The notes under the pieces were generated by a model that was given only the letters and a program-made list of their open reading frames with translations, made no database searches and was not told the origin of the DNA. This document shows, in pieces, positions 1 to 64,000 of a stretch of 64,000 bases of DNA. Origin of the DNA: Ferrovaceae bacterium (GTDB lineage Bacteria; Pseudomonadota; Gammaproteobacteria; Burkholderiales; Ferrovaceae); contig DAIDLC010000003.1 of assembly GCA_027449685.1 (NCBI GenBank), positions 84,136-148,135 on the forward strand, read 5' to 3'. Numbering within the stretch: the stretch's first letter is position 1; every line of letters starts with the position of its first letter. The translations under genes and the position numbers were made by a program.

Positions 1-2
1 CC

Positions 3-275
3 CAGAAAGTCGATGATCGCTGGATCGAGGTTCAGATACAGTCCAATGGTCAACTCTGGATTGGCTCGCGCAAACAGGACAATCCTTCCCGCACCGATCT
101 TCAGCAGGAACTGCGTACTGCTGCCGCTGGCCAAAACGACCCAGTCGTACTGATCCGGGCTGACCAGCAAGCCACCCACGGACAGGTCATGGCCGTACTT
201 GAAGCAGCACAGGCGCTAGGGTATCGGCGCATCACCTTCTCCACCCAACCGTTAACCGACACCCCTTCCCCCTGA
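3..275 (+). CDS. exbD: ExbD/TolR-family biopolymer transport protein, C-terminal part
   Basis: The open frame enters from the left edge and stops with TGA at 273-275, so only about the last 90 residues are visible. They contain the periplasmic domain typical of ExbD/TolR: a ...VLIRAD... strand followed by a helix (HGQVMAVLEAAQALG) and a final RRITFSTQP strand. The family works with ExbB, using the proton gradient to energise TonB-dependent or Tol-type outer-membrane processes. lpxK starts two bases after the stop, the exbB-exbD-lpxK order common in betaproteobacteria. The N-terminal transmembrane segment and its conserved aspartate lie outside the window, so ExbD and TolR cannot be told apart from the sequence alone; the lpxK neighbour favours ExbD. 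Confidence 0.8.
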   Translation, partial: QKVDDRWIEVQIQSNGQLWIGSRKQDNPSRTDLQQELRTAAAGQNDPVVLIRADQQATHGQVMAVLEAAQALGYRRITFSTQPLTDTPSP

Positions 276-277
276 AG

Positions 278-1297
278 ATGGATCGCTGGCTGCAACGGCA
301 ATGGTATGAACGCGTCGCGCCACACTGGTGGTTACTTCCCCTCAGCGCGCTGTACCGGGTGCTCCTCACGCTGCGCCGCTGGCTTTATCGGCAAGGCTAT
401 CTGCGGCAGATCAGGGTTCCCGTACCCGTCCTGATCGTCGGCAATATCACGGTTGGTGGAACAGGAAAAACACCGCTCACCATGGCGCTGGTTCAGGTTC
501 TACAGCGCCGGGGTTGGCACCCGGCCATCCTGAGTCGGGGCTATGCCGCTTCGGGTGGTGAGATTCGACACATCCAGGCACAGGATGACCCCTATCGCTG
601 GGGCGATGAAGCGGTGTTGATGGCACAGCACAGCGCTGTACCCGTTTGGGTTGGACGCCAGCGATCTGTCGTCGCCCAGGCCTTGTTGAAGGCTCACCCC
701 GAAGTCGATCTACTGATCTGCGATGATGGACTGCAGCATCTGGCCCTGGCCCGCAACGTGGAATTGATTGTGCTGGATGGCGCACGCCAGATCGGCAATG
801 GAGCGCTGCTGCCGGCCGGTCCCCTGCGCGAACCGGCACAACGCCTGCAGCAGGCCACTGCCATCATCGTTCATGGCACTCCCCTGCAACGGAATGCAGT
901 AAAACAACGTTTTGCCCCTCTACCCCCCCTTTTCTCGCTGCAACTGCAAGCTCGTCACTGGGTCAATGTGTTCCAGCCCCAGGAAACCAGAGCGCTGGAT
1001 TTTTTTGGCAACACCCCCTGTCATGCTGTGGCCGGAATCGGCAACCCCGAGCGCTTTTTTTCCCTGCTCCGGAAGTTCGGCATTCCCATTCTGGCCCACG
1101 CGTTTCCCGATCATCATGCTTTTACCACCGCCGATTTGACTTTCACACCACCGCAGCCCCTACTGATGACCGAGAAAGATGGGATAAAATGCCGTCATCT
1201 GCCAGGATTGTCGAATGCCTGGATGCTCCCGGTAGAAGCCGAACTGGAAGACGGTCTGGTAGATTTTTTGGATCACGAACTTCGAAGGGGATATTGA
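278..1297 (+). CDS. lpxK: Tetraacyldisaccharide 4'-kinase
   Basis: LpxK phosphorylates the 4' position of the tetraacyl disaccharide 1-phosphate to make lipid IVA, the sixth step of lipid A synthesis, at the inner face of the cytoplasmic membrane. The 339-residue product has the normal length. A P-loop reading GNITVGGTGKTP lies at residues 55-66 after an N-terminal hydrophobic helix (about 17-36), as in the family. The stop TGA (1295-1297) directly abuts the next start ATG (1298), so translation is probably coupled. Its place between exbD and kdsB matches other betaproteobacteria and groups two outer-membrane saccharolipid genes. Confidence 0.97.
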   Translation: MDRWLQRQWYERVAPHWWLLPLSALYRVLLTLRRWLYRQGYLRQIRVPVPVLIVGNITVGGTGKTPLTMALVQVLQRRGWHPAILSRGYAASGGEIRHIQAQDDPYRWGDEAVLMAQHSAVPVWVGRQRSVVAQALLKAHPEVDLLICDDGLQHLALARNVELIVLDGARQIGNGALLPAGPLREPAQRLQQATAIIVHGTPLQRNAVKQRFAPLPPLFSLQLQARHWVNVFQPQETRALDFFGNTPCHAVAGIGNPERFFSLLRKFGIPILAHAFPDHHAFTTADLTFTPPQPLLMTEKDGIKCRHLPGLSNAWMLPVEAELEDGLVDFLDHELRRGY

Positions 1298-1477
1298 ATG
1301 GAAGGTCGTTTGCTCGAAATACTGGTTTGCCCCCTCTGCAAGGGTCCGTTAGTGCATCGCCCGGAACAGCAGGAATTGATTTGTTCCCCTTGTCGCCTGG
1401 CTTTTCCCATCGAGGATTCCATTCCCGTCATGCTAGAAACGGAAGCGCGACGACTGGATGAACAGGAAGACCTTTGA
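1298..1477 (+). CDS. Trm112-family small zinc-ribbon protein (YcaR-like)
   Basis: A 59-residue reading frame begins with ATG immediately after the lpxK stop and ends at TGA 1475-1477. It starts [18 protein letters not shown] and carries two CxxC pairs (Cys11/Cys14 and Cys29/Cys32), the zinc-binding pattern of the Trm112/UPF0434 family, whose bacterial members have no settled function. In Escherichia coli the homologue ycaR lies between lpxK and kdsB, exactly as here. The last bases overlap the TTG start of kdsB by four. Its size and position make the call safe although its biochemical role is unknown. Confidence 0.93.
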
Positions 1478-2292
1478 ATCCAGCCACTTTTACAGCCATC
1501 GTTCCAGCCCGTATGGGCTCTACCCGCTTTCCGGGCAAAGCGCTGGCCCCCATTGCCGGGCTTCCCATGGTTGTGCATTGCGCCCGGCGCGCCCGGGAAA
1601 GTGGTGCCGAGCGCGTGGTCGTTGCCACCGATCATGCAGACATTATGCAGGCCGTTGAAGGAGAAGGGTTCGAAGCCCTGCTCACCGACAAGGACCACGA
1701 CACCGGGACAGATCGCCTGGCTGAAGCCGTCGGCCGGCTCCAGTTACCCCCCGAAGCCGTAGTGGTGAATGTTCAAGGTGACGAGCCGCTCATTGAACCC
1801 GCCCTCATTCGCGCCGTAGCCCAGGAACTGGAAAACAAACCCCATTGCGCCATGGCCACGGCCTGCTATCCCATTCGCACGCTGGCCCATTTGCTACGCC
1901 CCAGCGCTGTCAAAGTCGTGCTCAACGCCGCACACGAAGCCCTGTATTTCAGCCGCGCCCCGATTCCCTGGCCCCGAGAGGCCATGGCCGCAACAATGCC
2001 CCAGCCTGCACCCGGTCTGTCCCTCTTGCCCGACAATCCGGCGTTACCCCCTGGCCTTCCAGCCTGGCATCATGTGGGATTGTATGCTTACCGAGTTTCT
2101 TTTTTGCAAGCCTTCTCGAGTCTTGCCCACTCGCCGCTGGAGCAATTCGAAGCGCTGGAACAGTTACGAGCCCTTTGGCACGGCTATCGAATTGCAGTGC
2201 TAACCACCGATACTGCCCCGGCTCCGGGAGTTGATACCCCAGAAGATTTGGAACGCGTTCGTGCCCTATTGGTTGACCCGGAGAGAAAATAG
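1474..2292 (+). CDS. kdsB: 3-deoxy-manno-octulosonate cytidylyltransferase (CMP-Kdo synthetase)
   Basis: KdsB activates Kdo with CTP to give CMP-Kdo for the lipopolysaccharide inner core. The nucleotide-binding signature [15 protein letters not shown] is at residues 10-24 and the VQGDEPLI motif follows near residue 100, both characteristic. The product is 272 residues, slightly longer than the usual 245-260; the extra material is around residues 165-195, a proline-rich insertion. The likely start is TTG at 1474, overlapping the previous gene by four bases (TTGA), because an ATG start would remove the first strand and most of the signature. It belongs to the lpxK cluster. Confidence 0.95.
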
Positions 2293-2298
2293 GGGTAG

Positions 2299-2997
<699 letters not shown>

Positions 2998-3167
2998 GGA
3001 CAAAGCCGCGCGCCTGACACAACCGACTCAATTAGGGGAGCCCCACCGAAAGACATACGCCGACGATTTCAACACACCTGAAGCGCGTTTGATTGGGCAA
3101 GATGCATCCTGCAACGATGGTCTCCACTGGTTTCGCCCGTTAATGGCGCTTCTCTCACGGAGCACCT

Positions 3168-4433
3168 ATGGCCAAAAAGCCCAATGCATTTTATGCACAA
3201 TCTGGTGGCGTAACTGCCGTCATCAATGCCAGCGCCTGTGGCGTCATCGAAACCGCCCGCAAGGTCCCTGATCGAATCGGCAAACTGTTTGCCGGACGTC
3301 ACGGCATTCTGGGAGCCCTGCAGGAAGATCTGATCGATACCGGCAAGGAATCCGTTGCGGCTATCCGTGCCCTGCGCCATACCCCGGCCGGAGCCTTTGG
3401 ATCGGCCCGTTACAAACTCAAGGGGTTGGACCAGAATCGGGCGGAATACGAACGCCTCATCGAAGTATTCAAGGCCCATGACATTCGCTATTTCTTCTAT
3501 AACGGTGGAGGCGACTCACAAGATACGGCGCACAAGGTCTCCCTGATCGGCGAGCAACTGGATTACCCCATCATCTGCGTGGGCATACCAAAAACCGTCG
3601 ACAACGATCTGCCCCTGACGGATTGCTGCCCCGGTTTTGGCTCGGTGGCCAAATATGTCGCCACCTCCACACGCGAAGCCGCTTTCGATGTAGCTTCCAT
3701 GGCGCGCACCTCCACCAAGGTTTTCGTACTGGAAGTCATGGGACGTCATGCGGGATGGATTACTGCCGCCTGCGGTCTGGCTGCAGAAAAACCGGGACAA
3801 GCCCCCCATATCCTGCTCTTTCCGGAAGTACCCTTTCAGCAAGCGGCTTTTTTGCAGCGCGTCCAGCAGACGGTGCAAGAAAAAGGCTATTGCGTCATTG
3901 CCGTGTCGGAAGGTTTACGCAACCCGGATGGCCAGTTTCTATCCGATAGCGGACTGCGCGATGCCTTTGGCCATGCTCAACTGGGCGGGGTGGCTCCCGT
4001 CATCGCCAACCTGGTCCGAGATCATCTGGGCTACAAATATCACTGGGCCGTGGCCGATTACCTGCAGCGTGCCGCGCGCCACATCGCGTCCAAAACAGAT
4101 GTCGCTCAAGCTTACGCCATGGGAAAAGCCGCCGTTCAGTTTGCCCTCAAGGGACATAACGCGGTCATGCCCACCATCGTGCGCGAATCCAGCAAGCCCT
4201 ACCGCTGGTCGGTAGGAATGGTGCCTTTGGCCGAAGTGGCCAACCAGGAAAAAATGCTGCCTCCTGACTTTATCAGTCCGGACGGATTCGGTATCACCGC
4301 CAAATGTCGTCGTTATCTGGAGCCTTTGATTGCCGGTGAGGATTACCCTCCCTACAAGAAAGGGTTACCGGATTATGTCACCCTCAAAAATGCCGCTGTG
4401 CCAAAAAAGCTGAAGAGTGAGTTCAAGATGTAA
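3168..4433 (+). CDS. pfp: Pyrophosphate-dependent 6-phosphofructokinase
   Basis: This enzyme of the PfkA superfamily reversibly converts fructose 6-phosphate and pyrophosphate to fructose 1,6-bisphosphate and phosphate. The donor-determining residues point to PPi rather than ATP: the nucleotide loop reads GGGDS (113-117), with Asp where ATP enzymes have the second Gly of GGDGS, and the catalytic loop reads PKTVDND (141-147), with the Lys typical of PPi enzymes. The 421-residue length suits the PPi-PFK clade of methanotrophs and nitrifiers. hppA begins 29 bases downstream, so the pair is probably one operon linking PPi supply and use. The 170 bases upstream contain no gene and no promoter I can call with confidence. 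Confidence 0.93.
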
Positions 4434-4462
4434 TTCCATATTTTTTTACCGGGAGAATAAAA

Positions 4463-6493
4463 ATGTCGCAAGGTGTTCTGTTTGCACTGGTTTGTGCCGT
4501 ACTCGCATTGGTCTATGGCTTCACATCCTGGAAATGGGTCAATTCCAGGCCGAATGGAAATGCCCGAATGCAGGAGATTGCCGCCGCAATCCAGGAAGGG
4601 GCCACCGCCTATCTGCACCGACAGTACCGCACCATTGCCATCGTGGGCGTGATTCTATTTGTGGTCATCCTCGCGGCCTTGGGACTTCGCACCGCCATCG
4701 GTTTTGCCATCGGCGCACTGGCCTCCGGTGCAGCAGGCTTCATTGGCATGAATGTTTCCGTGCGTTCTAACGTGCGCACTGCTCAAGCCGCTCATGAAGG
4801 CCTGAATGCGGCACTCGCCGTTGCTTTTCGCGGTGGGGCAGTTACCGGGTTACTGGTAGTTGGCCTGGGATTGCTGGGAGTGGCTGGTTACTATGCCGTA
4901 TTGCAATCCATGACACCGGCGGGTAGCGCCGTGGATGTGTCTCCCCTGGTCGGGTTGGCCTTTGGCGGCTCTCTCATCTCGATTTTTGCCCGTTTGGGCG
5001 GGGGAATCTTCACCAAAGGGGCTGACGTGGGTGCTGATCTGGTGGGGAAAGTGGAAGCAGGCATCCCCGAAGACGACCCCCGCAATCCAGCGGTCATTGC
5101 CGATAACGTGGGGGATAACGTAGGCGACTGTGCCGGCATGGCAGCGGACCTGTTTGAAACCTATGCCGTCACCTTGATCGCCACCATGGTTTTGGGTGCA
5201 CTCGTCATGAAAGGGTTTGATAATGCCCTGGCCTACCCTCTGGCTCTGGGTGGTGTATCCATCATTTCTTCCATCATCGGCACGTATTTCGTCAAAGCCC
5301 GGGATGGCGGAAAAATCATGAATGCCCTCTACCGTGGCCTGATCGTGGCGGGTGGTTTGGCAGCTCTGGCTTTTTATCCCATCACCACAATGCTGATGAC
5401 CAACAATCCGGCTGGAATTTCCCCGCTCAATCTCTGGTTGGCAGCCCTGATTGGACTGGCCGTTACCGCCGCCCTGGTGGTCATTACCGAGTATTACACG
5501 GCCACTGAATATGCGCCTGTTCAAACCGTGGCAGAGGCCTCCACCACCGGACATGCCACCAACATCATTGCCGGTTTGGGCGTTTCCATGAAATCCACGG
5601 CGGCACCCGTGCTGGTGATCTGTCTGGGCATTCTCCTGGCCCATGCGCTGGGTGGGTTGTACGCCATTGCTATTGCAGCCACCGCCATGTTGTCCATGGC
5701 CGGCATTGTAGTAGCGCTGGATGCCTATGGTCCCATTACCGACAACGCCGGAGGGATTGCGGAGATGTCCGGCCTGCCCTCGGCCATCCGTGATATCACT
5801 GACCCTTTGGACGCCGTGGGCAATACCACCAAAGCGGTGACCAAAGGTTATGCCATTGGCTCAGCCGGTTTGGCAGCCCTGGTACTGTTTGCCGATTACA
5901 CGCATAACCTGGAAAGCGTGCTGGGTCAAAAAACCCTGTTTGATCTCTCCGACCACATGGTCATCATCGGTTTGTTCATCGGGGGGATGATTCCCTATCT
6001 GTTTGCTGCCATCGCCATGGAAGCCGTGGGGCGCTCCGCTGGTTCTGTGGTTCTGGAAGTCAGACGTCAGTTCAAGGAATTGCCTGGCATCATGACAGGA
6101 ACCCAAAAACCGGATTACACCCGTGCCGTAGACCTGTTGACCAAGGCCGCCATCAAAGAAATGATCATCCCCTCCCTGCTGCCAGTCCTGGTTCCGTTGG
6201 TCGTTGGGTTGGTGTTGGGCGCTCGGGCACTGGGCGGCGTGTTGATGGGAACCATCATTACCGGTCTGTTCGTTGCCATTTCCATGACCACGGGCGGTGG
6301 CGCCTGGGACAACGCCAAAAAATACATCGAAGACAACCATTTCGGTGGCAAGGGTTCGGAAGCCCATAAGGCTGCAGTAACCGGAGATACCGTGGGTGAC
6401 CCCTACAAGGATACTGCGGGTCCGGCCGTCAACCCCATGATCAAGATCATCAATATCGTTGCCCTGATGATCGTGCCGTTACTGCATGGCTGA
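4463..6493 (+). CDS. hppA: Membrane-bound proton-translocating pyrophosphatase, K+-independent type
   Basis: HppA hydrolyses pyrophosphate and pumps protons across the cytoplasmic membrane. The 676-residue protein has about 16 hydrophobic segments, and the substrate-binding signature [11 protein letters not shown] is followed by the acidic cluster [19 protein letters not shown]. The segment GNTTK at 453-457 has Lys where K+-dependent enzymes have Ala, which marks the K+-independent class. The typical last-loop motif [13 protein letters not shown] is near residue 640. The gene follows pfp and overlaps the start of the downstream NUDIX gene by eight bases. Together with pfp it lets the cell recover energy from biosynthetic PPi, or make PPi when running in reverse. 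Confidence 0.97.
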
Positions 6494-7145
6494 AAGCCTG
6501 CTTCAGACTCTGGCCCAGGAGTCTTCTTTGCCTGGGCCAGAAATTGCACAGCGGATCAAATCCACCCTGGAAGACCCCGTTCTTTGGCCAATCACACCAC
6601 TGGACGGGCGTTTCATGATGACTCCCCAAGCCTGCAAGGATGCGACCCCTGCGGCTGTCCTGATGGCTTTGATCCCCCGCTCTGAAGGCTTGCAGGTCCT
6701 GCTGACACGGCGCACCAGCCACTTGAATGATCATGCCGGGCAGATCAGTTTTCCGGGAGGAAAACGCGACCCACAAGATGGCTCGCCACAACACACAGCC
6801 TTGCGAGAGACGCGGGAAGAAGTGGGGTTAGCCCCCGCGCAGATTCAGGTGTTGGGGCATTTACAGGAGTACTTCATTCCAACCGGGTTTCGTGTCACGC
6901 CCGTAGTGGGTTGGGTCACACCACCTTTTGATCTGCAGTGCGATCCCTTTGAAGTGGCCGAGGTCTTTGAAGCTCCGCTGTCCTGGTTTCTCAATCCGTC
7001 CCGTCACATCCTGCAGCAAGACCGCTCACCGCAAGGGCAGTTACGCCGGTACTTTGCCATATCCTGGAAGCACTACTGCATTTGGGGGGCGACGGCCGGG
7101 ATGCTGGTCCATTTTTATCAGGGACTCAAGCACTCTCCACACTGA
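6486..7145 (+). CDS. NUDIX hydrolase, CoA pyrophosphatase type
   Basis: The 219-residue product has a NUDIX box at residues 91-114 (GG...[11 protein letters not shown]) directly preceded by [20 protein letters not shown], the extended UPF0035 signature that separates coenzyme A pyrophosphatases (NudL/YeaB type) from other NUDIX enzymes. Members cleave CoA or acyl-CoA to a phosphopantetheine moiety and 3',5'-ADP. The start ATG lies within the last codons of hppA (overlap 6486-6493), so it is translationally coupled to the pyrophosphate operon; whether this reflects function or just packing is unclear. Substrate is inferred from the motif, not shown. Confidence 0.85.
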
Positions 7146-7216
7146 GCAGCGCGCAGGCAAGGCGGGCCCACATCCGCCAACCCCCCCTGGAAGCCTCCCT
7201 TTGGACGCGCTGGCCT

Positions 7217-7723
7217 TCAGGTTTTTTTGGGGTCCGGTTTCTTCCCGGGGATGTTTTTGATGACTTCTTCCACGGACTTGTCCAGTCCCATGAGGGACCA
7301 GGGCCAGAGCGCCGGATTGAGCATGGGATTTTCCAGAGCGGGCGAGTTTGCGGAAGATGCAGCACTGTTCGGAGCAGATTTATGGCCGGCAGCGCCCACT
7401 TTAGGCGTGGCAGTGGTTGCTTTGGAAGCGGTTCCCGTGGTCTTTGAGGAAGAGCTTCCGGCAGCTCGGGATTTTTCCCCGGCTTTGGCCGACGGAGTCA
7501 ACAGAGCGCGCTGATACTCCAGGGTTTTGATGGTCAATTCCAGCATGCTCACATTGGTATTGAGCCAATGTTTTACGGTAGTCAGTTCCCCAATTTTCTT
7601 ATCCAATTCCTCAGGGTTCAGGCCTGCCATCATGATTTGCTGCATGGGAAAAGCCATCGGGTTGATCATTTTCTGGAACATTTCCAAAAAGTCGGGCGCC
7701 GCGTTATTGTCTGCCATACTCAT
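7217..7723 (-). CDS. phaM: PhaM-like polyhydroxyalkanoate granule protein
   Basis: The 168-residue product starts MSMADNN and contains the conserved block NPEELDKKIGELTTVKHWLN (36-55) followed by a helix ending LEYQRALL, which matches the N-terminal domain of PhaM, a granule-associated activator of PHA synthase that also binds DNA in Ralstonia. The second half is low-complexity and rich in Ala, Ser, Thr and Lys, like the basic nucleoid-binding tail of PhaM, and ends with NIPGKKPDPKKT. The start is ATG at 7723, which overlaps the phaZ stop (ATGA), rather than the upstream ATG that would extend well into phaZ. Assignment rests on my memory of the family, not an alignment. Confidence 0.7.
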   Translation of the reverse strand: MSMADNNAAPDFLEMFQKMINPMAFPMQQIMMAGLNPEELDKKIGELTTVKHWLNTNVSMLELTIKTLEYQRALLTPSAKAGEKSRAAGSSSSKTTGTASKATTATPKVGAAGHKSAPNSAASSANSPALENPMLNPALWPWSLMGLDKSVEEVIKNIPGKKPDPKKT

Positions 7724-8943
7724 ACCATCCTGTTGATGAAATCCCGCAGTTGAGGATAAATCACTTCGCGAAACCGTCGGCCACTGAAGACCCCATAATG
7801 CCCCACTTGGGGCACCTGCAGATGTTGTCGTCGCAGGAGCGGAATTCCACGGCACAGGTCCTGGGCCGCAGCAGTTTGACCATTACCGGAAATATCATCC
7901 AGTTCGCCCTCCACCGTCATGAGCGCAGTGCGTTGGATGAGCTCGGGGCGCACGCGTTCACCACAGGAAATCAATTCCCCCAGGGGCAACGCATGACGAT
8001 GAAACACTCGATCCAGCGTTTCCAGATAGTATTCTGCGGGTAGATCCATGACTGCATTGTACTCGTCGTAGAACGCACGGTGGGCCTGCGCGCTCTCGCC
8101 ATCCCCCTCCACCAGGTGATGATAAAAGTTTCGATGGGAAGACACATGGCGGCCCGGGTTCATGGCCACGAAACCCGCGTGCTGCAAAAACCCGGGATAG
8201 ACCCGGCGCAAGTACCCCGGATACTTTACCGGAACCCGGTAGATGACCCGATTTTCAAACCAGGACAAGGAACGGGCCTTGGCGAAGTCGTTGACCGTAG
8301 TGGGGTTTTTACGCGTATCGATGGGCCCTCCGATCATGACCATGGAGCGCGGTTGGGCTGGATCCTCCCCAGCCGCCATCAGGGAGACAGCAGCCAATAC
8401 AGGCACCGTAGGCTGACAGACCGATACCACATGGGTTTGTGGGCCCAGATATATCAAAAAGTTTTGTATCAGACGGACATAATCGTCGAAATGAAACCCG
8501 CCGTGGGCCAGTGGGACCTTTCTGGCATCGCGCCAATCGGTCACGTACACATCGAAGTCCTGCACAAAGGACCGCACGGTATCGCGCAGCAAGGTGGCGA
8601 AATGGCCCGACAGGGGGGCCACCAGCAGCACTTGGGGCTGCTGGGCCGTAGCCCCTGCCATGCGTTCAAAGCGTCGTAACTGGCAAAAGGGGTGTTCCAG
8701 GACGACCGTTTCCTGCAATGCGACAGATTCCCCACGGACCATGGTTCTTTGCAGTCCAAAGCTGGGCTTTTCGTAGCGCTGGGTAGTACGCAATAACAAT
8801 TCCGATCCGGCGCTGATCATTCTTCCGGCAGGCGTGTAGCTCAAGGGGCTGTACGGGCTACCGCACCAGGTTCCGGCAGCATGGGCAAACATTCTGAGAG
8901 TCGTCCAGGAAGCATGTTGTAGTTCGTGAAGTTCGTATAACAT
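7720..8943 (-). CDS. phaZ: Intracellular polyhydroxyalkanoate depolymerase
   Basis: The 407-residue protein begins MLYELHELQHAS, the usual N-terminus of the PhaZa1-type intracellular PHB depolymerase (TIGR01849). The alpha/beta-hydrolase nucleophile is a cysteine in HVVSVCQPTV (Cys176), as in this family, instead of the lipase-box serine. A DD-containing acidic loop (EGELDDISG) and a late histidine (VGHYGVFSG) complete a plausible triad. It degrades native PHB inside granules to mobilise stored carbon. The downstream phaM-like gene overlaps by four bases, forming a two-gene granule operon. No PHA synthase is in the window. Confidence 0.9.
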   Translation of the reverse strand: MLYELHELQHASWTTLRMFAHAAGTWCGSPYSPLSYTPAGRMISAGSELLLRTTQRYEKPSFGLQRTMVRGESVALQETVVLEHPFCQLRRFERMAGATAQQPQVLLVAPLSGHFATLLRDTVRSFVQDFDVYVTDWRDARKVPLAHGGFHFDDYVRLIQNFLIYLGPQTHVVSVCQPTVPVLAAVSLMAAGEDPAQPRSMVMIGGPIDTRKNPTTVNDFAKARSLSWFENRVIYRVPVKYPGYLRRVYPGFLQHAGFVAMNPGRHVSSHRNFYHHLVEGDGESAQAHRAFYDEYNAVMDLPAEYYLETLDRVFHRHALPLGELISCGERVRPELIQRTALMTVEGELDDISGNGQTAAAQDLCRGIPLLRRQHLQVPQVGHYGVFSGRRFREVIYPQLRDFINRMV

Positions 8944-8993
8944 TCAGTGTTCCAGAAAATTTGATCTGGATCATCATACCCGAGAAGATGACC

Positions 8994-9965
8994 ATGGAAC
9001 ATCGCAAAGAACCAATCCGACCCGGGATGCTCTACCCCCGCCTGGAACCTTTTGAAACCGGATGGTTACCGGTGGATGAACTGCACACGCTGTATTGGGA
9101 GCAAAGCGGCAACCCGCAGGGGGTACCCGTAGTCTTTTTACACGGAGGCCCAGGAGCCGGCTCGGGCCCTCTACATCGTTGTTTTTTTGACCCGACGTTT
9201 TACCGGATCATTCTCTTCGATCAGCGCGGGGCGGGGCGCTCAATGCCTTTGGGTGAAACCCGTCAAAATACCACACCACTGCTGATTCAGGATCTGGAGC
9301 GTCTACGCCACTTGTTTGGCATCAAACGCTGGCTGGTGTTTGGTGGATCCTGGGGCAGCACCCTGGCCTTGGCTTACGCGCAAGCACATCCACAAAATTG
9401 TCTGGGTCTGATCCTGCGTGGCATTTTTCTATGCCGCCCCAGCGAAATCGAGTGGTTCCTGTATGGCTTGAAGGCCATCTTTCCTGAAGCCTGGCACAAG
9501 TTTGCCGGTTTCATTCCGGAAGAAGAACGCGGCAATCTGTTGGAAGCTTACTACCGACGCTTGAACCATCCCGACGGGCGGGTTCATTTACCCGCCGCGC
9601 GTCATTGGGGGGCCTATGAAGGATCCTGCTCAACCCTCTACCCCAACGCGGAAACGGTGGCTCATTTCGCCAGTGATGGCGTTGCTCTGGGGTTAGCCCG
9701 CATCGAAGCCCATTATTTCACGCACCGTATTTTTCTGCCGGACAATGCCCTTTTAAAGAATTTGGCACGCATCACCCATCTTCCCACTGTCATCGTTCAA
9801 GGGCGGTATGATGGCGTCTGCCCCATCGTCACTGCCGATGAATTGCATCGCCAGTGGCCCGAAGCAGAATATATCGTCGTGCCCGATGCCGGTCACTCGG
9901 CCTTCGAGCCTGGAATACAGACCCAACTGGTGCTGGCCACGGATCGCTTCCGCCATCGGTTTTGA
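8994..9965 (+). CDS. pip: Proline iminopeptidase
   Basis: This alpha/beta hydrolase (peptidase family S33) removes N-terminal proline from peptides. Motifs are typical: the oxyanion HGGPG at about residues 50-54, FDQRGAGRS, and the nucleophile elbow GGSWGST with Ser119; a late PDAGHSAFE supplies the histidine. The reading frame opens at TTG 8961, but GAGAAG at 8982-8987 is spaced six bases from ATG 8994, which gives the family's usual length of about 320 residues. It diverges from phaZ with only about 50 bases between the two starts, so the promoters must overlap. Confidence 0.93.
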   Translation: MEHRKEPIRPGMLYPRLEPFETGWLPVDELHTLYWEQSGNPQGVPVVFLHGGPGAGSGPLHRCFFDPTFYRIILFDQRGAGRSMPLGETRQNTTPLLIQDLERLRHLFGIKRWLVFGGSWGSTLALAYAQAHPQNCLGLILRGIFLCRPSEIEWFLYGLKAIFPEAWHKFAGFIPEEERGNLLEAYYRRLNHPDGRVHLPAARHWGAYEGSCSTLYPNAETVAHFASDGVALGLARIEAHYFTHRIFLPDNALLKNLARITHLPTVIVQGRYDGVCPIVTADELHRQWPEAEYIVVPDAGHSAFEPGIQTQLVLATDRFRHRF

Positions 9966-10331
9966 TGCTCCGCGCTGCATGCCCAAACGTTCACGCCACT
10001 TTTGTGCACTGCCCATGGGAAAAACCGCACTGCAGCGCAGGACTCTCGAATCCATTTTCGCACCATGAAATCTGGTATCCTGCGAAGCTGAAACCCCGGG
10101 AAAAAACCCTCCGCAAGCCCCTGCGAAGTACCCCTCTGTGGCAGGACATTCCACCCGAAAAGTTGTCCACAAAGTCTGTGGATAACTTTGTGTACAGTGG
10201 TTTTTTTTACCGATTAACCCCCTTATTCACAATAAGTTTTTCTGAACCGGTCATTTTTTAAGCAACGTACTTTTGCATTTTTTTTGCTTGATTTTTCGAA
10301 AAAATCGTGCTTTTGAGGCCCCATCTGGATC
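9966..10331. other. 366-base gene-free region between pip and xseA
   Basis: No credible coding region is present; short open frames here lack family features and start inside pip. The first half has ordinary composition. The second half holds three DnaA-box-like 9-mers (see separate entry) and then an AT-rich stretch of about 85 bases (10232-10317) with T-runs and A-runs just before the xseA start. No rho-independent terminator for pip is apparent. Confidence 0.7.
10163..10231. promoter_or_regulatory. Cluster of three DnaA-box-like sequences
   Basis: TTGTCCACA at 10163-10171 differs at one position from the DnaA consensus TTATCCACA. TGTGGATAA at 10177-10185 is its exact reverse complement. 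TTATTCACA at 10223-10231 fits the relaxed consensus TTWTNCACA. The first two are six bases apart, on opposite strands, and embedded in a 7-bp inverted repeat (CACAAAG at 10168-10174, CTTTGTG at 10186-10192). An AT-rich tract follows. This may be a replication origin, a DnaA-titrating locus, or DnaA control of xseA; the sequence alone does not decide. Confidence 0.6.
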
Positions 10332-11648
10332 ATGAACAAATCCTCAATATCTGACGCCACATTAGAAGCATTTTCCTCCGGAAAAGCCGTCCCACCCGAT
10401 TCTCTGCTGAGCGTTTCCGCCTACGTTTCGCGCTTGCAACAGGTTCTGGAGAAACTTCCGCAAGAACTCTGGATCCAGGGAGAAATTTCCAATTTCACTG
10501 CTGCGGCCTCCGGCCATTGGTACTTCAACCTGAAAGATGCCCAGGCCCAGTTGCGCTGCGTCATGTTTCGTTCCCGTAACCAGCGCCTGGACTGGCAACC
10601 ACGCAATGGAATGGGCGTGGAACTCAAGGGGCCAGCAACCTTTTACCCGCCAGCCGGTACCTTTCAGATCACGGTGGAGTCCCTGCGCCAAGCGGGCCTG
10701 GGGCGCTTGTACGAGGCCTTCCTGCGACTCAAGGCGCGCTTGGAGCAGGAGGGCTTATTCGACCCGGCACGCAAGCGGGCTTTGCCCCCTCACCCAAAAA
10801 CCATCGGATTGATCACCTCCCCTGCGGCGGCTGCCCTGCGCGATGTCCTCACTACCCTCAAACGGCGTGCACCGGCCTGTGCGGTGATTCTTTACCCGGC
10901 CCCCGTGCAGGGGGAAGGCGCTGCAGCACAACTGGCTCAAGCCCTGGATACGGCTGCCTCCCGAGCCGAGTGCGAGGTTCTGATACTCTGCCGTGGTGGC
11001 GGTAGTATTGAAGATCTATGGTCTTTCAACGAAGAAATTCTGGCACGCGCCATAGCGCGTTGCCCCATTCCAATCATTTCCGGTGTGGGCCATGAAACTG
11101 ACTTCACCATTGCCGACTTCGTGGCCGATCAACGCGCACCCACCCCCACTGCGGCAGCCGAGCTGGTGTCTCCCGATCGCGCAAGCCTATTGCAGCGCTG
11201 GCGTCAGGACCAGAGCCGTTTGCAGCGCGCTTGGCAACGCCTGCTACAACGCGAAATGCTGCGTCTTGATCAACACCTCCCGCGCTTGAGTACTCTGGTT
11301 CAATGGCACCTGCGACAACAGCACTTGAGCCTGCAAGGTTTGCAGCAGCGCCTGAAACATCCCGGTGAAGGATTACAACAGCAGCGCCTGGGTCTGGAGC
11401 AAAATCGTCGCCGTCTGCAACAGTCCTGGCACCATCGTCTAGGCCGCGAAGGATTGGTCTTGAAGCGACTGGCCTCCGGCCTCTCCCATTTGAATCCGCA
11501 AGCGGTTCTGGCACGCGGATTCAGCATCGTTCGGACTGCAGACGGGCAGATCGTGCGTACCAGCAACGCGGTCGACCCCACCCAATCCGTGTCCATTACC
11601 CTGGCACAAGGCGAACTGGAAGCCACCATTCGGCGGCGCCTGAGTTGA
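10332..11648 (+). CDS. xseA: Exodeoxyribonuclease VII large subunit
   Basis: XseA with several XseB subunits degrades single-stranded DNA in repair. The 438-residue product has an N-terminal OB-fold (about residues 25-120, containing LWIQGEISNFTAAASGHWYF), then the catalytic core with RGGGSIEDLWSFN and ISGVGHETDFTIADFVAD..R.PTPTAAAE, then a long Gln/Arg/Leu-rich coiled coil (about 290-385) and a C-terminal QGELEATIRR tail. All are standard. The stop overlaps the miaA start. xseB is not in this window. The upstream region carries DnaA-box-like sites. Confidence 0.97.
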   Translation: MNKSSISDATLEAFSSGKAVPPDSLLSVSAYVSRLQQVLEKLPQELWIQGEISNFTAAASGHWYFNLKDAQAQLRCVMFRSRNQRLDWQPRNGMGVELKGPATFYPPAGTFQITVESLRQAGLGRLYEAFLRLKARLEQEGLFDPARKRALPPHPKTIGLITSPAAAALRDVLTTLKRRAPACAVILYPAPVQGEGAAAQLAQALDTAASRAECEVLILCRGGGSIEDLWSFNEEILARAIARCPIPIISGVGHETDFTIADFVADQRAPTPTAAAELVSPDRASLLQRWRQDQSRLQRAWQRLLQREMLRLDQHLPRLSTLVQWHLRQQHLSLQGLQQRLKHPGEGLQQQRLGLEQNRRRLQQSWHHRLGREGLVLKRLASGLSHLNPQAVLARGFSIVRTADGQIVRTSNAVDPTQSVSITLAQGELEATIRRRLS

Positions 11649-12601
11649 TCTTGACCCCCTCCTGCCAACCCCGGGTGGTGTTTCTCATGGGCCCTACGGC
11701 CAGTGGGAAAAGCCAGGTGGCCATTAGCCTTGCCAAACGCTTCGATGTGGAGCTGGTCAACGTGGACTCGGCCAGTGTCTACCGGCACATGGATGTGGGC
11801 ACAGCCAAGCCGGATGCACAAACCCGGCGGACTATCCCGCATCATTTACTGGATTTGGTAGATCCTACCGAGACCTATTCCGCCGCACGCTTCCGGGAAG
11901 ATGCCCTGCAGGTCATCGCTGAAATTACTGGGCGTGGACGCATTCCCCTACTGGTCGGGGGGACCATGCTGTACTTCAGGGCCCTGCAGTCCGGCCTGAA
12001 TGACTTGCCTGCGGCCAACCCGGCCCTGCGCACCCAACTGGAAGAACAGGCCCGGGATGAAGGATGGGCCGCCTTGCATGCGCGTCTACACCAGCTAGAC
12101 CCGCTCACCGCCGCGCGTTTGAAACCGGGAGACGCGCAACGCATTCAGCGCGCTTTGGAAGTCGTTCTCAGCGCAGGGCGCCCGCTCTCGGCGTTATATC
12201 ACGAAACGACCCGCCAACCTCTCCAGGCACGGGTATGCTGTCTGGGGCTTTGGCCTGGCGAGCGCAGTTGGCTGCACACGCGCATCGCCCAGCGGTTTGA
12301 TCAAATGCTCAACGATGGTCTGGAACAGGAGTTGCGCGATTTACGCCAACGCTACGTTCTGCATCCGGATCTTCCCGCCATGCGTGCCGTAGGCTATCGA
12401 CAAATGTGGCAGTATCTGGAAGGCGAACTCAACTGGCAAGACATGCGGGAACGAGGGATCATCGCCACACGTCAACTGGCCAAACGTCAGATGACCTGGA
12501 TGCGCTCCTGGCCCGACCTGGTGCGACTAGACTGCCTGGATCCCTCTTTGCCCGTCCGGATTCAACAAGCCGTGGAGGGATTCCTCAGCGGAAACCCGTA
12601 A
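11645..12601 (+). CDS. miaA: tRNA dimethylallyltransferase
   Basis: MiaA adds a dimethylallyl group to N6 of A37 in tRNAs reading UNN codons. The P-loop MGPTASGKS is at residues 15-23, followed by VNVDSASVYRHMDVGTAKP and the DLVDP motif, all conserved. The start is TTG at 11645, overlapping the xseA stop by four bases (TTGA); no ATG lies upstream of the P-loop in this frame, so the alternative start is unavoidable. The product is 318 residues, the typical length. It converges on mnmC with a 33-base gap. Confidence 0.96.
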   Translation: MILTPSCQPRVVFLMGPTASGKSQVAISLAKRFDVELVNVDSASVYRHMDVGTAKPDAQTRRTIPHHLLDLVDPTETYSAARFREDALQVIAEITGRGRIPLLVGGTMLYFRALQSGLNDLPAANPALRTQLEEQARDEGWAALHARLHQLDPLTAARLKPGDAQRIQRALEVVLSAGRPLSALYHETTRQPLQARVCCLGLWPGERSWLHTRIAQRFDQMLNDGLEQELRDLRQRYVLHPDLPAMRAVGYRQMWQYLEGELNWQDMRERGIIATRQLAKRQMTWMRSWPDLVRLDCLDPSLPVRIQQAVEGFLSGNP

Positions 12602-12634
12602 CCGTTGCGTGTACCTGCTCCATCGGCGCAGGAA

Positions 12635-14530
12635 TTAGAGAGGTTGGGCATTGAAACGCGAGGGAGAAACCGCTTCGAACAGGGCACGTGTCAGCGGAAG
12701 GGGCTCATGTTCGAGCCAGGCCGCAATCAGCTGCGCCCCCAGACTGCTCCACAATAACCCATGAGAACCCAGTCCCAGCAAGGCAAACAACCCTTCCTGA
12801 CCAGCCACAGGGCCCAGGAGTGGGAGTCGGTCACGACTCACGGCACGGGCTCCCCGACGATTTTTCAAGGTCCTTGCCGGGTCCACTGCCCGGCTCTCCC
12901 AACGCTGCAAGCGCAGCAGGTTTTCTGTCATCCCTCGCTGTTCGGTCCAGCGCTGCGCGTCGCTTTCGTAGGTTGCCCCCACACATAGCCCCTCGGGAAG
13001 GCCCGGAATCAAGTACCCCTCCTGGCACAACACGGGGGTACCCGGTGGAAAAGGATCCGGATGGAGGAGGGTAATTTGCCCTTCCAGGGTTTGTAGCGGC
13101 CACGGCTTGAAAGGAGCAACCTCCAGCCCTCGCGCACCAAGCGCTAACACAGCCACGGGAGCCTCGGCCAGCAGACGCCCGGCAGCATCCCAAACCTGCC
13201 AACCCTGCGGGGTTTTGACGAGTCGATGCGCCAGCACCTGCCACTGACATTGAAGACCCGGCCGGGAGGCGGCAAGCGCGGCCGCACAAAGCAGTGGGGG
13301 GCTCACCCAGCCCGCGCTGGGAAAAAACAGCCCTCCCCAGGGCAGATCCACCCCCCCAAGATCAGACTGTATGCCCGGTGGGCGGCTGTGAACAAAATCG
13401 GGGGCGCAGGCAAATGGCAGCACGCACGCTTGCTGATGCCGGGCGTCTGCCTCGGAGCGAGCCCCCAGCAATACGCCGCTGGTTCCCCGCCCCCGTGCAG
13501 GAAGATGCGCCGCAAGACGTTGCAACGTCTGAAGTGCAGACAAAAAACCGGCACGACCCAATTGCGAATACGTATTATCATCGCGCGACAATATGGGGCG
13601 CAGGATGCCTGCAGGGTTTCCGGAACCCTCGCGAGCCGGACCCGGATGCTGCTCCAGCAACTGCACCTGCCAACCGCGTTGCACCAAAGCCTCGCTCATC
13701 AGACAACCAGCCAGACCCGCGCCAATGATCAACGCCTGGCGCAAAGGGCGCGGATAGTGCACTGCGCGATGGAGGATGGGATTCAGCCGCAGCGTGCAGC
13801 GCTGCTGGAATGCCACAGGGGGGATCTTGTCGAAATGGGCCTCCAGACGCTGGCGCTTGCCCCCAAAACCGGGGTGGCGCAGGGTGCTGAACCCGAAGTA
13901 TTCCAACGCGCGCCGCACCGACCCCGCCACACACCAGGTGGCCAAGGTTGCACCCCGGTTGCACTGGCGCGCAACGTGCTGGAGTACCGATTGGCTCCAC
14001 ATCTGCGGGTTTTTGGCGGGAGCAAATCCATCCAGAAACACCGCATCAGCGGCCAGACTCAGTTGCGGCAAGGTGTGCTGAATATCCCCAAATACCAATG
14101 TCAGGTGCACTTGATCGCGCTCGAAGTGCATGCCATGAAGGCCCGGAACCAATACAGGCCAACGCGCCAGGAGCGCCTGAGCCTGCGCTTCAAGCGCCGG
14201 ATAGGCGGCCAGTATCTGGGACAGAACGGCGCGTGTGGGCGGGTGTTTTTCCAGCGCCACGTAATGCAGGGCCGGACAGGAAGGGGTGTTACGCAGTTGC
14301 CATTGTTGCAGGGTAACCAGGAAATTGAGTCCGATGCCGAAGCCGGTTTCGAGTATCTGAAAGGGTGTGTCCCGCTGCCAACGCTGGGGTAAGCCATTCC
14401 CTCGTAAAAACACCTGCAAACACTGCTCTATGCCCCCGGCCTGGGAATGATAACCATCCGCAAAGTGCCGGGAATAGGGAACCCCTCGGTGCCAATGGAT
14501 AGATGCCGGTGTCAGAAAACTCGTGGACAT
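12635..14530 (-). CDS. mnmC: Bifunctional tRNA mnm5s2U biosynthesis protein
   Basis: MnmC converts cmnm5s2U34 to nm5s2U (FAD-dependent oxidase domain) and then methylates it to mnm5s2U (SAM-dependent domain). The N-terminal domain (about residues 1-240) begins SIHWHRGVPYSRHFADGYHS and has the SAM motif ETGFGIGLNFL and VFLDGFAPAKNPQMW. The C-terminal domain starts with the dinucleotide-binding loop IIGAGLAGCLMSEAL (about 260) and ends with LGSHGLLWSSLGAQLIA. I chose ATG 14530; the frame also opens at TTG 14560 but without a ribosome-binding site. Length (about 631) fits the fused two-domain form. Confidence 0.95.
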   Translation of the reverse strand: MSTSFLTPASIHWHRGVPYSRHFADGYHSQAGGIEQCLQVFLRGNGLPQRWQRDTPFQILETGFGIGLNFLVTLQQWQLRNTPSCPALHYVALEKHPPTRAVLSQILAAYPALEAQAQALLARWPVLVPGLHGMHFERDQVHLTLVFGDIQHTLPQLSLAADAVFLDGFAPAKNPQMWSQSVLQHVARQCNRGATLATWCVAGSVRRALEYFGFSTLRHPGFGGKRQRLEAHFDKIPPVAFQQRCTLRLNPILHRAVHYPRPLRQALIIGAGLAGCLMSEALVQRGWQVQLLEQHPGPAREGSGNPAGILRPILSRDDNTYSQLGRAGFLSALQTLQRLAAHLPARGRGTSGVLLGARSEADARHQQACVLPFACAPDFVHSRPPGIQSDLGGVDLPWGGLFFPSAGWVSPPLLCAAALAASRPGLQCQWQVLAHRLVKTPQGWQVWDAAGRLLAEAPVAVLALGARGLEVAPFKPWPLQTLEGQITLLHPDPFPPGTPVLCQEGYLIPGLPEGLCVGATYESDAQRWTEQRGMTENLLRLQRWESRAVDPARTLKNRRGARAVSRDRLPLLGPVAGQEGLFALLGLGSHGLLWSSLGAQLIAAWLEHEPLPLTRALFEAVSPSRFNAQPL

Positions 14531-14560
14531 GCTCGAGTGCGGCCGTTGTATGGTCTGCAA

Positions 14561-14809
14561 AGATCAGAAAACCCCATTGTACTGGATTCGAAACCGGGGC
14601 GATTTAGCGTTTCTTACTGCCACAGCTGTAGCCACCGGGTCTACAGTTCTCGGTGCATAAAGGAATATTTCCTTGAACTCTTACGGGGTGCCACTTTTCC
14701 TCTGCGCTGCAGCGGGACGGTGAAATCATGTAGTTGAATCGCCGGACGGCATCCTTCTCGCCGTCGGCGGGTCATGGATTACCTCCGGCTTTTTTATGGA
14801 GGTTTACCC
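14561..14809 (+). promoter_or_regulatory. Inverted-repeat-rich leader upstream of an orphan gene
   Basis: This non-coding stretch holds a series of short inverted repeats on the strand of the downstream gene: CTGTAG/CTACAG (14626-14646, 9-base loop), AAGGAA/TTCCTT (14660-14674, 3-base loop), the palindrome CGCTGCAGCG (14704-14713), a 9-bp bulged stem GCCG-g-ACGGC/GCCGT-CGGC (14741-14768), and the start-site hairpin listed separately. It resembles no riboswitch class I recognise. The promoter is not identified. A folded 5' leader is an inference from the density of repeats. Confidence 0.45.
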
Positions 14810-14813
14810 ATGA
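14772..14813 (+). promoter_or_regulatory. Hairpin covering the ribosome-binding site and start codon
   Basis: TCATGG (14772-14777) can pair with CCATGA (14808-14813), and ACCTCC (14781-14786) with GGAGGT (14798-14803), separated by a 3x4 internal loop and closed by an 11-base loop. GGAGGT is an ideal Shine-Dalgarno sequence placed six bases before ATG 14810, and CCATGA contains that ATG, so the fold would hide both. A competing pairing of GCCGGA (14741-14746) with TCCGGC (14784-14789), just before six Ts, would break this hairpin and resemble a terminator. Stability was judged by eye. Confidence 0.5.
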
Positions 14814-15883
14814 TGGCTTTTGTTTTGATTCAATGGTCGTTTCGGTGTGTGTGGTATCTGATCTGTCTGCTCAAAACGTTGTGGAATGGAAGAAAGCCTT
14901 CACCCTCCTGGGTAGATGCGCTGCCGGAAACTTCTTCAGCATCCTTGACAGCAGCAACACCTGCCAACGTCTTGGCCTGCCACCAGGCCTTGGCCCCTAC
15001 GGAGGCAACGTTGGAAGCATCAGAGAAAAATCAGGTACAGGAACAGGCGCAGCACATCGTTCCCGTTCCAACCCTGGATTTTTTGGGGGGGCAGTCCTTG
15101 ATTCGTTATGGCGAGGGGTTTAGCGTGGTTTGTCATTTTTATTTGCGTCAGGCGCGCGTGTCACGGGTGATTTGGCTCGATTACGTGAAATTGCAGCGCA
15201 AACATGGGGCCTATGTCGTGCGCTGCCTGCGCACCCGCGCAGGAGAAAATGTGGCGCGCATGCAAAGCAGTAAACACCATGCCAGCCATCCACTCCGACC
15301 CTGGGGACGGATCGCCTTACCCGATGACTACCTGGAGTTTGATTCCCTTCAGGATCTGCGGGTGATTCGTCTCATGGAAAAAACAGTGGAAGATGCCAAT
15401 GCGTTAATCGAGGAAGAAATTCCCGAAAACCTGCTCAACAAACGGCCTTGGCGACTGCTGCCCCCTGCCGCAGCACCAGAACCCGAACTGACTGATCTAC
15501 AAAAACGGCGCAAGATCGTGAACATGAGTATGGATGACATCCGGGCCGAGGATGCCGCACGCAAAAAACCCTTGGCCAGGGATGAAAAACAATACCCGCA
15601 ACTGATCAAACCGCCCGTGGTTCGTTCCCATATCGGCGTGCTACGCAATGCCGGCTACGTGGAACGGAAAGACCCGTCAGGTCGGTCCTACCGTACTTTC
15701 TTTGCGGAATTGGAACAGGACGGAGGAACCGTCCGGCACACCGGGGTGGATTTGCAGCGGGCTTTGCTGCGCGAACAGATCGATCTGGGAGATCGGGTAG
15801 AAGTCTTCAATATCGGGCTGGTACCCGTAGGGTCTGGCAAGTACAAAAAAAAGATATGGAGTGCCCGAAAATTGCCGGCATGA
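14810..15883 (+). CDS. Unrecognised membrane-anchored protein with plasmid-protein-like C-terminus
   Basis: I do not recognise the whole protein. With ATG 14810, chosen for the ideal GGAGGT six bases upstream, it has 357 residues. Residues 2-24 (MAFVLIQWSFRCVWYLICLL) form one hydrophobic, Trp/Cys-rich segment. A Ser/Ala/Thr-rich linker follows, then a folded-looking region from about residue 90 and charged helices to 260. The C-terminal 90 residues (GYVERKDPSGRSYRTFFAEL ... VDLQRALLRE...LGDRVEVF) recall the G-VDL..AL....GDRV pattern of the C-terminal domains in plasmid relaxases and primases; that is from memory only. It is monocistronic, with a structured leader and a strong terminator. The reading frame looks intact. 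Confidence 0.8.
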   Translation: MMAFVLIQWSFRCVWYLICLLKTLWNGRKPSPSWVDALPETSSASLTAATPANVLACHQALAPTEATLEASEKNQVQEQAQHIVPVPTLDFLGGQSLIRYGEGFSVVCHFYLRQARVSRVIWLDYVKLQRKHGAYVVRCLRTRAGENVARMQSSKHHASHPLRPWGRIALPDDYLEFDSLQDLRVIRLMEKTVEDANALIEEEIPENLLNKRPWRLLPPAAAPEPELTDLQKRRKIVNMSMDDIRAEDAARKKPLARDEKQYPQLIKPPVVRSHIGVLRNAGYVERKDPSGRSYRTFFAELEQDGGTVRHTGVDLQRALLREQIDLGDRVEVFNIGLVPVGSGKYKKKIWSARKLPA

Positions 15884-15888
15884 ATCAC

Positions 15889-15917
15889 ATCACGGGGGAA
15901 ACCCCGTGATTTTTTTT
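15889..15917 (+). terminator. Rho-independent terminator
   Basis: A perfect 9-bp stem ATCACGGGG (15889-15897) / CCCCGTGAT (15902-15910) with a GAAA tetraloop is followed by seven Ts. It begins five bases after the orphan gene's stop codon and so ends that single-gene transcript. It is the clearest intrinsic terminator in the window. Confidence 0.95.
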
Positions 15918-15981
15918 CATTGCAGAGTGAATCATCCTGTTTTGACATAGAATGCGGCATGACCTCTTGTTTTTTTTCACC

Positions 15982-16881
15982 ATGAACATCCTCTCTATTC
16001 TGCTGGCGTTACTGCTGGAACAGCGTCGCCCCCCCACGGCCCAAGCCGAAATTCGCGCCTACTTCGAGCGCTGGGCGGCGTTTCTGGATGATCAGTTCAA
16101 CTCTGGGGAACGCCATCATGGCCTGCTGGCCTGGATACTGGCAGTGCTTCCTGTTCTGGGAGTTGCCCTGGGACTGAACGCCTTGCTAACCCACTGGACG
16201 ACGGGTTTTTCCTGGCTCCTGAATACCTTGGTCTTGTTGTTGCTTCTGAATTTTCGGACCACCCTGGCGGACTTGACTGCCCTGCAACAACGTTTGCGGC
16301 CTTCAGGCCAGGAGCGGAACCTGGCAGAACCCCAGCGGGAAGATAGCCTGGGAGAAATCACCCTGGCGATTGCCGCAGGGATCGAACAGGCTCTCATCGC
16401 CATCCACACCCAGTTATTGGCCGTGCTGTTCTGGTACTTTTGGCTACCCGGGTGTAGCGGCGCGCTTTTATACTGGATGGCCCACCAATTGAACCAACGT
16501 TGGGGAACCCAAACAGACTCCAACTTTGGTCATTTTTCGCGGCGGGCGTTCGAATGGCTTGACTGGATTCCTCTACGGCTGACCGCACTGGCTTTTGCCA
16601 TTGTCGGCAACTTCGAAGACTCTCTGTTCTGCTGGCGAACTCAGGCTTCGGCCTCCACCAGCACCCAGCGCATCGTGCTGGCGAGCGCTGCTGGGGCTTT
16701 GGGTATTCGTTTGGGGGATGCCTCTTCTCCCCAACGGGTCGTGGACGGACTGGAACTTGGTGTAGGCGAACTCCCCGAAATCGATCATCTTCGCAGTGCA
16801 GAAGGAATGATCTGGCGCACAGTGATTCTGTGGCTATTGCTGATGAGCATGTTGTCGGTGGCGGCACTGGTGGGCCACTGA
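15982..16881 (+). CDS. CobD/CbiB-like (AmpE-related) integral membrane protein
   Basis: The 299-residue product begins MNILSILLALLLEQRRP, the N-terminus of the betaproteobacterial CobD/CbiB-family membrane proteins, and has hydrophobic segments at about 1-13, 55-75, 78-95, 150-170 and 275-298. Conserved fragments such as ...LDWIPLRLTALAFAIVGNFED and GIRLGD support the assignment. CbiB joins aminopropanol to cobyric acid, but no cobalamin genes are nearby and this orphan group has no established role; AmpE-like sensing is the alternative. I chose ATG 15982 over ATG 15952 because it places the conserved hydrophobic start at the N-terminus. Confidence 0.75.
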   Translation: MNILSILLALLLEQRRPPTAQAEIRAYFERWAAFLDDQFNSGERHHGLLAWILAVLPVLGVALGLNALLTHWTTGFSWLLNTLVLLLLLNFRTTLADLTALQQRLRPSGQERNLAEPQREDSLGEITLAIAAGIEQALIAIHTQLLAVLFWYFWLPGCSGALLYWMAHQLNQRWGTQTDSNFGHFSRRAFEWLDWIPLRLTALAFAIVGNFEDSLFCWRTQASASTSTQRIVLASAAGALGIRLGDASSPQRVVDGLELGVGELPEIDHLRSAEGMIWRTVILWLLLMSMLSVAALVGH

Positions 16882-16908
16882 AAAAATTCCACCCACATCG
16901 ACCGGGTG
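16881..16908 (-). terminator. Possible weak terminator of mutL
   Basis: Read on the minus strand just after the mutL stop, CACCC and GGGTG (16904-16908 and 16890-16894) can form a 5-bp stem with a 9-base loop, followed after three bases by six Ts. The stem is short, so it may not be active. Confidence 0.35.
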
Positions 16909-16911
16909 CCC

Positions 16912-18753
16912 TTAGCGGCCGCGCAAAAACATACGGTCCAACTCAGCCAGGCTCATCTGGTGCCAGGTAGGTCGACCGTGGTTACATTGATCGGCGCGTT
17001 CTATCGCTTCCATCTGCCGAAGCAGCGCGTTCATTTCGGTGAGGGTCAGCGTTTGATGAGCCCGAATGGCCCCATGGCACGCCATGGTGGCCAGACATTC
17101 GTCGCGCCGCTCCTGGGCCACGCGGGAGGTCCCAAACCGGTCCAACTCGCCCAGTACCTCCTGGACCAGCGCTACGGGGTCGGCCTGGTGCAGCAACGCA
17201 GGCAGGGATCGGATCCCTATGGTCTGCGGCCCCATGGGGGTCAAATGGAACCCCCACTGCGACAGCAGCTGCTCATGTTCCTCCAGTAGAGCCATCCACT
17301 TGGGCTCGGCACGAAACGTTACCGGAACCAATAAGGCCTGAACCTGCAACTGTTCCTGATCCATCCGTGATTTGAGTTGCTCGTAGAGGATGCGTTCGTG
17401 GGCCGCATGAATATCCACCAGAATCAATCCCTGCTGGTTTTGAGCCAGCAAGTAGATGCCATGCAACTGCGCCAGGGCAAAGCCCAGCGGAGGAAGCGCA
17501 GATGGGGATGGGGATGAACCAACCGGAGCGCTGCTCGGAGTGCTGGGAAGTGGCGCTGCAAGCGGTCCAAACAATGCGGCATGAAAACGATCCGGTTCCT
17601 GAATAGCCAACGACTGCTGTCGAGGCATCACGCTCTCCCGTTCTGCTTGGGGCGGATGTACCGAAAAGGAAATACCACTCTTCCCGGGCCCCGGAGTGGG
17701 GAAAACGCTAGCCGGGTGCGATGCCTGTGGTTTGCCAATAGGCTCCAGAGCGGCATCGCTGGAAGGAGAAGTGGTGGCGAGCGCTTTACTCAAACACTGA
17801 AAAACAAAACGGTGCACCGCCTGAGGTTCTCTAAACCGGACTTCGGTTTTGGCAGGATGCACGTTCACATCCAGGCTTTCTGGATCGAGCCGCAAAAAAA
17901 GCACATACGCGGGATGCCGCTGGTGATGCAATACATCCTGGTAGGCCTGGCGGATGGCGTGGGACAGGAGCTTATCCCGCACAAAGCGGCCGTTGACGAA
18001 TAGCGTCTGGGTATCGCGCGTGGCACGCTGATAGGTGGGGCGGGCAATCCATCCTGCAAGGCTCAAAGGCCCCGCGACTTCATCCAGTGACAGGGCCGCC
18101 TGAAAAAACTCCTCGCCCAAAAGACTTCGCACTCTGAGCGCCAAATCCGCCGCAGGCCAATGGCGGATGATCCGGCCGTTATGCTGCAGGCGAAACCCTA
18201 CTTGGGGAAAGGCCAGAGCCAGGCGTTGCAGCACTTCTTCGCAATGCGCATATTCCGTGGCTTCGGATTTGAGAAACTTGCGACGGGCTGGAGTAGCCGC
18301 AAATAAATCCCGTAATTGCACGGTGGTTCCCACATCCCGGGCTGCCGGGCTGACTCCGGAACTGACTCCGGCTTCGATACGAACACTGGCGGCATAAGGG
18401 TTTTCCCGGGTGCGGCTGATCAAAGTCAAATCTGCGACCGCGGCCATACTGGCCAGGGCTTCTCCCCGAAAACCAAGGCTGGCTACCGATTCCAGATCGG
18501 ACAAAGAGCGAATCTTGCTGGTAGCATGGGCTGTCAAGGCCCAGGGAAGTTCTTCGGCGCTCATGCCGTACCCGTTATCTTCCACCCTCAGGCAACGAAC
18601 GCCGCCTTGCTCCAAAGTGACGATAATCTCGGTGGATTGAGCGTCCAAGGCATTTTCCACCAACTCCTTGAGCGCCGAGGCAGGGCGTTCCACCACTTCA
18701 CCGGCTGCGATCTGCGCCACCAGGACCTCATCCAGAAGCCTGATTCGGCTCAT
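16912..18753 (-). CDS. mutL: DNA mismatch repair protein MutL
   Basis: MutL couples mismatch recognition by MutS to strand incision. The N-terminal GHKL ATPase is intact: AAGEVVERPASALKELVENALDA with the catalytic Glu, DNGYGM, and the SLGFRGEAL lid. A proline/serine-rich linker (about residues 340-425) leads to the C-terminal dimerisation domain, which holds LVDIHAAHERILYE, the DxHAxxExxxxE metal-binding motif of MutL proteins with their own endonuclease, as expected in bacteria without MutH. Length 613. The start codon overlaps the amiC stop (ATGA, 18750-18753), so it is coupled to the tsaE-amiC transcript. Confidence 0.97.
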   Translation of the reverse strand: MSRIRLLDEVLVAQIAAGEVVERPASALKELVENALDAQSTEIIVTLEQGGVRCLRVEDNGYGMSAEELPWALTAHATSKIRSLSDLESVASLGFRGEALASMAAVADLTLISRTRENPYAASVRIEAGVSSGVSPAARDVGTTVQLRDLFAATPARRKFLKSEATEYAHCEEVLQRLALAFPQVGFRLQHNGRIIRHWPAADLALRVRSLLGEEFFQAALSLDEVAGPLSLAGWIARPTYQRATRDTQTLFVNGRFVRDKLLSHAIRQAYQDVLHHQRHPAYVLFLRLDPESLDVNVHPAKTEVRFREPQAVHRFVFQCLSKALATTSPSSDAALEPIGKPQASHPASVFPTPGPGKSGISFSVHPPQAERESVMPRQQSLAIQEPDRFHAALFGPLAAPLPSTPSSAPVGSSPSPSALPPLGFALAQLHGIYLLAQNQQGLILVDIHAAHERILYEQLKSRMDQEQLQVQALLVPVTFRAEPKWMALLEEHEQLLSQWGFHLTPMGPQTIGIRSLPALLHQADPVALVQEVLGELDRFGTSRVAQERRDECLATMACHGAIRAHQTLTLTEMNALLRQMEAIERADQCNHGRPTWHQMSLAELDRMFLRGR

Positions 18754-20303
18754 GGCATGAAGGCCATCTGATGCGCCGTAGATTCTGGGAGGGCTGTGGT
18801 CCGAGCACGCACGGGAGTCGACAAAGCCAGATAGTGTTGGATTCCGGCCAGAATGGCCCCCGCCAGTTTATCCTGATATTCCGGTTCGTTCAGGCGCTGT
18901 TCTTCCTGCGGATTGGTAATGAAAGCGGTTTCCACCAAAATGGAAGGAATGTCGGGGGATTTCAGTACGGCAAACCCGGCCTGCTCCACCTGCCCGTGGT
19001 GCAGGACGTTGACCTGATGCAATTGATCGAGCACTGCCCGTGCCATTTTCAGGCTATCGTTGATCGTGGCGGTTTGCGATAGATCAAACAGGGTTTGTGC
19101 CAGATAAGGGTCATGGCGGTTGAGGTTCACACCGCCAATCAAGTCGGAGGCGTTTTCCTGGCGCGCCAACCAACGCGCGGCCACTGAGGTGGCCCCGCGC
19201 TCAGACAGGGCAAAAACCGAGGAACCACGCGCCTCGTGATTGACGAAGGCATCAGCATGCACCGATATGAACAGATCCGCATGCAGCTGATGGGCCTTGG
19301 CGGTACGCCCTTGTAGCGGGATGAAGTAGTCTCCGTCACGAATCAGCACCGCCCGCAAGTTGGGTTGGGCATCGATGTGCGCCTTGAGTCGCCGTGCAAT
19401 CGCCAGGGTCACGTCCTTTTCGTGCGTTCCGGCACTCCCTTGGGCACCTGGATCTTCGCCTCCGTGCCCGGCGTCCACGGCAATGACCAGCGCATGAGGT
19501 GCCATCAAAGACGGTGTTGGTCTTACCGCTGCAGCTTCAGCGGGGTGGCTGGCAAGAGACGATTCTGGCGGTCCCGGCACCGTGGCAGGCTGTGACGTTG
19601 GAGGTTGGGCCGCGCTGTCCACGGCAGCGGGGCCCTGCGTCGCTGCGGCCATGGGCGCACGCGCCAGCGTTGAGGGAGAAGGTGCCAGCGCTGGCGCGTC
19701 GCTTTGGACGGGTGGGCCCGAAGCCAGCAGCACGGGTGAAGTCGTCGCCGCAACCCCCGGGATGGGGATGGGTGCCTTGGGGGCGCTGGTCATGGCCTCG
19801 GGGGGGCTGGCCTGCGCCTCGGGGGGGCTCAGGTTCTGTGTTTGCTCCAACAGAGATTGCAAGGGGTCAGAGGGATTTTGGGGATAAATATCGAGCATGA
19901 GCCGATAGCCATATTTTGCCACGGGCTTTAGCAGGGAGGTACTGGCCGATACCGGCACCTTGAGATCGAAAACCACACGCACCACGCCCGGCTTGAAATG
20001 GCCCACCCGAATATTTCGAATGTAGGGATCATCCGGGTTCACCTGGTGTGCCATGGCCAACAGCGCAGCACTGGCACCCACCCCCTCCAGATCCAGAACC
20101 AGACGCTCCGGATTGGCAATGCTAAACAGGGTACTTTGAATGGCTACAGGCGCTTCGAAGGTGACCCGCGTATACTCCTCGGCCGGCCATAATCGTACCG
20201 ACTCGATACGATAATCGGCCCACACCCGGGGTATGCTCAACGCCATGACCAGCAGGGCCAGAGAAAGAAAAGTGATTAGACGTGGAAGGCACGTTCGAGG
20301 CAT
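18750..20303 (-). CDS. amiC: N-acetylmuramoyl-L-alanine amidase with AMIN domain
   Basis: This periplasmic amidase splits septal peptidoglycan during daughter-cell separation. From ATG 20303 the 517-residue protein has a signal peptide (LITFLSLALLVMALSIPRVWA, roughly 8-28), an AMIN localisation domain (about 30-140), an unusually long Ala/Pro/Ser-rich linker (about 155-275) and an Amidase_3 domain. Zinc ligands and catalytic residues are seen in VDAGHGGEDPG, the HEKD motif, SVHADAF and LVETAFITN. The open frame extends upstream into tsaE, but the signal peptide fixes the start; the 5' end therefore overlaps tsaE by 28 bases. Confidence 0.93.
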   Translation of the reverse strand: MPRTCLPRLITFLSLALLVMALSIPRVWADYRIESVRLWPAEEYTRVTFEAPVAIQSTLFSIANPERLVLDLEGVGASAALLAMAHQVNPDDPYIRNIRVGHFKPGVVRVVFDLKVPVSASTSLLKPVAKYGYRLMLDIYPQNPSDPLQSLLEQTQNLSPPEAQASPPEAMTSAPKAPIPIPGVAATTSPVLLASGPPVQSDAPALAPSPSTLARAPMAAATQGPAAVDSAAQPPTSQPATVPGPPESSLASHPAEAAAVRPTPSLMAPHALVIAVDAGHGGEDPGAQGSAGTHEKDVTLAIARRLKAHIDAQPNLRAVLIRDGDYFIPLQGRTAKAHQLHADLFISVHADAFVNHEARGSSVFALSERGATSVAARWLARQENASDLIGGVNLNRHDPYLAQTLFDLSQTATINDSLKMARAVLDQLHQVNVLHHGQVEQAGFAVLKSPDIPSILVETAFITNPQEEQRLNEPEYQDKLAGAILAGIQHYLALSTPVRARTTALPESTAHQMAFMP

Positions 20304-20773
20304 AATTTTCCGATCGCTGTATGGGGAGTCGCCACCAGCCTTCTTTTTTCCTCCAATAATTCCAGCTCGATGGCCACATCCGCCACAGGCAACCAGACCC
20401 CCGCACGCTGCGGCCACTCTACGAAACACACGCCGGTTCCGGAAAAATACTCCCTGAACCCTGCTTCTTCCAACTCTTCCGAAGAGCCGATTCGATAAAA
20501 ATCAAAGTGATACAAGTATAACCTCGAAACTGCATACATTTCAAGCAGGGCGTAGGTTGGGCTTTTGATCTGTCCCTGAACGCCCAGAGCCCGTAACAAG
20601 GCCCGCACCAGGGTGGTTTTTCCAGCACCCAAAGGGCCTTGCAGGGTAACCAGCAAACCGGGCTGCAGGACGGGAGCCAACTGCTGGGCCCAGTGTTGCG
20701 TGGCCGCTTCGGTGTCAAGACACCATACCAAGGGCGAAGCAGAGGAGGAGCTGGGTAGACAATCAGTCAACAC
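20276..20773 (-). CDS. tsaE: TsaE portion of the fused gene: tRNA t6A synthesis ATPase
   Basis: The last 165 codons of the fused frame encode a complete TsaE (YjeE), the ATPase that supports TsaBD in making threonylcarbamoyladenosine at A37 of tRNAs. The P-loop LQGPLGAGKTTLVRALLRALG, KSPTYALLEMY, YHFDFYRIGSSEELEEAGF and VFVEWP-like CFVEWPQRAG blocks are all present. A GTG at 20773-20771 (or the next codon, TTG) could act as an independent start giving the usual length. Upstream it is continuous with res without a stop codon. amiC and mutL follow, the order usual in betaproteobacteria. The gene is normally essential, so it must still be expressed. Confidence 0.88.
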   Translation of the reverse strand: MLTDCLPSSSSASPLVWCLDTEAATQHWAQQLAPVLQPGLLVTLQGPLGAGKTTLVRALLRALGVQGQIKSPTYALLEMYAVSRLYLYHFDFYRIGSSEELEEAGFREYFSGTGVCFVEWPQRAGVWLPVADVAIELELLEEKRRLVATPHTAIGKLCLERAFHV

Positions 20774-23767
20774 ATCGCGGAGCGAACGTGTCACTACATA
20801 TCTCGCAGGATTTTCCATTACAGCCAGCGCCTGGAAATGCGCTTTGCCGCATTCGATCTTGGCATATTCTTTGTCGCGCAAGTCATCCGTGAACAGGCTG
20901 CTTTTAGTTTCCACCACAAAATATAGGCGTTGCGCGCCATCCTGCTCTACCAGCACCGCCCAGTCCGGGTTGTAGCTGCCCAGCGGGGTAGGCACCTTGA
21001 ACCATCCGGGGAGTTTGGCATACAGCTTGATGGCCTCGTTCTTTTCCAGCGCATCGGCAAAGTCGCGCTCGGTAGTGGAGTCGTACGCCACGTGCTCATA
21101 GACGGACTTGGCGGTATCCATCAGCATGTTCTTGAGATAACCGGTGAGCTCTTCCTGACCGAACAACTCCTGGGCATAGAAGTGATCGTCGCCCAACTTC
21201 TGGTACTTGATGCCATCCACCAGCGCCAGCCGCTTGCAGCGGTTGATCGTCTCGGCAACCAGCTCTATGAACTGCTGTGGATTGCGCTTGAAATCATCAA
21301 GCCTGCCACCGCCCGTCAGGATGTTGACGATTGTGCGACGGGTAAGCTGGGTTCGATCCTGCAAATCGGTGAGCAGGTCCGGTAACTCAACGTCTGTCTC
21401 GTCCAGGACAACGGTTGCCGCACCGGCCTTTTCCATCGCCTCGACGCCAGCCTTACCGATAGCAATGTCGGCCTTGCGCCATTGCAGGCGCGCCTTGGCG
21501 ATGGCCGGGGCTTTCTGTAAAGCTGCTATGCAGTCCGACACGAGCTTAGGGTTGTCGAACTGCACGCGGTACGTGGTCTGGTGCTTGATCCGATCCCACA
21601 GCCCCTTGAACTCGGCGCTGAGGTAGATGGCCTTGCGTACCGGCACTTGCTTACGCTCGTCCGCGTTCTTGATCTCCAGACGGCCAGAAACCTTGCGCAG
21701 TACCTCGGCGATTTGACCGCGTAGCGCATCGAACTCTGCCGGCAGCGCCAGCGTTCCTTCTTTCAACGCCGTCTTCAGCGAATCCTGTACCTTGCCGGAG
21801 GCCGAAATGTGGCCGGCGGCTTTCAGGTGTTCCCACAGCACCTTCGATTGATCAACGCCCAAGAGCACAGCCTGGCCATCGGGCGCTGTCACGGCAATGG
21901 CCGCAAACTGGTGTTGCTCGACGATACCAAAGCGTATGCCCGTGTCGGCCTCGATTTCCTTCTGCAGGTTCTCGGCGAATTCTTCATAGTTTTCGGTAGC
22001 AATGACAGTCAACGTGTTGACTTCGAAACCACGAACGCGATCACCATTCTGGTTCACGCACAGACGCAATCCCCGACCGATGGTCTGGCGGCACTCACGC
22101 TCGGTGCCCATTTCGCGCAGGGCGCAAATCTGGAACACGTTGGGATTGTCCCAGCCTTCCTTCAGCGCCGAGTGGGAGAAGATGAACTTCAGCGGCGTCT
22201 CGAAAGCCAGCAGCTTCTCCTTCTCCTTCATGATCAGGTTGTAGGCCCGCTCGGCGTTTTCGCGGCTGCCTGCGTTGCTTTCGCTGGTGTCCGTCCAGCC
22301 GCCTTTCTTGTCGATGGAGAAGTAGCCGTTGTGTACTTCCTCAGCGGCACTCGCCAGATCAATTTCGGCAAACAGGCTCTGATACGCAGGCAGCTTTGCC
22401 GCGCGCCGGTATTCCTCTTCAAAGATGCGGGCGTAGTCGCCCTTGACCGGAGTGCCGTTGGCGTCGTACTGGCGGTACCTGTCTACTGCATCTATGAAAA
22501 ACAGCGACAACACCTTGATGCCCAGCGGGCGCAGGCGCTTTTCCTTGTCCAGGTGTTCCTTGATGGTGCGGCGGATCATTTGCCGCTGCACGGCCAAGGC
22601 ATCGACATCGCCATGCGCCTGGCCCAAGGCCAAGTAGGATTCCCCACCGGGATAGCGCAACTCCAGAAACTCTTCGCCTTTGGCGGTATTGATCTCGCCA
22701 ATGCGAAAGTCGGCATAGATGGCTCTTTTGGCGAGATGCTCCAAATCATCGCCATCGCACACCGTGATCTCCTGCCGTTTCACACCGCTGACCGTGGCCA
22801 CGTCGAGCTCGACCTTGGCGCTGACCGTGCCGCGCTTGCTGCTCACCGACACCAGCCGAACGAATGGCTTGTTGTGTGCATCCTCCACGGTGGCTGATGC
22901 CACTTCGATTTGCTTCACCAGCTTGCGCTCATAAGCATCCACGGCATCGAGGCGAAATACCCTGTGGTGCTGGTCCACGTGGGTAGCTGAATAGCGCAGC
23001 GTGCAGAGCGGATTCATCGCATCGAGTGCGGTTTTGCCCGCACCCGTCAGGCCGCCATCCACGCTCTGCGGTTCGTCGACGATCACCACGGGACGGGTCG
23101 CCTTGATCAGATCGATGGGCTTTTCGCCGCCGGTCTTCTCGCTGTCCTTGTACAGATTGTTCACATCCTTCTTGTTGATGGCGCCTACCGTGACCACCAT
23201 GATCTGGATGTTCGAGCTGGTGGCGAAGTTGCGCACCTGCCCGAGCTTGCCGGAGTCGTAGAGGAAGTAGTCGAAGGGCACGCCAGCGTAGAGCCCCTTG
23301 AAGTGTTCCTCCGTGATCTGCAAAGATTTGTAGACCCCTTCCTTGATTGCCACCGACGGCACCACGATGACGAACTTGGTGAAACCGTAGCGCTTGTTCA
23401 ACTCGAAGATGCTGCGCAGGTAGACGTAGGTCTTGCCGGTGCCGGTTTCCATCTCGACCGTGAAGTCGCCGGAAGCCAGGGTGCTGGAGGGCGACAGGCC
23501 GCCGCGTAACTGGATGTCGGCGAGGTTCTGGTGCAGCTCGTCATCGAGAAGCGTGAGGCGATTGCCGACGCCCAGGTCCGATTCGGCCATGCCCAACGTC
23601 ATTTGCTGCGGCACGCTGCCGGGGAACATATCGTCGGCCACGACAGGCGGAGCCTTCATCGTCACCGTGAATTCGGTACGGCACACCTCCTGGCCACGGA
23701 ACAGGTCGCAAACAGCCTCGATGGCCTGCAACTGGTAGTCGAGGTTGGGCTCGAAGTGCAGTTTCAT
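20276..23767 (-). CDS. Type III restriction enzyme Res subunit fused in frame to TsaE
   Basis: A single 1163-codon frame. Residues 1 to about 998 form a type III Res subunit: helicase motif I METGTGKTYVYLRS, motif II VDEPQ, helicase motif VI ECRQTIGRGLRL, and a C-terminal PD-(D/E)xK nuclease seen as NPDWAVL...YFVVETKSSLF. The Res part reaches its expected end (near ARYVVTRSLRD), and the frame then runs straight into a complete TsaE with no stop. Res cuts DNA with Mod after ATP-dependent movement between two sites. The start ATG overlaps the DUF1016 stop (ATGA). Either one long protein is made or the tsaE part is also started internally. A sequencing error at the junction cannot be excluded. 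Confidence 0.85.
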   Translation of the reverse strand: MKLHFEPNLDYQLQAIEAVCDLFRGQEVCRTEFTVTMKAPPVVADDMFPGSVPQQMTLGMAESDLGVGNRLTLLDDELHQNLADIQLRGGLSPSSTLASGDFTVEMETGTGKTYVYLRSIFELNKRYGFTKFVIVVPSVAIKEGVYKSLQITEEHFKGLYAGVPFDYFLYDSGKLGQVRNFATSSNIQIMVVTVGAINKKDVNNLYKDSEKTGGEKPIDLIKATRPVVIVDEPQSVDGGLTGAGKTALDAMNPLCTLRYSATHVDQHHRVFRLDAVDAYERKLVKQIEVASATVEDAHNKPFVRLVSVSSKRGTVSAKVELDVATVSGVKRQEITVCDGDDLEHLAKRAIYADFRIGEINTAKGEEFLELRYPGGESYLALGQAHGDVDALAVQRQMIRRTIKEHLDKEKRLRPLGIKVLSLFFIDAVDRYRQYDANGTPVKGDYARIFEEEYRRAAKLPAYQSLFAEIDLASAAEEVHNGYFSIDKKGGWTDTSESNAGSRENAERAYNLIMKEKEKLLAFETPLKFIFSHSALKEGWDNPNVFQICALREMGTERECRQTIGRGLRLCVNQNGDRVRGFEVNTLTVIATENYEEFAENLQKEIEADTGIRFGIVEQHQFAAIAVTAPDGQAVLLGVDQSKVLWEHLKAAGHISASGKVQDSLKTALKEGTLALPAEFDALRGQIAEVLRKVSGRLEIKNADERKQVPVRKAIYLSAEFKGLWDRIKHQTTYRVQFDNPKLVSDCIAALQKAPAIAKARLQWRKADIAIGKAGVEAMEKAGAATVVLDETDVELPDLLTDLQDRTQLTRRTIVNILTGGGRLDDFKRNPQQFIELVAETINRCKRLALVDGIKYQKLGDDHFYAQELFGQEELTGYLKNMLMDTAKSVYEHVAYDSTTERDFADALEKNEAIKLYAKLPGWFKVPTPLGSYNPDWAVLVEQDGAQRLYFVVETKSSLFTDDLRDKEYAKIECGKAHFQALAVMENPARYVVTRSLRDVLTDCLPSSSSASPLVWCLDTEAATQHWAQQLAPVLQPGLLVTLQGPLGAGKTTLVRALLRALGVQGQIKSPTYALLEMYAVSRLYLYHFDFYRIGSSEELEEAGFREYFSGTGVCFVEWPQRAGVWLPVADVAIELELLEEKRRLVATPHTAIGKLCLERAFHV

Positions 23768-24825
23768 GGCAAATCTCCCGCGTCACGCTCTCTGGCCTGT
23801 TCCCTCATTTCCTCGATAGCGGCTCGTTCCCGCTCGATTTCGGCACGCAGTTCATCCTCGGAAGGAAGTACCAAACGGTACTTGCTGGCAAAAAGCTGCT
23901 CGCTTTCGTTCAGCACCGAATAGCGCGCCACCGCATGATCCTTGTGCTCGCAAAGCAGAATGCCCACCGTCGGGTTGTCGTCCGCGCCGCGCCGCAGGTC
24001 GTCGTACATGCGCACGTACATATCCATCTGCCCGATGTCCTGATGGGTGAGCTTGCCGGTCTTCAGGTCGATCAGCACGAAGCACTTGAGCAGGTAGTTG
24101 TAAAACACCAGGTCGATGTAAAAATCCTGCGTCTCAGTGCTGATGCGTTGCTGGCGCGCGACGAAGGCGAAACCCTTGCCCAGCTCCAGCAAAAAGCCTT
24201 GCAGCTTGTCCATCAACGCTTGTTCCAGCGTAGACTCCAGCAGCCTGCCCGCCCCCGGCATCCCCAGAAACTCCAGCATCACCGGGTCGCGCACGAACTC
24301 ACGCGGCGTGGCGGGCAATGCCGCCACGTTGGCCTGTGCCTCCGCCGCTACGCCCGTCTTGTCCTTGCTCAGCAACAGCCGATCGTAATACAGCGTGCCG
24401 ATCTGGCGGTCCAGTGCCCGCGAGCTCCAGTTCTGCGCGGCGGCTTCGTTCATGTACCAAAGCCGGGCCTGCTCGTTGTCCACCCGTAGCAGCACCCGGT
24501 AGTGGGTCCAGCTCAATTCGTGACGCAGCGCGTCACGAATTGGAAACGCCTGATAAAACAGCCGCATGTAGCGCAGATTGGAAGCATCGAAGCCCTTGCC
24601 GAACTCACGGGTCAAGCTCTCGGCCAGTTTTGGCAGCAACTGCTTGCCATAGGCGGCTCGCGCCTCGCCGCCCTGTTCAAACTCCACGATGTGGCGACCG
24701 ATCTCCCAGCAGGTCTGCACCTGCACCATGTCCACCGCGCGTAAGGCCCGCTGGCGGCCGTGCCGGATCAGGCCGCGCAAGGCATCCAGCAAGCCCGACA
24801 GCGGGGCGGCATTCAGGTCGGCCAT
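23764..24825 (-). CDS. DUF1016 (YhcG-type) PD-(D/E)xK nuclease
   Basis: The 353-residue product has the two YhcG domains: an N-terminal DUF1016 region with ELSWTHYRVLLRVDN..AR.WY..EAA..NWSSRALDRQI and a C-terminal PD-(D/E)xK-like nuclease domain with YIDLVFYNYLLKCFVLIDLKTG, where Asp and the Asp-x-Lys are the likely metal-binding residues. A charged C-terminal helix (residues about 325-350) ends it. Genes of this family often accompany restriction-modification and other defence loci; their activity is poorly known. It starts one base after mod and overlaps res by four bases, so it is part of the same operon, perhaps an accessory nuclease. Confidence 0.9.
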   Translation of the reverse strand: MADLNAAPLSGLLDALRGLIRHGRQRALRAVDMVQVQTCWEIGRHIVEFEQGGEARAAYGKQLLPKLAESLTREFGKGFDASNLRYMRLFYQAFPIRDALRHELSWTHYRVLLRVDNEQARLWYMNEAAAQNWSSRALDRQIGTLYYDRLLLSKDKTGVAAEAQANVAALPATPREFVRDPVMLEFLGMPGAGRLLESTLEQALMDKLQGFLLELGKGFAFVARQQRISTETQDFYIDLVFYNYLLKCFVLIDLKTGKLTHQDIGQMDMYVRMYDDLRRGADDNPTVGILLCEHKDHAVARYSVLNESEQLFASKYRLVLPSEDELRAEIERERAAIEEMREQARERDAGDLP

Positions 24826-24826
24826 G

Positions 24827-26752
24827 TCACAGACTCCGCACGTTGTTAATGCCGTGCTGCTCCAGAATGGCGGCGAGGTTGGTCTTGGCTACGTCATCGG
24901 CGAAGGCGCTGTCGCGGAACACGCAGGTGGTGTCGCCTGCCGGTACAAGTTCTTCATGCCAGGCAACAATGCCTTGCGCCAGCGGTTCCACATCGTCGCG
25001 AGTGATCGTTTCGGCCAAACAGGCCATCAGCACGCCGCCGCCCACCAAATGCACGTCGCGGCCCGCGATCGAGCGCTTCTCGATGGGCACGCACAGATCG
25101 AGGCCGAGCTTGAGCAGCAGCTCGTACAGAATGTCGGATTCAGTGCGCCCCTCCACCAGATGATCCTGATGAGCGAACAGCGTTTGTTCCAGATCGGCGG
25201 GGTTGGGGTTCCACGCGCGGAGGTTGGAATGGTCGAGCTTGAAGACACGGAAACCGGTGTCACCGGCAAACATCGGATTCTCGGCCTTGACCTTGGCTCC
25301 CGCACGACGCAGGCGCTCCTTGGTCAACTCGGCGATGGTTCTAGGCTTTCCTAATTGTTCGCAGAAAAGTGCAGCGCTCTTTTGGTCGTTATTATCTAAG
25401 GATAGTGGTTCCGGCAACTGCACCATGACATATCGCCGTTGCCCCAGGTCTTCAGCATTTGCTTTCAAAACGGCGTGGGCGGTTGAACCAGAGCCTGCAA
25501 AGAAATCTAGAACAATTGCATCCTTGGGAGCTGCAATAGTGAGCATTCTCTGGATCAAGCGGATAGGCTTGGGCGTAGAAAACACTTTCTGACCAAGCAG
25601 ACCAGAAGTTTCTTTTTGTGCTTCGTCGTTGTGGCCGCAATCCTCGAAAGTCCACCAGGTTGGCGGAACGATCCCTTGCTGAACCTCCTTAAGATATCGT
25701 TTCAGGCGAGGCTTCCGATAGGACTGATCTGGTCCCCAGTACAGCCGCCCCTCTCTTTCAATTTCTTGGTGTTTCTCCTGAGAGTAACGCCATACGGCGA
25801 ACTCCTCGGGCCAGACATCTTCACCGGTACGGGGGTGCCGGATTGGATACCAGAGAGTTGGGCGTTCATCCTTCGATTTGTTGCTAACGTAATTGTCTGA
25901 TGCCCATTCACCTCGGGGATCATTGTCGAGATTTGAATAGCGTGCGTTTTGTTCCTCAGTACGCGGGAGCAAACCGCGAACAAACCCTTCTGACTTACGA
26001 TAGACGAGAATATGATCGTGCATAACGCCAATGCCGGGATCGTCATTTGCGACTGCATATTTTTTCTGCCAGACCACATTGGCGACAAAATTTTCTTCTC
26101 CGAATATCTCATCGCCTATACGGCGCATGTTCGCCACTTCGGTATCGTCGAGCGTCAAGAACAACGCACCATCTTCCCGCAGCAGATTCCTCGCCAGCTT
26201 CAACCGCGGATACATCATGTTCAGCCAGTCGGTATGAAACCTCCCGCTGGATTCGGTATTGCTGCTGATCTTCTGACCGCCTTCCACCTGTCCGGTGAGT
26301 TCCAGGTAGTTTTTGATGTTGTCCTGGAAGTTATCGGGATATACAAAATCCTTGCCGGTGTTATAGGGCGGGTCGATGTAGATGAGTTTTACCTTACCCG
26401 CATAGCTCTTCTGCAAGAGCTTCAGCACCTCCAGATTGTCGCCCTCGATCATCAGGTTCTGGGTAGTGTCCCAGTCCACGCTGTCTTCCGGGCAAGGGCG
26501 TAAGGTACCCGTGCTGGGCGTGAGCGCCAGTTGCCGGGCGCGGCGCTTGCCGTGCCAGTTGAGGCCGTACTTCTCGTCGGCATCGGTAATGGTCTTGTCG
26601 CCAACCAGTTGGTTGAGTACGTCCACATTCACCGCCACACCATCAGGGCCTTCGGTGATCAGCTCGGGGAATAGTTCTTTGAGCTGTTCGATATTCTCGG
26701 CAACAAGGTCAGCGGACTGGGCCTCCGGGCTTGTCACGTCGATTTTTTTCAT
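24827..26752 (-). CDS. Type III restriction-modification DNA methyltransferase (Mod)
   Basis: Mod is an adenine-N6 methyltransferase that also supplies sequence recognition for Res. In the 641-residue product the catalytic DPPYN (in LIYIDPPYNTGKDF) comes before the SAM-binding DFFAGSGSTAHAV, the order of the beta class of methyltransferases. The variable region between, roughly residues 190-390, would be the target-recognition domain. ATG 26752 was chosen over ATG 26764 because GGAG sits six bases before it. It follows the DUF4391 remnant after 14 bases and precedes the DUF1016 gene by one base. The recognition site cannot be read from sequence. Confidence 0.95.
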   Translation of the reverse strand: MKKIDVTSPEAQSADLVAENIEQLKELFPELITEGPDGVAVNVDVLNQLVGDKTITDADEKYGLNWHGKRRARQLALTPSTGTLRPCPEDSVDWDTTQNLMIEGDNLEVLKLLQKSYAGKVKLIYIDPPYNTGKDFVYPDNFQDNIKNYLELTGQVEGGQKISSNTESSGRFHTDWLNMMYPRLKLARNLLREDGALFLTLDDTEVANMRRIGDEIFGEENFVANVVWQKKYAVANDDPGIGVMHDHILVYRKSEGFVRGLLPRTEEQNARYSNLDNDPRGEWASDNYVSNKSKDERPTLWYPIRHPRTGEDVWPEEFAVWRYSQEKHQEIEREGRLYWGPDQSYRKPRLKRYLKEVQQGIVPPTWWTFEDCGHNDEAQKETSGLLGQKVFSTPKPIRLIQRMLTIAAPKDAIVLDFFAGSGSTAHAVLKANAEDLGQRRYVMVQLPEPLSLDNNDQKSAALFCEQLGKPRTIAELTKERLRRAGAKVKAENPMFAGDTGFRVFKLDHSNLRAWNPNPADLEQTLFAHQDHLVEGRTESDILYELLLKLGLDLCVPIEKRSIAGRDVHLVGGGVLMACLAETITRDDVEPLAQGIVAWHEELVPAGDTTCVFRDSAFADDVAKTNLAAILEQHGINNVRSL

Positions 26753-26766
26753 TCTCTTCTCCATCT

Positions 26767-27096
26767 TTATACATCAGAGCTGCTGGCGCGCTGCGGCCAG
26801 CTGGCCCGCACGCGCCTGAGCGCGAGGTTCAGTTCCACTTGTCGTGCCAGTTGCTTTTCCTTGGTGGCCTGCATTCGCAAGCGGGTCACCTCAAGTTGCA
26901 GCCGCTCGTATTTCTGCAGCGCTTGGCGGCGAATTGCAGTTTGGTGGAGGCTGCTAGCGACTTTGAATGTGCCAGCGATTCTAGACGCCAGCAAGGTTTG
27001 TACAGTATCCATCCAGTCTTGATAGAGGCCAATCAGTGTAACGTGGCGCTGACAGGACAGGTTCAAGAATTGCATAAAAGCATTGCTGGGTGGCAA
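26767..27096 (-). pseudogene. DUF4391 gene remnant, 5' end missing
   Basis: The visible 109 residues (from a TTG at 27096) match, from memory, only the C-terminal half of DUF4391 proteins, which are about 210-250 residues and usually sit next to mod in type III systems. Recognisable pieces are LYQDWMDTVQTLLASRIAGTF, an AIRRQAL..YERLQLE helix and KEKQLARQVELNLALRR. The in-frame codon TGA occurs four codons upstream of the TTG and no other frame upstream restores the N-terminal half. I therefore read it as truncated at the island's right edge, not a short functional gene. Function of the family is unknown. Confidence 0.65.
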
Positions 27097-27276
27097 GAGG
27101 TGAAATCAGGTTTGGCCGATGCTTTTGCCCAGAGTCCCTCCAACCATACACGTTGCTTGCGAGGTAGTGAGAGCATGGCAAATCCACAGTGGTAACAAAG
27201 GCGCCATGGCACCAACCCAGGAAGTCCGGGTCAAGGATTACCCAAAAAAATTAACGCAGCCTGCTAGAATCCTACC

Positions 27277-28407
27277 ATGTCCCGCGACTTGCACGCACCC
27301 CTGCTCCACCAGCTCAAACAAGATTTGCTGGAACGGGCTCGCCGGGCGGGCTTCGATCAGGTCCGGGTCGGTACGTCTGATGACTTGTCTGGGGCCAAAG
27401 ACTGGCTGGATACCTGGTTGGCCCGAGGCCTTCATGGTGAAATGGGCTTCATGCCACGCCATGCCCACTTGCGGGCGTCCCCCCAACGTTTGCATCCGGG
27501 AACCGTGCGCATCCTGAGCCTGGGAATGTCCTACCTCACTCAGCCCCCGGCCCAGGCCTTGAAGGCGCTGGATGACCCCCATCAGGGGTATATCTCCCGT
27601 TATGCCCTGGGACGCGATTATCACCGGGTGCTACGACAACGTCTAAAGGAATTGGCCCAAGACCTGCAAGAACGGGCACATCATTTGGGCTGGCACACCG
27701 AAAACCCGCAGGCCGCTGGGTTTAGCGCCCGGGTATTCACCGACAGCGCCCCCGTCATGGAAGTGGAACTGGGGCAAAATAGCGGTCTGGGCTGGCGCGG
27801 CAAGCATACCTTGTTGTTGAACCGCACGGCGGGGTCGTTCTTTTTTCTGGGGGAAATTTTTACCGACATTCCTCTACCCATCGACCCCCCCAGTACCACC
27901 CAGCATTGCGGTACTTGTCACCAATGCCTGACCCTCTGCCCCACCGGGGCCATTCTTGCCCCTTATCAGCTGGATGCCAGGCGCTGTATTTCCTACCTCA
28001 CCATCGAACTGAAGGGGGCCATCCCCGAGTCTTTGCGCCCTCTGATTGGAAACCGGATCTACGGCTGTGATGATTGCCAGCTGGTATGTCCCTGGAACCG
28101 CTTTGCACAACTGGGCAAGGTGGCCGACTTTGCTCCCCGCAAAGCGCTGGATGGCACCACTCTGAGCGACTTATTGGCCTGGGATGCCAGCACCTTCCAG
28201 CAGCGTCTGGCGGGTTCTCCCATCCTGCGCATAGGGCATGAACGCTGGTTACGCAATATCGCCGTCGCGCTCGGCAATGCCCCAGCCCAGGCGCGCAGTC
28301 TGACAGTCCTGGCGCAACGGCAATCCCACCCATCCGCTCTGGTGCGTGAACACGTGAACTGGGCCCTGCAGCGACTGCAGGCTGCCGGTCCACTACGTGC
28401 AGAATAA
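27277..28407 (+). CDS. queG: Epoxyqueuosine reductase
   Basis: QueG reduces epoxyqueuosine to queuosine at tRNA position 34, using cobalamin and two [4Fe-4S] clusters. The 376-residue product shows the ferredoxin-like set HCGTCHQCLTLCPTGAI and the later YGCDDCQLVCPWNRF, together with LGRDYHRVLRQRLKEL in the N-terminal half and C-terminal HEAT-like helices. Normal length. It diverges from tsaE in related genomes; here the restriction island lies between the two. Dependence on cobalamin is a family property and gives the only hint in the window of a cobamide requirement. Confidence 0.96.
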   Translation: MSRDLHAPLLHQLKQDLLERARRAGFDQVRVGTSDDLSGAKDWLDTWLARGLHGEMGFMPRHAHLRASPQRLHPGTVRILSLGMSYLTQPPAQALKALDDPHQGYISRYALGRDYHRVLRQRLKELAQDLQERAHHLGWHTENPQAAGFSARVFTDSAPVMEVELGQNSGLGWRGKHTLLLNRTAGSFFFLGEIFTDIPLPIDPPSTTQHCGTCHQCLTLCPTGAILAPYQLDARRCISYLTIELKGAIPESLRPLIGNRIYGCDDCQLVCPWNRFAQLGKVADFAPRKALDGTTLSDLLAWDASTFQQRLAGSPILRIGHERWLRNIAVALGNAPAQARSLTVLAQRQSHPSALVREHVNWALQRLQAAGPLRAE

Positions 28408-28488
28408 CTACGGAAAATCAAGGACTCCCGCCCCGGGAACAATTTGAGTTACACTACAAAATCCAGTTTTTTCGCCTTCGTGGAATCC

Positions 28489-30114
28489 ATGAACTCACTG
28501 CACCGCCTGATTTTTTTGCTCCTGTTGTGGTCGTGCTCACCCATCTTGTTTGCCCTGGAGGGCATTCCCTCCACTGCGCCCGCCCTGCCGCAAGCTTTAT
28601 CCTCCAGTCTTCCTGCGCACCGCACCTTTCTGATGCCGGAAGAAGCCTTTACCCTGCAGGTTGCCGTCAACGCTGGCAAGGATTTCACGGTGCGATTCAA
28701 TCCCGCACCGGGCTACTATCTTTATCGGGATCGCATCAAGATTCACGCCGTTCCCGACCAGGCCGCCTTCGTCCTTCGATTTCCCCCTGCCGAGAGCAAG
28801 CAAGACCCCAGTTTTGGTTTGGTATGGGTGTACCACCATCCTTTCGAAGTGGCTTTCACGGCAGCCAACCCGTTGCCCGAAACGCTGGCCATCACCTATC
28901 AGGGCTGTGCCGAGCAGGGCATCTGTTACCCACCCACGACGCTCGATTTCACCCGTGTGGCAGGCAGCACCACGTATCGCTCCAATGGCCTGGAAGATAC
29001 GGTTTCCAGCGCGCCTAGTAGAGATAGCGCCAACCCGATAGCCTTTGCCAATTATTTGAAAGATGCCAAGCCCCTGTGGGTTCTTGCCAGCTTCTTTGGT
29101 TTTGGACTGCTCCTGGCCCTGACTCCTTGTCTGTTTCCCATGATCCCGATTCTCTCTGGCATCATTGCCGGACAGGGAAGTCAGATCACCAAATCCCGTG
29201 CCTTTGGCTTGTCCCTGACCTATGTATTGGGCATGGCCCTAACCTATGCGGCCGCAGGGGTTCTGGCCGGACTCTCCGGCACGCTTCTGTCCAATGTCCT
29301 GCAAACGCCCCCCGTACAAATCGCCAGTGCCCTATTGTTCGTAGCGCTTGCGCTGTCCATGTTCGACCTGTACCAGCTGCAGTTACCCCTGGCTTTGCAA
29401 AACCGTCTCAATGGGGCTTCTGGGCGACTCCCGGGGGGCAAGCATCTGGGCGTGGGCTTGATGGGGGCGCTCTCAGCACTGGTGATGGGTCCTTGTGTGG
29501 CGGCTCCTCTGGCTGGAGGACTCCTGTATATTGCCCAAACCCGGAACGTGGTGCTGGGCGGGAGTGCCCTGTTTGTCATGGCCCTGGGCATGGGCTCGCC
29601 GCTATTGGCCATCGGCACTTCGGCTGGCGCGTTATTGCCCCGTGCAGGCCATTGGATGGTCTGGGTGAAACGATTTTTTGGGGTGCTGCTGCTGGGGGTT
29701 GCACTGTGGATCGTCATGCCTTTGCTGGGTTCTCGCACAGGAGCGGGCGCTCCGGCATTCACCCCCATTCACTCCAGTGCCGAACTGGATGAGGCCATCC
29801 ACCGGGCTTCGGATCAGCATCGCCCCGTGATGCTGGATTTTTATGCCGACTGGTGTGTCTCGTGCGTCGAAATGGATCAGAAGGTATTTTCCCAGCCCGA
29901 CATCAAAAATTTGTTGGGTCGTGGCCTCCTGTTACGGGCAGACGTGACCCGCAATACCCCAGAAGACAAAGCATTGCTGAACCGCTTTGGTTTATTCGGT
30001 CCCCCGGGAACCCTGTTTTTTGATTCCCGCGGCCAAGAGCTGGAAAACGCCCGGCTGGCAGGGTATGTGGCAGAGCCTCAGTTCAAGGCGCATTTGCAGC
30101 GTTATTTCCAGTAA
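28489..30114 (+). CDS. dsbD: Thiol:disulfide interchange protein DsbD
   Basis: DsbD carries electrons from cytoplasmic thioredoxin to periplasmic disulfide isomerases and cytochrome c maturation. From ATG 28489 (541 residues) there is a signal peptide (LHRLIFLLLLWSCSPILFA), an N-terminal periplasmic domain with the cysteine pair in GCAEQGICYPP, eight membrane segments with the two conserved cysteines in TPCLFPMIPILSG and GPCVAAPLAGG, and a C-terminal thioredoxin domain with DWCVSCVEMD. The open frame starts upstream at TTG 28444, but that would bury the signal peptide. It converges with rsgA with a nine-base gap. Confidence 0.95.
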   Translation: MNSLHRLIFLLLLWSCSPILFALEGIPSTAPALPQALSSSLPAHRTFLMPEEAFTLQVAVNAGKDFTVRFNPAPGYYLYRDRIKIHAVPDQAAFVLRFPPAESKQDPSFGLVWVYHHPFEVAFTAANPLPETLAITYQGCAEQGICYPPTTLDFTRVAGSTTYRSNGLEDTVSSAPSRDSANPIAFANYLKDAKPLWVLASFFGFGLLLALTPCLFPMIPILSGIIAGQGSQITKSRAFGLSLTYVLGMALTYAAAGVLAGLSGTLLSNVLQTPPVQIASALLFVALALSMFDLYQLQLPLALQNRLNGASGRLPGGKHLGVGLMGALSALVMGPCVAAPLAGGLLYIAQTRNVVLGGSALFVMALGMGSPLLAIGTSAGALLPRAGHWMVWVKRFFGVLLLGVALWIVMPLLGSRTGAGAPAFTPIHSSAELDEAIHRASDQHRPVMLDFYADWCVSCVEMDQKVFSQPDIKNLLGRGLLLRADVTRNTPEDKALLNRFGLFGPPGTLFFDSRGQELENARLAGYVAEPQFKAHLQRYFQ

Positions 30115-30123
30115 CCGCCACCC

Positions 30124-31038
30124 TTACAAATGACGTTTCACGGTGCTTGCGGCTTGCAGTTGCACCAGATAACCCAATCGGGCCAGGCGTTGAGTGTCGT
30201 CCCGGGCCCAAGCCCGAAAAGCACAATCGGGTTCTGTCAGGTGGCGGCAATTGGCAAAGCGACATTGGCCCAAGAGACGTTCAAATTCTGGAAAGCCCTG
30301 CACAATTTGTTCTGGCCGCAAGTAAGACAAGCCAAATGCCTGTAATCCGGGAGAGTCGATCAAACCGCCTCCGCTTCCCGGTTGGGCTGGATCCAAGGGA
30401 TAGTAACGGGTAAAGGTGGTGGTATGGCGCCCACTATCCAGAGCTTCCGAAATGGTATTGGTGTGGGCCCGGGCCTGGGGAGCCAAGGCATTCACGAGCG
30501 TAGACTTTCCCATCCCCGATTGCCCAACCAGCAGACTGACACGCTGCGAGACCAGTGCCCGCAACGCTGCGCAATTTTCCAGAGCGCTCATTTCCAGCAC
30601 GCAATAGCCCAGCAAACGATAATAGTTCAGGGCCTGCGACAAGTCACCCGCTTGCGCCAGGTCGTTTTTGTTCAGAATGATTCGGGCTTCGATGCCAGCA
30701 GACTGTGCTGCCACCAGCGCATGAGACAACAATGCCTCGCTGGGTGTGGGTTCCGGGGCCAGCACCACCAGAACCAGATCCAGATTGGACGCCAACATTT
30801 TTTCGCGCTGCCCGTCCGCACGGTATAACCAATTGCGCCGCGGCAAGACCGTTTCGATAACCCCCCGACCCGTGGCACCTTCAAATTCCACTACGTCCCC
30901 GCAGGCCACGTCATGCCGTTTGCCGCGGCGCACACACTGGAACAGGGCCGAGGCATCGGGCAACAGGATTCCTGCGCGTTGTTCCTGCACGTCGTAATGT
31001 CGGCCATAGGTTGCAATCACTCGGCCGATCCGTACCAT
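30124..31038 (-). CDS. rsgA: Small ribosomal subunit biogenesis GTPase RsgA
   Basis: RsgA helps late 30S subunit maturation. The order of motifs is circularly permuted, as in the family: NKNDLA (G4) before GQSGMGKSTLVNAL (G1) and DSPGLQAFGL (G3). An N-terminal OB-fold and a C-terminal zinc knuckle (CRFANCRHLTEPDC) frame the GTPase domain. ATG 31038 gives 304 residues; a TTG at 31047 overlapping the upstream protease stop is the alternative. The gene follows the M48 protease gene, an arrangement seen in other betaproteobacteria. Confidence 0.95.
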   Translation of the reverse strand: MVRIGRVIATYGRHYDVQEQRAGILLPDASALFQCVRRGKRHDVACGDVVEFEGATGRGVIETVLPRRNWLYRADGQREKMLASNLDLVLVVLAPEPTPSEALLSHALVAAQSAGIEARIILNKNDLAQAGDLSQALNYYRLLGYCVLEMSALENCAALRALVSQRVSLLVGQSGMGKSTLVNALAPQARAHTNTISEALDSGRHTTTFTRYYPLDPAQPGSGGGLIDSPGLQAFGLSYLRPEQIVQGFPEFERLLGQCRFANCRHLTEPDCAFRAWARDDTQRLARLGYLVQLQAASTVKRHL

Positions 31039-31043
31039 CGACT

Positions 31044-32303
31044 TCAATCCGAAGCTAACGTCGCCAGCCGCGCAATCCGCTGCGCCGCAGGAGGATGCGA
31101 GTCGTAGATGAGAGAATGCAAAGGGTCGGGCGTCAAGGTGGAGGCATTGTCCTGATACAGCTTCAATAGCGCATGAATCAGGGCCTTTGCCGAAGCCACA
31201 CTGGCCGCATAAGCATCGGCCTCGAACTCGTGACGCCGGGAATAGTAGCTCATGAGCGGTTGCAAGGGGAATGACAGCACGGGTACCACCAGCACGAACA
31301 GAATCAACGCCACGGCAGTCCCCGGCATATGTACACCCAATCCGGCATAAAACCAGGGGGCCTGCTGGAGCGCCCCCAAAAGTGCCAGAAACAACAGGCT
31401 CATGACAAACATCAGGATCATCCGACGTTGCACATGGTGCCGGTGATAATGGCCCAATTCGTGAGCCAGCACGGCCTCTGTTTCGGCTGCGTCCAGTTTG
31501 TCCAGTAAGGTATCAAAAAACACCACCCGCCGATTTTTTCCAAACCCCGTGAAATACGCGTTTCCATGACTGGAACGTTTGGAGCCGTCCATGACGAACA
31601 GCCCGCTCGACCTGAATCCACAGCGCTGCAGCAAGGCTTCCACCCGCTGGCGCAACTCCCCTTCGGGCAAGGGGGTAAAGCGGTTAAAGAGTGGCGCAAT
31701 CCATACCGGATACAGGGCCAGTAAAAAAATGTTGAAGAACATCCAGGCGCCCCAGGCCCACAGCCACCAGAAACGCCCCAAGGACTGCATCATCCAGATA
31801 GCGGTCAGCAACACGGGCGCCCCCAGCAGAACAGACAATAACGCCCCGCGCAACAAATCGGTGACGAACAGCCGGGGCGTGATGCGATTGAAGCCGAAAC
31901 GAGCCTCCACACCAAAGGTGGCGTACAACGTCAAGGGAAGTTCCAGCAAGGCCCCGAGTAACAGTACCGCCCCCACCAGCAGCAGATTTTGTCCCCAAAC
32001 CGGGAGCGACGGCCAAGCGCGTAATGACTGGTTTAGCTGGTCCAAACCCCCACCCCACGTCAACGCACCCAGTAACAAAACTTCCAATAGAATCTGTATC
32101 ATGCGCAACTGGGTTTTGGCACTGGTATAGTCAGCGGCCTTTTGATGCTGGGCAAGAGAGACTCGCGCCTGAAAAGCCGGAGGCAACGCCTGGCGATGGC
32201 GCCGCACATGCCTGATCTGGCGCCAGGCCAACCCTAACCGAGCCCCCGTCACAACAGCGAGCAAACACAAAAAGAAGACACCAAAGAGGCTATCGGCGCT
32301 CAT
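31044..32303 (-). CDS. M48-family membrane metallopeptidase (Ste24/HtpX-like)
   Basis: The 419-residue product is a polytopic membrane protein with the zinc-binding motif HELGH in VLAHELGHYHRHHVQRR (about residues 285-300) and a further Glu in RRHEFEADAYA. The N-terminal third with several hydrophobic helices resembles the Peptidase_M48_N domain of CAAX-protease-like members. Bacterial homologues are assumed to degrade damaged membrane proteins; the substrate here is unknown. It diverges from orn with a 67-base gap and overlaps or abuts rsgA, with which it is probably co-transcribed. Confidence 0.9.
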   Translation of the reverse strand: MSADSLFGVFFLCLLAVVTGARLGLAWRQIRHVRRHRQALPPAFQARVSLAQHQKAADYTSAKTQLRMIQILLEVLLLGALTWGGGLDQLNQSLRAWPSLPVWGQNLLLVGAVLLLGALLELPLTLYATFGVEARFGFNRITPRLFVTDLLRGALLSVLLGAPVLLTAIWMMQSLGRFWWLWAWGAWMFFNIFLLALYPVWIAPLFNRFTPLPEGELRQRVEALLQRCGFRSSGLFVMDGSKRSSHGNAYFTGFGKNRRVVFFDTLLDKLDAAETEAVLAHELGHYHRHHVQRRMILMFVMSLLFLALLGALQQAPWFYAGLGVHMPGTAVALILFVLVVPVLSFPLQPLMSYYSRRHEFEADAYAASVASAKALIHALLKLYQDNASTLTPDPLHSLIYDSHPPAAQRIARLATLASD

Positions 32304-32370
32304 GGTAGCGCCTTACAACAGAGTGGATTCACAGGTAATATGCTTAGGAGGCAATGGACAGTGAGGCATT

Positions 32371-32937
32371 ATGGCACAAGATAAAAATCATCTCATCTGG
32401 GTGGACATGGAAATGACCGGCCTGGATCCGCAGCGGGACCGCATCATCGAGGTCGCCCTGGTGATCACGGACAGTCAACTCAACTGGGTGGCCGAAGGTC
32501 CTGTACTGGCCATTCATCAATCAGAAGCCCTGTTGTCAGGCATGGACCAGTGGAATAAAAGCACTCATGCCAAGTCGGGTCTGATCGAGCGGGTGCGGCA
32601 TTCGCCCCTGGATGAAGGGCAGGCCGAGGCGCTGCTGCTGGATTTTTTGCGACTTCATGTGCCCGCCGGGGAATCCCCCATGTGCGGCAATTCCATTTGC
32701 CAGGACCGTCGTTTCATGGCGCAATCCATGCCCGAACTGGAGCGCTATTTTCATTACCGCAATCTGGATGTAAGCACCCTGAAAGAATTATCCAAGCGCT
32801 GGAAACCCTCGGTTTACGGCACCTTCAAAAAATCGGGAAAACACGAAGCCTTGGCAGATATCATGGAATCCATCGCGGAACTGCGCCATTATCGGGAGCA
32901 TTTTTTGCGCCTGGAAGAGCCGCCTTCCGGCTCATGA
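32371..32937 (+). CDS. orn: Oligoribonuclease
   Basis: Orn is the 3'-5' exoribonuclease that finishes RNA decay by degrading short oligoribonucleotides, including pGpG. The DEDDh residues are visible: [10 protein letters not shown] (Asp, Glu), [11 protein letters not shown] (Asp), and the late H-x4-D in [12 protein letters not shown]. At 188 residues it has standard length. It diverges from the M48 protease gene, and its 3' end overlaps the 3' end of recN by six bases on the opposite strand. Confidence 0.97.
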
Positions 32938-34599
32938 TTGTCCGCAGGCGTCTGTCAGGATTTCTGCCGCATGCTGACGCATGGTAGGGGTTAGCGTAAC
33001 CCCCCCCAGCATGCGCGCGATTTCTTCCACGCGCTCCTCGCGCGTCAAACGTTGAACCTCGCTACCCACTCCCTGGTTTTGCTCGGTTTTTTTCACTTGA
33101 AAATGATGGTGTCCGCAGGCCGCCACCTGGGGAAGATGGGTGACGCACAGCACTTGGTGTGTGCCGCCCAGACGTTGCAGCAAACGTCCCACGATTTCGG
33201 CTACACCACCACCAATTCCGGTATCCACCTCGTCAAAAATCAGGGTGGGCGTTTGCGACACTGCCGATAATACCGTTTGAATGGCCAGGCTAAGACGCGA
33301 TAACTCTCCCCCGGAAGCCACGCGCGCCAGGGACTGGGGTTCTTGTGCCGGATGCGTGGCCACCTGAAACTCCACCGTCTCCAGCCCCTGACCGGTGGGC
33401 TGCGGCAAGGTCTGAAGCGCTACTTGAAAACGTGCCTGCCCCAAGGCCAGGTCGGCCAACTGTTGGGTCACGGCGCCGGACAGGGCCTGTGCCGCCTGTT
33501 GCCGCACCTGGGCCAGTTGCTGCGCTTGCGCCAGAAAAGTCGCCTGCGCCAAAGCCGCGGCCTGCGCCAGCGACTCTCCTGATTCCTGCTCCTGCAACTG
33601 CTGCCAGCGCTGCTGCAATTGTTCCTGAAAGGCCGGTAATTCCTCGGGACGCATGCGGGTGCGTCGTGCCACGGTGTGGATTTCCTGCAGGCGTTGTTCC
33701 AGTTGTGCCAAAGCGCCCTCATCCTCTTCGGCTTGCAGGACATAACGACGCAAGGCGTGCAACCCTTCCTTGAGTTGGATTTCTCCTTGCTGCAGCAATT
33801 CCAGCACCGGGTGCAATGCCGCATCAAAGGAACTCAGTTGGGACAAACGCTGCAGGACCTGATCCAGCAAGGTTAAGGCCGAACTCTCGGACTCGGCCAG
33901 CAGAGCGAGACTCCAGCGCGTGCCTTCCTGCAGGCTGGCCGCATGGCTCAGGCGTAAATGGTCGGATTGCAGGGCTTGCCACTCCTGTACATCCAGGTTC
34001 AAGGCCTGCAGAATTTCCAGTTGTTCGCTACAGCGCAACAGTTCTTCCTGAACATGAGCACGGTCACTCTGCCAACGTTCCCATTGGGTTTGCAGTTCCT
34101 GCCAGCGCTCAAACGCGCCTTTCACCTCCCGGGCCAAGGATATGGACGACCCGAAGGCGTCCAGAAGATCTCGTTGGGTAGAGGGTTTCAGGAGCGATTG
34201 ATGGGCGTGCTGACCATGAATGTCGAGCAGCATTTCTCCCAGAGCTTTCAGTTGGGTCACTGTCACAGGGGTTGCATTGATGAAAGCGCGGGATTTTCCT
34301 CCACGGTCCACCACACGGCGTAACACACAGTCTTCTTCCTCACCAAGTTCTTGTTGGAGCAACCAGTGCATGGCAGGCGATTGCGGTGCAATCTGGAAAA
34401 CCGCTGTGACTTCGGCGCGCTCGGCACCGGTGCGTACTGTGGCCGCATCACAACGTGCGCCCAAAGCCAGTGACAGCGCTTCGATGAGTATGGACTTGCC
34501 GGCGCCCGTTTCTCCAGTCAGGACCGTAAAACCGGACTCGAATTCAAGGTCCAGTTGCTGCACGATCGCTACATTACGGATGCTCAGTTGAGATAGCAT
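32932..34599 (-). CDS. recN: DNA repair protein RecN
   Basis: RecN is an SMC-like ATPase that acts in double-strand break repair. The 555-residue protein has Walker A in [21 protein letters not shown] near the N-terminus, two long Gln/Glu/Leu-rich coiled-coil arms (about 150-230 and 270-370), and at the C-terminus the signature ...[18 protein letters not shown] and Walker [13 protein letters not shown]. Length matches E. coli RecN. It lies 123 bases downstream of nadK; that gap shows nothing notable. SOS control is usual in other bacteria, but I see no clear LexA box. Confidence 0.97.
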
Positions 34600-34722
34600 G
34601 AGTCAATACACGGCACAGAAAATCAGGTGGGACAGACATCGTCACACACCACAAGCATGGTAGAAAAACCTTGCGCCCGTGATTCTGGTCTATCGACGGA
34701 CCACACAGCAGCGCCCAAGCAA

Positions 34723-35595
34723 TCATAATTTGGCTCCCCAGTGCAGCTTTTCACGCAGCATGGCAAAGTAACTATGGGCCACTGGATGCAACAGCCGAAT
34801 GCCCTGAGGGGCCGTCTGAAGACATAAACGATCCTCTGCCTGCAAGGAAAATTGGTCCTGAACGTCAAAATTGACGAATGCGCCCTCCCCTTTTTGCAAA
34901 ACCACCTCCACTTCACAGCGATCGCTGAGAACAATGGGACGGTTACTTAGGGTGTGGGGGCAAATGGGGACCAACACCAAGGCACGCAAATCGGGATGTA
35001 CAATGGGACCCCCACTGGACAGGGCATAGGCTGTGGATCCTGTGGGGGTAGCCAGAATCAGGCCGTCAGCGCGCAGGTTATAGACGAAACGCCCATCCAC
35101 AGAAACTTCCAGTTCGATCATGCTGCCGCGAGCCCCTTTGGTGAGGACGACATCATTGAGCGCAACGGACTGCCGGTAATCCTGACCCTGCCGCTGGATA
35201 CGTGCCTGAATCAAGGTGCGCGCTTCTTCCTCGTAATGCCCCTGCAGAATGTCATCCAGCATACGTTGCATGTGCTGGGCCGGAATATCCGTCAAAAAAC
35301 CCAACTGGCCCAGATTGATGCCAATCAACGGCACGGCATGCCTGGCCAGCACGCGCGCTGCATTGAGCAACGTGCCATCCCCCCCGAGCACGATGACCAG
35401 ATCCGTATGCTCGCCAATGGATTCCAGGTTGACCGTTCGTACCCCAGGCGTTTGCAACACATCGGCCGAACGCTGATCCAGCACCACCTGCAAATGGCGC
35501 TGCTGCAAAAAATCAATCAGGGCCAGCAAGGGTTGGCGCAAATTGCTACTGTCATATTTGCCCACCACGCCAATTCTTTGAAAGGATGCATCCAT
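34723..35595 (-). CDS. nadK: NAD kinase
   Basis: NadK phosphorylates NAD to NADP. The 290-residue product from ATG 35595 contains the glycine-rich VLGGDGTLLNAARVLA and the conserved block RADGLILATPTGSTAYALSSGGPIVHP. The upstream extension of the open frame to 35664 is discarded because it would overlap hrcA on the other strand and lacks conservation. It diverges from hrcA, with the start codons 28 bases apart, so regulatory signals must lie within the coding ends. Confidence 0.96.
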   Translation of the reverse strand: MDASFQRIGVVGKYDSSNLRQPLLALIDFLQQRHLQVVLDQRSADVLQTPGVRTVNLESIGEHTDLVIVLGGDGTLLNAARVLARHAVPLIGINLGQLGFLTDIPAQHMQRMLDDILQGHYEEEARTLIQARIQRQGQDYRQSVALNDVVLTKGARGSMIELEVSVDGRFVYNLRADGLILATPTGSTAYALSSGGPIVHPDLRALVLVPICPHTLSNRPIVLSDRCEVEVVLQKGEGAFVNFDVQDQFSLQAEDRLCLQTAPQGIRLLHPVAHSYFAMLREKLHWGAKL

Positions 35596-35623
35596 ACTCG
35601 AATTAAACCACATTTCAGGTAGA

Positions 35624-36652
35624 ATGAAGCGCATGTTGAACGATCGTGCACGTGCCCTTCTCAAAGCCCTGGTGGAACGCTACATCGAAGATGGTCAGCC
35701 GGTAGGTTCGCGCGCCCTGTCCCGCCTGTCCGGCCTGGACCTATCTGCAGCCACAATCCGCAACGTCATGGCTGATCTGGAGGAAATGGGGTTCATTGCC
35801 AGTCCACACACCTCGGCAGGACGCGTGCCCACCCCTCAGGGGTACCGTTTTTTCGTGGATTCCCTGCTCACGATCAAACCCCTGGAAGAAGACACCATCC
35901 ACCATCTATCGCACCAATTGCTCCCCTCGGATACGGCCCATCTGGTGGCTACCGCTTCCCAAACCCTGTCCGAATTGACCGCCTTTGCGGGGATTGTCCG
36001 TATCCCCAAGCGCTTGACGAGTGGTTTCCGGCATCTGGAATTTCTCAAGCTTTCAGAAAAACGCATCTTGCTGATTCTGGTCACGCTGGACGGGGATGTG
36101 CAAAACCGCGTCCTGTTTACCGAACAATCCTATAGCACCACCCAACTTTCACAAGCGGCGCTATACCTGAACGAGCATTACGCGGGCTGTGATTTTGAAG
36201 GCGTCCGCGAAAGCTTGCGCAATGAACTGAAGCACCTCAACGAAAACATTCAAACCTTGATGACTACCGCCCTGGAAATGGGGAGCGCCGCCCTGCGCGA
36301 GGGTCAGGATGACTATGTATTGAGTGGCGAAACCCGGTTGATCGCCCATCAGGACGTTTCGGGCAATTTATCCCGGCTGCGTCGGTTGATCGACGCCTTC
36401 GAACAAAAAACCGAACTCATCCAATTGCTGGACTTGAGCCAACGGGCCGATGGCGTGAAAATCTTCATTGGGGGAGAGTCCAATCTGGTTACCCTGGATG
36501 AATTCAGCATGGTCACCGCACCCTATGAAGTCAATGGCCAGGTTGTGGGCACTTTGGGTGTGGTAGGCCCCACCCGGATGGCCTATGAGCGCATCATCCC
36601 CATTGTGGATATCACTGCCCGACTCTTGTCCATGGCGCTTTCCCAATCTTGA
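35624..36652 (+). CDS. hrcA: Heat-inducible transcription repressor HrcA
   Basis: HrcA represses chaperone operons by binding CIRCE elements and is stabilised by GroEL. The N-terminal winged helix has ERYIEDGQPVGSRALSRLSG and SAATIRNVMADLEEMGFIASPHTSAGRVPT, followed by the HrcA domain with IFIGGESNL and a C-terminal VGPTRMAYERIIPIVD. 342 residues is normal. ATG 35624 and ATG 35633 are both possible starts. I see no CIRCE repeat in front of hrcA or of the grpE-dnaK-dnaJ genes in this window, so its target is presumably elsewhere (groESL in related bacteria). Confidence 0.96.
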   Translation: MKRMLNDRARALLKALVERYIEDGQPVGSRALSRLSGLDLSAATIRNVMADLEEMGFIASPHTSAGRVPTPQGYRFFVDSLLTIKPLEEDTIHHLSHQLLPSDTAHLVATASQTLSELTAFAGIVRIPKRLTSGFRHLEFLKLSEKRILLILVTLDGDVQNRVLFTEQSYSTTQLSQAALYLNEHYAGCDFEGVRESLRNELKHLNENIQTLMTTALEMGSAALREGQDDYVLSGETRLIAHQDVSGNLSRLRRLIDAFEQKTELIQLLDLSQRADGVKIFIGGESNLVTLDEFSMVTAPYEVNGQVVGTLGVVGPTRMAYERIIPIVDITARLLSMALSQS

Positions 36653-36680
36653 ACCGCCCTCTTTGTCAGGAACCTGCGTC

Positions 36681-37787
36681 ATGCCCCGATATCTCCCAGA
36701 ACCTCCCTTTGATCATTCGCACCAAGGCTTGACCGGCGTTCTGGTTGTCAATCTGGGAACGCCAGACGCCCCCGAAAAATCCGCCCTGCGCCGCTATCTC
36801 AAGCAATTTCTAAGTGACCCCCGCGTGGTCGAACTGCCCCGTGTGTTATGGTGGCTAATCCTCAACGGCTTCATTCTGAACACCCGCCCGGTCCGCTCGG
36901 CTCAGAAATACGCCCTGATCTGGACCCCCAAAGGCTCTCCCTTGCGGGTCCACACTGAGGAACAAGCGCTGGGATTGGCACAAGGTTTGGGTGCCCGGCT
37001 GCAAGGCCCACTCTGCGTCAAATATGCCATGCGCTATGGTCAACCGAGCATTGCCAGCGCAGTAGCCGAGCTCAAAGCCCAGGGTTGTAACCGTATTCTA
37101 TTGCTCCCTTTGTATCCCCAGTACGCGGCCAGTACCACCGGGTCTTCTCTGGACGCCTTGTTCCAGGCGCTGGGACGTTACCGCAATGTGCCGGAAATTC
37201 GCGTGATTCGTCATTATCATGACCACCCGGCATACATCCAGGCGCTGAAAATCCGCGTGGAAAAATTCTGGGATATGCATGGCCGCCCCGACAAGTTGCT
37301 GATGAGTTTTCATGGGGTGCCCCGTTATACCCTGGACAAGGGAGACCCCTATTTTTGCGAATGCCACAAAACAGGGCGACTGCTGGCCGAGGCCCTGGGG
37401 CTGCAGGCCGAACAGTATGCCGTGTCCTTTCAGTCCCTGTTTGGCCGCGCGGAATGGGTCAAGCCCTATACCGAACCGCTGGTACGGCAACTGGCCCATG
37501 ACGGCGTACAGAATCTGCATGTCATCTGCCCGGGATTCCCTGCCGATTGCCTGGAAACCCTGGAAGAAATCGGCATGGAAGTGAAAGCGGCTTTCCTATC
37601 CAGTGGCGGACGGGAATACCATTACATTCCTGCACTCAACGATGAACCCGCATGGCTGGAAGGGCTAACCCAAATTGCCCTGGAGCATCTGCAGGGGTGG
37701 TTCAAGCCTTCGTGGACCGCCGAATGCGCGCAGCGCGAGGGAGTCCTGACACAGCAACGGGCCCAGGCGCTTGGCGCTCCCCGGTGA
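36681..37787 (+). CDS. hemH: Ferrochelatase
   Basis: HemH inserts Fe2+ into protoporphyrin IX, the last step of protoheme synthesis. From ATG 36681 the product has 368 residues and starts with the conserved VLVVNLGTPDAPEKSALRRYL. The active-site His is in LLMSFHGVPRYTLDKGDPY and the later CPGFPADCLETLEEI motif is complete. The open frame continues upstream into hrcA, but ATG 36681, 28 bases after the hrcA stop, fits the family N-terminus. It converges on lpxH. Confidence 0.97.
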   Translation: MPRYLPEPPFDHSHQGLTGVLVVNLGTPDAPEKSALRRYLKQFLSDPRVVELPRVLWWLILNGFILNTRPVRSAQKYALIWTPKGSPLRVHTEEQALGLAQGLGARLQGPLCVKYAMRYGQPSIASAVAELKAQGCNRILLLPLYPQYAASTTGSSLDALFQALGRYRNVPEIRVIRHYHDHPAYIQALKIRVEKFWDMHGRPDKLLMSFHGVPRYTLDKGDPYFCECHKTGRLLAEALGLQAEQYAVSFQSLFGRAEWVKPYTEPLVRQLAHDGVQNLHVICPGFPADCLETLEEIGMEVKAAFLSSGGREYHYIPALNDEPAWLEGLTQIALEHLQGWFKPSWTAECAQREGVLTQQRAQALGAPR

Positions 37788-37809
37788 ACCCACCCGCCAG
37801 CTCCCCCAT

Positions 37810-37842
37810 CCCGAAAAGGGCTGAACAGGGGGGCTTTTCGGG
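37810..37842. terminator. Inverted repeat between converging hemH and lpxH
   Basis: CCCGAAAAG (37810-37818) and CTTTTCGGG (37834-37842) form a perfect 9-bp stem with a 15-base loop, 23 bases after the hemH stop. It has no following T-run beyond the four Ts in the stem, so it could be a bidirectional terminator of modest strength or an RNA-end stabiliser. Confidence 0.45.
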
Positions 37843-37844
37843 TC

Positions 37845-37890
37845 ACTGGCTTCGGGTTACTGGCTTCGGGTTACTGGCTTCAGGTCACTG
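37845..37890. repeat. 14-bp tandem repeat spanning the lpxH stop codon
   Basis: The unit ACTGGCTTCGGGTT occurs at 37845-37858 and 37859-37872, then as ACTGGCTTCAGGTC at 37873-37886, with ACTG beginning a fourth copy. The array runs across the end of lpxH (stop at 37880-37882). The G-to-A difference in the third copy creates the TGA stop read on the minus strand. Confidence 0.9.
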
Positions 37891-38614
37891 CCAGTGGGAT
37901 GGCACGGCAACCCGATGCATCGCACAACAGATAGCCCGCACGCTCATTGCTCCAATCCTGCAGCACCCACCGTTCGCAGGTATGGTCATCCAGTCGATAC
38001 ACATGGCGCGCCGGCCGATGCGTATGCCCCTGAATCAGGTGGGGATAATCCTGCTTGCGCAGCAGATCCGTCACGGCCTGGGGAGACACATCCATGATCT
38101 CCATAGCCTTGGCCTGCTTGGACTTGTGACTGATGCGGGTGGCCTCGCGGGCCATGGCATAGCGCACCTCGAGAGGTTGGGCCAGCACCTTGCGTTGCCA
38201 ACTGGCACTGCGTACCTGTTTGCGCCAAGTTTGATATTCCACGTCATCCACACAGAGTTGATCGCCATGCGTAAGAAGGGTACGCGTTCCATTGAGGAGA
38301 ATGATCGTAGGGTCTGGCAGTAACGTTGCCGAGCAATCCTTGATGAAATCGGGACCTATCAGAAAATCGCGGTTGCCATGCATGATATACAAGGCCGTGC
38401 CACTTTTGGCGAGCGCGGCCAGGGCCTGTATGATTTGGGCGTGAAAGGGTGAAAAACGATCGTCGTCCCCCACCCAGGTTTCAAACAAATCGCCCAAAAT
38501 ATACAGGCTTTCAGCCTCGACACAGGGTCCCTCGAGGAAATCGAGAAAACACTGAGTGACCAGCGGCACCTTTTCAGACAGGTGCAAATCGGCAATGAAC
38601 AACGTGGATGACAC
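37880..38614 (-). CDS. lpxH: UDP-2,3-diacylglucosamine diphosphatase
   Basis: LpxH hydrolyses UDP-2,3-diacylglucosamine to lipid X in lipid A synthesis. The calcineurin-like metallophosphatase motifs are clear: FIADLHLSE (DxH), ILGDLFETWVGDD (GD), MHGNRDFLIG (GNRD), LTHGDQLC (GD/H) and LIQGHTHRPARH (GHTH). 244 residues is typical. It starts six bases after the ppiB stop on the same strand. The last codons lie in a 14-bp tandem repeat, so the C-terminal residues may vary between strains. Confidence 0.96.
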   Translation of the reverse strand: MSSTLFIADLHLSEKVPLVTQCFLDFLEGPCVEAESLYILGDLFETWVGDDDRFSPFHAQIIQALAALAKSGTALYIMHGNRDFLIGPDFIKDCSATLLPDPTIILLNGTRTLLTHGDQLCVDDVEYQTWRKQVRSASWQRKVLAQPLEVRYAMAREATRISHKSKQAKAMEIMDVSPQAVTDLLRKQDYPHLIQGHTHRPARHVYRLDDHTCERWVLQDWSNERAGYLLCDASGCRAIPLAVT

Positions 38615-38620
38615 GGGCGC

Positions 38621-39112
38621 TCACATCACGCTGGCACTTTCAATCACCACATCTTCCCGAGGAACGTCCGAATGTCCCCCGCGACTGGTAGTGGCTACTG
38701 CCTTGATCTTGTCCACCACTTCCTGACCTTGCACCACTTTTCCAAACACGCAATACCCGTAGCCGTGGTGAGTCGCCTCGGTAAAATTGAGAAAATCGTT
38801 ATCTTTGACGTTGATAAAAAATTGTGCAGTGGCCGAATGCGGGTCGGAAGTGCGTGCCATGGCAATGGTGTAGCGCTCGTTGGTCAATCCGTTGGCCGCT
38901 TCATTATCCACGGGATCGCGGGTCTCCTTCTGTTTCATGCCGGCTGTCATACCCCCTCCCTGGATCATGAAACCATCGATGACGCGATGAAATACAGTGC
39001 CATCATAGAACCCTGAGCGTACATATTCCAGAAAGTTGGCCACGGTTTTAGGCGCCTTCTCCTGGTCCAGTTCCAGCACGATATCCCCATAATTTGTTTT
39101 GAGTCGAACCAT
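38621..39112 (-). CDS. ppiB: Cytoplasmic peptidyl-prolyl cis-trans isomerase (cyclophilin)
   Basis: The 163-residue product is a single cyclophilin domain without a signal peptide. It contains the catalytic [19 protein letters not shown] block, [18 protein letters not shown] and [18 protein letters not shown]. It accelerates proline isomerisation during protein folding. The gene lies between the TPR gene and lpxH, the usual betaproteobacterial arrangement downstream of the divergent cysS. A second, periplasmic cyclophilin gene often found in this cluster is not present. Confidence 0.96.
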
Positions 39113-39123
39113 GTCATTTTCCT

Positions 39124-39804
39124 TCAGTCAAGTTTTTCGGATTTGGCTTTCAAGGCCTTGTTGCGGGGGTCCAGAATGAGCGCCGCCTGATACGCATGCT
39201 TGGCCAGGGCCACATACACATCTCCCAGATTTTCCTGGGCAGTGGCGTAATTCGGTTGTACCATCAAGGCCATTGTCAGGTTTTTACGCGCTTCTTCCAA
39301 CTGTCCCTTGGCTGCATAGAGGACTGCCAGATTGTTATAGGGAGCGGCCATCTCCGGAAAACGATCCACCATGCCCCGCAAAACCTGCAAGGCTTCGTCG
39401 GCATGCCCCAACCGAGTCAGCACCTGCGACTTGAGAAACCACATGTCCCCATCCTGGCTGTTCGCCGTCAGGTAGTCCTGTAGTGCCTGCAGGGCCTCCT
39501 GATCCTTACCGCTATCCACCAGATGCCGAATGGCCTTGGGGGTCAACAAGACAGGCTCTGGGGGTGGTTCTGGTACGAGCGTGGCGGCAGGTCGATCTTT
39601 CACGACCGAAGACATGCCCGTTGATTCCGTGGGGGCCGAAGGAACAGGCGCCGCAGGGGGGGGTTGCGTTACCGCAGATGTGGACGCCACAGGCACCGGA
39701 GTACCGTCGGCAGGTGCCGCCACGCTAACGGCCGTTTCCCCAGCCAATCCATTGGTCATGCCGCACGTCAAGAGCATGATGCAAACTACGGGCCGTAGAC
39801 TCAT
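39124..39804 (-). CDS. Exported tetratricopeptide-repeat protein
   Basis: From ATG 39804 the 226-residue product has a signal peptide ([21 protein letters not shown]), a Pro/Ala-rich segment to about residue 85, and three TPR-like helical pairs ([57 protein letters not shown]) with a fourth at the C-terminus. A cysteine inside the signal region could allow lipidation but the lipobox is not convincing. Homologues of unknown function sit between cysS and ppiB in many betaproteobacteria. It starts 11 bases upstream of ppiB and is probably co-transcribed with ppiB and lpxH. Confidence 0.82.
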
Positions 39805-40087
39805 AACCCCCACCGCCTGCGGTTTTTTGCCACAGAGCCCAACGCCACGCAATACCAGAGCGAGGCCCGGTAAAAGGGGAAGGCAAAGCGCTCAAACATA
39901 TCGTGATATACTCTCCGGACAAACGCAACAGGCTAAACACTCTATTATATCAATACAATGCATTCTTTTCCAGTTCGCTAGTCAGGCTCCTGGCCTTTGT
40001 TTGTAGAACCCTCTGCGGCAAAAAAACCATGAACTTGTCCGACTTCTGCCAAAATCTTTTTGCGCTTGCCAGCACACTTCCCCCATC

Positions 40088-41482
40088 ATGCTAAAAATTT
40101 TTAATACCTTGACCCGCCGCACTGAGGTTTTTCAGCCCATTGAACCCGGACAAGTGCGCATGTATGTGTGCGGCATGACCGTTTACGACCGCTGTCACCT
40201 GGGGCATGCGCGCATGCTGGTCAATTTTGACCTGGTTTACCGTTGGCTACAGCACTCGGGCTATCAGGTCACCTATGTGCGCAATATTACCGATATCGAT
40301 GACAAAATCATCGCGCGTGCCGCCCTCCATCAAGAGCCCATTAGCGCCTTGACGACGCGCATGATCAGCGCCATGCACCAGGACCTGGCCCAACTCAACG
40401 TTTTGCCTCCCACCTTCGAACCACGTGCCACTGACCATGTTTCCGGCATGATCACGATGATCTCCACTTTGATCGAGCGCCAATTGGCTTATGTGGGAAG
40501 CAATGGGGACGTGTATTACTCGGTTCATGACTTTCCCACCTACGGCAAACTGTCGGGCAAAACCCTGGAGGATCTGCGCGCCGGCGAACGCATCTCGGTG
40601 GACCCGCATAAACGCGACCCGCTCGACTTTGTCCTGTGGAAGGCAGCCAAGCCCGATGAACCTTCCTGGCCTTCACCCTGGGGCCCGGGACGACCTGGAT
40701 GGCATATTGAATGCTCGGTCATGAGTGAACATTTCCTCGGAACCCATTTCGACATTCATGGCGGCGGCCACGATTTACAATTCCCCCACCATGAAAACGA
40801 AATCGCCCAAAGCGAAGGGGCTCATGGTCATACGTTTGTAAATTTATGGATGCATAACGGTTTTCTGCGCGTCAATGATGAAAAAATGTCCAAGTCCCTG
40901 GACAACTTTTTCACCATCGACGCCGTTCTCGAGGCTTTTGACGCCGAGGTCATTCGTTTTTTTCTACTGCGCGGTCATTATCGAAGCCCGCTCAACTACA
41001 CCGAAGCCCATCTGGAAGATGCCCGCCAGTCCCTCAATACCCTGTACAACGCCTTGCGGGGCCAGCCATTGACTGCGGGTCTACCCGATTGGACACAGCC
41101 CGAAGCGCAGGCTTTCAAGGCGGCGTTGGATGATGATTTCAACACCCCGGAAGCCATGGCCGTTCTGTTTGGTCTGGCACGGGACATTCATCGGGGCGGG
41201 GGAACAGAAAAAGCCACCTTGCTGCTGCGCTTGGGCGCCATGATGGGTTTGCTGGAGAGGGACCCGGAGCAATGGATGCAGCAAGGAGCAGGTTTAGGGC
41301 GCAAGGCCTCGCAAGCCACCCGGGGATTGAGCGCAGAAACGGTGGAGCAAATCATCGAACAACGCGCCCAAGCGCGCAAAACGCGCAACTTTGCAGAGTC
41401 CGACCGCCTGCGCCAGCTGTTGCTGGATCAGGGCGTCATTCTGGAGGACAGCGCTCAGGGCACCAGCTGGCGACGCGTGTAA
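40088..41482 (+). CDS. cysS: Cysteinyl-tRNA synthetase
   Basis: Class I synthetase charging tRNA-Cys. The HIGH-type motif is in [12 protein letters not shown] and the KMSKS motif in [14 protein letters not shown]. Zinc ligands are the Cys in YVCGMTVYD, the Cys in WHIECSVMS and the following [14 protein letters not shown]. 464 residues is normal. It diverges from the TPR gene across a 283-base gap (39805-40087) which is AT-rich toward cysS; I see no certain promoter or RNA element in that gap. The gene converges on dnaJ. Confidence 0.97.
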
Positions 41483-41542
41483 AAGTCAGTCTTTGAGCCA
41501 AGACACCAAGCCCCCCGTCAGGATCAGGCGCGCGGGCGAGGC

Positions 41543-42691
41543 TCAAGCCGCAGGGTTGAAAAAGTCGCGCACCTTGTCCATGAAGGTTTTGGCCCGGGGG
41601 CTATGAGTTTCGCTGCCGCGCGTACTGGATTCCAGTTGTCGCAGCAACTCCTTTTGGGACTCGGTGAGTTTTACAGGCGTTTCCACAATCACATGGCACA
41701 GCAGATCGCCATAACCGCTACCGCGCAAGGCCTTTATCCCCTTGCCACGCAACCGAAATACTTGTCCGGTTTGAGTTTCGGCAGGTATCTTCAATTTGGC
41801 GTGCCCTTCCAGAGTAGGAATCTCGATTTCCCCTCCCAGCGCCGCTACCCCAAAACTGATGGGCATATCGCAGTGCAAATCGGCCCCATCCCGCTCGAAT
41901 ACCGGGTGATGACGAATTTGTACGACGACATATAAATCGCCGGCTGGCCCGCCAGAAACCCCATGTTCTCCTTCACCGGCCAAACGCACGCGGTCGCCGT
42001 GATCGATCCCGGCTGGAATTTTGACGGCCAGTGTTTTATACCGTTTGACTCGGCCTGCACCTCCGCAATCGGTGCAAGGCGTAGAGATGGTCTTGCCTGT
42101 ACCATGACAGGTGGGGCAGGTTTGCTGAATCGAGAAAAATCCCTGTTGCATGCGCACCTGGCCCTGCCCACCGCAGGTATTACAGGTGCTTGGAGCCGTT
42201 CCAGGTCTGGCCCCGGAGCCTTTACAGGTTCCACAGGTTTCCATGGTAGGAATGCGGATTTGCGTTTCGGTGCCCCGTGCAGCCTCTTCCAGGCCAATTT
42301 CCAGGTTATAACGCAAATCAGCACCCCGATAGACGCCACCTTGGCGGCCACGACCACCGGAAGCGCCGAACAGATCGCCAAAAATATCGCCAAACGCATC
42401 GGCAAAACCGCCCCCCATGCCGCCAAAACCCGGGCCACCAGGTCCACCGGCACCTCCCTGGCTGGGGTCGACCCCGGCGTGACCATAACGATCATAGGCG
42501 GCACGCTTGTCGGCGTCGGACAATATTTCGTAGGCTTCCTTGGCCTCCTTGAATTGGCCCTCGGCCTTGGCATTATCCGGATTACGATCCGGATGGTATT
42601 TCATGGCCAACTTGCGATACGCCTTCTTGATGTCTTCGTCGGACGCGTCGCGGTTGACCCCCAGCACTTCATAAAAATCGCGTTTGCTCAT
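41543..42691 (-). CDS. dnaJ: Chaperone protein DnaJ
   Basis: DnaJ stimulates the DnaK ATPase and delivers substrates. The 382-residue product has a J-domain with KYHPDRN, a Gly/Phe-rich linker (about 75-120), four zinc-binding CxxCxGxG repeats ([32 protein letters not shown]) and the C-terminal substrate domains. It starts 11 bases after dnaK on the same strand, the last gene of the grpE-dnaK-dnaJ unit. Confidence 0.98.
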
Positions 42692-42702
42692 GCTGCCTCA
42701 GC

Positions 42703-44646
42703 TTACTTGGCGTGCTTGTCTTTGACTTCCTCAAACTCGGCATCCACCACATGCTCGTCACCAGAATCCTTAGTGGAACTGGAACTGGAACTGGAACTGG
42801 AACCGGCTTGCGCACCTGCACTTTCCGCCGTTTGGGCGTACATTTTTTCGGCGAGTTTGTGACTGGCCTCGGTCAGGGCTTCGGTCTTGGCTTCCATGCG
42901 CTGGGTGTCACCCGATTTGAGAGCCTCTTCTGCTTCCTTGAGGGCGGCTTCAATCGCTGATTTTTCATCCGCACTCATTTTGTCGCCATACTCCTTGAGA
43001 GACTTGGTGACACCATGAATCAGCCCTTCCAGGGTGTTTCTTGTATTGACTGCCTCGAGATTCTTTTTGTCTTCTTCTGCATGCTCTTCGGCATCCCGCA
43101 TCATCCGCTGGATTTCATCTTCCGACAGTCCGGAATTGGCCTTGATGGTGATCTTGTTTTCCTTCCCAGTGGCTTTGTCCTTGGCGCTCACATGCAAGAT
43201 GCCATTGGCATCGATGTCGAAAGTGACTTCGATTTGCGGCATGCCACGAGGAGCTGGAGGAATGTCAGACAGATTGAACTGGCCCAGACTCTTGTTGCCC
43301 GAAGCCATGTTACGCTCTCCCTGCAGCACGTGAATGGTCACGGCGGACTGGTTGTCATCCGCTGTGGAGAACACTTGCGATGCCTTGGTGGGGATAGTGG
43401 TATTTTTCTGGATGAGCCGCGTCATGACACCACCCAGGGTTTCGATCCCCAGTGACAAGGGCGTCACATCCAGCAACAGTACGTCTTTGACTTCGCCTTG
43501 CAGCACGCCACCCTGAATGGCAGCGCCAATAGCAACCGCCTCGTCGGGATTGACGTCTTTGCGGGGTTCGCGGCCAAAAAACTCCTTGACCTTTTCCTGC
43601 ACCTTGGGCATCCGGGTTTGGCCCCCCACCAGGATCACATCGGCGATATCGCCAATCTTGACACCCGCATCCTTGATGGCAATTTCACAAGGCTTGATGG
43701 TACGGGCAATAAGTTCGTCCACCAGGCTTTCCAGCTTGGCTCGGGTAATTTTCACCACCAAATGCTTGGGACCGGAAGCATCCGCCGTGATATAGGGCAG
43801 GTTGACTTCCGTTTGCTGGGCCGAGGACAACTCGATCTTGGCTTTTTCAGCCGCCTCTTTCAGACGTTGCAGCGCCAGCACATCCTTGCGCAAATCCAGA
43901 CCATTTTCCCGTTTGAATTCATCCGCCAGAAAATCGATGACTCGCAAATCGAAGTCTTCACCGCCAAGGAAGGTATCCCCATTGGTGGAAAGCACTTCAA
44001 ATTGATGTTCTCCGTCTACCTCGGCGATTTCAATGATGGAAATATCGAAGGTGCCGCCGCCCAGATCATATACCGCGATCTTGCGATCACCTTCCTTTTT
44101 GTCCAGACCAAAAGCCAAGGCCGCTGCCGTGGGCTCGTTGATGATGCGTTTCACCTCCAGACCAGCAATACGACCGGCATCCTTGGTGGCTTGGCGCTGA
44201 CTATCGTTAAAGTAAGCTGGCACGGTAATCACGGCTTCGGTAACTTCCTCTCCCAGATAGTCTTCTGCCGTTTTTTTCATTTTTTGCAGCACGGCAGCAG
44301 AAATTTCTGGTGGAGCCATCTTGCGGTTACGCACCTCTACCCAGGCGTCGCCGTTACCCGCCTTGACGATGGCATAGGGCACCATATTGATGTCCTTTTG
44401 CACCATTTCTTCGTCAAATTTGCGCCCGATGAGACGCTTGACTGCAAACAGGGTGTTTTTTGGGTTGGTGATGGCCTGGCGTTTGGACGGAGCCCCCACC
44501 AACACTTCACCGTCTTCCTGATAGGCGACGACCGAGGGCGTTGTACGCGCTCCTTCGGAGTTTTCGATGACCTTGGGCTTGCCACTTTCCATCACAGCCA
44601 CGCAGGAGTTGGTGGTACCCAGATCGATTCCGATAATTTTTCCCAT
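42703..44646 (-). CDS. dnaK: Chaperone protein DnaK (Hsp70)
   Basis: The 647-residue Hsp70 begins [19 protein letters not shown] and has the phosphate loop [11 protein letters not shown], the linker [19 protein letters not shown] and the usual C-terminal [10 protein letters not shown] tail. The disordered tail contains an uncommon run of nine serines (about residues 617-625) encoded by a hexanucleotide repeat. A sigma-32-like promoter lies just upstream within the grpE-dnaK gap, in addition to the one before grpE. Confidence 0.99.
42775..42804. repeat. Hexanucleotide repeat in the dnaK tail
   Basis: GGAACT is repeated four times without change (42775-42798) and once as GGAACC (42799-42804). 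On the coding strand it encodes Ser-Ser pairs in the flexible C-terminus of DnaK. Since the unit is six bases, changes in copy number would keep the reading frame. Confidence 0.92.
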
Positions 44647-44687
44647 GTTATGCCTCTGTAAGATGATGTTTGAATAGCGTTGACTGT

Positions 44688-44716
44688 TAAATCAGGGCCA
44701 GGCCATCAATTTCAAG
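44688..44716 (-). promoter_or_regulatory. Sigma-32-like promoter before dnaK
   Basis: On the minus strand CTTGAAA (44716-44710) is followed after 13 bases by CCTGATTTA (44696-44688), close to the heat-shock consensus CTTGAAA / CCCCATNTA. It lies 42 bases upstream of the dnaK start and would allow dnaK-dnaJ expression independent of grpE. Confidence 0.55.
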
Positions 44717-44765
44717 TACGACCCGTGATTTTATTTGGAGTTTGCAAACCCCTTCGGGGGCCGTC

Positions 44766-45365
44766 TTAGCTGCTTTTGCCTTTGGAGACGGTCACCAGCG
44801 CGGGGCGTAGCACCCGCTCATGCAGGAGGTAGCCCTTTTGCATCACAGTCAGCACCGTATTGGGTGGCACCACCTCGTCTTCCAGCGAAGCAATGGCTTG
44901 GTGGCGATTGGGATCGAATTTTTCCTGCACCGGGTTGATGGCGGCAATATGAAACTTCTCGAAGACTGTGGCCAACTGGCGTGCTGTCAACTCCACACCA
45001 CTGCGGTAACTCTCTACCGAAGCCTCTTTGACCTGAAGCGCCGCTTCCAGGCTATCGGTGACAGACAGGAGTTCGGCCGCGAAAGATTCCAAGGCAAATT
45101 TACGCGCTTGGGCCAAATCCGAAGCAGCCCGCTTGCGCACGTTCTCGGTGTCTGCCCGCGCTCTCAGCCAGGCTTCTTCTTTCTCTTGAGCCCTGAGCTC
45201 GGCGGCATTCAACGCTTCCAAGGCTTGTTCCAGGGTCATGGCCGGGATGGCATCAGCGCCCTGGGCGACTGGAGATGGGTTGGAAAATTCGGAAGAATCC
45301 GGATTGGGTGGTGTGGGCGCAGAAGCGGGCCCCTCTTGGGTTTGTGCGGGATTCTGATCTTGCAT
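44766..45365 (-). CDS. grpE: Nucleotide exchange factor GrpE
   Basis: GrpE releases ADP from DnaK. The 199-residue protein has an acidic, Pro-rich N-terminus, the long dimerisation helix (about 55-110, EALNAAELRAQEKEEAWLRA), and the C-terminal beta domain with FEKFHIAAINPVQEKFDPNRHQAI and VLTVMQKGYLLHERVLRPALV, the family signature. A good GAGGAG site precedes ATG 45365. It is transcribed from a sigma-32-like promoter immediately upstream and precedes dnaK by 119 bases. Confidence 0.97.
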   Translation of the reverse strand: MQDQNPAQTQEGPASAPTPPNPDSSEFSNPSPVAQGADAIPAMTLEQALEALNAAELRAQEKEEAWLRARADTENVRKRAASDLAQARKFALESFAAELLSVTDSLEAALQVKEASVESYRSGVELTARQLATVFEKFHIAAINPVQEKFDPNRHQAIASLEDEVVPPNTVLTVMQKGYLLHERVLRPALVTVSKGKSS

Positions 45366-45395
45366 CGGTGGATCTCCTCAGGGAACTGGTGGGGC

Positions 45396-45424
45396 AGATG
45401 GGGGACAACACCAGGGATTTCAAG
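45396..45424 (-). promoter_or_regulatory. Sigma-32 (RpoH) heat-shock promoter of grpE-dnaK-dnaJ
   Basis: On the minus strand the exact -35 element CTTGAAA (45424-45418) is followed after 14 bases by CCCCATCT (45403-45396), matching the RpoH consensus CTTGAAA-N13/14-CCCCATNT. It lies 31 bases before the grpE start codon, between metZ and grpE. No CIRCE repeat accompanies it, so control by RpoH rather than HrcA is inferred for this operon. Confidence 0.82.
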
Positions 45425-45500
45425 AGGTCATCCGAAAAAAAACGCGTACCCACACCGCCTCCATTGCCCTGACGAAAGGGATCCAATGGTTCGGCATCAT

Positions 45501-46724
45501 TCAGCGCGTTGTGCTCAAACCGCGCGCCAAATCTTCCTGCAAGTCAGAAACACCCTCCAAGCCCACCGAAACCCGCAACATTCCCGAGCCAATGCCTGCG
45601 TTCAGACGCGCCTGCTCAGAAATTCTGCCATGGGTGGTAGTGGCGGGATGGGTGATGGTACTTTTGGTGTCACCCAGATTGGCGGTGATGGAGATGATGC
45701 GGGTCGAATCCACGACACGCCAGGCTGCTTCCTGCCCTCCCTTCACATCGAAGGTCACGATGGCACCACCCAGACGCTGCTGACGTCGAGCCAGATCATA
45801 TTGCGGATGTGACGGTAGACCGGGATAGTACACACGAGCCACTGCCGGATGTCGTTCCAGCCATTGGGCCAAGACCAGCGCACTTTGACATTGTGCTTGC
45901 AGGCGAATATTGAGCGTTTCCATGCCCTTCAAGCAGATCCAGGCGTTGAAAGCGCTAAGCGTGGGACCGGCCGTGCGCAAGAAAGCATAAATGCCTGCGT
46001 CCATCACCAGCTCTTGCGAGCCCACGATGGCCCCTCCCAGGACACGTCCCTGGCCATCCAGATATTTAGTGGCAGAATGCACCACCAAATCGGCCCCCCA
46101 CTCCAGCGGGCGTTGCAGAACCGGCGTACAAAAACAGTTATCCACTGCCACCAAAACGCCCGCTGCATGGGCCATTTGCGCCAAGGCCGCAATATCCACC
46201 AGTTCCATGGTGGGGTTTGAGGGGGTTTCCAAAAAAAACAAACGGGTGTTGGGACGAATCGCCCGTTGCCAGGCCTGAATATCCCCCAAGGGTACAAAAC
46301 TGACTTCTAGTCCGAACTTGCCCAGTATGTTATTGAGCAGTTGCACGGTGGCGCCAAACAGGCTCTGCGACACCACCACATGATCTCCCGACTTGAGCAA
46401 ACCCATGAAGGTGGCCAGAATGGCAGACATGCCGCTGGCTGTAGCCACACAGGACTGCCCCCCTTCCAGGGCGGCCAAGCGCTCTTGAAAAGCCGTCACC
46501 GTGGGGTTGGTAAAGCGCGAATAGATATTACCGGGCTCGCGGTTTCCAAATCGGTCTGCTGCCTGTTGTGCACTGGCAAACACATAACTGGAAGTGAGAA
46601 ACAGGGCCTCAGAGTGCTCGTTGAAAGCCGTGCGATGAATACCCGAACGAACGGCCAGCGTGTCCAGATTGGAAGAGCCTATCAGGCTTGGATCCGGAAC
46701 GGCATCTTCTGAGAGCTTTTGCAT
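45501..46724 (-). CDS. metZ: O-succinylhomoserine sulfhydrylase
   Basis: MetZ makes homocysteine from O-succinylhomoserine and sulfide. The 407-residue product belongs to the Cys/Met-metabolism PLP family: YSRFTNPTV, SGMSAI, the cofactor-binding lysine in VVHSATKYLDGQGR, and a C-terminal SVGLEGVSDLQEDL. Location after purF matches the MetZ group rather than MetY. Its start (ATG) shares one base with the purF stop (TGATG), indicating coupling. Confidence 0.94.
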   Translation of the reverse strand: MQKLSEDAVPDPSLIGSSNLDTLAVRSGIHRTAFNEHSEALFLTSSYVFASAQQAADRFGNREPGNIYSRFTNPTVTAFQERLAALEGGQSCVATASGMSAILATFMGLLKSGDHVVVSQSLFGATVQLLNNILGKFGLEVSFVPLGDIQAWQRAIRPNTRLFFLETPSNPTMELVDIAALAQMAHAAGVLVAVDNCFCTPVLQRPLEWGADLVVHSATKYLDGQGRVLGGAIVGSQELVMDAGIYAFLRTAGPTLSAFNAWICLKGMETLNIRLQAQCQSALVLAQWLERHPAVARVYYPGLPSHPQYDLARRQQRLGGAIVTFDVKGGQEAAWRVVDSTRIISITANLGDTKSTITHPATTTHGRISEQARLNAGIGSGMLRVSVGLEGVSDLQEDLARGLSTTR

Positions 46725-48250
46725 CAGACGGACTCGGGCAGGCGCAAATTGAGATCCAGCTGCTGGGTGACAGTGCGACTGGTCTGAGTTTCTCCATCAC
46801 GACGATGCGCTTCTACTTCGGCCAAATAGTCTGGCGTGACATCGCCCGTAATGTAACAACCGTCAAAACAGGAGGTGTCGAATCGTTTGATGTCCGTGTC
46901 AGGACCTGCCACATCCTGAACCAAGTCCGCCAAGTCTTGATAAAACACCGCATCGGCTCCGATTTCTCGGGCAATTTCCGCGTCTGAGCGGCCCGTAGCC
47001 AGTAATTCCTTACGGGTGGGCATATCGATTCCATACACGTTGGGAAAACGAACCGGCGGTGCGGCAGATGCAAAATACACTTTGCGTGCCCCGCATTCGC
47101 GGGCCATCTGGACGATTTCCCGACTGGTGGTTCCGCGCACGATGGAATCATCCACCAGCAAGACATCCTTGCCCTTGAATTCGAAACCGATGGCGTTGAG
47201 CTTTTGTCGGACCGAGCGCTTGCGTTCAGCCTGTCCGGGCATAATAAACGTACGTCCAATATAGCGATTTTTGATGAATCCCTCGCGATAAGGAACTCCC
47301 AGACAAAGGGCCAGCTGCAAGGCGCTGGGTCGACTCGTGTCGGGAATGGGAATGACCACATCCAGATTGATTTGAGGGGCAATGCGTCGAATTTTTCTCC
47401 CCAGGCTTTCGCCCATTCTCAGTCGGGTTTCATATACCGAAATTCCGTCCAGGACTGAATCGGGGCGCGCCAGGTAGACGTATTCGAAAATGCAGGGATT
47501 TTTTTGGGGCGCCGGAGCGCATATCTGACTATGAAAGTTGCCATGGATGTCGATGAAGACGGCCTCGCCGGGGTTGACATCCCGCAGCAATTGAAAACCC
47601 AGGGCATCCAACGCCACACTTTCGGAAGCAATCATGTATTCCACCCCCTGAAGGGCGCAATGATGTCCAATGACGAGGGGACGAATGCCGTGGGGATCCC
47701 GAAAAGCCAGCAAACCATGACCTGCCACGATGGCCACGGTGGCATAAGCCCCACGACAGCGCCGATATACTTGCCCCACAGCCTTGAAAATGTCGCCCGC
47801 ATCCAGCTTATGCCCTTGGGCTGCTTCCTGAATTTCGTGGGCCAACACGTTTAGCAGGACTTCCGAGTCTGAATTGGTGTTGACATGACGCCGGTCTTGT
47901 TCGAACAACTCGGCACGCAAAAAACCAGAATTGGTGAGATTGCCGTTATGCCCCAGCACAATGCCGAAAGGCGAGTTGACATAAAACGGCTGTGCCTCGG
48001 CCGGAGAAACAGCAGACCCGGCAGTGGGATAGCGACAATGGGCAATTCCAAGAGAGCCCGTCAGTGCGCGCATGTCGCGCGTGCGAAAAACATCGCGCAC
48101 CAAACCCAATCCCTTGTGCATGTGAAAGGTATTGCCGTCTGCCGTGGCAATGCCCGCAGCATCTTGTCCACGGTGCTGCAGGAGTTGCAAGCCGTCATAC
48201 AGCAACTGATTGACGGGCGATTTGGCAACGATGCCCACGATTCCGCACAT
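46724..48250 (-). CDS. purF: Amidophosphoribosyltransferase
   Basis: PurF makes 5-phosphoribosylamine, the first committed step of purine synthesis. ATG 48250 is selected because it places the catalytic Cys at position 2 (MCGIVGIVAKSPVN), exposed after Met removal; the upstream ATG at 48268 would not. The glutaminase domain has LQHRGQDAAGIAT and GHNGNLTN, and the synthase half the PRPP loop VLLVDDSIVRGTTSREIV. The 508-residue length fits the E. coli type without propeptide. It follows cvpA on the same strand. Confidence 0.97.
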   Translation of the reverse strand: MCGIVGIVAKSPVNQLLYDGLQLLQHRGQDAAGIATADGNTFHMHKGLGLVRDVFRTRDMRALTGSLGIAHCRYPTAGSAVSPAEAQPFYVNSPFGIVLGHNGNLTNSGFLRAELFEQDRRHVNTNSDSEVLLNVLAHEIQEAAQGHKLDAGDIFKAVGQVYRRCRGAYATVAIVAGHGLLAFRDPHGIRPLVIGHHCALQGVEYMIASESVALDALGFQLLRDVNPGEAVFIDIHGNFHSQICAPAPQKNPCIFEYVYLARPDSVLDGISVYETRLRMGESLGRKIRRIAPQINLDVVIPIPDTSRPSALQLALCLGVPYREGFIKNRYIGRTFIMPGQAERKRSVRQKLNAIGFEFKGKDVLLVDDSIVRGTTSREIVQMARECGARKVYFASAAPPVRFPNVYGIDMPTRKELLATGRSDAEIAREIGADAVFYQDLADLVQDVAGPDTDIKRFDTSCFDGCYITGDVTPDYLAEVEAHRRDGETQTSRTVTQQLDLNLRLPESV

Positions 48251-48332
48251 AAAGCAGCTTTCCTTCAAAAGGGTGGCGTCCGCAAGGCGCCATTCTACTC
48301 CTGTTCTGCTAAAACCCCGAATTTATCCTGCG

Positions 48333-48842
48333 TCAGCGCAACTGTTTGAGCACTTCCGCAGGAAATAGGGGAAGCACCCAATGACTGGCTTCGAGTGCCC
48401 AAACTACAGTTTGTGAGGTCTTCCAGAGCGGCTGTCCCGGCAAGGTGGTCATGCCACCCAACAGCACCAGCAACACACAGAGCAGAGCACCGCGTGCGGC
48501 ACCAAACAGTCCTCCTGCCAAGCGGTTGAAAAACCCCAAACCCGTCATGGCCACCAACGTATGGGTTGCCAACCCCATGAGCGTAATGACGATCCAGGTA
48601 AGCACAAAAACTCCCAAATACCCTGCCATGATTCGGACCATGTCGTTAGCGAGCAGATGGACCAGCAGTTGGGCCAGGGATACTCCAAACCATTTGGCTA
48701 CTGCAAAAGCGATGATCCAGGAGGCCATGGCAAAAACCTCCCGGATCAAACCTCGAAACAAGCCCAGCACCGTGGATCCCAGCAGTACGACCAGCAGGCA
48801 CCAGTCCAGGGCATTCAAGGCGGACACAAAGCTTGCGATCAT
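48333..48842 (-). CDS. cvpA: CvpA-family membrane protein
   Basis: A 169-residue protein with four hydrophobic segments (about 10-30, 33-50, 68-90, 105-125) and the conserved FRGLIREVFAMASWIIAF and GFFNRLAGGLFGAARGALL patterns. CvpA is named for its need in colicin V production and neighbours purF across proteobacteria; its actual activity is unsettled. Its start overlaps the stop of the SPOR gene (48839-48842, ATGA). Confidence 0.95.
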   Translation of the reverse strand: MIASFVSALNALDWCLLVVLLGSTVLGLFRGLIREVFAMASWIIAFAVAKWFGVSLAQLLVHLLANDMVRIMAGYLGVFVLTWIVITLMGLATHTLVAMTGLGFFNRLAGGLFGAARGALLCVLLVLLGGMTTLPGQPLWKTSQTVVWALEASHWVLPLFPAEVLKQLR

Positions 48843-49609
48843 GGCGTGACAATCATGGACTTGATTCCCATCTGATCCAGTTGATGCAGCAATTTTTTCA
48901 GTTCGGAGCGGGTTTTGAGCGGACCAATCCGTACCCGTACCCGAGACCCTTCCTTGAACCGGGCGACTTCCATATGCGCATGTATCCCCTGTTTTTCCAA
49001 CTTTTTAAGCAGCGCATGCGCTTTGGTCTGTTCGGAAAACACGCCCACCTGCACCACAATAGGGTTGGAAGTAGCCGCCGGGGGGGGCTCTGCAGGTGGA
49101 ACGGATACGCCTTGGGGAGGAGGCACTTTCGACGTAGGAACGGATGCGCCTTGGGGAGGTTGGGCTTCCGTCGGAAGAGCGGATGCACTTGGCGGGGGAT
49201 GGGCTTGCGTCGGAAGAGCGGATGCACCTTGGGGAGGGTGGGTGTCAGACGCGGATACGGTTGGTGCGGCCGGCAAAAGTTGTTGGGGGGCAGGTGACCA
49301 GGCTCGATCGGCTGGGGTGGGCTGCGCTTCGGGCAGAGGTACGGCAGCCACTGGCGGTGCGCCTGCGTCGTTTGGTGAAAGCCCCGAAGCGGGCTGGGCC
49401 GTTGCCTGGCGCACGGGGACATTAGACACTGTCCGGGAAGCGGGAAACGACTCCTGCCCCCCCTCAGAAGCCACACGCGGTGCTCTGGAAGGCGCCAACA
49501 ACCAGGGCAGGATAGCCACGACCAGCAGCATCAAGGTAGCCACTCCGATGACACGATGGCGACCCTGCAAGCGCACGGCCTGTTGAGCGGATGTCAGAGG
49601 CGGTTTCAT
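48839..49609 (-). CDS. dedD: SPOR-domain cell-division protein (DedD-like)
   Basis: The 256-residue product has a short cytoplasmic N-terminus, one membrane helix (VIGVATLMLLVVAILPWLLA, about 20-39), a long Pro/Ala-rich periplasmic linker and a C-terminal SPOR domain (VVQVGVFSEQTKAHALLKKL ... VRIGPLKTRSELKKLLHQL), which binds denuded glycan at the septum. The linker contains a 13-residue repeat encoded by 39-bp units. In related genomes dedD lies between folC and cvpA; here accD precedes it directly with a 16-base gap. Confidence 0.9.
   Translation of the reverse strand: MKPPLTSAQQAVRLQGRHRVIGVATLMLLVVAILPWLLAPSRAPRVASEGGQESFPASRTVSNVPVRQATAQPASGLSPNDAGAPPVAAVPLPEAQPTPADRAWSPAPQQLLPAAPTVSASDTHPPQGASALPTQAHPPPSASALPTEAQPPQGASVPTSKVPPPQGVSVPPAEPPPAATSNPIVVQVGVFSEQTKAHALLKKLEKQGIHAHMEVARFKEGSRVRVRIGPLKTRSELKKLLHQLDQMGIKSMIVTP
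49103..49252. repeat. 39-bp imperfect tandem repeat in dedD
   Basis: Units begin with GGATRCRCCTTGGGGAGG-like sequence at 49103, 49142, 49181 and 49220, each 39 bases except the incomplete last. They encode 13-residue Pro-rich repeats (such as PPQGASVP..) in the periplasmic linker. Frame is kept at any copy number. Confidence 0.85.
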
Positions 49610-49625
49610 CAGGGCAAAACAACCA

Positions 49626-50495
49626 TCAGTCCGGTTCGGAATTCAGGTGCATCAACTGGCCCAACAGGTTGGCAATACGGTCACGAGACTGGCGTCGATC
49701 CACGATCATGTCGATGGCCCCCTTTTCCAGCAAAAACTCGGCCCGCTGGAAGCCCTCTGGCAATTTTTCCCGAACCGTTTGTTCGATAACCCGTGGTCCT
49801 GCAAAACCGATCAAGGCATTGGGTTCGGCAATGACCACATCACCGATCATGGCGAAACTGGCGGACACCCCCCCCATGGTGGGATCGGTCAGAACCGAGA
49901 TAAAGGGCAGTCGGTCGTGCGACAAACGGGTCAAGGCCGCGCAAGTTTTGGCCATTTGCATAAGCGACAACAATCCTTCCTGCATACGTGCGCCACCGCT
50001 TGCCAAAAAGCACACGAAGGGTATTTTTTGCTCGCGCGCCGCATCGACGGCACGCACGAATCGTTCACCAACCACAGAGCCCATGGACCCTCCCATGAAC
50101 TCGAACTCGAAGGCGGCAACCACCAGAGGAACTCCCTTGAGAGTTCCCTGTTGGACCACCAAGGCGTCTGATTCTCCAGTGGCAGCACCCGCTTCACTGA
50201 GCCGATCCACATAACGTCGGCTATCCTTGAATTTGAGGGTATCCACCGGAATGATTTCGCTCCCGATTTCAAAACGGTTGTCCGGGTCCAGAAAGCAGTC
50301 CAGACGGGTGCGTGCAGAAATCCGGATATGGTGTGCGCATTTTGGACACACATGCAAATTGGACTCCAGATCGGAACGGTAAAGAACCGCTTCGCAGGAG
50401 CCACACTTGACCCACAATCCTTCGGGCACAGAACCCTTGACTGATTTTTTATCCCGCTTGATGCGGGGCGGCAGTAGTTTTTTGAACCAGCTCAT
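49626..50495 (-). CDS. accD: Acetyl-CoA carboxylase carboxyltransferase beta subunit
   Basis: AccD with AccA transfers carboxyl from biotin to acetyl-CoA to give malonyl-CoA. The zinc ribbon is near the N-terminus ([16 protein letters not shown] ... HVCPKCAHH) and the crotonase-fold core includes [19 protein letters not shown] and [16 protein letters not shown]. 289 residues is normal. It starts three bases after the trpA stop region, as is usual for betaproteobacteria, but folC, which normally follows, is missing. Confidence 0.97.
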
Positions 50496-50498
50496 GAG

Positions 50499-51296
50499 TT
50501 AGTGATCCATGGAACGTCGAAAATCGGCGATCAGCGTCTCGACCCGCTGGATCAACTCTGCCGGTGGACTGGCTTCCATTTCTTCCACGAGGCGGGATCC
50601 GATCACAATCCCATCGGCCACCCGGGCCAGAGCCTTGGCAGTCGCCCCATCGCGAATCCCGAAGCCAACACCCACGGGCACCTGGGTGTAAGCCCGTACC
50701 CGCTCCACCTGCCGCGCCACATCCTCCAGATCGATGTGGGCCGCTCCGGTCACGCCGCGCAGTGACACGTAGTAAATGTAACCCGTGGCCATGGCCCCGA
50801 TTTCTGCCACCCGCTCGGCGGTGGAGGTTGGGGAGAGCAAATAAATGGAGTCGATGGCCCGTGCCTGCAACAAGCTCCCCAAGCTGCGTGCTTCGCGGGG
50901 CGGATAATCAACCACCAGCACACCATCCACGCCGGATTGGGCACATTCCTGCGCAAAGCGCTCCAACCCCATGCGCTCGATGGGATTGGCGTAACCCATC
51001 AGAATCACGGGCGTGGTGCTATCCAGCGCACGAAACTGTTCCACCACAGCCAGCACCTGGTGCAATGTGACCCCCTGTTTCAGGGCCCGCTCGCTGGCGC
51101 GTTGAATGGTGGGTCCGTCAGCCATGGGATCGGAAAAAGGAATCCCCAGCTCCAGCAAATCTGCTCCAGCCCGCACCAAAGCCTGCATGAGAGGAACCGC
51201 CTGAGTCAGGCTTGGATCACCCACCGTAAAAAAGGGGATCAAAGCCTTGCGGTGCGTTTGGGTCAGACGTTGAAAGGTTGCTGCAATTCGTGACAC
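50499..51296 (-). CDS. trpA: Tryptophan synthase alpha chain
   Basis: TrpA cleaves indole-3-glycerol phosphate. The 265-residue barrel has ELGIPFSDPMADGPTIQRA with the catalytic Asp, an N-terminal LIPFFTVGDPS with the first catalytic Glu region nearby, and VGVGFGIRDGATA for phosphate binding. It lies between trpB (88-base gap) and accD on one strand. No trp leader peptide or attenuator was seen. Confidence 0.97.
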   Translation of the reverse strand: MSRIAATFQRLTQTHRKALIPFFTVGDPSLTQAVPLMQALVRAGADLLELGIPFSDPMADGPTIQRASERALKQGVTLHQVLAVVEQFRALDSTTPVILMGYANPIERMGLERFAQECAQSGVDGVLVVDYPPREARSLGSLLQARAIDSIYLLSPTSTAERVAEIGAMATGYIYYVSLRGVTGAAHIDLEDVARQVERVRAYTQVPVGVGFGIRDGATAKALARVADGIVIGSRLVEEMEASPPAELIQRVETLIADFRRSMDH

Positions 51297-51385
51297 GGAA
51301 CACTCCTAACATCAATGAAATCATGATCAAGAAAAACCGCTGCACTCAAGACGCAGTGGATTCGGATGGCCTGTTCTGCGATTTT

Positions 51386-52582
51386 TCAAATCAATCCGCT
51401 TTTTTCAGCCACAGTGGCCATATCCTTATCCCCGCGTCCGGAAAGATTGACCAGCAAGATTTGCTCGGGCGCCATGGAAGGCGCCATTTTCATGGCTTGT
51501 GCCAGCGCATGGCTGGACTCCAGTGCCGGGATGATGCCCTCCAGGCGGCACAGGGCATGAAAAGCCTCGAGCGCTTCGCGATCGTCGATGGCCACATATT
51601 CGGCACGACCCGAATCCTTGAGCCAGGCATGTTCCGGCCCCACCCCCGGATAGTCCAAGCCCGCAGAAATGGAGTGTGTCTCGATGATCTGACCATTGTC
51701 ATCCTGCAGCAGATACGTCCGATTGCCGTGCAAAACACCAGGACGACCTGCGGAAAGTGAAGCCGCGTGATGGCCACTGGCGAGACCGCTTCCCCCCGCT
51801 TCCACCCCCATCAAACGAACGCTCTGGTGCGGGATGTAGGGGTAAAAGATTCCCATGGCATTGGACCCGCCACCCACACAGGCCAGTACCACATCCGGTT
51901 GGCGGCCTGCCAGATCCGGCATTTGCGTGAGACATTCCTGCCCCACCACCGCATTGAAATCGCGCACCATCATGGGATAAGGGTGCGGTCCTGCAACCGT
52001 CCCAATAATGTAAAACGTGTCATGCACATGGGTGACCCAATCCCGCATGGCCTCATTCAAGGCGTCCTTGAGGGTTTTTGAGCCGCTTTCCACGGGAACC
52101 ACCTGCGCCCCGAGCAATTTCATGCGATAGACATTCTGGGCCTGACGCCGCACATCCTCGGAGCCCATGTAGACCACACATTCCATACCGTAACGTGCAG
52201 CCACCGTAGCCGTGGCCACTCCATGCTGTCCGGCTCCCGTCTCGGCAATCACCCGCTTCTTTCCCATGCGCTGGGCCAACATGGCCTGCCCAACGGTATT
52301 GTTGATTTTATGCGCCCCCGTGTGGTTCAGATCTTCCCTTTTGAGGTAAATCTGCGCCCCGGCCAGATGCTGGGACAAGCGACGCGCATGATAGATCGGG
52401 CTTGGACGGCCTACGTAATGTTTGAGTTCGTAGGAAAATTCGGCCTGAAACGATGGGTCTGCACGATAATGAAGGTACTGCGTCTTTAATTCATCAATGG
52501 CAGCAATCAGGGTTTCGGACACGAAAGTGCCTCCATAGGATCCGAAATATCCTTCCTGATCAGGCATGTCGTAAATCTTCAT
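51386..52582 (-). CDS. trpB: Tryptophan synthase beta chain
   Basis: TrpB condenses indole with serine. The PLP lysine is in [14 protein letters not shown] and the phosphate-binding loop in [15 protein letters not shown]. 398 residues, family length. An AAGGAG site precedes ATG 52582, so the gene overlaps the end of trpF by 23 bases. It is arranged trpF-trpB-trpA-accD as in other betaproteobacteria. Confidence 0.98.
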
Positions 52583-53198
52583 TCCTTACTCCTTGTATGA
52601 ACCGCGCAATCTTGTGCGGGTCTTTGCAGCCTGGTTGTCGTTCTACGCCGCTACTCACATCCACAGCCCAAGGGTGCGCCAGGCGCACGGCTTGGGACAC
52701 GTTCTCAGGGGTCAACCCCCCGGACAAAATGAGCGGTAGCGGCAATTGTTGCGGCAACTGTTGCCAATCGAAGACGGTTCCAGTCCCTCCAGGAACGCCA
52801 TTTACCCAAGTATCCACCAACAACGCCTGAGCACGCGGGTAGTTTCTGGCGTATTGTACCAAATCGGTACCCGGCCTCATGTGCGCCACCTTGATGTAGG
52901 GCATTTGCCATTGATCGCACTGAGCGGGGGTTTCTGCACCATGAAATTGCAACAGTTGCAAAGGGACCTGTTCCAGCACCGCTTCGATCAGAGTGGGGGG
53001 AGCATCAACAAACAACCCCACTGCCGTGACGAAGGGTGGAACATGACGCAAGAGCGCTTGCGCCTGCACGATAGACACATGACGAGGACTGGCCGGATGG
53101 AACACCAACCCCAGCGCATCGGCCCCAGCCCGCGCCACCCAATCCACTTCCTCGGAACGGGTCAGTCCACAAATCTTGATGCGCGTGCGCTGCATCAT
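52560..53198 (-). CDS. trpF: Phosphoribosylanthranilate isomerase
   Basis: TrpF carries out the Amadori rearrangement in tryptophan synthesis. ATG 53198 overlaps the truA stop (ATGA) and yields 212 residues starting [19 protein letters not shown], with the catalytic Cys in KICGLTR and Asp in VDTWVNG-like [19 protein letters not shown] follows. The frame continues upstream inside truA but without conservation. The trp genes sit in a split pathway, the rest being outside the window. Confidence 0.95.
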
Positions 53199-53989
53199 GA
53201 AAATGAGAACGCCGGGGCCCCCGGCGGATCCGACAAGATGGGAATCTGCCATTGGGGAGCATACTCGATGGCCACCAGATACAGCCCATCCGGTGCGAAG
53301 GTTGGGGCTGCGCAGGTGCGATTGCGTCCTGACAGCAAGGCACTCATCCAGTCTGGTGGTTGTTTGCGGCAGCCCACATACACCAAGGCCCCCACCAGAT
53401 TGCGCACCATATGCTGCAGAAAAGCATCCGCACGAAAGCGAAAACAGAACAGATCTCCCAGGCGCGTCACCCGGGCTTCCAGCATCGTTTTGACGGGGCT
53501 TTTAGCCTGGCATTCCGCGGCCCGAAAGGCACTGAAATCATGGGTTCCAACGATTTGCTGTAGTCCCTCTTGCATGGATTCCAGATTCAAGGGCTGATGA
53601 TACCACCCCCATTTTTGAAACTGCAACGCAGGACGAACGGCGCGATTGAGCAACAAGTATTCGTAGGTGCGCGAACGGGCGCAAAAACGCGCATGGAAGG
53701 TTTCGGGTACGGGTTTGGCCCAACGCACGGCGATCGTTTTGGGCAAATGGGCATTAGTACCCCGCACCCAGGAAACCGGCAAGCGCTGCGCCTGGGTATC
53801 AAAATGTACCACTTGAGCGCGGGCATGCACTCCCCGGTCGGTGCGACCCGCCGTCACCACCGTTACCGCCTCACCAGCCACCGCTGACAAGGCCAGTTCC
53901 AGCGCTGCCTGCACGGAGGGCTGCCGCATTTGACGCTGCCATCCACAAAAAGCAGCCCCATCATATTCCACCCCCAGGGCAATCCTCAT
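53195..53989 (-). CDS. truA: tRNA pseudouridine(38-40) synthase
   Basis: TruA isomerises uridines 38-40 in the anticodon arm. The 264-residue product opens MRIALGVEYDGAAFCGWQRQ, and the catalytic Asp is in AGRTDRGVHARAQVVHF. The C-terminal FLQHMVRNLVGALVYVG is also typical. It lies 35 bases after the FimV-position gene and overlaps trpF. Confidence 0.97.
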   Translation of the reverse strand: MRIALGVEYDGAAFCGWQRQMRQPSVQAALELALSAVAGEAVTVVTAGRTDRGVHARAQVVHFDTQAQRLPVSWVRGTNAHLPKTIAVRWAKPVPETFHARFCARSRTYEYLLLNRAVRPALQFQKWGWYHQPLNLESMQEGLQQIVGTHDFSAFRAAECQAKSPVKTMLEARVTRLGDLFCFRFRADAFLQHMVRNLVGALVYVGCRKQPPDWMSALLSGRNRTCAAPTFAPDGLYLVAIEYAPQWQIPILSDPPGAPAFSFS

Positions 53990-54024
53990 GATTCCAATCT
54001 ACCCCTGGTGCCAGGGTAAATCAC

Positions 54025-55698
54025 TCAACGCCCTTCCAGCAGGGCTAATGCCTGACGACGCAGCCGGACGTCATCACGTTCCAGAATGGGCGCGATGGCC
54101 TCACGAACCCCGTCCAGGTCGCCACGCCACTGACAGTAACGGGCCACGAGCAGCAATTGTTCGGCGTTCAAATCGCTCAAAGAAACGATGGGCGGCACAA
54201 CCGGCAGTGCAGATTCCGCAACCAGGGCTTCACTTTGCAAAGGCAAACCCACTTCGGCCAGATCCTGCGCCGACACATCCAGCTTGAGCTGAAAGTCGGC
54301 AAATCGCGAGCGCTCGTCTGGCGCCTCGGAATCTTGCAGAGGGCCCTCTTCATCCATGAACCGGGAAGTATCAGAGAGATGTTCCGATTCCGGATCCTTC
54401 GCGAGACTAGCGGGAGTCACGGGGATCGAGGAACCATCGGGGGTCACGGGGAGCGCGAAGGGCGCGGGTATCTCGGGAGCCGCGAGGGTCACAGGGGTCG
54501 CAGGACCATCGGGAGTCACGGGGAGCGCGGGGGAGAGCGCTGGAGTTGCCGAGTCGGCTGACTGGTGCCCCGTTCCGGGAATCGGACGCACCTCCCGTTT
54601 AGGGAATAGCGGTTCGGGCGCGATCATTTCCACCACTTCGGTGACTGGCTCGTACCCCTGCCGAACAAACTCTGGCGCCTGGGACAAACCCTGCCGAGCC
54701 TCCGTGACACCCGTTGGGGTGTCACGAAGCGCGTGCGCTCTTCCCAGGCGCGCGTCCAGGGCTTTCAAATCATTGATATCAGACAAACGCCAAGGTCTGG
54801 ACTGGGGCAATAGCGCCTCTTCCGCTGCCTCGGGACGGATGGGATCTGCCACCCGCGGTTCGGCAGGACTTGGCTCAGCGGGGAAATCTGCACCACCAGG
54901 AGAAGTGGCGTCCTGTTCTTCGAAGGTGGCCTGTTGAATCATCTCGGAGAGTTCTCCCAGATCGGTCATGGTCCATTGGGATTCGGCGTCGTCCCGCTGC
55001 ACGGTAAGCGCCTGTTCCTGAAGAAGGTCCCGCTCTGCGGAAGGCGCATCGCCCCCAAATTCCAGATCTCCCAGAGTGGGCTCCTGCAGGCGTGATGACT
55101 CCAGGGCCTTAACAACAAGCTGTTCCTGCTCTGGCCAAGTATGGGTCTGCGCCGGGATGTCTGTTGTTCGAGAATCCGGAGTCGGTGCAGAGGGCGCTTG
55201 CAGAATGGGTTTTGTTGCGCCATCCGCAGAAACTGATGCGGGGGGTACCAGAGTTACCTGCTCGAGACGATGTGCAGCATGGGAGGACGCGACGGCCGTC
55301 TCTGGCGCTGGAGACACCCGTACTACCCGGTCATCGACTCGGGGCACGGACACAGGCGTGCGATCCGCCGCTTCAGGAACATCCGGGTCAATCTGCAAAG
55401 GCTGCTGCGAAATGTGAACACGAGGCTGCGCGGTCGGCTGAATCGGATCCTGCGGCATCGGATCCTGCGGTAATAGGGACAGCGTTTGACGAGCGTGCGG
55501 CGGCACATACATCACACCCACCCACCAGCCCACAAACAGCACGATGAAACCCACCCCGAACAACAATCCCAGAAATATCATGGCATCCGGGTGGGTGTCC
55601 ATCCAGGTCATCAGGTCGTCCACACTGGGCCAATAGCGGTTTTGCAGGTCCTCCATGACCTGCTGCCACCAGTAAGCGAACCACTCAGACCATTGCAC
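54025..55698 (-). CDS. FimV-position membrane protein with long acidic linker
   Basis: The gene occupies the place of fimV between asd and truA, but the 557-residue product is far shorter than FimV (often over 800) and lacks an N-terminal signal peptide and LysM domain. It has one membrane helix at about 39-63 (MIFLGLLFGVGFIVLFVGWWVGV), then about 420 residues of Pro/Ala/Glu-rich sequence, and a C-terminal helical segment (LNAEQLLLVARYCQWRGDLD ... LALLEGR) recalling the FimV C-terminal TPR. The N-terminal stretch before the helix is Trp-rich. I infer a reduced or diverged FimV; function is unknown. Two 72-bp repeats lie in the linker. Confidence 0.7.
   Translation of the reverse strand: MQWSEWFAYWWQQVMEDLQNRYWPSVDDLMTWMDTHPDAMIFLGLLFGVGFIVLFVGWWVGVMYVPPHARQTLSLLPQDPMPQDPIQPTAQPRVHISQQPLQIDPDVPEAADRTPVSVPRVDDRVVRVSPAPETAVASSHAAHRLEQVTLVPPASVSADGATKPILQAPSAPTPDSRTTDIPAQTHTWPEQEQLVVKALESSRLQEPTLGDLEFGGDAPSAERDLLQEQALTVQRDDAESQWTMTDLGELSEMIQQATFEEQDATSPGGADFPAEPSPAEPRVADPIRPEAAEEALLPQSRPWRLSDINDLKALDARLGRAHALRDTPTGVTEARQGLSQAPEFVRQGYEPVTEVVEMIAPEPLFPKREVRPIPGTGHQSADSATPALSPALPVTPDGPATPVTLAAPEIPAPFALPVTPDGSSIPVTPASLAKDPESEHLSDTSRFMDEEGPLQDSEAPDERSRFADFQLKLDVSAQDLAEVGLPLQSEALVAESALPVVPPIVSLSDLNAEQLLLVARYCQWRGDLDGVREAIAPILERDDVRLRRQALALLEGR
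54412..54535. repeat. 72-bp direct repeat in the FimV-position gene
   Basis: Two imperfect copies, offset by 72 bases (compare ACCATC at 54433 and 54505 with GGTCACGGGGAGCGC-like flanks), encode the 24-residue pattern ALPVTPDG..IPVTP in the low-complexity linker. Further diverged partial copies may flank them. Confidence 0.7.
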
Positions 55699-55699
55699 G

Positions 55700-56827
55700 T
55701 CAACGTTCCACGAGAATGCGCAGCATGCGCCGCAAAGGCTCGGCCGCTCCCCACAAAAGCTGATCGCCCACGGTAAAGGCTCCTAGATACTCGGGGCCCA
55801 TGGCCAGTTTGTGTAAACGTCCCACAGGAACCCCCAGGGTTCCACTCACTGCGGTGGGTGTGAGTTCACGCTCGGTGATTTCCCGCTCGTTGGGAATGAC
55901 CCGGACCCACGCGTTGGCCGCCGCAAGCGTTTGCTCGATGTCCGCCAAGGGAATGTCGTGTTTGAGTTTGATGGTCAGCCCCTGGGAATGACAGCGCATG
56001 GCTCCAATCCGGACACAGAGGCCATCTACGGGAATGCTGCCAGGCGTCCTGAAAGCGGGGCCTCCCAAAATCTTGTTGCACTCGGCCCCCCCTTTCCACT
56101 CTTCCTTGCTCTGCCCTCCTTCCACCGGCACATCGATCCAGGGAATGAGACTTCCGGCCAAAGGAACCCCACGGAAATGCCGGGTGGGAAACGCCGCGCT
56201 GCGCAATGTTTGCGTAACTTGGCGATCGATATCGAGAATGGCACTGGCCGGATCAGACAGCAAAGGGGCCACCGAGTGGTGCAAGTCCCCCATCTGCTGC
56301 AGCAACTCGCGCATGTTTTGCGCACCTGCTCCAGAAGCGGCCTGATAGGTCATGGCAGAAACCCACTCTACCCATCCGGCCCGAAATAATCCCCCCAAGG
56401 CCATCAACATCAAGCTGACGGTGCAGTTTCCGCCGATGAAGTCACGCACACCCTGTGCCAAGGCCTGATCGATCACCGCGCGATTGACCGGGTCCAGCAC
56501 GATGATGGCATGCTCCTTCATGCGCAAGCTGGAAGCCGCATCGATCCAATAGCCTTGCCAGCCACTTTGGCGCAAGGGCTGAAAAACAGCGTGGGTATAG
56601 TCCCCGCCTTGACAGGTCAAAATGACATCCATGGCCGCCAGGTGCTTGAGGTCGTTGGCGTCTTGCAAAGGCTGGGCACCAGCCCCCAGATCGGGACCCG
56701 GTGCGCCGATCTGGGACGTGCTGAAGAACACCGGATCGATCAGGGCAAAATCCCGTTCGTCGCTCATGCGCTGCATCAGCACTGAGCCCACCATACCGCG
56801 CCATCCCACTATGCCTACTTTCAACAT
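55700..56827 (-). CDS. asd: Aspartate-semialdehyde dehydrogenase
   Basis: Asd reduces aspartyl phosphate to the semialdehyde feeding Lys, Met, Thr and cell-wall diaminopimelate. The Gram-negative type is shown by [18 protein letters not shown] at the N-terminus and the active Cys in [35 protein letters not shown] holds the second conserved block. 375 residues. It follows leuB by 88 bases and ends one base before the FimV-position gene. Confidence 0.97.
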
Positions 56828-56915
56828 TCACTTTGCTCCCTTGATTAAACCGCACTCAACGCCAAGCCCAGCAGCATCCGCATGGGTTTTGTTGGAGACG
56901 CGCGTTTTGTCCGGT

Positions 56916-57992
56916 TCAGGCTTGCTGACGCACAGCGGCAGCCACCGCATCCCCCATTTGACTGGTACTCACGGCCCGTTGTCCGGGTTGAACCAAATCA
57001 GCCGTGCGCAATCCGCTCTGCAACACCTGACGCACGGCATTCTCCACACGATCGGCAAGATCGGCGCGCTGCAGGGAATAACGAAACATCATGGCGGCGG
57101 ACAGGATTTGAGCCAAGGGGTTGGCAATGCCCTGGCCAGCGATATCTGGCGCGCTGCCATGAATCGGCTCGTACAACCCCAAACCACTGGCGTTGAGAGA
57201 GGCCGAAGGCAACATGCCGATGGATCCGGTCAACATGGAAGCCTCGTCGGAAAGAATGTCTCCAAACAGATTCCCTGTGACGATCACATCAAACTGGCGG
57301 GGATTTCGCACCAGTTGCATGGCGGCGTTGTCGACCAACATGTGCGTCAGTTGCACATCCGGATATTCTGGTGCCAGTTCAGTTACCACATCACGCCATA
57401 ATTGCGTACATTCCAGGACGTTCATCTTGTCCACGGAACACAGTTGCTTGCGCCGCTTTTGCGCCGCCTGAAAACCCCAATGGGCCACGCGGCGGATTTC
57501 GGTGTCGGAATAGACCATGGTATTGGTCCCGACCCGTTCCCCTTGCGCGTTATGCGCCACACCACGCGGTTCACCAAAGTAGATATCGCCCGTCAATTCA
57601 CGCACGATCATGAGATCCAGACCGGACACCACTTCGGGCTTGAGCGTGGAGGCATTCACCAGTTCCGGAAAGACCTGGGCAGGCCGCAGGTTGGCAAACA
57701 AGTCCAGCTTCTTGCGCAGCCGCAACAAACCACGTTCGGGACGGAGATGGCGCGCTAACGTATCGTATTTTGGTCCACCGATAGAACCAAACAGCACGGC
57801 GTCAGAAGCCTGACAAAGGGCCAAGGTTGCTGCCGGGAGAGGGTCCCCATGGTGCTCCACGGCGATGCCGCCCACATCAGCCCTTTCCATTTCCAAGCCA
57901 ACCCCTTCCTGCCGGAACACTTGCAAAACCTTGAGGGCTTCCGCCACGATTTCGGGACCGATACCATCCCCGGGCAATACGGCAATCTTCAT
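56916..57992 (-). CDS. leuB: 3-isopropylmalate dehydrogenase
   Basis: LeuB oxidises and decarboxylates 3-isopropylmalate in leucine synthesis. The 358-residue product has [20 protein letters not shown], the substrate loop [22 protein letters not shown], and the metal-binding [20 protein letters not shown]. Its start overlaps leuD by four bases. The order leuC-leuD-leuB-asd is typical of betaproteobacteria. Confidence 0.98.
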
Positions 57993-58639
57993 GAACGGAC
58001 TCCAAAAATCCAGGGTTCCTGTTGCGCGCGCAGGGTTTCATAAGCGCGAATTTGATCGGCATGGCGCAAGGTCAGGCCAATTTCATCCAACCCGTTGAGC
58101 AGGCAGTATTTGCGGAATTCTTCCACGACAAATTCATGCTGCACACCGGAGGGCGTTACCACCCGTTGCTGCTGCAGGTCGACGTGCAAACGGTAGCCCG
58201 CCTGGGTCAACACCTCATGAAACAGACCATCCACCACAGTTTCGGGCAACACAATGGGCAACAGGCCGTTTTTGAAACAGTTGTTGAAAAATATATCCGC
58301 ATAACTCGGCGCAATCAGGACACGGATGCCGAAGTCTTCCAACGCCCAAGGAGCATGTTCACGACTGGAACCACAGCCAAAATTTTCTCGCGCCAACAGA
58401 ATTTCCGCTCCCTGATAGCGCGCCTGATTCAATACGAAATCGGGGTTGAGGGGACGGCGCGCGTTGTCCTGCTCTGGCTGCCCCTCATCCAGATAGCGCC
58501 AGGCATCGAACAGATTGGGGCCAAATCCGGTACGCCGGATGGATTTTAGAAACTGTTTGGGAATGATGGCGTCCGTATCCACATTGGAGCGGTCGATGGG
58601 CACCACCAACCCGTTGATTGAATTGAACGCACGCATCAC
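57989..58639 (-). CDS. leuD: 3-isopropylmalate dehydratase small subunit
   Basis: LeuD forms the isomerase with LeuC. The 216-residue product has [20 protein letters not shown] and the swivelling-domain signature [16 protein letters not shown]. It overlaps both leuC (58636-58639) and leuB (57989-57992) by ATGA junctions, so the three are translationally coupled. Confidence 0.98.
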
Positions 58640-60060
58640 GCTGTCCTCTGATGATGGGGGAGATAGTCACGCACATCCACGAAATGTCCCGCCACAGCGG
58701 CTGCTGCGGCCATTTGCGGGCTGACCAGATGGGTTCGACCACCAGTACCCTGACGCCCCTCGAAATTGCGATTGGACGTGGAGGCGCAGCGTTCTCCCGC
58801 CGACAAGCGATCGTCATTCATCCCCAGGCACATGGAGCATCCGGGGTTACGCCACTCGAAGCCCGCCGCCATGAAAATACGGTCTAATCCTTCTGCCTCG
58901 GCCGCACGCTTGACCAAGCCGGAGCCCGGCACTGCCAGGGCCAGTTTGATGTTGGGGGCGATGCGCCGCCCCTCGAGAACCGCCGCAGCCGCACGCAAGT
59001 CCTCGATACGGGAATTGGTACAGGAACCAATGAACACCTTGTCGATCCATATGTCGGTCATGGGCATATTGGCGCTTAGATCCATATAACCGAGCGCACG
59101 CAGCATCCCCTCACGCCGGGTCAAATCCGGCTCCAGGGCAGGGTCTGGCACTCGGCCCCCCACCGCAACGACCATTTCCGGAGAAGTCCCCCACGTAACC
59201 AGTGGCTCGATGGCGCCTGCATCCAGGACCACCTCGCGATCGAATAGAGCCCCTTCATCGCTGTGGAGTGTGCGCCAATAGGCCTGGGCCAGATCCCATT
59301 CCCCTCCCCGAGGCGCAAAGGGGCGATCCCGGAGATAGTCCAGTGTCGTCTGGTCAACCGCCACCATCCCGGCCCGGGCCCCAGCCTCGATGGCCATGTT
59401 GCACAAGGTCATGCGCCCTTCCATGGACAAACCACGAATGGCCTCTCCGGCAAATTCGATCGCATGTCCCGTACCCCCTGCAGTGCCAATTTTGGCAATG
59501 ATGGCCAAAGCAACATCCTTGGCCGTCACTCCCAAGGGAAGCTGACCGTCAACCTGGACACGCAGGGTTTTGGAAGGACGTGCCACCAAGGTTTGGGTGG
59601 CCATCACATGCTCCACTTCCGAGGTGCCAATACCAAAGGCCAAGGCCGCAAAGGCGCCGTGAGTACTGGTGTGGGAGTCCCCACAGACGACGGTCATTCC
59701 GGGCAGAGTAGCACCCTGCTCGGGCCCGATGACATGCACGATGCCCTGACGATGATCTCCCATGGGGAATTCTGTCAGCCCATAGCGCGCACAATTCGCG
59801 TCCAGCGTATCCACTTGAAGGCGCGACACGGGGTCGGCAATCACCGTTTGCTGGGTGGTGGGGGTGTTGTGATCGGCCGTTGCCAGAATGGAATTCTTGC
59901 GCCACAAAGAGCGACCTGCCAAGCGCAGGCCCTCAAAAGCTTGAGGGCTGGTGACTTCATGGACCAGATGGCGATCGATATAGATCAACGCGGTGCCATC
60001 GGATTCCTGACGCACCACGTGGGTCCGCCAGAGCTTTTCGTAGAGCGTCAAAGGGGTCAT
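58636..60060 (-). CDS. leuC: 3-isopropylmalate dehydratase large subunit
   Basis: LeuC is the aconitase-like [4Fe-4S] subunit that isomerises isopropylmalate. Cluster cysteines are seen in [13 protein letters not shown] and CSMCLGMN, with [20 protein letters not shown] also conserved. 474 residues is normal. A sigma-70-like promoter lies just upstream. It leads the leu operon. Confidence 0.98.
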
Positions 60061-60088
60061 GACTGTGCAACCTGATTGAGGACCTTAA

Positions 60089-60118
60089 ATTATGACATAC
60101 GCACCACCCACTGAACAA
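60089..60118 (-). promoter_or_regulatory. Likely sigma-70 promoter of leuC-leuD-leuB
   Basis: On the minus strand TTGTTC (60118-60113) and CATAAT (60094-60089) are separated by 18 bases, 28 bases before the leuC start. The -10 matches five of six consensus bases, the -35 four of six. No leader peptide rich in leucine codons was found. Confidence 0.45.
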
Positions 60119-60149
60119 ACACCCCCAAGGAAAATCGGGACAGACGAGA

Positions 60150-61247
60150 TCAGGGGTGGGCCGCAATGGGAGGCAAGGGGAACTTCACATCCGCATTCTG
60201 CCCGCGATGACGCAAGGCATGATCTGCCAGAATGAGCGCCAACATGGCTTCGGCAATGGGGGTAGCCCGGATTCCCACACACGGGTCATGGCGCCCGGTG
60301 GTTTGCACCATCTGCGGCGATCCCTCCTGATTCAACGACTGGCGCGGTAGTCGAATGCTGGAGGTGGGCTTGATGGCCAGGCTGACCCGAATCTCCTGGC
60401 CCGTGGAGATTCCCCCCAAAACCCCGCCCGCATGATTGGACAAAAACCCTTGGGGGGTCATTTCATCACCATGCTCCGTCCCCTTCTGCGTCACACAGGC
60501 AAACCCATCGCCAATTTCCACCCCCTTGACCGCATTGATGCTCATCATGGCGTAGGCGATTTCAGCGTCCAGGCGATCATAGACCGGCTCACCCCAACCT
60601 GGAGGGACCCCGCTGGCAATGACATCGATCCTGGCCCCAATGGAATCGCCCGACTTGCGCAGGGCGTCCATATAGTCCTCCAGCGTTTGCACCAACGCGG
60701 CATTCGGGGCAAAGAAGGGATTTTGATCGACTTCTGACCAGGCATGGAACGGAATGTTTACCGGTCCCAGTTGCGCCAAATAGCCCCGAACCTCGACCCC
60801 GTAGCGTTGCTTTAGCCATTTCTTGGCGATGGCCCCGGCGGCAACCCGAACCGCAGTCTCCCGGGCCGAAGCCCGTCCCCCGCCACGGTGATCCCGCAGG
60901 CCGTATTTTTGCAGATAGGTATAGTCTGCATGCCCCGGCCGAAAAGCCTGTGCAATCTGGTCATAGTCATGACTGCGTTGATCCTGGTTGCGAATCAGCA
61001 GGGCAATGGGGGTTCCGGTGGTAACCCCTGCAAATAAACCTGACAGAATTTCCACTTGATCCGGCTCGCGTCGTTGCGTGACATGGCGCGAAGTGCCCGG
61101 CTTACGCCGGTCCAGTTCCGCCTGCACATCGGCCTGTGTCAAAGGCATGCCGGGCGGGCAGCCATCCACCACGCAACCAATGGCCGGTCCATGGCTTTCG
61201 CCGAAGGAGGTCACGCAAAACAGCCGGCCCAAGGTGTTTCCTGACAT
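60150..61247 (-). CDS. aroC: Chorismate synthase
   Basis: AroC makes chorismate from EPSP using reduced FMN. The 365-residue product begins [20 protein letters not shown] and includes [59 protein letters not shown] and the C-terminal [18 protein letters not shown]; all are family signatures. It lies 89 bases upstream of leuC and diverges from maeB. Confidence 0.98.
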
Positions 61248-61295
61248 GGATAGGTCCCTCGCTTAATCAATCGACAAAGTTTAACATAGCGTCTT

Positions 61296-61314
61296 CAGGA
61301 TCTTTTGAATCCTG
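61296..61314. repeat. Inverted repeat in the aroC-maeB divergent region
   Basis: CAGGAT (61296-61301) and ATCCTG (61309-61314) form a perfect 6-bp stem around a 7-base spacer. It lies midway in the 120-base region between the two divergent starts, so it could be an operator or chance. Confidence 0.3.
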
Positions 61315-61367
61315 GCCCCATCGAAATATAACCCGTCGACGCTTTGCGGTCGTACTGAGAGGAAGTC

Positions 61368-63641
61368 ATGCTGGAAGATTTACGCAAAAACGCGCTGGAC
61401 TACCACCGTCATCCCACTGCCGGAAAATTGGAAATCACAGCCACCAAACCCATGGCCACCCAAACGGACCTCGCCCTGGCCTACAGTCCTGGCGTGGCAG
61501 CAGCCTGCGAGGCCATCGTGGACAATCCTGGCGAAGCGCGTTTTCTTACCAGCCGCGCCAATCTTGTGGGCGTCGTCACCAATGGCACTGCCGTTTTAGG
61601 CTTGGGATCCATTGGCCCTTTGGCAGCCAAACCGGTGATGGAAGGCAAAGCCGTCCTGTTCAAAAAATTTGCCGGTATCGACTGTTTCGACATCGAACTC
61701 AACGAAACCAACGTGGACAAACTGGTGGATGCCATTGCCGCCCTGGAACCCACCTTTGGCGGGATCAATCTGGAAGACATCAAGGCACCGGAATGTTTTG
61801 AGGTGGAACGGCGCTTGCGGGAGCGCCTCAAGATCCCGGTGTTTCACGATGATCAACATGGCACCGCCATCATCGTGGGTGCTGCCGTGCTCAATGGCCT
61901 GGAGGTAGTGGGCAAGCGCATCGACCAAGTCCGTTTGGTGGCCTCTGGTGCGGGCGCTGCAGCGCTGTCCTGCCTGGACATGCTGGTGGCTTTAGGGATG
62001 CCACGCCAAAACATTCTCGTCACCGACCTGGCCGGTGTGGTCTATACGGGCCGTACTGAGCTGATGGACCCCAACAAGGCACGCTATTGTCAGGAAACCT
62101 CGGCGCGCACGCTGGCCGAAGTCATTGCCCACGCAGATATCTTTTTGGGGTTATCTGCGGGCAAGGTGCTCAAACCGGATATGGTGCGCCAAATGGCCGC
62201 CAAGCCCCTGATTTTTGCCCTGGCCAACCCGGAACCCGAAATTCTGCCCGAAGAAGTCCACGCCGTTCGGCAAGACGCCATCGTAGCCACCGGGCGCTCG
62301 GATTATCCCAATCAGGTCAATAACGTCCTGTGTTTCCCCTTCATCTTTCGGGGCGCATTGGATGTGGGCGCCACCACCATCAACGAGGCCATGAAAATTG
62401 CCGCAGTGCGCGCCATTGCCGACCTGGCTCGGGCCGAGCAATCGGACATCGTCACCGAGGCCTATGGCAATCAACCCATGGCCTTTGGCCCGGAGTATCT
62501 GATCCCAAAGCCGTTTGATCCCCGTCTCATCGTCAAAATCGCCTCGGCGGTGGCTCAGGCCGCCATGGATAGTGGCGTGGCCACAAATCCCATCGGTGAT
62601 ATGGAGTCCTACCGCGAGCGACTCAATCAATTCGTCTACCACTCGGGTCTGGTGATGCGCCCCGTGTTTGCCCGTGCCAAAACCGCACCTAAACGGATCG
62701 TCTTTGCCGAAGGCGAGGATGAACGGGTGCTACAGGCAGTACAGAACATTTGTGACCAGAAACTCGCGCAGCCCATTTTGATCGGTCGCCCCGAAGTCAT
62801 CGAGATGCGCATCAAGCGTCTGGGGCTGCGGATTCAAGCGGGATCCGAGTTCGAGATGGTCAACGTGAACTCGGACTCCCGCTATCGCGAATACTGGCAA
62901 CTGTATCACCAGATCATGGAGCGCCAAGGCGTTACCCCCCAATTGGCCAAGCACGAGGTGTATCGAGAACCCACGCTCACCTCGGCCCTGATGGTGAAGC
63001 GCGGCGAAGCCGACGGCATGATTTGCGGTTGTATCGGACGCTATGCTGCCCATTTGCACTTCATCAAAAATCTGCTGGGCTTGAAGCCCGGTGTATCCAC
63101 CCCGGCAGCCATGAATATGCTGCTCAATCCCAAGGGAACCTATTTCATTTGCGACACCTACGTCAATCAAAACCCCAGCTCCGAACAACTGGCAGAAATC
63201 ATTGGTCTGGCGGCCGAAGAAGTGCAACGCTTCGGAATCGTACCCCGCATTGCCTTGCTATCCCATTCCTCTTTTGGCAGTTCCCATTCGGACTCTTCCC
63301 TCAAGATGCGTCAAACCCTGGAACGGGTTTCGCAACTATTTCCGCGTCTGGAAATCGACGGCGAAATGCATGCGGATGCGGCCATTTCGGACGAAATCCG
63401 GCAACGGGTCATGCCGGGTTCACGCCTGAAGGGGCGCGCCAATCTCTTGGTGATGCCCAATCTGGATGCAGCCAACATTGCCTACAACCTAGTGCGAGTC
63501 ATCGGCGATAACGTCACCGTGGGGCCCATTCTGTTGGGGATCAATGCTCCCGCCCATATTCTGACGCCAACGGCGACCGTGCGCCGCATTCTCAACATGA
63601 CCGCTCTGGCCGTGGTGGATGCCCAGCACCGGCTTTCCTGA
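61368..63641 (+). CDS. maeB: NADP-dependent malic enzyme with phosphotransacetylase-like domain
   Basis: MaeB decarboxylates malate to pyruvate, making NADPH. In the 757-residue product residues 1 to about 430 are the malic enzyme domain, with [30 protein letters not shown] and [14 protein letters not shown] for NADP; residues about 440-757 are the phosphotransacetylase-like regulatory domain ([13 protein letters not shown] ... MGGPILLG-like [15 protein letters not shown]). A GAGAGGAAG site precedes ATG 61368. The two-domain architecture is the standard large MaeB form. Confidence 0.97.
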
Positions 63642-63653
63642 GCCAGCGCAGAT

Positions 63654-64000
63654 ATGATCTCCCGTCCCGAGCAGCGCATTCTGCCCCGCCGCCTCCTGCC
63701 GGGAGCAACGGTTGGCATCTGCGCCCCTTCCGGTCTGGTGCAGGAACCCGGTACGCTGGACATGGCGCAACTGTATCTGGAGGAGCGCGGATATCATGTG
63801 GTGCAAGCACCCCACGTGCGCTCCCGCTGGGAGTATTTTGCCGGGACCGACCATGAGCGCACGCAAGACTTCAACGCGCTGGCACGTGACCCTGATGTTC
63901 ACCTCATTCTGCCAGCACGGGGTGGGTATGGACTGACTCGAATCATTCAGGGGCTGGATCTGGATGCCCTGGTACAACAACGCAAAATAGTGGTGGGTTT
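63654..64000 (+). CDS. ldcA: LD-carboxypeptidase (S66 family), 5' part
   Basis: The reading frame opens at ATG 63654, 12 bases after the maeB stop, and runs past the right edge. The visible 115 residues start ISRPEQRILPRRLLPGATVG, then VGICAPSGLV, a helix, HEYF-like WEYFAGTDHERTQDFN, and ILPARGGYGLTRII, the N-terminal pattern of S66 muramoyltetrapeptide carboxypeptidases. These remove the terminal D-Ala of tetrapeptides in peptidoglycan recycling. The catalytic Ser region would be just beyond the edge (..VVG at the end), so activity cannot be checked. Confidence 0.85.
   Translation, partial: MISRPEQRILPRRLLPGATVGICAPSGLVQEPGTLDMAQLYLEERGYHVVQAPHVRSRWEYFAGTDHERTQDFNALARDPDVHLILPARGGYGLTRIIQGLDLDALVQQRKIVVG

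Follow-up and report, generated by a model that had tools for sequence, protein, structure and literature searches.

Organization of the locus

The window (the whole stretch of DNA analysed here, 64,000 nucleotides) contains a restriction island next to tsaE. On its minus strand, one frame (23767..20276; ATG at 23767, stop at 20278-20276) runs for 1163 codons and encodes the type III restriction subunit Res followed by TsaE. The uninterrupted frame reported in a sequence-only reading of this DNA is exact in its coordinates and has no internal stop. The features of the region are listed in Table 1.

Table 1. Features of the res-tsaE region (positions in the window).
Feature	Position	Strand	Remarks
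mutL	16912..18753	-	PF08676, PF01119
amiB	18750..20303	-	PF01520, PF11741; likely ATG at 20303, overlapping the 3' end of tsaE
tsaE part of the fused frame	20276..20770	-	Residues 1000-1163 and stop; PF02367, TIGR00150; N-terminus like P0006; model like TsaE structures
Ser-rich stretch LTDCLPSSSSASP	20732..20770	-	Putative linker from Res to the TsaE fold
GTG-TTG at the join	20768..20773	-	TTG 20770-20768 at the native tsaE ATG position; candidate internal starts
res part of the fused frame	20771..23767	-	Residues 1-999, with helicase motifs and a PD-ExK endonuclease domain; PDLC03647, PF04851, PF19778; sequence relative of EcoP15I Res 4zcf_C
YhcG/DUF1016 PDDEXK nuclease gene	23764..24825	-	Between mod and res; PF06250, PF17761, PDC-S02 (PADLOC candidate)
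mod, type III methyltransferase	24827..26764	-	Full length; PDLC03634 over residues 12-644 of 645, profile 4-620 of 621
DUF4391 gene remnant	26767..27096	-	Last third only, with a stop in the stretch before it; PF14335, profile 149-230 of 232
Left island edge	27097..27262		Absent from sister genome G002; 27099-27151 has a 92% copy at a G001 contig edge
queG	27277..28407	+	Divergent ancestral neighbour, G001-like allele; TIGR00276

The Res half matches the type III Res profile PDLC03647 over residues 1-997 (1386.8 bits), with RE_endonuc (PF19778) at residues 887-982 and an additional match to PF04851. NCBIfam PRK15483 covers residues 1-982 with a score of 368, which is below its cut-off of 564. 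The sequences GTGKT, DEPQ, QTIGRGLR, and NPDW..ETK are present, and we take these to be the helicase and PD-ExK motifs of type III Res proteins. Both the SF2 helicase motifs and the C-terminal PD-ExK domain that define a type III Res were found, and a type III Mod is encoded alongside (24827-26764, PDLC03634).

The TsaE half matches PF02367 at residues 1018-1142 (128.8 bits, cut-off 26.6) and TIGR00150 (130.1 bits, cut-off 60.1), while its score against the E. coli-specific PRK10646 (121.4) is below the cut-off of 246. GAGKTT, DFYR, and VEWP are invariant in a 12-row alignment. By our own mapping, these presumably correspond to T43, Y82, E108, and W109 of the E. coli protein. These four residues are named as part of the ATP site in PMC4330362.

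Loci of Res relatives encode Mod in 75 of 80 cases and, upstream, DUF4391 in 50 and SNF2 in 46, with many loci cut short; YhcG lies between Mod and Res in three (L042, L062, and L086). The operon in the window has retained Mod, YhcG, and Res but neither SNF2 nor the greater part of DUF4391, so the core needed for restriction may be functional despite the loss of the accessory genes. Within the window's family, a Res endonuclease domain was found in 5 of 32 genomes, including the window's own. At the other end of the fused frame, the likely start of amiB lies within the end of tsaE (20303-20276), as it also does in the sister genome G002. Given this position, translation of amiB may be coupled to that of tsaE, and hence now to that of the restriction operon.

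The island occupies the ancestral queG-tsaE gap

In G002, a genome of the same genus, queG and tsaE are divergent with start codons 45 bp apart, and tsaE encodes a stand-alone protein of 164 aa with 83% identity to the TsaE half. Coming from queG, similarity between G002 and the window breaks off at 27263, to return at 20716 in tsaE. The gap between these flanks is 85 bp in G002 compared to 6546 bp in the window, the last 54 being the diverged start of tsaE. The inserted DNA (~6.5 kb) comprises the DUF4391 remnant, Mod, the YhcG/DUF1016 nuclease, and Res. In 18 of 19 loci from relatives (the best-scoring of 38 relatives with a TsaE match), queG-tsaE-amiB is present without the insert; in the remaining locus the contig ends before queG.

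Since G002 and the other relatives show the empty site, the tsaE gene of the window is the native copy with an island placed in front of it. This reverses the earlier suggestion that a mobile defence gene had captured tsaE: the gene has kept its ancestral position, followed by amiB and mutL, and the newcomer is a 5'-truncated restriction operon lying between it and queG. A mobile gene carrying tsaE off is ruled out, as tsaE is still at the ancestral site. A gross assembly chimera is thought unlikely, as both island ends lie inside the one queG/tsaE gap known from relatives.

Structure of the join

In 78 of 80 Res relatives the stop falls between -1 and +25 residues of the position equivalent to window residue 999 (median +5), and in the other two the contig ends first. 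The nearest Res protein has the C-terminus ..RSVDDVLTEVAKA, where the window reads ..RSLRDVLTDCLPS; in a longer view of the join, these are ..ENPARYVVARSVDDVLTEVAKA and ..ENPARYVVTRSLRDVLTDCLPSSSSASPLVW, respectively. On the other side, the N-terminus of P0006, the best-scoring stand-alone TsaE, is MTDCLPGSSPASPLVWCL compared to LTDCLPSSSSASPLVWCL in the window, with 15 of 18 residues identical. Because the P0006 N-terminus aligns in this way, L1000 (TTG 20770-20768) is at the position of the native ATG, and the sequence is TsaE's own from the second codon.

The DNA of G002 is less informative at this point. Identical bases per 9-base bin number 7, 7, 5, 1, 4, and 5 over the first 54 bases from 20770, 1 in the bin preceding 20770, and 6 in the bin one further back. 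At the true offset, 10 of 14 bases of the tsaE start agree, compared to 9 of 14 at each of the two best wrong offsets. With similarity this patchy, the G002 DNA by itself would not place the join, whereas P0006 does.

Judged by alignment to close relatives, Res is without about its last five residues and its stop, and TsaE is without its ATG only. The sequence-only reading had held that nothing needed was lost; this stands insofar as both proteins are essentially whole, and needs amending for the short losses just described. Its placement of TsaE at a normal N-terminus agrees with the P0006 match and with the TTG standing exactly at the place of the ATG. The GTG/TTG pair at 20773-20768, put forward as possible internal starts, is also where it was said to be.

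Some letters are common to both sides of the join (TTGACGGA and TTGACCGA in some Res relatives, TTGACTGA in the window), which would fit microhomology joining. A random join would be in frame in about one case in three, so the in-frame state alone is unremarkable. Chance does not explain the wholeness of both proteins, nor the position of the island with the ancestral queG and tsaE on either side.

Origin of the island

Sites that agree with one relative only change their allegiance along the left flank. In queG (27698-28400), 125 such sites agree with G001 and 23 with G002, while beyond 29600 the counts are 110 and 305 (Fisher 9e-36), with the preference alternating in between. The stretch 27263-29600, which contains queG and the start of a dsbD-like gene, is a mosaic of G001-like and G002-like sequence. 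Relative to G002, dS is 1.04 for queG and ~0.3 for both the tsaE core and amiB.

In the first 18 residues of TsaE, 11 sites agree with P0006 only and none with G002 only; in the other 146 residues the numbers are 9 and 19 (Fisher 1.5e-4 for the contrast). This weakly suggests a foreign origin for the start of tsaE, the comparison being one of few sites in a hypervariable stretch and, for P0006, at the protein level. As the adjoining queG, and possibly the first tsaE codons, stem from another lineage, recombination probably brought the island in. Most simply, queG, the island, and the start of tsaE came together from a sister lineage, in which case the join could predate this strain.

At the left island edge, a 53 bp stretch (27099-27151) is 92% identical to a G001 contig edge (L128:9-61). 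Similarity is lost at the same base in both copies, and the stretch is present as a single copy in the window's own genome. The genes beside the G001 copy read to us like bluB and cobT. The 53 bp stretch may be the end of a mobile or repeat element. The left-end element had no match in Rfam, the left end had no match among the plasmids searched that would indicate plasmid origin, and exact left-end and join patterns gave 0 matches in viral contigs. Repeats of note that could mark the insertion were found within neither island end; between the two ends, the longest common word is 5 bases in direct and 6 in inverted orientation, the direct word being no longer than in shuffled sequence. Neither a Res endonuclease domain nor island DNA was seen in G001, of whose genome 70% was covered.

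Rarity of the Res-TsaE protein

The TsaE part was used to search ~5.8 billion proteins, with lengths restricted to ~640-2035 aa; this search, which can miss distant TsaE, returned four matches: TsaE-AmiB (P0002), Nnr-TsaE (P0003), TsaE-TsaB-RimI-TsaD (P0004), and P0005. The last was set aside as a TsaE fusion, as it looks like a wrong-frame translation. No other Res-TsaE was present among these proteins at the sensitivity used. When residues 700-1060 were used as the query, none of the best 120 of 7566 Res proteins was longer than 1023 aa or had a precomputed PF02367 match. tblastn found Res relatives in plasmids and phages; in the best 20 of 315 plasmid records and the best 8 of 46 phage records, none of the matches extended past residue 1012. 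A C-terminal TsaE was found in 0 of the 78 loci with the Res stop in view.

We also searched 369 genomes for TsaE and obtained a match in 359. Among the matches listed, the longest frames besides the window's own (G203, 1082 aa; G183, 655 aa; G136, 596 aa; G131, 527 aa) were rejected, since by eye they are GC-rich wrong-frame translations before an ordinary TsaE. The titles and abstracts listed from the open-licence literature on TsaE, t6A, type III restriction fusions, essential-gene fusion stability, and restriction-modification addiction do not describe a Res-TsaE protein. The claim that no such protein has been reported is supported within these protein, locus, and literature searches, and the recommended search for the same junction in relatives gave the insert-free and Res-only loci described above. 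Res-TsaE is a single case from one genome; it is new as a protein, and falls within known TsaE fusions and restriction islands.

Fused or free TsaE

We compared anti-Shine-Dalgarno pairing at the candidate starts. Values are +0.7 kcal for GTG 20773, +0.3 for TTG 20770, and -7.4 for the Res ATG, compared to medians of -3.9 for 47 called starts and -2.2 for random sites; called starts are those of the longest frame, so these values are rough. As neither in-frame start at the join has a Shine-Dalgarno sequence, translation as a fusion is favoured. With no stop codon separating res from tsaE, termination-reinitiation is not possible. No sigma-70-like tsaE promoter was found on the queG side, in the window or in G002.

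A structure model was made for the C-terminal 194 residues from an alignment of TsaE relatives alone, two wider alignments having put TsaE rows on Res. From about residue 1010 onward (first strand at 1013), the TsaE fold has high model confidence, and the model is similar to YjeE/TsaE structures, among them 1htw (E 2.6e-18) and chains from T. maritima TsaBDE complexes. Low confidence at residues 970-1009 says little because the alignment had no Res rows. TsaE tolerates fusion partners in other proteins, as in Nnr-TsaE (P0003), where it is also at the C-terminus. On balance, we favour the reading that the island has placed res in frame with the native tsaE and that TsaE is likely made as the C-terminal domain of a ~130-kDa Res-TsaE protein.

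The main alternative, rather unlikely though worth weighing, is that despite the joined frames most TsaE is a free 18-kDa product started at TTG 20770 or GTG 20773, with Res-TsaE a by-product or cut at the linker. The TTG is exactly at the native start position with the GTG directly before it, and the tsaE start of G002 is also without a good Shine-Dalgarno sequence (-2.2, equal to the random median). With that start weak too, and 24 of 47 called starts above -4, internal starts may be used even without such a sequence. However, both codons lack anti-Shine-Dalgarno pairing, and a restart would have no stop codon between res and tsaE to follow.

We consider it improbable that a small sequence error masks a stop or frameshift at the join and that res and tsaE are separate in reality. 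The sequence comes from a single draft (1.86 Mb, 100 contigs, 83% complete), and res is only a few codons short of its usual stop. Against this, the tsaE frame fits P0006 from the second codon and the Res frame fits its relatives up to the join; the location of both island ends in the one known gap speaks against a gross chimera.

Under the favoured reading of a Res-TsaE fusion, the join would have arisen by illegitimate recombination and reached this strain by homologous recombination together with the sister-lineage queG allele. Since the native ATG and leader of tsaE are displaced and the join lacks a Shine-Dalgarno sequence, ribosomes coming through res would be the main readers of tsaE, and the in-frame join would then be what kept TsaE. 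The Ser-rich N-terminus of TsaE itself could serve as a linker that lets the fold reach TsaB-TsaD.

Possible dependence of the cell on the fused TsaE

The search for a second tsaE that the sequence-only reading called for found one TsaE only in the 83% complete draft. PF00814 has two matches (320.2 and 81.8 bits), TsaD and presumably TsaB. TsaC/Sua5 (PF01300) gave no match in the same draft, while 14 of 14 control genomes were positive, and the missing gene is probably in the absent 17% of the genome. Since a draft without TsaC lacks pathway genes, a second tsaE could be missing too.

PMC4330362 describes tsaB, tsaD, and tsaE as essential and as universal in bacteria except for a few with reduced genomes. 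For the fused copy, dN/dS relative to G002 is 0.17 in the TsaE core, compared to 0.21 for amiB and 0.12 for queG, although the divergence behind the TsaE value may for the most part be older than the insertion. There are exceptions to essentiality, as tsaE is dispensable in some bacteria. That the fusion is dead or dispensable, its work being done by another tsaE that the draft lacks, has the missing 17%, TsaC included, on its side and is nevertheless very improbable given the intact ATP-site residues, the low dN/dS of the TsaE core, and the single strong TsaE at this locus in relatives.

The idea of addiction, in which host survival would be tied to the fused frame, is a plausible hypothesis. 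If TsaE is read mainly from res, frameshift or nonsense loss of res is predicted to cost TsaE as well, perhaps together with the overlapping amiB, and because of that cost the restriction gene would be shielded from decay. More tentatively, and with some doubt, we propose that the acquired nuclease may act as the obligatory N-terminal half of the only TsaE, such that its decay by frameshift or nonsense mutation would be lethal, and that homologous recombination in queG and tsaE could carry the locus from one sister lineage to another.

Comparison with known systems

If TsaE is the tail of Res, a defence gene would be bonded to translation fidelity by one reading frame. This would be a natural counterpart of the engineered fusing of a costly gene to an essential one.

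The island resembles type III restriction-modification systems (EcoP15I-like Mod/Res and SNF2-DUF4391-Mod-Res operons) in that Res and Mod match their profiles at full length and are encoded close together. It differs in having no SNF2, little of DUF4391, YhcG between mod and res, and TsaE on the C-terminus of Res. As a member of the TsaE/YjeE family, the ATPase of bacterial t6A synthesis, the TsaE half passes curated cut-offs and has the same fold and the native locus before amiB. However, TsaE is usually a separate protein of ~150-170 aa, while here it follows 999 Res residues and lacks its own ATG. If TsaE is made as the tail of Res, it would work with a 110-kDa N-terminal partner, which would bear on how TsaE docks on TsaB-TsaD.

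In other fusions (P0002, P0003, and P0004), TsaE is likewise chained to another protein, C-terminally in P0003. The partners there are frequent neighbours or pathway members, whereas the partner in the window is a horizontally acquired nuclease subunit. In restriction-modification addiction modules (post-segregational killing), loss of the unit costs the host, as it would here. Death in those systems comes through under-methylated DNA, while the bond proposed for Res-TsaE would be an essential domain in the same frame, and the restriction gene could escape decay by a route other than post-segregational killing.
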